The notes under the pieces were generated by a model. That model had not been told where the DNA came from and searched no databases. It was given only the letters and a program-made list of their open reading frames with translations. Positions 1 to 22,836 of a stretch of 22,836 bases of DNA are shown here, in pieces (the first letter of the stretch is position 1; each line of letters starts with the position of its first letter). The stretch is from positions 1-22,836 of the IMG/VR virus record IMGVR_UViG_3300032213_000395; one strand, written 5' to 3'. The DNA comes from a virus. The position numbers and the translations under genes were made by a program.

Positions 1-1
1 C

Positions 2-166
2 ATGTACGCCACGGTCAAAGCGGCTGCAATCTACATGGCGTTCCAGACTGGCGGACACTGGTCTGAGGTGATGACCCGTGTATGGGATGCCGACGACTTC
101 GCCATGCTCAACATGTGCCTGACATTCTGGTTCGTTGGAAGAAGCATTGAGAAGTACCAGAAGTGA
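2..166 (+). CDS. Small holin-like protein, probably 3' part only
   Basis: An open frame runs from base 2 to a TGA at 164-166 and encodes 54 residues. It begins with ATG at base 2, but the window starts one base earlier, so I cannot tell a true start from an internal methionine. The last third (AMLNMCLTFWFVG, then RSIEKYQK) is a hydrophobic stretch followed by a short charged tail, as in the last membrane segment of a small phage holin. The neighbour supports this: the lysozyme gene starts inside this stop codon (GTGA), and holin-endolysin pairs are commonly adjacent. The holin role is inferred from position and hydrophobicity, because no family motif is recognisable in so short a piece. It could also be another small membrane protein. 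Confidence 0.55.
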   Translation: MYATVKAAAIYMAFQTGGHWSEVMTRVWDADDFAMLNMCLTFWFVGRSIEKYQK

Positions 167-633
167 CCACGGAAGCCATCCGTATCGCACGGGAGACGTT
201 GTGCAAGCCCTTTGAGGGTTACGCCAAGCGCCTGCCGAACGGTGACTGCAAAGCCTATCCCGATCCGGGCACGGGTGGGCATCCTTGGACGATTGGGTGG
301 GGGAGCACCGGCCCCGAGGTGACGCCGGATACGGTCTGGACACTACAACAGGCCGAAGCCTCCCTGGACAGCCACCTGTTGCACTTCTGCGTTGGCGTCA
401 TCAAACTATCGCCAATACTGCTTAAACAACCTGCTCGACGCCTTGCCGCAATCATCAGTTTCGCGTATAACTGCGGGCTAGGAAATTACCGCATCTCCAC
501 GTTGAAGAAGCGTGTAGACGCTCAGGATTGGGCGGGTGCGTGCGAGGAAATCGTCAAGTGGAACAAGGCCGCAGGGCGCGTACTGAGGGGGTTAACCCTT
601 AGACGCGAAGCCGAAGCGGTACTCCTGAGATAA
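163..633 (+). CDS. Phage endolysin, GH24 (T4-type) lysozyme
   Basis: This 156-residue protein is a muramidase that cleaves the glycan strands of peptidoglycan at the end of infection. The GH24 catalytic triad is visible: Glu18 in KPFEGYA, Asp34 in AYPDPG and Thr43 in PWTIGWG. The family's later elements follow: AIISFAYNCGLGNY around residue 100, and a C-terminal GLTLRREAE. The length is normal for a single-domain lysozyme. There is no N-terminal signal or signal-anchor segment, so export probably depends on a holin. The start is GTG at 163, sharing GTGA with the stop of the upstream frame; GAGAAG lies about 8 bases before it. The gene sits upstream of tail and internal-protein genes rather than at the end of the late block. 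Family assignment is secure. Confidence 0.95.
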   Translation: MTTEAIRIARETLCKPFEGYAKRLPNGDCKAYPDPGTGGHPWTIGWGSTGPEVTPDTVWTLQQAEASLDSHLLHFCVGVIKLSPILLKQPARRLAAIISFAYNCGLGNYRISTLKKRVDAQDWAGACEEIVKWNKAAGRVLRGLTLRREAEAVLLR

Positions 634-635
634 CC

Positions 636-2516
636 ATGCCGCTCAAGAAACTCACACTGCGCCCAGGGGTGAACAAAGAGAACACCCGATATACCAACGA
701 GAACGGTTGGTATGAGTGCGACAAGGTGCGCTTCCGCCAAGGCACTCCTGAAAAGATCGGTGGGTGGGCTCCGCTATCCGCGTCCACGTTCCAAGGCATT
801 TGCCGCTCCCTATCCAACTGGATCACGCTTGCCAATATCAACCTGCTTGGCGTTGGCACCAATCTCAAGTTCTACGTCGAGCAAGGCGGGATTTACAACG
901 ACATCACGCCGTTGCGTACAACGGTCACCATCAACAACAACCCGTTTGCGTTGACTGCTTCAACCACGGTGACGGTGACTGACACGGCGCATGGCTGCAC
1001 GACGGGTGACTTTGTAACCTTCAGCGGAGCGGTCGCTATCGGCGGCGTAGGCACCAACGTCACGGCGTCGGTTCTGAATCGTGAATTCCAAGTCACGGTG
1101 GTAGACGCCAACACCTACACCATACAGATTTCTGTGGTGCCTAACGCCACAGCGATTGCGGGCTCTCCTGGTGGTGGCGCTGCGGTGGTGGCCGCGTATC
1201 AAATACCAATCGGCCCTGCCGTGGCAATCCCGCTGTCGGGTTGGGGTGCAGGTGCTTGGGGTTCAGGCTCTTGGGGTTTGACATCCACGTCAGGTTCGGC
1301 GTTGCGCCTATGGAGTCAGAGCAACTTTGGTGAAGACCTGATCTTCGGCCCCCGTGGCGGGAACTTGTACTACTGGGATGCTTCTGCGGGCGTGAGTACC
1401 CGTGCCGTTGCGCTTTCTAGTCTGGCGGGCGCTAACGGTGTGCCCACTGTGCAGAACTTCATTGCGGTGTCTGACATCAGCCGCTTTGTGTTTGCCTTTG
1501 CTTGCAACGAGATCGGGTCGTCAGTTCAAGACCCCCTGCTGATCCGGTGGTCGGATCAGGAAAGCGCAACGGACTGGACCCCGGCAGCGACAAATCAGGC
1601 AGGCAGTTTGCGCTTGTCGTTCGGCTCAGAGATCGTTGCGGCCATCCAGACCCGTCAGGAAATCGTGGTGTTCACGGACTCGGCCTTGTACTCATTGCAG
1701 TACCTTGGGGCGCCGGAGGTCTGGGGCGCTCAACTGCTTGGCGACAACATCTCAATTGAGAGTCAGAACGCCGTGGCAATCGGCTCAGGCGTGGTGTATT
1801 GGATGGGCGTAGACAAGTTCTACAAATATGATGGCCGCGTCAACACCCTCAAGTGCGATTTGCGGCGGCATGTCTTCGGAGACATCAACCAAGATCAGGG
1901 CTCGCAGATTTTTGCCGGGACCAGTGAAGGCTTCAACGAGGTCTGGTGGTTCTACTGCTCGGCGGGGTCTACGACGATCAATCGGTATGTTGTCTACAAC
2001 TACCTAGAAGAAATCTGGTACTACGGCACGATGGAGCGCACGGCTTGGCTTGACTCCGGCCTGCTCGACTTCCCGATTGCGGCGACCTACCACAACAACA
2101 TCGTGCTGCATGAGAACGGTGTAGATGACAACGTGACTGGCACGCCGGTGGCGATCAATGCCTACATCGAGTCCGCTGAATTCGACATCGAAGACGGACA
2201 GAACTTTGGTTTTATCTGGCGCATGCTGCCCGACGTGACCTTCACTGGCTCGACCACATCTAACCCGTCGCTCAACATGACGTTGATACCGATGAAGGGA
2301 TCAGGCTCTGGGTTCAACACCCCGCAGTCCTTGGGTGGGTCAAGCAGTGCAGCGGTCACGCGCACGGCCACTGTGCCAATTGAGCAGTTCACCAACATCG
2401 TTTACATCCGAGTGCGCGGGCGGCAGTTGATCATGAAAGCCGAGTCCACTGGTCTTGGCGTGACGTGGCAGTTGGGCTCGCCTCGAATCGATGTGCGTCC
2501 TGACGGCAGGCGCTGA
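636..2516 (+). CDS. Head-tail/tail structural protein, stabilisation-protein-like, with inserted beta domain
   Basis: This 626-residue protein opens with a conserved phage motif (LRPGVNKENTRYTNENGWYE, then VRFRQGTPEKIGGW) that I associate with podovirus packaged-DNA-stabilisation or tail-hub proteins. Residues about 95-188 look like a separate beta-rich module (DTAHGCTTGDFVTFSGA, then LNREFQVTVVDANTYTI). This resembles the small repeats often labelled 'FCCH-like' in phage tail proteins. A Gly-Trp segment (GWGAGAWGSGSWG) follows at about 201-215. The rest is beta-rich, with many aromatic residues and no catalytic motif. The start ATG lies 2 bases after the lysozyme stop and has only a weak ribosome-binding site. 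A virion location near the portal or tail is inferred from resemblance and from the neighbouring structural genes; the exact position in the particle is not determinable. Confidence 0.7.
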   Translation: MPLKKLTLRPGVNKENTRYTNENGWYECDKVRFRQGTPEKIGGWAPLSASTFQGICRSLSNWITLANINLLGVGTNLKFYVEQGGIYNDITPLRTTVTINNNPFALTASTTVTVTDTAHGCTTGDFVTFSGAVAIGGVGTNVTASVLNREFQVTVVDANTYTIQISVVPNATAIAGSPGGGAAVVAAYQIPIGPAVAIPLSGWGAGAWGSGSWGLTSTSGSALRLWSQSNFGEDLIFGPRGGNLYYWDASAGVSTRAVALSSLAGANGVPTVQNFIAVSDISRFVFAFACNEIGSSVQDPLLIRWSDQESATDWTPAATNQAGSLRLSFGSEIVAAIQTRQEIVVFTDSALYSLQYLGAPEVWGAQLLGDNISIESQNAVAIGSGVVYWMGVDKFYKYDGRVNTLKCDLRRHVFGDINQDQGSQIFAGTSEGFNEVWWFYCSAGSTTINRYVVYNYLEEIWYYGTMERTAWLDSGLLDFPIAATYHNNIVLHENGVDDNVTGTPVAINAYIESAEFDIEDGQNFGFIWRMLPDVTFTGSTTSNPSLNMTLIPMKGSGSGFNTPQSLGGSSSAAVTRTATVPIEQFTNIVYIRVRGRQLIMKAESTGLGVTWQLGSPRIDVRPDGRR

Positions 2517-2518
2517 TT

Positions 2519-3895
2519 ATGAGTTTCATCATTGAAGATGCAGTCGTCCCCGCGCCGCCAAACTTGCCGCTGGCTCCGGGGGGCTATGACTCTCGGTATC
2601 AAGAGGCGTTTAACAACGTCCTGCGTCTGTACTTCAACCGACTTGACGCACTGCTGAGGAACATCGTGACGACTCCATCACCCATCCCAATCTCTATTGG
2701 CGGCACCAATACGGATGCCTTTGGGCGGCTGCGGGTCAGTCAGCCCTACACGCTCTTCGACTCTCAGCAACGCTACGCTGCGGACAATCAGTTTGATACG
2801 AGCACGGTCAACGGCGCATCCACCACGTTCCTGACCAACGAGTCTACGGTGCGGATGTCGGTGGCAGCGACCACCAACTCCGAAGCAGTGCGGCAGACGT
2901 TCCGCTCTATGTCCTACCAACCGGGCAAGGGGCTGTTGGTGCTTGCCACCTTCGCCATGAACACGCCCACGGCCAACATCCGGCAGCGCGTGGGGTACTT
3001 CAACACCCAGAACGGTGTGTTCTTTGAGGCCAACGGCACCACGCTGTCGATGGTCATGCGCTCTGATTCTCTGCCCACGCCGGGAACGCCAAGCGACATC
3101 CGCTCAATTCCTCAGTCCGCTTGGAACGGCGACAAGTTGGACGGCACCGGGGCATCCGGCATCACGCTCGACCCGAGCAAGACTCAGATTTTCTGGTGTG
3201 ACTTTGAGTGGTTGGGTGTGGGCTCGGTGCGTACCGGGTTCGTGATCAATGGCCAGTACATCGTCTGCCACACGTTTACCAACGCCAACGAGATTGGCTC
3301 GGTCTACATGACCACGGCCATCCTGCCGGTTCGGTACGAGATCAAGAATCTGTCCAACGCCGTCACCGCGAGCATGAAGCAGATTTGCTCGACGGTCCTC
3401 TCTGAGGGCGGCTACGAGCAGTATTCCCCGAGCCATTTGGCGCGGCGCACGACCAAACTCAGCAACATCCAACTGACGTTCAAGCCGGTTGTGTCGATCC
3501 GTTTGGCATCCACGGCGCTTGGTGCGGTGGTGCTTCCTGGCCGGATGCAACTGTTGCCTATTGCAAGTCAGAACTACGAAGTGGGTCTGTTCTTTAACGC
3601 GACACTAACGGGCGCTTCTTGGTCTGCCGTTGCGTCGGATGCCAACGCAGAGATGGATACCTCTGCCACCGCCATGACGGGCGGCACTCTGGTGCAGACA
3701 GACTATGTGTCCTCAAGCGGCTCGGGCGGCACGCAGCCTCTGGTCGATCCGGCAGGTTACAACTGGGCCTTGCAGTTGGGCGTGTCCCTGGCCGGGGCCA
3801 GTGATGTCTTGACGCTTGCCATCCGCACGGTGGACTCTGCAACTCCGCAAGGCGAGTGCTACGGCACCATCGCCTTCTGGGACTTGACTCAATAA
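2519..3895 (+). CDS. Putative virion structural protein
   Basis: This 458-residue protein has no enzyme motif. An N-terminal helical part (about residues 20-50, RYQEAFNNVLRLYFNRLDALLR) is followed by a distinctive block at about 62-85: GGTNTDAFGRLRVSQPYTLF and DSQQRYAADNQFD. The remainder is rich in Ser, Thr, Asn and Gly, with alternating hydrophobic residues, as in a beta-sandwich. I recall this FGRLRVSxPYTLFDSQ pattern from uncultured phage structural proteins, but I cannot give a formal family name. The length, beta-rich composition and place between two structural genes fit a capsid-decoration, fibre or tail-appendage protein. The ATG is 2 bases after the upstream stop, with CAGG about 8 bases before it. 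Structural assignment is fairly likely; the specific role is unknown. Confidence 0.6.
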   Translation: MSFIIEDAVVPAPPNLPLAPGGYDSRYQEAFNNVLRLYFNRLDALLRNIVTTPSPIPISIGGTNTDAFGRLRVSQPYTLFDSQQRYAADNQFDTSTVNGASTTFLTNESTVRMSVAATTNSEAVRQTFRSMSYQPGKGLLVLATFAMNTPTANIRQRVGYFNTQNGVFFEANGTTLSMVMRSDSLPTPGTPSDIRSIPQSAWNGDKLDGTGASGITLDPSKTQIFWCDFEWLGVGSVRTGFVINGQYIVCHTFTNANEIGSVYMTTAILPVRYEIKNLSNAVTASMKQICSTVLSEGGYEQYSPSHLARRTTKLSNIQLTFKPVVSIRLASTALGAVVLPGRMQLLPIASQNYEVGLFFNATLTGASWSAVASDANAEMDTSATAMTGGTLVQTDYVSSSGSGGTQPLVDPAGYNWALQLGVSLAGASDVLTLAIRTVDSATPQGECYGTIAFWDLTQ

Positions 3896-3899
3896 GATC

Positions 3900-6377
3900 A
3901 TGGCGCGACTGTTTAATGAGCAGGAGTTTGAAGATTCGTTCAATGAGAACGATCTGTTGGGCATCATCAATGAGGGAGTCACCCCAACGCCTGTACCTGC
4001 TCCAGCCCCTGCCCCGTTTAACTTCAAAGATTACATCTATCAGGGCGGGGCAAATGACACTGTCGCCACCCAGCGGGGACTTGACTACATCCGCGAGCAA
4101 GGGCTTACTCCGCAGCAAGGTGTTGACCTGTTTAACACCAATCTCGGCACCAACTTCACGTTGGACGATTACTACCGCGCCACGGGTACACAGCCTCCCG
4201 TCGCTGCTCCTGCGTCAATTGTTTCGCCCGCCGCTGCGCCCGTTGCGCCGACCCCGGCTCCTGAGCCTGTTGTTACTCCTCCTGCCACGGTCTACGACCA
4301 ACTCCAGACAGCGGGTCTGACAGAAGGGCCAGCAGGACCGCTTGTCCCTACGCCTGCGACCACAACAACACCTGCTCCAGCGCCTACCGCAGCGGCGGCA
4401 AGAACAATCGATACAAGCAACCCCGCAAATCTAATTACCAATATTCTTGGGGCAGACCCCAGTGCAGCACAGCGTCTGGTTGCATCCCGCACACAAGCGT
4501 TTGATCTCGGAGAAGGCAGCACGTTTAGCGACCCGGGCGAGCAATTTGGTGGGTTTACGGTTCGCGCGACGCCAAACACTTATGACGCATCTGGCGTTGC
4601 GACTGGAACAGGGTTTACTGCTTCAAGATCTCAGACCGGTCCAGATGGCAAACCTATTGAGACCACATTAAATTACGACGTAAACGGAAATCTTCAAAAC
4701 TCAGTAGCGCGGATATTCACGGGCTCCGACAGCGGGTATGAAATTACTTATGACCCGTCCGGTAAAATTATTGGGCAGTCTCAGTTTGATTACTCTGAGT
4801 CTTGGAAAAATGTTGCGCTTCCCATAGCCAACATGGCATTGATGGCGCTGACTGGCCCCGGGAGCAATCTGGCGTCTAGTTTGACCGGCGCTCTTGCCCC
4901 CACACTCGGGAAAGGCATTGCGTCTCAAATCGCAGCCAATGCCATCATTGGTGCTGGGCGCGGCGCGGTGCTGGGTGGATTGTCAGGGCAAGATGTTGGG
5001 TCTGCGGCCCTCAGAGGTGGTATTGCTTCTGGCGCAGGGACGGCCTTGGGCGCTCTGGGCGAAACCGCTGGCGCGGGGGCTAGCAAATTGATTGGCCCCT
5101 ACTTGCCCGAGGGCGGTGTCGGAGACTTCCTCCAATCTCTTTCTGGGAACGTAGCGCAAGGGATCGTCCGGGACGTTGGTGGTTCTTTGATCGGTTCTGC
5201 GCTGACCGGGCGCGATTTTGACCTCAGCAATGCACTCACAAGCGGGGCGCTTTCCGGCCTGACTCGGACCGTGTTTGAAGAGGCCAAGGGCAATCCCATG
5301 ATCAAAGCCCTGCCGCGTGAACTCCAAAGCACGGCGCTTGCTGCGTTGTCTGCTCAACTGCGTGGACGAGATCCCGGACCTGCGGCGCTCAATGCGTTGA
5401 TTGGCTCAATTGCACGTGGGGTTGGGCGACAGGCCAAAACTACTACGACCGGAGGCGGAGGCGAAGGAGATTTTGGTACTCAGGGTTTCTGGGAAGGCTG
5501 GGACAGTTCAGGCGGCGGTTTAGACGAGGGTATATCTACGACCGATACTGATCGAGTATCTGTAACCGGCACCCGAATGCCTTGGGAAGACGACACGACT
5601 GATATTGTTGGTCTGTTCACTACCACTCAGGCGGCGACTACAACGCTGCCAGCGGGCCAAACTGTTCCCGTCATTGGCACCAAAGACAGTAAGTCAACCG
5701 GCGATACGTTCCTTGATGATTTAATCAAGGAGTCAGTAACCTTAACCGATAAAACAACGCAGAGTGTCACGGTCACAGGCAAGCCCATAACAACCACCGA
5801 GGCTCCTCCTGAAGGCACCACAACCACCACGACAACTCAAAAGGTCACGGTTACGGGCGAACCCATCACGACGACTGAAGCACCCGAAGAGACCACAACC
5901 ACAACCACAACCACAACCACAACCACAACCACAACGCTCAAACCGGGCGAGACAACAACCACGAGCACAACACAGCGGGTAGAAGTCGAAGGCACGAGGA
6001 TTACTACCCTCCCGCCTGATATAGATTCGACTACGACCCGTGCGCCGACAACAACGGCTGCGCCTACGACGACTGCTCGCCCGACGACTACAGCAGCGCC
6101 CACGACCACAACAACGACCACAACAACGACTACGACCACGGCGCGTCCGATGGTGAGTGCGGGCGCGGTCCAACAGCCCATGAGCCAGATTCAGGATCTG
6201 GGCACGTTCAAGTCTGTGTTCTACGAGAAGATGCAGCGGGAAGAGCAACAGAAGGAACTTGCTCGTCAGTTGCAAGAGCAGGAAAATGCCGATCCATACG
6301 AGCGGCTGATGGCACTCGCCGAAAAGAATCCCAACATGGCGGTTGATGAACTGATGCGAATTATTGAAGGAGCCTGA
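3900..6377 (+). CDS. Large glycine-zipper and threonine-rich virion protein
   Basis: I do not recognise a named family in this 825-residue protein. The N-terminus is acidic and followed by Pro/Ala-rich linkers. Residues about 300-400 are Gly/Ala-rich and hydrophobic with small-residue spacing (IIGAGRGAVLGGLSG, GIASGAGTALGALG), typical of membrane-inserting glycine zippers. Residues 553-700 contain four short beta-like repeats, VSVTGTRM, VTVTGKPI, VTVTGEPI and VEVEGTRI (starting at 553, 623, 649 and 694), separated by Thr-rich linkers including a pure Thr run near 665-678. The C-terminus (from about 775) is a charged helix rich in Gln and Glu. The surrounding genes make an internal virion or ejection protein the best guess. 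The Thr-rich region could instead be a surface stalk. The patch at about 4390-4800 is visibly more AT-rich than its surroundings. Confidence 0.6.
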   Translation: MARLFNEQEFEDSFNENDLLGIINEGVTPTPVPAPAPAPFNFKDYIYQGGANDTVATQRGLDYIREQGLTPQQGVDLFNTNLGTNFTLDDYYRATGTQPPVAAPASIVSPAAAPVAPTPAPEPVVTPPATVYDQLQTAGLTEGPAGPLVPTPATTTTPAPAPTAAAARTIDTSNPANLITNILGADPSAAQRLVASRTQAFDLGEGSTFSDPGEQFGGFTVRATPNTYDASGVATGTGFTASRSQTGPDGKPIETTLNYDVNGNLQNSVARIFTGSDSGYEITYDPSGKIIGQSQFDYSESWKNVALPIANMALMALTGPGSNLASSLTGALAPTLGKGIASQIAANAIIGAGRGAVLGGLSGQDVGSAALRGGIASGAGTALGALGETAGAGASKLIGPYLPEGGVGDFLQSLSGNVAQGIVRDVGGSLIGSALTGRDFDLSNALTSGALSGLTRTVFEEAKGNPMIKALPRELQSTALAALSAQLRGRDPGPAALNALIGSIARGVGRQAKTTTTGGGGEGDFGTQGFWEGWDSSGGGLDEGISTTDTDRVSVTGTRMPWEDDTTDIVGLFTTTQAATTTLPAGQTVPVIGTKDSKSTGDTFLDDLIKESVTLTDKTTQSVTVTGKPITTTEAPPEGTTTTTTTQKVTVTGEPITTTEAPEETTTTTTTTTTTTTTTLKPGETTTTSTTQRVEVEGTRITTLPPDIDSTTTRAPTTTAAPTTTARPTTTAAPTTTTTTTTTTTTTARPMVSAGAVQQPMSQIQDLGTFKSVFYEKMQREEQQKELARQLQEQENADPYERLMALAEKNPNMAVDELMRIIEGA
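5893..5934 (+). repeat. Perfect hexanucleotide tandem repeat (CCACAA)x7
   Basis: Seven uninterrupted copies of CCACAA lie in frame and encode a pure threonine run in the 825-aa protein. Less perfect Thr-codon repeats (ACAACC, ACGACC, ACTACG) continue on both sides, roughly 5815-6145. Because the unit is six bases, gain or loss of copies would change the linker by two threonines without breaking the frame. Confidence 0.95.
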
Positions 6378-6378
6378 A

Positions 6379-7263
6379 ATGAGTAGCCCAGACTACGGAT
6401 TCGGCGGGTTTGATCTTGGCGGGTATTCAGATCTTTATGATGTTGACTACCTGAATGAACTCGACAAATACGGTGTTGACATCCCCTACGGTTCTCTCAA
6501 TCAGAACGTAGACCCGACCAAGACTGTCGTAAATTCGGATAAGAGCACCTACTTTTACGACAAAAATGGCAACTTCCTTGGCGGAGTTGGGTCTGGTGGG
6601 CAGGTCATCACCGATGGGTTTCTGAATCAAGCCGGTGCCGCGCTTAAGAATCTGTTTGGTGGCACGGGGGATCTCGGGAAACTGGGACAACTGGGCGCGT
6701 TCGGTGGGCTGGCTGCTCTTGCGCGCAAATCGTCGTTCTTCAATCCGCCTCCACCCAAGGTTGGTTTCCAAGGCACGATCCCGCAGTACACCTACGAGCG
6801 CCAACAAACTCCGCTGGCTCAACAGCGCCCTGCGGGGTATCGCCCTGGCCAAGGCGGCATCACATATTTCGCGCCCAGTACGTTTACCCGTATGGCCCCT
6901 CCTGCTACTCCAACACAAGACCAAACAGTCCCAAAGGAGCCAACGCAGGAAGTCTCAGCAGCCGCAGGAGGTGTGATGCCCGGCGGTATCGCCATGCTCG
7001 CCAAAGGCAGGTATTTGAAGGGCAACGGTGACGGCGTGTCTGACTCCATCCCCGCCCGTTTCGCGGGCTCGGGTCAAGAGGCGCGTCTTGCCGATGGTGA
7101 GTTTGTGGTTCCTGCCCGTGTCGTGTCTGAACTGGGTAATGGTTCATCCGATGCTGGGGCTCGTAAACTCTATGCGATGCTTGATCGTGTGGAGGCACGC
7201 GCCAAAAAAGCCAAGCGCGGCAAGCCGTCCGGCGCTGATCGTGAACTCAAGCGCCTCGCATAA
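6379..7263 (+). CDS. Phage internal/structural protein with GDGxSDxIPA...LADGEFVVPA module
   Basis: This protein has 294 residues. The N-terminal half is rich in Gly, Tyr and Asp and has a hydrophobic Gly/Leu stretch (LGKLGQLGAFGGLAALA). The middle is a Pro/Gln-rich linker. Residues about 215-270 form the part I recognise: GNGDGVSDSIPARFAG, then ARLADGEFVVPARVVSELGN and SSDAGARKLYAMLDRV. This module recurs in structural or internal proteins of many tailed phages, and its biochemical role is unknown to me. The frame is open from a TTG at 6364, but ATG at 6379 has a strong AAGGAG six bases upstream and begins one base after the upstream stop, so I chose ATG. The C-terminus is strongly basic (KKAKRGKPS), which could favour nucleic-acid contact. 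Confidence 0.7.
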   Translation: MSSPDYGFGGFDLGGYSDLYDVDYLNELDKYGVDIPYGSLNQNVDPTKTVVNSDKSTYFYDKNGNFLGGVGSGGQVITDGFLNQAGAALKNLFGGTGDLGKLGQLGAFGGLAALARKSSFFNPPPPKVGFQGTIPQYTYERQQTPLAQQRPAGYRPGQGGITYFAPSTFTRMAPPATPTQDQTVPKEPTQEVSAAAGGVMPGGIAMLAKGRYLKGNGDGVSDSIPARFAGSGQEARLADGEFVVPARVVSELGNGSSDAGARKLYAMLDRVEARAKKAKRGKPSGADRELKRLA

Positions 7264-7272
7264 GGATTAAAT

Positions 7273-8421
7273 ATGTCTAACGGACTGACCACCACTGGGG
7301 TTACAAACCCGTTCACAACTGCTGCGTCTGGGTTTTCTTCTCCTACTATGGGGAAGATCGCCGGGCAAGAACAGACCATCGCGAGTTACGCCGCTCCGTA
7401 CGTCACGGAGATGCTCGGCAAAACCCAGGCGCTGACCAATCAGCCTTATCAAACTTATCAGGGTCCGCTGACCGCAGGTGCTTCACCGCTTCAGCAACAG
7501 GCGTTTCAAGGCGTAGGTTCCCTCGCACCGTCTCAGGGTCTTGGTACGGCGCAGGGTATTGCCGGTGGTGTTGCGACTGCCGCAGGTGGTCTTGGGTATG
7601 GCCCTTCGCAGTTCCAGAATCAGTTTGCTGCCCCCGGTGCTTATGACGCTGGCAAGTTTGAAGGCGGCATCTTCGGGACTCAGCAAGCGCAGCAGTACAT
7701 GAACCCGTACTTGCAGCAGGCGCTCAACCCGGCGCTTGACGAGGCCCGGCGTCAGGCTGAGATGTCTCGCGTTCAGCAAGCAGGCAGGCTCACTAGGGCT
7801 GGTGCGTTTGGTGGTGGCCGTCAAGCCATCATGGAGTCGGAGTTAAACCGTAACATGATGCAGGCCCAGAACAAGATGCTGGGCGAGGGGTACGCGACCG
7901 CCTATGACAAGGCGATGGCGCAGTACAACCAAGACATGGCTCGTGCGATGCAAGCCCAGCAGATGGGTGAGCAGTCTCGCCAGTTTGGGGCCGGTCAAGG
8001 CATGCAGGCCGCGCAGTTGGCCGCGCAGTACGGCACGGAAGCCCAGCGTCAGGCTGAACAGTCTCGTCAGTACGGCGCTCAGTATGGGCTCCAGGGTCTA
8101 GCGCAACAACTCCAGGCGGCTCAGGCGCTCGGCTCACTCGGTACGGCGTACGGTGCGGAACAACGTGCCAACCTCGCCCAACAGATTGCCGCAGGCGCAC
8201 AGCAGAGGGACATTGAGCAGCAAGGCATCGCAGCGGATCTGGCTGAGTTTGAGAAGCAACGTCAGTTCCCGTACCAGCAGTTGCAGTTCCAGCAGGCCAT
8301 GATGCAGAACCTGCCGATCTCTGCGGCCAACTACACGTATATGGAAGACAGTCCGTTTGCTCAGACACTTAAGGGCGCGGGTGGTTTGATGGGTCTTTAC
8401 GAGCGCCTGTTCGGGGGCTAA
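7273..8421 (+). CDS. Gln/Ala-rich helical internal virion (ejection-like) protein
   Basis: This 382-residue protein contains almost no Cys or Trp and is extremely rich in Gln, Ala and Gly. A Gly-rich N-terminal third is followed by RLTRAGAFGGGRQA at about 176-189. From about 190 to 350 it is a long, probably helical Gln/Ala region with an approximate internal repeat (MGEQSRQFGAGQGMQAA against AEQSRQYGAQYGLQGLA). It ends with a recognisable block, QQGIAADLAEFEKQR and FPYQQLQFQQAMMQNLP, and a short Gly/Leu tail. Composition and placement between other internal-type proteins suggest a core or DNA-ejection protein, comparable in style to podovirus ejection proteins. Homology to a named one is not claimed. 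The ribosome-binding site TAAGGA overlaps the upstream stop codon, six bases before ATG. Confidence 0.65.
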   Translation: MSNGLTTTGVTNPFTTAASGFSSPTMGKIAGQEQTIASYAAPYVTEMLGKTQALTNQPYQTYQGPLTAGASPLQQQAFQGVGSLAPSQGLGTAQGIAGGVATAAGGLGYGPSQFQNQFAAPGAYDAGKFEGGIFGTQQAQQYMNPYLQQALNPALDEARRQAEMSRVQQAGRLTRAGAFGGGRQAIMESELNRNMMQAQNKMLGEGYATAYDKAMAQYNQDMARAMQAQQMGEQSRQFGAGQGMQAAQLAAQYGTEAQRQAEQSRQYGAQYGLQGLAQQLQAAQALGSLGTAYGAEQRANLAQQIAAGAQQRDIEQQGIAADLAEFEKQRQFPYQQLQFQQAMMQNLPISAANYTYMEDSPFAQTLKGAGGLMGLYERLFGG

Positions 8422-8424
8422 AAC

Positions 8425-9999
8425 ATGCAACAAACAGCAATCAATCCTGCCCTGGCGGCTGCAATGACGCTTGAAAGCGCCGCGCAAATGGGGGAGTTTC
8501 GTCCTACCACGCCAGACGGACAGCCTACGGTCGCCGCGCAGTTGATGCAAAGAGCGATGCCTCCTTCCGTGCCGCAGGTTGCACAGCAGGCTGGCATTGC
8601 AGGACAGATTCAAGCCATGCGCATGAAGCAAGCGCAAGAGGCTTTGATGAATCAAGCGATGGCACAACGCCCTCAAGGCGGTGTCGAGGCGCTCAACCCG
8701 CAAGTGGGCAACTTCGCCGAGGGCGGGATTGTGGGGTACTCGGGGAAAGATGAATCGGATGTAAAAGATAAATCATTCATAGAACGATTCCCGGAAGGTT
8801 CAGGTATCCGCAAAATATCGGAATGGATCGCTAAGGGTCGTCCGTCTTTAGATCGACCGCTTTTGGACATGAGTGGTCCGTCTTTAGATACGGGTTATCG
8901 AAGAGGGCAAAAACCTGAATTGAGTTACGAGGATCAAGAACGAATTCTAGAAACACTCAGGGAAACCGGGCCTATGATGGACATACCTGAAGTTGCTGTT
9001 CCCGCTTCCGCGCCTCCAGCGCGGCCGTCTGGCCAAGGTGTGCCTATTCCTCGTGTGGGGGTCGGCTCTTTGCCTGCTGCCGCTGAAATGGGACCGCCTG
9101 TTCCCACCGGGTCCGAACGGCAATTTGAACAAGTCCTTGCTGCATACGAACGCTCTCGTCCTCGGGAAGTGACGCCTGAGCAGGGCTATGAAGCCGCCAT
9201 GCAGGCCAACGCTCAACAACGTCGATTCTTGCAGGCTATGGGCGTTGATCCTGACATGCTTGAGAAGCAAGCCAAGGAAGTTGAGCGCCGTGGCACCGAG
9301 CGTGGCAGTTACTACGAGTCGCAGGCTCAGGCTGCACGTGATAAAGCCAAGAGGGATTCACTCAAGAACTTCTTGCTTGGCGCTTCGGGACGCGGCTTCG
9401 GTGACGTGATGGCCAGTAGCGAGCGTGCGGCGAGCGGCGCAGATGCTGCTGCCGAAGCGCAAGCGCAACGCTTCATGGAACTCAAACTCCAGGCGCAGGA
9501 CGCCGCTGTCAAGGAACGCATGCTGATCAACCGGTTGCAGTTTGAGACGGCCACGGGTCAGTTCGACAAGGCGATGAAGACCAAGCAGGAGATTGAGAAC
9601 AACCGCCAGAAGTTTGAAACTGCTGGTGTCGAGTTGCGGCTTGCCCGCACCAAGGAACTTGGTGCAGAAGAGCGTCAGCGCCTTGATCGTGATATGGAGG
9701 CACGGAGGCTTGAGGCAACCCAGCGCGGGCAGGATCTCCAATATCTTGCGGCAGTACAACGTGTAACTAACCCCGGTGACAAACAACGTCTGTCTGAATT
9801 GAGGGCGCTTCAGACGTCCATCACCGATCAGATGAAGAACTACAGTCTGCCGAAGGAACGCAGGGCTGAACTGGACGCACAACTCAAAGCCGTAAATGCC
9901 CAGATTGCGTCGATGGCCGGACTTCCTACTACTGGTGGTGCTACTGGCGCAACCAACGTAGACTTGAGTCAATGGGGTGAAGTCAAAACGCCACGGTAA
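8425..9999 (+). CDS. Coiled-coil internal virion protein
   Basis: This 524-residue protein has three visible parts. Residues 1-90 are helical and Gln/Ala/Met-rich. A short NFAEGGIVGYSG motif follows near residues 95-106, a pattern I recall from phage internal and tail-associated proteins. Residues about 107-180 are encoded by an AT-richer stretch with a small repeat, then a Pro-rich linker. From about 230 to 500 there is long charged helix with coiled-coil character (QAQAARDKAKRDSLKNFLLG, EERQRLDRDMEARRLEATQR), interrupted by a Gly-rich turn (LLGASGRGFGDVMASS). No enzymatic motif is seen. The start is 3 bases after the upstream stop. A role in the internal core or as an ejected protein is inferred from the neighbours; a short tape-measure-like role is an alternative. 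Confidence 0.6.
   Translation: MQQTAINPALAAAMTLESAAQMGEFRPTTPDGQPTVAAQLMQRAMPPSVPQVAQQAGIAGQIQAMRMKQAQEALMNQAMAQRPQGGVEALNPQVGNFAEGGIVGYSGKDESDVKDKSFIERFPEGSGIRKISEWIAKGRPSLDRPLLDMSGPSLDTGYRRGQKPELSYEDQERILETLRETGPMMDIPEVAVPASAPPARPSGQGVPIPRVGVGSLPAAAEMGPPVPTGSERQFEQVLAAYERSRPREVTPEQGYEAAMQANAQQRRFLQAMGVDPDMLEKQAKEVERRGTERGSYYESQAQAARDKAKRDSLKNFLLGASGRGFGDVMASSERAASGADAAAEAQAQRFMELKLQAQDAAVKERMLINRLQFETATGQFDKAMKTKQEIENNRQKFETAGVELRLARTKELGAEERQRLDRDMEARRLEATQRGQDLQYLAAVQRVTNPGDKQRLSELRALQTSITDQMKNYSLPKERRAELDAQLKAVNAQIASMAGLPTTGGATGATNVDLSQWGEVKTPR
8840..8889 (+). repeat. 14-bp direct repeat, 36-bp spacing
   Basis: GTCCGTCTTTAGAT occurs at 8840-8853 and again at 8876-8889. The 36-base period equals 12 codons and encodes a repeated PSLD (RPSLDRPLLDMS, GPSLDTGYRRGQ). 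It lies in an AT-richer patch, about 8745-8960, of the 524-aa protein gene and looks like a small in-frame duplication. Confidence 0.85.
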
Positions 10000-10004
10000 T
10001 CAAA

Positions 10005-13000
10005 ATGCCTGTTTACGAGATCAAAGCGCCTGACGGCAAGACCTACAGTATTGAGGGACCGGCGGGCGCGACGCGCGAACAGGTCATATCCGCGATCCTC
10101 GCAAAAAAGCCAGAGGCGGGTATTGCTCCAACTCCCGAGGGCGGGTTCGTTCCTGCTTTTAAGGCTGGGGTCGAGTCTCTCAAAGGCGAGGCTGCGCTCA
10201 CCGCAGGCAAACTTGGCCTGATGGGTCTGTCGGAGGCCGAGAAGTACCGCGCCGAGCGCGAGGAAGAAGCCAAGCGCATCTTCAAGCCCACCGAAAAAGG
10301 ATGGACTGAGGCACCGGGTACCAAGATCAAAGAACTCTTGGGCGGCTCACTGCCATACATGGGCGCTCCGATTGCTGCTGGTCTGGGCGCGTTGGCGCTT
10401 CCTGTGGCGCTACCCAAAGCCGCTATCGGTGCGGGTCTGGCAGGTCTTGCTTCTGCCACGCAATTCACAGGCTCGAACCTCGCACGGCAACTGGAAGAAG
10501 CGCAGAAGCGCGGCGAGATTGGCGGTCTGGGGGCAACTGATCTTGGCACAGCCGCAGCCGCTGCGGTGCCGCAGGCGGCACTCGATGTGTTTGCCTTGAA
10601 GGGTATCCCGCTTGTTCGTAACCTGTTCAAGTCTGTTGGTAAAGAATTAACTGAGGCCGAAGCCAAAGCCATCGTCGAGCAGGGTATCCGCAAGACCGCT
10701 GCCGATTACGCAGTGACCACCGGCAAGGTCGCTGGGCGCGAAGGCACCACCGAGGCTGGTCAGCAATTCTTTGAACGTCTGCAAGCCGGATTGAACATCG
10801 CGGACAAGGACGCACGCGAAGAATATCTGGAAAGTTTTGTTGGTGGCGCAGTCCTTGGCGGCGTGGTTTCTCCTGCGGGCCGGTTTGTTGAGCGCATCGG
10901 TGAGCGCGGTCGAGCCGAAGACGTGCTTCTTGTTGAAGACATCAAGCGTGAAGCCGCTCGGGCGCAAGAGGAGTCTGCCAAGAAGGCCAAAGAAGAAGAA
11001 CTCAAGAAGCAGCGTCTGTCGAAGATCTCCGACGAGAAACTCAAGGAGATGCAGGACAAAGTCGCTGAGCGCGAAACCAAGATCGCTGAGATGGAGGCCC
11101 GTGCGGAAAGAGGTGAACTCACAGGACCAGAGAAGGGCCAACTTGGTAGCCTGAGAAAAAATGTAGCCATCCAGAAAGAAAAGATCGATGCCGCGCTTGC
11201 CGCGAGAACTCCTGAAGGAGCGCCAGATGTTGGACAAACTGTCACCGAACCAAGTGGAGAAGGCTTTGAGATACTTGAAAAGCCCCCTGCCGTTGGAGGT
11301 GCCGAAGGAGTTGCAGGAACTCAGCCAAGTGGAGTGGTACCTACTGGCACGGATGCTGGACCGGCTGTTGGAGGAGAAGGCGCAGCACCCAGTGCAGTAG
11401 TTGGGGCCACCGCTCCCGCCCCCGCTCCCGCTCCCGCCCCCGCTCCCGCTCCCGCTCCCGCTGCTGACCTTCAGTACAACCCCAATAAATCAGAAGGGTT
11501 ACTGGACGTCAATATCGGCGGCAACCGTTTGCAGTTCAATCAAGAATCGGGTGGTTTTCGCGGCCTGAGTCAATTGGTCGTAAACCCTGGAGGCAATGCG
11601 TCTGCTTTCTACAGCGAGAGTGGCTTCAAAGCAGACCAGAGAAGCGGCAACTTTGGTTCCAAGTCGGTTGATACCGAACTTTCATTCCTGCCGCAGCCTG
11701 TTCGCGCCGCTGTCAAGAATTGGCTTGAATCTCCTACCCGTGACGAGCAAACAGCCCGAGGACAGGAAGTTGCCAGTCAGTTATCTGCGCTGTTAAACCG
11801 TCCTAAAGCAGCCGCTGCTCCTGCCGCCCCCGCTGTCACTGGGCCTACTGGCAACGCCGCCGCTGATCTCGCCGCGCTCAACGATCTGTTGGGTGGGGCC
11901 GATGGACTGCCTTCACGTGGCACTGCCGAGGCTACGCCGAAACAACTGGCTGATATAGCGAAACTCAACGCGTTTGGGAATGCGTACGGCATCCCACGTC
12001 TGCCCGGTGAGTTGAACCAAGCCTACGGTGAGCGGATCAAGCAGGTACTGGAACTCTCGCAGCCTACTCAAGAAGCAGGCAAGTTTAAGTTTCCGGGGGG
12101 TCCAAAGGGTATTGACGAAGAGCAGGCGCGGCTTTTATACGACGAGACCCGAGAAGAATTCAACAAGACCGCCGAGACAGACGCAAAACTGCCCACGTAC
12201 CGTGAACTCACGGACTACGAGCGCCGTCTGTACTTCCAAGGCATTGCGCGAAACGACCAGACTGAGCATGACAAGGCTGCACGCATCCTGTCGGACTTCC
12301 TGCTTGAGAAGCGCGGGGAGACCCGCGCCGTAGGTGCAGCCGACCCAGAGGCGCAAAAGCAGGCCGCGTTTGAGGTCCAGTCTAAAAACATCTACAACCG
12401 TGAACGCGGTGCGGCGGGCTCGAAGACGAGCATCAATTACTCGTTTCCTGCGTGGAACGACCTGTCTGATGCGAGCCGTCAGGCGTTCATGGCGATCAAC
12501 AAGAACAACTCTGCACAAGAGTTGGATCAGGCATTCCGTGCGTTAAAGAACCAAATCCGCAAAGAGAAGGCCGAGTTGCAGTCGCGTGAAGCGGCAACTG
12601 AAGCGGAAGCCAAAGCCAAGGCTGAACAGCGTGTTGCGATTGAGCAGGCTCTCAAGAAAGAAGCCAAAGGCAAGGGGGAGCCGCTGCCTCCCAACATCAT
12701 CGAGGCGCTTCAGAAAGGTGATCTCGATACAGCCCTGCGCTATCTCAGCCTGAACGGTCAAGGTCTCAAGGGACGCAAGTACCGTGGCCCCCAGGGCTTT
12801 TTCCGAGTCCGTGATTCTGTTGCGCGAGAAGTCTTCCGCAATCTCGCAGGAAACCTCCTCACCATTCCTGGCTTCAAGGTCAACTTCGTCTACGACGAGA
12901 ACCTTGGTCCTTTGGCGCTTGGCGAGTACGACGCCAACACCAACACAGTCTACGTCGGTCCTCGTGGGTTGGATGAAGCCACGCTGCTGCACGAGTTGGT

Positions 13001-16000
13001 ACATGCGGCCACGGTCAAGATCATCCACCAATACTTCGTTGACAAATCCAAACTGACGCCGCGAGCGCGAGAGGCTGTTGAGCACATTCAACAGATCGCT
13101 GCGTACGCCAAAAAAGAACTTGGCGCGAAGTATCCCAACGCATTCGATAACCTGTACGAGTTCGTCTCCTATGCGATGACGGACATGGACTTCCAGTTCG
13201 CGCTCGCGCAGATTCAAGTTCCTAGGCTTGAAAAGTTCACCCGTAATGTAAGAGTTGAATTTCCTGAAGGAACCAAGGAAGCCCGCGAGACAAGCGTTGT
13301 TTATGGCGGTCTGGGCAATTCGATCTGGGACTACTTCACCGACACCCTTGCGTATCTCTACAAACTCTTTACTCCGACGAAGACTAAGCAAGCCATCCTG
13401 ATGCCCGTTGATACGGGAAAACTCAAGACCGGTCTGACTGCTGAGTCTGTAAAAGCACTGCGTCAACGCGAGGAAGATCGCAAAAACCGCCTTGCTGCGC
13501 AGCGCCGTGCCAAGAAGCAGGCTGAAGAAGCCGGTGAAGAAGTTGTAGAGGAAGAGGTCGAGGAGGAGGGGGCGGTTCCTCAAGAAGTTGTTGATATCGC
13601 CGAGAGCCGTAAAAAAGAAAAAGAAGCGCGTCTCGAAGACGAAGCGGAAATTGAAATTTTTGGTGATAGTGATATCACGGAGAAAGACGAGCAAGACGCA
13701 GAAATTGCACCAGAGCCTGATGAACTGGTCATTCAGCGTGGGCTGACCAATCTGCGCCGTAGCATCCTGCGCGAGCCGGGCTACAGTGGCAATCTGCTGC
13801 TTGAGTTCTCCGCTGCGTTCAAGGACATCCTCGCCGCACCTGAAGGCGACATCAAGGAACTCGCTGGGAAAGAGCAAGACTTCGGCGCTACGCTCGCATC
13901 ACGCGGCGCAGCCGCAACGGTCACTGCTCCTCCTGCTCCGCAGAAAACTCCCGAAGAAGCCAAGGCTGCGTACGAAAGCCAAGTCAAGATTGAGCCGGGC
14001 GGAGCGCAGCGTACCGTCAGGGCGTTGTTCACCAACAAGGGATACAACTGGCTCGTCGAGCGGTTCCAGAACGACCGCTACATCCTGCGCAAACTCACCA
14101 ATCTGGCAGAGCGGTTCGGCATCCTGAACCGTCTTGGCGACAACATCAACGATGTCTATGGCCAGATCACGCGCTCCACGGGTATCGCTGTGGATTTGTT
14201 TGCCCGACGCGTACAGACACCGTCCGATGCAGTGCACAAGGCTGTGGAAGCCTACGCCAAGGCCGCGAACGTTGACATCAACAAGGCACTTGAACAACTG
14301 CATTTGGTCCTTGAAGCACGTCACGAGCCTGAGCGCCGCACGGTGAAGTTCCTGCGCGAAGTGAAGTTGGACCAGCAAAACGTCAAAGCAATCAAGTTTG
14401 ACGGCAAGGAGTATTCCGCTGCCGGTTTCCGTGAAGAGATCTTCAAGCGGCTGATCAACCCACCCAAGAACCTGACGCCTGATCAGCAGAAGCAACGCGC
14501 CGAGAAGTATCGTGAGTATCTGAACCGCATCGTGTTCCAGACCGATGCGAACGGCAACATCGTCTACGGTGCGGATGGTCTCCCGCAGGTCAACTCTCGG
14601 TTCACTGAGAAGATCCTCGACAAGAAGAACTCCGCCAACAACACCAAGTTGGTGGCCGCGAATGAAAACATTCGCAATGATCGCTACAACGTGATCGCCA
14701 AGCGGTCTCCGAAAGACATCCAAGAGATCAAGCAACTGTTCGACAAGCCTGAACTCAAGGCGCAGATCGATGCCGTCTCCCAGGCTGTCAAGGACGTGCA
14801 CGATGTCACGATTGATCTCAACCGCGAGGCCAACTACTGGTCGCAGCCGGTGCAGAACATCGTGAATTTCTACGGGTTCCAGAACTACGTACCGTTCAAA
14901 GGCAAGCCCGGCACTGCAAAAGCCAACATTGATGACGAGTACAACCTCGACAACAGGCGCATTGGTGGTGAGTTTCAGGAGGGTGAGAACGCTTTCGAGG
15001 GCCGTCTGTCGGAAGCCGACAACCCAATCTTGCAGACTCTGGCCGATGGTGCACGAGCCGCCATGCGCGCGGGCCGCAAGGAATTGACTCTAGCGATCAA
15101 GAATGCCGCCAAGGACAAGATCGTCAACGGCAAGGTGATTAAAACGATCAAGTTTGAGGAACGCTATCTCAACAAGGTTGATAAGAAGGCGCTTGGTGGT
15201 CCCAACAAAATCTTTCACTACAACCCTGATGGCACGATTGACATCATTCAGATCAACGACAAGCAGCAAAGTGAAGCCATCCGTCGCAGTTACAGGGTCT
15301 CGCAGCCCCTGCTCGACTACGCCAACACCGTTACGAGTTTCATTGGCCAGACGCACACACGGTTCAACCCGGCGTTCGCCCCGATGGACTTCGTGCGTAA
15401 CTCGCTGACCAACGCTTTCAACCTCGGTGCAGAACTCGGCCCCCTCAAGGCAGGGCGTTTGCTAACCGCCATTTCTGCGGACGTGGCCAGTGGCGGAATG
15501 TTCCGTACAGGCAACTACATGCGTCTGTATGGCCAGGGCAATTTTGATGAAATCAAGCGTCTGGCCGGGGGCGATAAGCCGTACAACGACCTGACATCTA
15601 GAGAGAAATACTACCGTGATCAGATGGAGTACGTTGAGCAGGGGGGCAAGGTTTCGTACCTTCAAGGCATCGCTGCCAAGGGCGCGCTCGACGGGCTGAT
15701 GAAAGAGATTGGTGAGTCGGGCATCATGACCAAGGGCCGTCAGGTCGCCAAGTTCTTTGATGCGTACAACGAATTGTTTGAAATGTCGAACCGTGTGTCC
15801 ACGTATCGAATGCTCAAGCAGCAGTTCATCACGGATGGCATGAGCGAAGAAGACGCCAAGCGCAAAGCCACCGAGTACACAAAGAACCTCGCCAACTTTG
15901 AACAGGTCGGGCGCTACGGCAAGGAGATGGGCGCACTGTTCATGTTCTTCCGACCTGCGGCCACAGGTGCTGTTCGTGCGATTGAGGCACTGGCCCCCGC

Positions 16001-17138
16001 GTTTGGGTTTAACGAGCGTCTGTTCCGTGCGGAGGCCGCAGCCCGAGGACGTACGCCGGAGCAGATTGAGCGCGCTGTTGCTGATATGAAGCGCCAACAG
16101 ACCAATGCTCGGTACATGGCTGCCGGTATGGTTGGGGTCGGTATCAGTGCGTACATGATTGCTCTGATGATGAGCGGTGATGACGAGCAAGGACGCAACC
16201 GTGTCTCCACAGACGATATGGCGCGGTGGACGCGCTACGCTCGGTTTCCGGTCCCCGGAACGGATAAGTTCTTTCAGATTCCGTGGGGCTTCGGCATGGG
16301 GGCATTCGCTGCGGCGGGGGCGCAACTTGCGTCTTTGACGTCTGGGCGCGTTGAGTTGAAGGACACGTTCTCTAACATCATCGATATTGGGTTCGACTCA
16401 TACGTGCCGCTGCCTTTGTCGCGCATCAGCGCGGTGGACAATATGCCAGCCAAGGTGCTTGACTCGGTCACGCCGTCTGCACTGCGTCCGTTCTTTGAGT
16501 ACGTGATGAACCTCGACGGCCTGGGCCGCGAGATCTACAACAACCGTCAGTCTCGCTATGGTGATGCATACACGGGTGGCGACAACATCCCTGAGATGTA
16601 CAAAGCCGCGACGCGGTGGGCGTTCGACAGCAGCACGGGTGAGTTCGATGTCAGCCCCAACACGCTGTACTTCTTTGCCACCAACTTTGCGGACGGCTTC
16701 GCCAAGATCGCGTCGATGGGATACAACGCGTCGCTGTGGGCAACGGGTCAGAAGGACTTTGAAGCCAAGACAGACTTCCTGCCTATCGGAGCATTCGTCG
16801 GAACGCGCTCAAACGTCGATGCACGAGAATTCTCCAAAGCGGAGGACGAGATCAAGGGCTACCAACGCCAGATCAACAGTCTCAAGACAAGCCGTCCCGA
16901 ACTACTCGATGCCTACATCCAGAAGAATCCAGAGCGGTATTACCTTGTGGAGTTCTACGAGCAGCAGGTCAACGGTGCGTTGCGAGATGTTCGCGCAGCC
17001 GCAAACCGGGTCCGCGCTAACCCAGAACTTACGCCACGCGACCGCAAGATTGAATTGGATGAACTGCGTGATGTCCAGAATTTGATGAAGCAACAATTGC
17101 TAGATACATTCAAGGACATCAAGCGGGGTATCGACTAA
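10005..17138 (+). CDS. Giant polyvalent virion protein with HExxH metallopeptidase motif and LPD38-like C-terminus
   Basis: This 2377-residue protein is the largest in the window. Order seen: (1) residues 1-36, a conserved-looking VYEIKAPDGKTYSIEG leader; (2) Gly/Ala hydrophobic stretches at about 111-163 and 274-295; (3) charged coiled coil at about 305-400; (4) an Ala-Pro linker at 470-485; (5) a small beta-type region at about 488-600; (6) HELVH at 996-1000, with Glu1052 in YEFVSYAM as candidate third zinc ligand, a gluzincin-type arrangement; (7) a Glu/Lys-rich linker near 1160-1195; (8) an LPD38-like region starting near RFNPAFAPMDFVRN (1786), with a hydrophobic helix at about 2035-2057 and RYARFPVPGTDKFFQIPWGF after it; (9) a charged helical C-terminus. 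Such proteins are thought to be packaged and delivered into the host. Size, neighbours and domains fit an ejected multifunctional protein; the protease substrate is unknown. Confidence 0.8.
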   Translation: MPVYEIKAPDGKTYSIEGPAGATREQVISAILAKKPEAGIAPTPEGGFVPAFKAGVESLKGEAALTAGKLGLMGLSEAEKYRAEREEEAKRIFKPTEKGWTEAPGTKIKELLGGSLPYMGAPIAAGLGALALPVALPKAAIGAGLAGLASATQFTGSNLARQLEEAQKRGEIGGLGATDLGTAAAAAVPQAALDVFALKGIPLVRNLFKSVGKELTEAEAKAIVEQGIRKTAADYAVTTGKVAGREGTTEAGQQFFERLQAGLNIADKDAREEYLESFVGGAVLGGVVSPAGRFVERIGERGRAEDVLLVEDIKREAARAQEESAKKAKEEELKKQRLSKISDEKLKEMQDKVAERETKIAEMEARAERGELTGPEKGQLGSLRKNVAIQKEKIDAALAARTPEGAPDVGQTVTEPSGEGFEILEKPPAVGGAEGVAGTQPSGVVPTGTDAGPAVGGEGAAPSAVVGATAPAPAPAPAPAPAPAPAADLQYNPNKSEGLLDVNIGGNRLQFNQESGGFRGLSQLVVNPGGNASAFYSESGFKADQRSGNFGSKSVDTELSFLPQPVRAAVKNWLESPTRDEQTARGQEVASQLSALLNRPKAAAAPAAPAVTGPTGNAAADLAALNDLLGGADGLPSRGTAEATPKQLADIAKLNAFGNAYGIPRLPGELNQAYGERIKQVLELSQPTQEAGKFKFPGGPKGIDEEQARLLYDETREEFNKTAETDAKLPTYRELTDYERRLYFQGIARNDQTEHDKAARILSDFLLEKRGETRAVGAADPEAQKQAAFEVQSKNIYNRERGAAGSKTSINYSFPAWNDLSDASRQAFMAINKNNSAQELDQAFRALKNQIRKEKAELQSREAATEAEAKAKAEQRVAIEQALKKEAKGKGEPLPPNIIEALQKGDLDTALRYLSLNGQGLKGRKYRGPQGFFRVRDSVAREVFRNLAGNLLTIPGFKVNFVYDENLGPLALGEYDANTNTVYVGPRGLDEATLLHELVHAATVKIIHQYFVDKSKLTPRAREAVEHIQQIAAYAKKELGAKYPNAFDNLYEFVSYAMTDMDFQFALAQIQVPRLEKFTRNVRVEFPEGTKEARETSVVYGGLGNSIWDYFTDTLAYLYKLFTPTKTKQAILMPVDTGKLKTGLTAESVKALRQREEDRKNRLAAQRRAKKQAEEAGEEVVEEEVEEEGAVPQEVVDIAESRKKEKEARLEDEAEIEIFGDSDITEKDEQDAEIAPEPDELVIQRGLTNLRRSILREPGYSGNLLLEFSAAFKDILAAPEGDIKELAGKEQDFGATLASRGAAATVTAPPAPQKTPEEAKAAYESQVKIEPGGAQRTVRALFTNKGYNWLVERFQNDRYILRKLTNLAERFGILNRLGDNINDVYGQITRSTGIAVDLFARRVQTPSDAVHKAVEAYAKAANVDINKALEQLHLVLEARHEPERRTVKFLREVKLDQQNVKAIKFDGKEYSAAGFREEIFKRLINPPKNLTPDQQKQRAEKYREYLNRIVFQTDANGNIVYGADGLPQVNSRFTEKILDKKNSANNTKLVAANENIRNDRYNVIAKRSPKDIQEIKQLFDKPELKAQIDAVSQAVKDVHDVTIDLNREANYWSQPVQNIVNFYGFQNYVPFKGKPGTAKANIDDEYNLDNRRIGGEFQEGENAFEGRLSEADNPILQTLADGARAAMRAGRKELTLAIKNAAKDKIVNGKVIKTIKFEERYLNKVDKKALGGPNKIFHYNPDGTIDIIQINDKQQSEAIRRSYRVSQPLLDYANTVTSFIGQTHTRFNPAFAPMDFVRNSLTNAFNLGAELGPLKAGRLLTAISADVASGGMFRTGNYMRLYGQGNFDEIKRLAGGDKPYNDLTSREKYYRDQMEYVEQGGKVSYLQGIAAKGALDGLMKEIGESGIMTKGRQVAKFFDAYNELFEMSNRVSTYRMLKQQFITDGMSEEDAKRKATEYTKNLANFEQVGRYGKEMGALFMFFRPAATGAVRAIEALAPAFGFNERLFRAEAAARGRTPEQIERAVADMKRQQTNARYMAAGMVGVGISAYMIALMMSGDDEQGRNRVSTDDMARWTRYARFPVPGTDKFFQIPWGFGMGAFAAAGAQLASLTSGRVELKDTFSNIIDIGFDSYVPLPLSRISAVDNMPAKVLDSVTPSALRPFFEYVMNLDGLGREIYNNRQSRYGDAYTGGDNIPEMYKAATRWAFDSSTGEFDVSPNTLYFFATNFADGFAKIASMGYNASLWATGQKDFEAKTDFLPIGAFVGTRSNVDAREFSKAEDEIKGYQRQINSLKTSRPELLDAYIQKNPERYYLVEFYEQQVNGALRDVRAAANRVRANPELTPRDRKIELDELRDVQNLMKQQLLDTFKDIKRGID
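11412..11459 (+). repeat. Hexanucleotide Ala-Pro repeat (GCYCCC)x8
   Basis: Eight consecutive GCTCCC or GCCCCC units encode eight Ala-Pro dipeptides (residues 470-485 of the giant protein). This is a stiff extended linker between the coiled-coil N-terminal part and the following domain. Two units carry GCC instead of GCT in a regular pattern (units 2 and 5), suggesting growth by duplication of a three-unit block. Confidence 0.9.
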
Positions 17139-17139
17139 T

Positions 17140-17361
17140 CTAATTGATGCGCCATGTACGGACGCCGAGGACACCGTCCTCGGCTACCGTAAACACTTTG
17201 ACCCTGACACCGCTCTTCTTGGCGGCTGTGTCGATGGTGTACGTCATGTAGGCAGGTTTCATCGTCGGGATAAAGAAACTGTCCCCGATGCTCATGCCGG
17301 AGAAGGGGAACACCCACTCCGGCTCGTCGTACCCCATCTCAAGGCTTTGCTTCTTGCTCAT
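17140..17361 (-). CDS. Small conserved phage protein, function unknown
   Basis: This 73-residue protein has a clear core, FPFSGMSIGDSFFIPT followed by AAKKSGVRVKVFTV and GVLGVRTWRI. I recall similar small proteins, with GDSFF near the start and a terminal GVRxWRx, from phage replication regions, but I cannot name a function. It looks like a compact beta fold, perhaps a nucleic-acid or protein-binding accessory. It is the last gene of the leftward operon: its ATG at 17361 overlaps the 3' end of the primase-helicase by 23 bases. An alternative ATG at 17337, one base after the primase stop, would give 65 residues. Neither start has a good Shine-Dalgarno site, so the start is uncertain. Its 3' end contains a 9-bp hairpin and stops one base from the convergent giant gene. 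Confidence 0.75.
   Translation of the reverse strand: MSKKQSLEMGYDEPEWVFPFSGMSIGDSFFIPTMKPAYMTYTIDTAAKKSGVRVKVFTVAEDGVLGVRTWRIN
17164..17184. terminator. GC-rich hairpin at convergent gene junction, possible bidirectional terminator
   Basis: GCCGAGGAC (17164-17172) and GTCCTCGGC (17176-17184) form a perfect 9-bp stem with a 3-base loop, 26 bases past the stop of the giant + strand gene and inside the 73-aa - strand gene. Neither side has a U-tract, so it is not a textbook intrinsic terminator. It is the only strong structure I see where the two transcription units meet. The paired bases also encode AEDGVLG, so the symmetry could be a by-product of coding. Confidence 0.35.
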
Positions 17362-20191
17362 CGAACAGGTGTGACATGTCCATCGTCAGTTCGTAGGCAT
17401 TGACGTTGGTGGCTCCCAAGGCGTCTTTCCACCCAGTGGCCATCTGTTTGCGGACCTTGTCGATCAAGATCCCCTTCTGCTTGAGGCGATTTTCAAACTG
17501 CCGAACGTCCATGCGGATGTCCCGCAGGTACGCTTTCATCGCCGACGTTGAGATGAAGATTCGGCTGTTGTCCACCTCGGCTCGGATGTGAAGCGCGTTG
17601 CGCGGCTCCATCGTGACCTTGCCATCACGGACCACGAGGCAACTCTGGATGTTCTTGTTGATGAAGTCGCCCACCACATCCTCGCGCCCACTCTCATCGT
17701 CGCGCTTCTTCCCGGCGATCAGGTCGTCGAACTCTGCACCAACCACGCTGAAGATCCGGTCAAGGTCGAACTGCATCAGCCCAAGGGAGTTGGCAATCTC
17801 TCCCCCGACACGGGTGGTGGCGAACATGTTGGACAGGAACCGATACTCCGAGTTGTTCGTGTACCGCTGCGCGACCTTCAGGTACTCCAGATCTGTAAGT
17901 CTCTTGAGTTCCGGTACCCCAATGTTCTGGATAAGTTCTTTTACGTAAATCGGGCCAGCGTGTCCGTAGTTGTATTTCAATGGGTCGATCATCAGTTTGC
18001 CGCGTTCGGCTGTCAGTTCGTACCCTTTGACGCTAGGAATGCGTACCTCTGGCTCCAGTATGCGAACGCCCTGCGCCGAGACATTGGCACGGTACTCTTG
18101 CAACAGGCTCTTCATCGGCTTGTTGGTCGTGATGATGGCGATCAGTTTGGAGTAGAACGACGCCTCGCGCTCCTGGTTGGTGGAGGACATCAAGCGGATC
18201 TTCGGAGCGCCTGAACTGATGTTGTAGATCAGGTGAGACACAAGTTTGGGGTCAAGGTCGCCCTGCTCGTCCAGACCGTACGGCAGGTTCTTGCTCGTGA
18301 TCATCCGTTGGATCAGACCGTTGCCCGTGGCGTCGTAGACCGATAGCGTGTCTGGCTTACCCCAGATGCTGAGTGCGCCGTAGAGTGCGCCCGTCTTCCC
18401 AGTGCCCGGCCCGTCGCTGTAGAGTGACAGCGTTACGCCGTTGACGTTGGTGACCTCCATCAAGGGCGACGCGAATCCACAGAGGATGGCGAACGCATGC
18501 AGTTCGTAGCCAGGGTCGTTGAACATCTGGATGCATCGCTTCCACGTCTCAAAGTCTCCCGCCGTACGGATGTTGCGCACCACGTTCTTGGACAGGGGCG
18601 ATGTCGGGGAGTACCGGACCTCGGAGCGCGTGAACTCCTGTGTGCCAAGCACGAAACTTTCTTGATCCTCGGTCCAACCTTGTTGGACTCTCATCACATC
18701 TGCTCGTTGCGTTTCCACTAGATATGCCGTCCATTTCATGAGGTAACTTGCCAGACGGTTACCCTGCGTCGGTTCAAACACCACACCGTTGGAAGCCAGG
18801 ATGGTCTTGAGTTTTTCTTGAGAGACAACGTCTTTCAGAGGCAGCAAGAACTCCCGCGACTGATCCATCGGCAGATGCAGATGCATCACAAGGCACTCGC
18901 CATCGTAGGAACTGTAGATGCGCTTGGTCGGATACAGGTCGTTGGGTGTGATCAACTCTGCGTCGTCTTGGATCAACTTGCCCTTCTTGTCACGCCGGGG
19001 CGGGGGCATGAAGTAGATGCCGCCGTTCACTCCTCGCTGGTATGGGTTGAGGAAGTCTGGGAAGACGAGAATCTTTTCGGTATTCGACGGCAACCGAACT
19101 GCGCCCGTTTCATTTTCGGGGGCTTGTCCGACTGGGTCAGGCTGTCTGGCAATCTTGATGATGCGCCCGAGTTCAATCGGGCCTGTGATGCGTCCGCGAT
19201 GGGGGCAGTCGATACAACCGTCACCGTTCTCTCTGGAGAAGGCGTCGCATCCGTGTGCCCAGTTTGCTTCTCGCAGGGACTGAGCGGCTTTGCGCTCGGT
19301 TTCGTCATAGGAGTACTTCGGGTATTCCTCAGACATGAGGTGGATGGCTTCCTTGCCATCTCTGCATCGAGCGGCGACGGAGATCCCTGCGTACCACAGA
19401 GGCTCAGGACAAGACTCGGCGTTCTCAATGATGTGTCGAATTTGGGCACAACCGTTCCCTTCTAAACTGAGGTTTACGATCTTGGCGAAGTCATACTCAA
19501 AGTTGCCGTTGCGCTTCTCAAAGATGGCGCGTGTGTCGTCGTCCAGTCCTTTCTCAATGTCGCTGAGCGCAAACTTGGCGTCCAGCGGGATCTGTTCAAG
19601 CGCGGGGGCGAAGATGCTGAAGTCGTGCGTCTCAATCTCGTTGAGGATGAACGATTCAGTCGGGGGGTTGTATCGGTAGTTCTTCGTCCCAGGCACGCGC
19701 ATCAGACGCGCAGAGTCTGCCGGTACGCCCTCGTCGATGATCATGTTGTGGTCCAAGCAGAGTTGCTTGAACCGTGCGGCCCACCTGTCCCACTCAGCCG
19801 CAGGGATCTCCTCGTTGAGAATCCAGTACGCATGGATCCCGCCGCCAGAGTCCACGGCGATTGGCAGTGGCCAACCGACTTCCCCACAGAAACGCTCAAC
19901 GTCGTCAAGCGCCTTGGATTTAGACTCGTAGCGTTTCTCCCCGTGCATCACGTCGAGGTCGAGGAAGAAACTCTTTACGAACGTGCAGAACTCCTGCTTG
20001 CGCCGAAATCCTGAGTACGTGCCTGGGGTGAAGTAAACATTCTTTTTCTCCCCAATAAACCTCTCAGCAAGAGCGAGCGCGTCTCCGACATTGGACGCGA
20101 AGCGTGGAACGATGTTCCCCTCCGTGTCGATGGCAGCGACGCACACATTCCCCTGCGAAGGAAAAATCTTCTCGAAAAATTCTTTGTTCAT
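17339..20191 (-). CDS. Primase-helicase: AEP/PrimPol-type primase fused to DUF927-type helicase
   Basis: This 950-residue protein probably primes and unwinds phage DNA. Archaeo-eukaryotic primase motifs lie in the N-terminal third: FFLDLDV with Asp78 and Asp80 (metal binding), SGGGIHAYW at 115-123 with His120, and DSARLMRVPGTKNYR at 159-173. A PriCT-like helical part follows (about 263-305, WYAGISVAARC and YPKYSYDETE). Next comes a Cys/His cluster (Cys315, Cys326, Cys329, His331) that may bind zinc. The ATPase half has Walker A GPGTGKT at 594-600, a Walker B-like YGLDE at 638-642 and a sensor-like IIATTN-type stretch (IAIITTN, 684-690). This matches DUF927-type primase-helicases of phages and plasmids. 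The ATG at 20191 has only GCGGAA immediately before it, a poor ribosome-binding site. An intrinsic terminator ends about 12 bases upstream. Domain assignment is strong; polymerase activity beyond priming is possible but unproven. Confidence 0.88.
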   Translation of the reverse strand: MNKEFFEKIFPSQGNVCVAAIDTEGNIVPRFASNVGDALALAERFIGEKKNVYFTPGTYSGFRRKQEFCTFVKSFFLDLDVMHGEKRYESKSKALDDVERFCGEVGWPLPIAVDSGGGIHAYWILNEEIPAAEWDRWAARFKQLCLDHNMIIDEGVPADSARLMRVPGTKNYRYNPPTESFILNEIETHDFSIFAPALEQIPLDAKFALSDIEKGLDDDTRAIFEKRNGNFEYDFAKIVNLSLEGNGCAQIRHIIENAESCPEPLWYAGISVAARCRDGKEAIHLMSEEYPKYSYDETERKAAQSLREANWAHGCDAFSRENGDGCIDCPHRGRITGPIELGRIIKIARQPDPVGQAPENETGAVRLPSNTEKILVFPDFLNPYQRGVNGGIYFMPPPRRDKKGKLIQDDAELITPNDLYPTKRIYSSYDGECLVMHLHLPMDQSREFLLPLKDVVSQEKLKTILASNGVVFEPTQGNRLASYLMKWTAYLVETQRADVMRVQQGWTEDQESFVLGTQEFTRSEVRYSPTSPLSKNVVRNIRTAGDFETWKRCIQMFNDPGYELHAFAILCGFASPLMEVTNVNGVTLSLYSDGPGTGKTGALYGALSIWGKPDTLSVYDATGNGLIQRMITSKNLPYGLDEQGDLDPKLVSHLIYNISSGAPKIRLMSSTNQEREASFYSKLIAIITTNKPMKSLLQEYRANVSAQGVRILEPEVRIPSVKGYELTAERGKLMIDPLKYNYGHAGPIYVKELIQNIGVPELKRLTDLEYLKVAQRYTNNSEYRFLSNMFATTRVGGEIANSLGLMQFDLDRIFSVVGAEFDDLIAGKKRDDESGREDVVGDFINKNIQSCLVVRDGKVTMEPRNALHIRAEVDNSRIFISTSAMKAYLRDIRMDVRQFENRLKQKGILIDKVRKQMATGWKDALGATNVNAYELTMDMSHLFDEQEAKP

Positions 20192-20202
20192 TTCCGCAGA
20201 GA

Positions 20203-20227
20203 CAAAAAAGCGGAGACACCTCCGCTG
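20203..20227 (-). terminator. Intrinsic (Rho-independent) terminator between regulator and primase-helicase
   Basis: Read on the - strand, AGCGGAG, loop GTGT, CTCCGCT is followed directly by a T-run (TTTTT, then G). This is a perfect 7-bp GC-rich stem with a 4-base loop and U-tract. It starts 17 bases after the stop of the 114-aa HTH gene, and the T-run ends 12 bases before the primase-helicase ATG. The same hairpin read on the + strand has no U-run. The position implies that transcription of the upstream genes is at least partly stopped here. Confidence 0.85.
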
Positions 20228-20243
20228 TTACGACTAGACCGAT

Positions 20244-20588
20244 TCAGTCTGCTTTCTTTTGAGACACCTGCTTGATGGGCGCATCCGTCATCTCTTGCAG
20301 ATACGCACGTGCAGCCTCAAGGGTGGAAACGGGGAGCCGCCCGTTTCTCAGATCCTCCTGAATGAGTTGAGTGAACACTGAGATCTTGTCTACCTTGGCC
20401 GGGCGAATGTTGCCCCCACGGAACCACAGATGGAGTGCCATGCGAGACACGCCGAAGACTTGCGCCACGTATGCCGCAGGGAGATTCGCCTCCACACAGA
20501 CACGTGCAAGGCGAACCCCCAAGGGCGACGTAGAAGTGGCGCCAAGTACCGAGCGGATCAGTTCGTCCCGATACTTGCCTTTCTTCAT
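20244..20588 (-). CDS. Helix-turn-helix DNA-binding protein
   Basis: This 114-residue protein has a central helix-turn-helix. Residues 37-58 (PAAYVAQVFGVSRMALHLWF) have the A-x-x-F/L-G-V-S-R pattern of Cro/XRE-like or related phage DNA-binding proteins, and a basic stretch (RGGNIRPAKVDKI) follows. The C-terminal part (about 69-100) is helical and may dimerise, and the tail is basic (QKKAD). It may be a transcriptional regulator of the early genes or a replication-associated DNA binder; no repressor-type cleavage or dimerisation domain is visible. The start ATG overlaps the stop of the upstream gene as ATGA, indicating translational coupling. An intrinsic terminator directly follows the gene, so it is the last gene before a transcriptional break. 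Confidence 0.75.
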   Translation of the reverse strand: MKKGKYRDELIRSVLGATSTSPLGVRLARVCVEANLPAAYVAQVFGVSRMALHLWFRGGNIRPAKVDKISVFTQLIQEDLRNGRLPVSTLEAARAYLQEMTDAPIKQVSQKKAD

Positions 20589-21424
20589 TTCTTAGACCAC
20601 TTCTTCACGATCTCGGAAACGTCTTCGGCTTTCTCTGCCGTGGGCATCTTCGTCTGGCGCACACTCGGCTCAGGCACAGACTCGGGTTGCTCAGGCTGTT
20701 CGGCGCTCGCCTCGGCCTTGTACACCGTCAACTTGATCGCGTTCTCAGCAGCGGGAGACTTGCTCTGGCGCGTGATGGCATCACGGATGTCACCAGGAAC
20801 AGCAGCCATCGGAGAGAACAACAGACGGGGGACGGGGGAGTTGATGTCGAACTCCATCTTGGTCACAACGCGCCCTGCGGAGACGTTGTTGTTCGCAAGC
20901 ATCTGGATGTACGGACGGAACGGCCAACGCCCATTCTCTTCCTTGCCAAAGGCCGAGGTCGCGGGAAGCACCAACTGATAGACATCTCCACCGGGGTCGC
21001 CGGGGAGCACCACAGCCGTGCGCCACGACAGGCGGCATGCCGTACCCTGTCCACCTTGACCGGAACCCTTGACCGAGTTGGGGCACTCAGCGCAAGACGA
21101 TGCGGGAGGATTGGTCACATCAGCATCGGGGGTCTTGGAGTCGCTCGACCAGCAGGTCGGCGCAACCTTGATGCCCTTCTTGTACGACGATGCGTAGAAG
21201 GTACGCGATGCGTCATGGGCCATCTTCACGAAGATGATAGGCATCTCGTTCTGGGTGTTGACCGACTGCTCCTTCCCCGCAACGATCTTGCGGAAGACAC
21301 GCCCCTCAATGGAGATGCGCTTGGTCGCATTGATGGAACCACCTGCGACTGCTTTGGTATCGTCGTCAAGACCGAGTTCGACGATGTCGGAGTTTTGAAT
21401 GATTGTTGCGAGAGCGTTGCTCAT
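20585..21424 (-). CDS. Four-cysteine phage protein, candidate single-strand DNA-binding/replication factor
   Basis: This protein has 279 residues. Cys91, the pair Cys111-x-x-Cys114 and Cys130 form a plausible zinc site within CWSSDSKTPD...SSCAECPN...TACR. The flanking sequence looks beta-rich (MPIIFVKMAHDASRTFYASS, then GDVYQLVLPATSAFG). Residues about 236-262 are a Pro/Glu-rich linker, and the C-terminus ends in a basic helix (IVKKWSKK). I have seen this layout in replication modules of uncultured phages. A DNA-binding role is inferred from context only; the acidic C-terminal tail typical of bacterial SSB is absent. The frame opens at a TTG (21436), but ATG at 21424 has GAGG six bases upstream, overlapping the previous stop region, so I use 21424. 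The end overlaps the HTH start by ATGA. Confidence 0.7.
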   Translation of the reverse strand: MSNALATIIQNSDIVELGLDDDTKAVAGGSINATKRISIEGRVFRKIVAGKEQSVNTQNEMPIIFVKMAHDASRTFYASSYKKGIKVAPTCWSSDSKTPDADVTNPPASSCAECPNSVKGSGQGGQGTACRLSWRTAVVLPGDPGGDVYQLVLPATSAFGKEENGRWPFRPYIQMLANNNVSAGRVVTKMEFDINSPVPRLLFSPMAAVPGDIRDAITRQSKSPAAENAIKLTVYKAEASAEQPEQPESVPEPSVRQTKMPTAEKAEDVSEIVKKWSKK

Positions 21425-21432
21425 GATTGACC

Positions 21433-21843
21433 TCAAACTGTAGTGGCACTGGTAGATGCTTTGCGGACGACGATGTCGTACTCACGAAGCGCGTTCACAC
21501 CGGGAGGCAGGCCTTGGTCCTTCCTCTCGGACATGAATTCTTTGAAGTTGCGTTGGTGGATGCGGCGTTCCAACAGATCGATGGAGCCTTCCGTCTCGAC
21601 GAACTTCTTGAAGTTGTCCCAATCGGTACAGAAGTACCGATCCTTGATTTGGCGTGTGACTGTCCCGTGGACGGTCTTCAAGCCGTTGGTGTTGGTTGCG
21701 TTGCAGATCTCAAGCAGCGCGGCTTCGATCTTCTCCATGTCGGCCTTGAGACCCTCATCGCGGAACTCGTAGTCGGTCTTGATCCTCTCGCGCTCGCGGC
21801 GCAGAGTCAAATAGGTTTCAACTAACATTTCTGCGTCATTCAT
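21433..21843 (-). CDS. Coiled-coil phage protein of replication module, function unknown
   Basis: This protein has 136 residues. The first 48 (MLVETYLTLRRERERIKTDY, then KADMEKIEAALLEIC) form a charged helix with coiled-coil character. A beta-like part follows (LKTVHGTVTRQIKDRYFCTD), then a helical region, and the conserved ending LPPGVNALREYDIVVRK. I recall such proteins next to phage replication or recombination genes, with no established function. The helical N-terminus is faintly reminiscent of Gam-like or nuclease-inhibitor folds, but I would not assign that. Three in-frame ATGs exist (21867, 21864, 21843). Only 21843 has a strong site, AAGGAG seven bases upstream, so I chose it. The gene then overlaps the helicase 3' end by 8 bases, pointing to coupled translation. 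Confidence 0.75.
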   Translation of the reverse strand: MNDAEMLVETYLTLRRERERIKTDYEFRDEGLKADMEKIEAALLEICNATNTNGLKTVHGTVTRQIKDRYFCTDWDNFKKFVETEGSIDLLERRIHQRNFKEFMSERKDQGLPPGVNALREYDIVVRKASTSATTV

Positions 21844-22836
21844 TACTATCTCCTTCAACTTCATCAATGAACAGGTCCACCAACTTCTCGTGCATGTCCA
21901 CCTTGTTCTGCAACATCGTGTACATGCGACGCTCCACCTCTGAACCCTGAAGGTGGATGACTGTCATCTTGTTCTGCTGACCGACTCGGTCGATTCGCGC
22001 AACGCACTGGAGGTACGTTTCCACAGACATCACGGGTGACCAGAACACAATCGTGTCTGCCGCAGTGAGCGTGACGCCGTGCGATGCGGCTTGCGGTTGG
22101 ATCAACAGGACTTTGGGATCGGCTGTTGTCTGGAAGTTCTTGAAGATCGACGCTCGCGCATTAGCGGATACATCACCGCTGATCACCTCGGCGCTGACGC
22201 CGTTGTCGTCCAGATACTTCTTCACCAGACTCAGGGTGTGTCGGTACGGGATGAACACCAGAACCTTGTGCACCGTCTCGTCCAAGACTTCCTGAAGCAC
22301 GGCCAAGCGCGGGGTGACATCGAACTCCACCACGTTGGAGTCGTCCGTGTAGACAGCACCGCCCGACAACTGAAGCAGTCGAGACAGCGCAGCAGCCGCG
22401 TTGACTGTGCTGATCGTCTCCCCTGCGGCCTGGATCTGCATCTCCTTGAGCAGTTCCTTGTAGTACTTGTTGGCCTGTGTGGACAGCGGCACGATGCGCG
22501 TCTGGTACATGACCTCGGGCAAGTCCAAGCACTGGGCCTTCTCGTAGCGGATCGCGGGTTGGAGCGCGTCGAACACCGTCAGGCGCGAGTCGGTCTTGGG
22601 GAGCCACTTGAACTTGCTCACCTGATACAGCACCTTGTCGCGCCATGCGGACATGTAGCGCGGCACGTTGTCCGGGTTGACCATCTTGGCTAGACCGAAT
22701 GCATCCATCGGAGACTGCGCCGCAGGAGTGCCTGTCATCATCCACAGGTACGTGTCTTTCCTGACCAGACGCGCCAAGGTCTTCCACCGCACGGTGCTTG
22801 GGTTCTTGTACGCGTTGGCCTCGTCCACGATGATCA
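21836..22836 (-). CDS. SNF2-family (SF2) helicase, C-terminal part, cut by window edge
   Basis: About 332 residues are present; the N-terminus lies beyond the window. The visible part begins at motif II (IIVDEAN, bases 22834-22814). It continues with motif III-like MMTGTP (about 22738-22724) and a second RecA-like domain: KVLVFIPYRHTL (motif IV area), QAASHGVTL (motif V area) and YLQCVARIDRVGQQ (motif VI, with the two arginines of QxxRxxR). This is the signature of SF2 SNF2-like ATPases, which translocate on double-stranded DNA. Phage members occur in replication and recombination modules. Motifs I and Ia are missing only because of the window boundary. GTG at 22828 is inside motif II and is not a real start. 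The stop overlaps the start of the next gene by 8 bases. Confidence 0.9.
   Translation of the reverse strand, partial: IIVDEANAYKNPSTVRWKTLARLVRKDTYLWMMTGTPAAQSPMDAFGLAKMVNPDNVPRYMSAWRDKVLYQVSKFKWLPKTDSRLTVFDALQPAIRYEKAQCLDLPEVMYQTRIVPLSTQANKYYKELLKEMQIQAAGETISTVNAAAALSRLLQLSGGAVYTDDSNVVEFDVTPRLAVLQEVLDETVHKVLVFIPYRHTLSLVKKYLDDNGVSAEVISGDVSANARASIFKNFQTTADPKVLLIQPQAASHGVTLTAADTIVFWSPVMSVETYLQCVARIDRVGQQNKMTVIHLQGSEVERRMYTMLQNKVDMHEKLVDLFIDEVEGDSNE

Follow-up and report, generated by a model that had tools for sequence, protein, structure and literature searches.

Whether the giant protein encoded in this stretch of phage DNA carries a working protease, and if so when and upon what such a protease would act, is the question that this locus raises. 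The giant gene lies within the window (the whole stretch of DNA analysed here, 22,836 nucleotides) downstream of a podovirus-like late region in which ORFs and Pfam/PHROG matches identify a lysozyme, virion structural genes and a DNA-ejection-protein-like gene, while beyond it a primase/helicase and other genes lie on the opposite strand. This phage group is represented solely by metagenomic sequence, and it is the gene order and the homologues that suggest the product to be a virion protein which is ejected.

7273..8421, + strand: DNA-ejection-protein-like gene, upstream of the giant gene (phrog_4287, E 5.6e-6)
10005..17138, + strand: gene for the putative giant ejection-type (polyvalent) protein, 2377 aa (ORF; DNA-ejection-protein gene upstream; homologous giants at the same position in other contigs)
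10332..10904, + strand: N-terminal region (residues 110-300) that includes hydrophobic stretches, candidate for the membrane part (hydropathy only)
12687..13379, + strand: predicted zincin-like (gluzincin-type) metallopeptidase domain, residues about 895-1125 (alignments A1/A2, AlphaFold2, profile matches)
13380..13754, + strand: linker, residues 1126-1250, between peptidase and C-terminal module, highly charged and poorly conserved (conservation profile, composition)
16221..16751, + strand: LPD38 domain, residues 2073-2249 (Pfam PF18857, E 2.4e-13)

Organisation of the giant protein

The protein has the architecture of polyvalent proteins, being giant and multidomain with MPTase and LPD domains. 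A first-pass annotation, made from the sequence alone, had described part of it as membrane-active and here hydropathy is the basis of the claim, with hydrophobic stretches present at residues 123-141, 180-198 and 2038-2056. The peptidase domain is flanked on both sides by long, variable, disordered-looking linkers (about 330-890 and 1126-1250). An insert of roughly 110 residues at about 488-600 (about 11466-11804) is carried by few relatives, the gap fraction reaching 0.98, and in two related loci (L033 and L155) the giant gene is divided between two ORFs with the break near the peptidase, reflecting a frameshift or an assembly error.

The C-terminal module (about 1251-2377) is conserved and mostly helical (alignments A3/A4; model pLDDT 75) and contains the LPD38 domain listed above, in line with the LPD38-like region that had been claimed for the giant. 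Comparison of this module with the PDB gave no profile match and no useful fold match, and a prophage/host search of species genomes with it returned no match.

A zinc site and its conservation

The active site of the proposed peptidase consists of two short elements.

12990..13004, + strand: HELVH, residues 996-1000, predicted zinc ligands His996 and His1000 with general base Glu997 (motif, conservation)
13158..13160, + strand: Glu1052, predicted third zinc ligand, on the second helix (no substitution in A1 or A2; present in 67/67 relatives gathered by a different module)

HELVH is the sole HExxH in the 2377-aa protein, which contains 11 His in its 2377 residues and for which 0.004 such motifs are expected from composition. 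Both the motif and the candidate third ligand had been assigned in the first-pass annotation and both are found in the ORF where it put them, Glu1052 falling 52 residues downstream of HELVH within YEFVSYAM (1051-1058). The helix entry that it had read ahead of HELVH is not seen, NTVYV being a predicted beta-strand and the HExxH helix beginning at about residue 991.

With the peptidase domain alone as query no close relative was found in IMG/VR, and among isolate phages tblastn picked up Schitoviridae virion RNA polymerases, a giant from a Vibrio phage and crAss-like phages, all weakly; every match inspected had its HExxH in register. One Schitoviridae virion RNA polymerase, from a Vibrio phage (L029), has two HExxH motifs, at giant-ORF residues 2203 and 2440, and possibly two copies of the peptidase. 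In alignment A1 (15 rows) the fully invariant columns are exactly H, E, H and E1052, however the rows had been picked as holding HExxH and so Glu1052 alone represents an independent test in that alignment. For this reason relatives were then gathered by their C-terminal module and searched with a profile masked at the four catalytic columns. The peptidase domain was present in 94/94 complete giants of at least 1500 aa bearing the C-terminal module of the window protein, a set that was not dereplicated. Among 67 distinct relatives, which are phylogenetically non-independent, Glu1052 was found in every one (67/67) and His996, Glu997 and His1000 in 66/66, the one further row being truncated at HExxH; the conservation of the three HELVH residues on which the first-pass annotation had made its reading depend thus holds. 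Four divergent relatives missed by the masked profile carry HEVSH, HETMH or HEVGH and in three of the four the downstream EF helix is also visible. Alignment A2 (53 rows) retains invariant H, E, H, A and E at a mean column identity of 18%.

Predicted fold and remote homology

AlphaFold2, with an input of 53 sequences comprising the window and IMG/VR rows only, gave a model of the peptidase domain with a pLDDT of 82.6 and pTM of 0.79, rising to a pLDDT of about 95 around the active site. Its topology is zincin-like, with strands, the HExxH helix (991-1012), a long helix and the Glu1052 helix (1050-1059), such that the predicted ligands sit on two confident helices, the metal geometry being judged from secondary structure, model confidence and conservation. 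The peptidase profile matched solved structures in the PDB, both of N4 and of internal ejection proteins from further podoviruses: an internal virion protein (9sfn_G, E 2e-36), the N4 virion RNA polymerase (vRNAP) at residues 2095-2383 (E 7e-19), the tetrameric ejection protein of PhiM1 (8vb2, E 2e-13) and a gp10 (23sg, E 1.5e-9). Foldseek matches of the model among predicted viral proteins were virion RNA polymerases, internal virion proteins and LPD proteins, but against the PDB there was nothing significant, the weak matches including lethal factor, selecase and M1 peptidases and the best of zincin type being anthrax lethal factor (E 0.13, prob 0.82). The gluzincin-type call is supported by conservation, by fold prediction and by profile matches to solved virion proteins, with motif, third ligand, conservation, predicted fold and homology being what the present analysis shows.

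Scans of the whole giant with Pfam, PHROG and NCBIfam missed the peptidase domain, and the Pfam MPTase-PolyVal model (PF18818) gave no match to the window domain and reached one of 15 relatives at E 0.063. No match to a single-subunit RNA polymerase domain was found in the window giant. A match to phrog_2206 (virion RNA polymerase; E 2.3e-12) is confined to profile positions 2056-2214, and in 53/53 aligned relatives this family matches the peptidase domain alone. Giants that share only this domain and are RNAP-free can therefore be mislabelled as virion RNA polymerases.

A nested gene within the N-terminal linker

Over residues about 400-468 of the giant protein, codon position 3 shows a conservation of 0.59, reaching 0.67 in 30-residue windows and exceeding that of positions 1 and 2, as against 0.322 +/- 0.037 for position 3 elsewhere in the giant gene. 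This third-position conservation is explained by an ORF in the +1 frame.

11215..11220, + strand: Shine-Dalgarno AAGGAG, 6 nt before the nested ATG (sequence)
11227..11400, + strand: overlapping gene for 57 aa, nested in frame +1 of the giant gene, MLDKLSPNQVEKALRYLKSPLPLEVPKELQELSQVEWYLLARMLDRLLEEKAQHPVQ (codon-position test, 121 loci, starts/SD, own-sequence search)

Homologues of the nested protein were found in 121 of the loci examined, in none of them as a stand-alone gene, and all those with the giant ORF around them are in its +1 frame (118/118). An SD-like match of at least 4 nt is present in 85 of 90 distinct relatives, and the stop at the conserved end may be TAA, TAG or TGA. Elsewhere in these giant genes the +1 frame is open in just 7.8% of 58-codon windows. 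Read in the nested frame, the sequences average 43% pairwise identity, vs 25% for the giant's own residues over the same stretch. When IMG/VR loci were fetched by the nested protein alone, a large ORF enclosed it in the +1 frame in 79/80, the remaining copy lying at a contig end. Giants whose C-terminal module is of another kind also carry the nested gene, as do three with no detected peptidase; the gene was not found in Schitoviridae vRNAPs, and its product has no confident match in PHROG, Pfam, NCBIfam, the PDB or isolate phages.

We therefore regard the giant gene as very probably a double-coding locus, in which the +1 frame, through internal initiation, specifies a helical 57-aa protein that is conserved and belongs to a family not yet described. 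Internal initiation is the simplest reading of its expression, with programmed frameshifting as a possible alternative. The nested protein may be a partner of the giant protein, as a chaperone, packaging or regulatory factor, and if real the gene would encode a small conserved phage protein that has so far escaped recognition in a large group of uncultivated phages. Two other explanations for the conserved linker pattern (residues about 404-465) were rejected: a cleavage or docking site, as the conserved codon position is position 3 and belongs to the nested gene, and an antisense or other-frame overlap, as in 118/118 it is the +1 frame that is open and conserved.

Comparison of window positions 4782-18846 with a relative (L003) shows patchwork divergence inside the giant gene. 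The structural genes share 82-94% DNA identity, DNA similarity then falls below detection over 8739-11193 and 11400-14046, an island of 75% falls exactly at the nested gene, and identity is again 79% over the C-terminal module and primase.

Proposed role of the peptidase

On balance we consider it fairly probable that the giant is packaged, ejected and lodged in the cell envelope, and that, once inside a new cell, its gluzincin-type peptidase cleaves a target protein, in trans more likely than in cis. Residues about 895-1125 would form a zincin-fold zinc metallopeptidase in which His996, His1000 and Glu1052 bind zinc and Glu997 activates water. Its packaging, ejection, activity, timing and substrate we infer in the following way: the giant protein would be packaged and then ejected with or ahead of the DNA, its N-terminal part would lodge in the envelope and the peptidase, tethered between long flexible linkers, would cut its target in the newly entered cell, where a host protein or another ejected protein appears likelier as target than the giant itself. 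The domain is most likely active, given the residues retained, and it most likely acts after ejection. A function soon after entry had been suggested in the first-pass annotation and fits the literature on relatives, with its self-maturation component being the less supported part.

Such self-processing after ejection, in which the domain would cut its own linkers (about 330-890 or 1126-1250) and release the C-terminal module from the part held in the membrane, we consider less likely, though still of substantial probability. The variable, disordered-looking character of the flanking linkers is in keeping with it, and Iyer et al. 2017 favour autoprocessing as an explanation for the peptidases of polyvalent proteins, with the processing of P1 DdrB as precedent (PMC5512222). 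However the homologous N4 vRNAP showed no evidence of degradation as purified and was modelled as anchored by its linker (PMC12633501), and in the linkers of the giant no conserved motif resembling a cleavage site was found, their sole conserved pattern being explained by the nested gene. As the linkers show no conserved site and the N4 homologue is undegraded, we favour a trans substrate after ejection, a preference drawn mainly from negative evidence.

Maturation in the producing cell or capsid, with the domain cleaving itself or head proteins before or during packaging, is an improbable explanation. For P1 DdrB cleavage precedes packaging (cited in PMC5512222), but N4 vRNAP is packaged unprocessed even though its peptidase region is required for packaging (PMC5512222). 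This requirement would equally suit a structural or docking domain in which the metal site is kept and the protease function unused, and no peptidase activity is reported in the cited literature; this too we hold to be improbable, for Glu997, the general base, which metal binding does not require, does not vary between families whose column identity is about 18%, and this argues for catalysis rather than mere metal binding. That the domain degrades peptidoglycan, as the endolysin/exotransglycosidase-like label published for the matching part of PhiM1's tetrameric ejection protein would suggest (gp48 residues 268-528, PMC11440229), is very hard to credit, given that the peptidase profile aligns with gp48 376-517 (E 2e-13), where HEAAH and the Glu helix are both retained, and that no lytic transglycosylase or lysozyme family match was found in the window giant with Pfam, PHROG or NCBIfam, in agreement with the absence of a lytic transglycosylase motif noted in the first-pass annotation.

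The preferred reading is therefore of an ejected peptidase acting in trans. The invariance of the four catalytic residues in a large RNAP-free family suggests that catalysis itself is under selection, and this family offers a smaller system in which to find the peptidase substrate.

Comparison with known systems

Zincin domains of ejected phage proteins have been predicted since 2017 and one is visible in the N4 vRNAP structure. According to Iyer et al. 2017, zincin-like MPTases are the commonest domain of polyvalent proteins, one is placed at aa 2130-2448 of N4 vRNAP, LPD38 is listed as phage-type and the roles proposed are host targeting or autoprocessing, either within the head or once injected (PMC5512222). 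The phage-type polyvalent MPTases set out there share with the window protein an HExxH with a downstream helix Glu, a giant multidomain form and LPD38; the phage group of the window is not described in the part of the paper used here and the Pfam MPTase-PolyVal model misses its clade. Since that study and the N4 structure, a 2025 preprint in which HExxH is noted in C1 (PMC12633501), already describe such domains, the window domain belongs to a known class.

DarB-like giants of Stx-converting and Burkholderia phages have a C-terminal module related to that of the window (21-27% identity), and differ in that some of them are annotated with transglycosylase, helicase and methylase parts. The 1263-aa PhiM1 ejection protein (gp48, PDB 8vb2), from a Pectobacterium phage, carries a homologous peptidase domain, and as its residues 268-528 match the zincin profile the "exotransglycosidase-like" domain is probably a protease of the metallopeptidase type, contradicting its label. 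The C1 region of N4 vRNAP gp50 (PDB 9pnr and others) is homologous by profile with its HELVHA and EF motifs kept, and the two proteins have the same layout of N-terminal module, low-complexity linker, peptidase and large helical C-terminal module. Unlike N4 vRNAP, the window giant has no detected RNA polymerase domain and its C-terminal module is of LPD38 type, and what is added here to the known class is this RNAP-free LPD38 family, with a catalytic site that is invariant in relatives chosen without reference to it.
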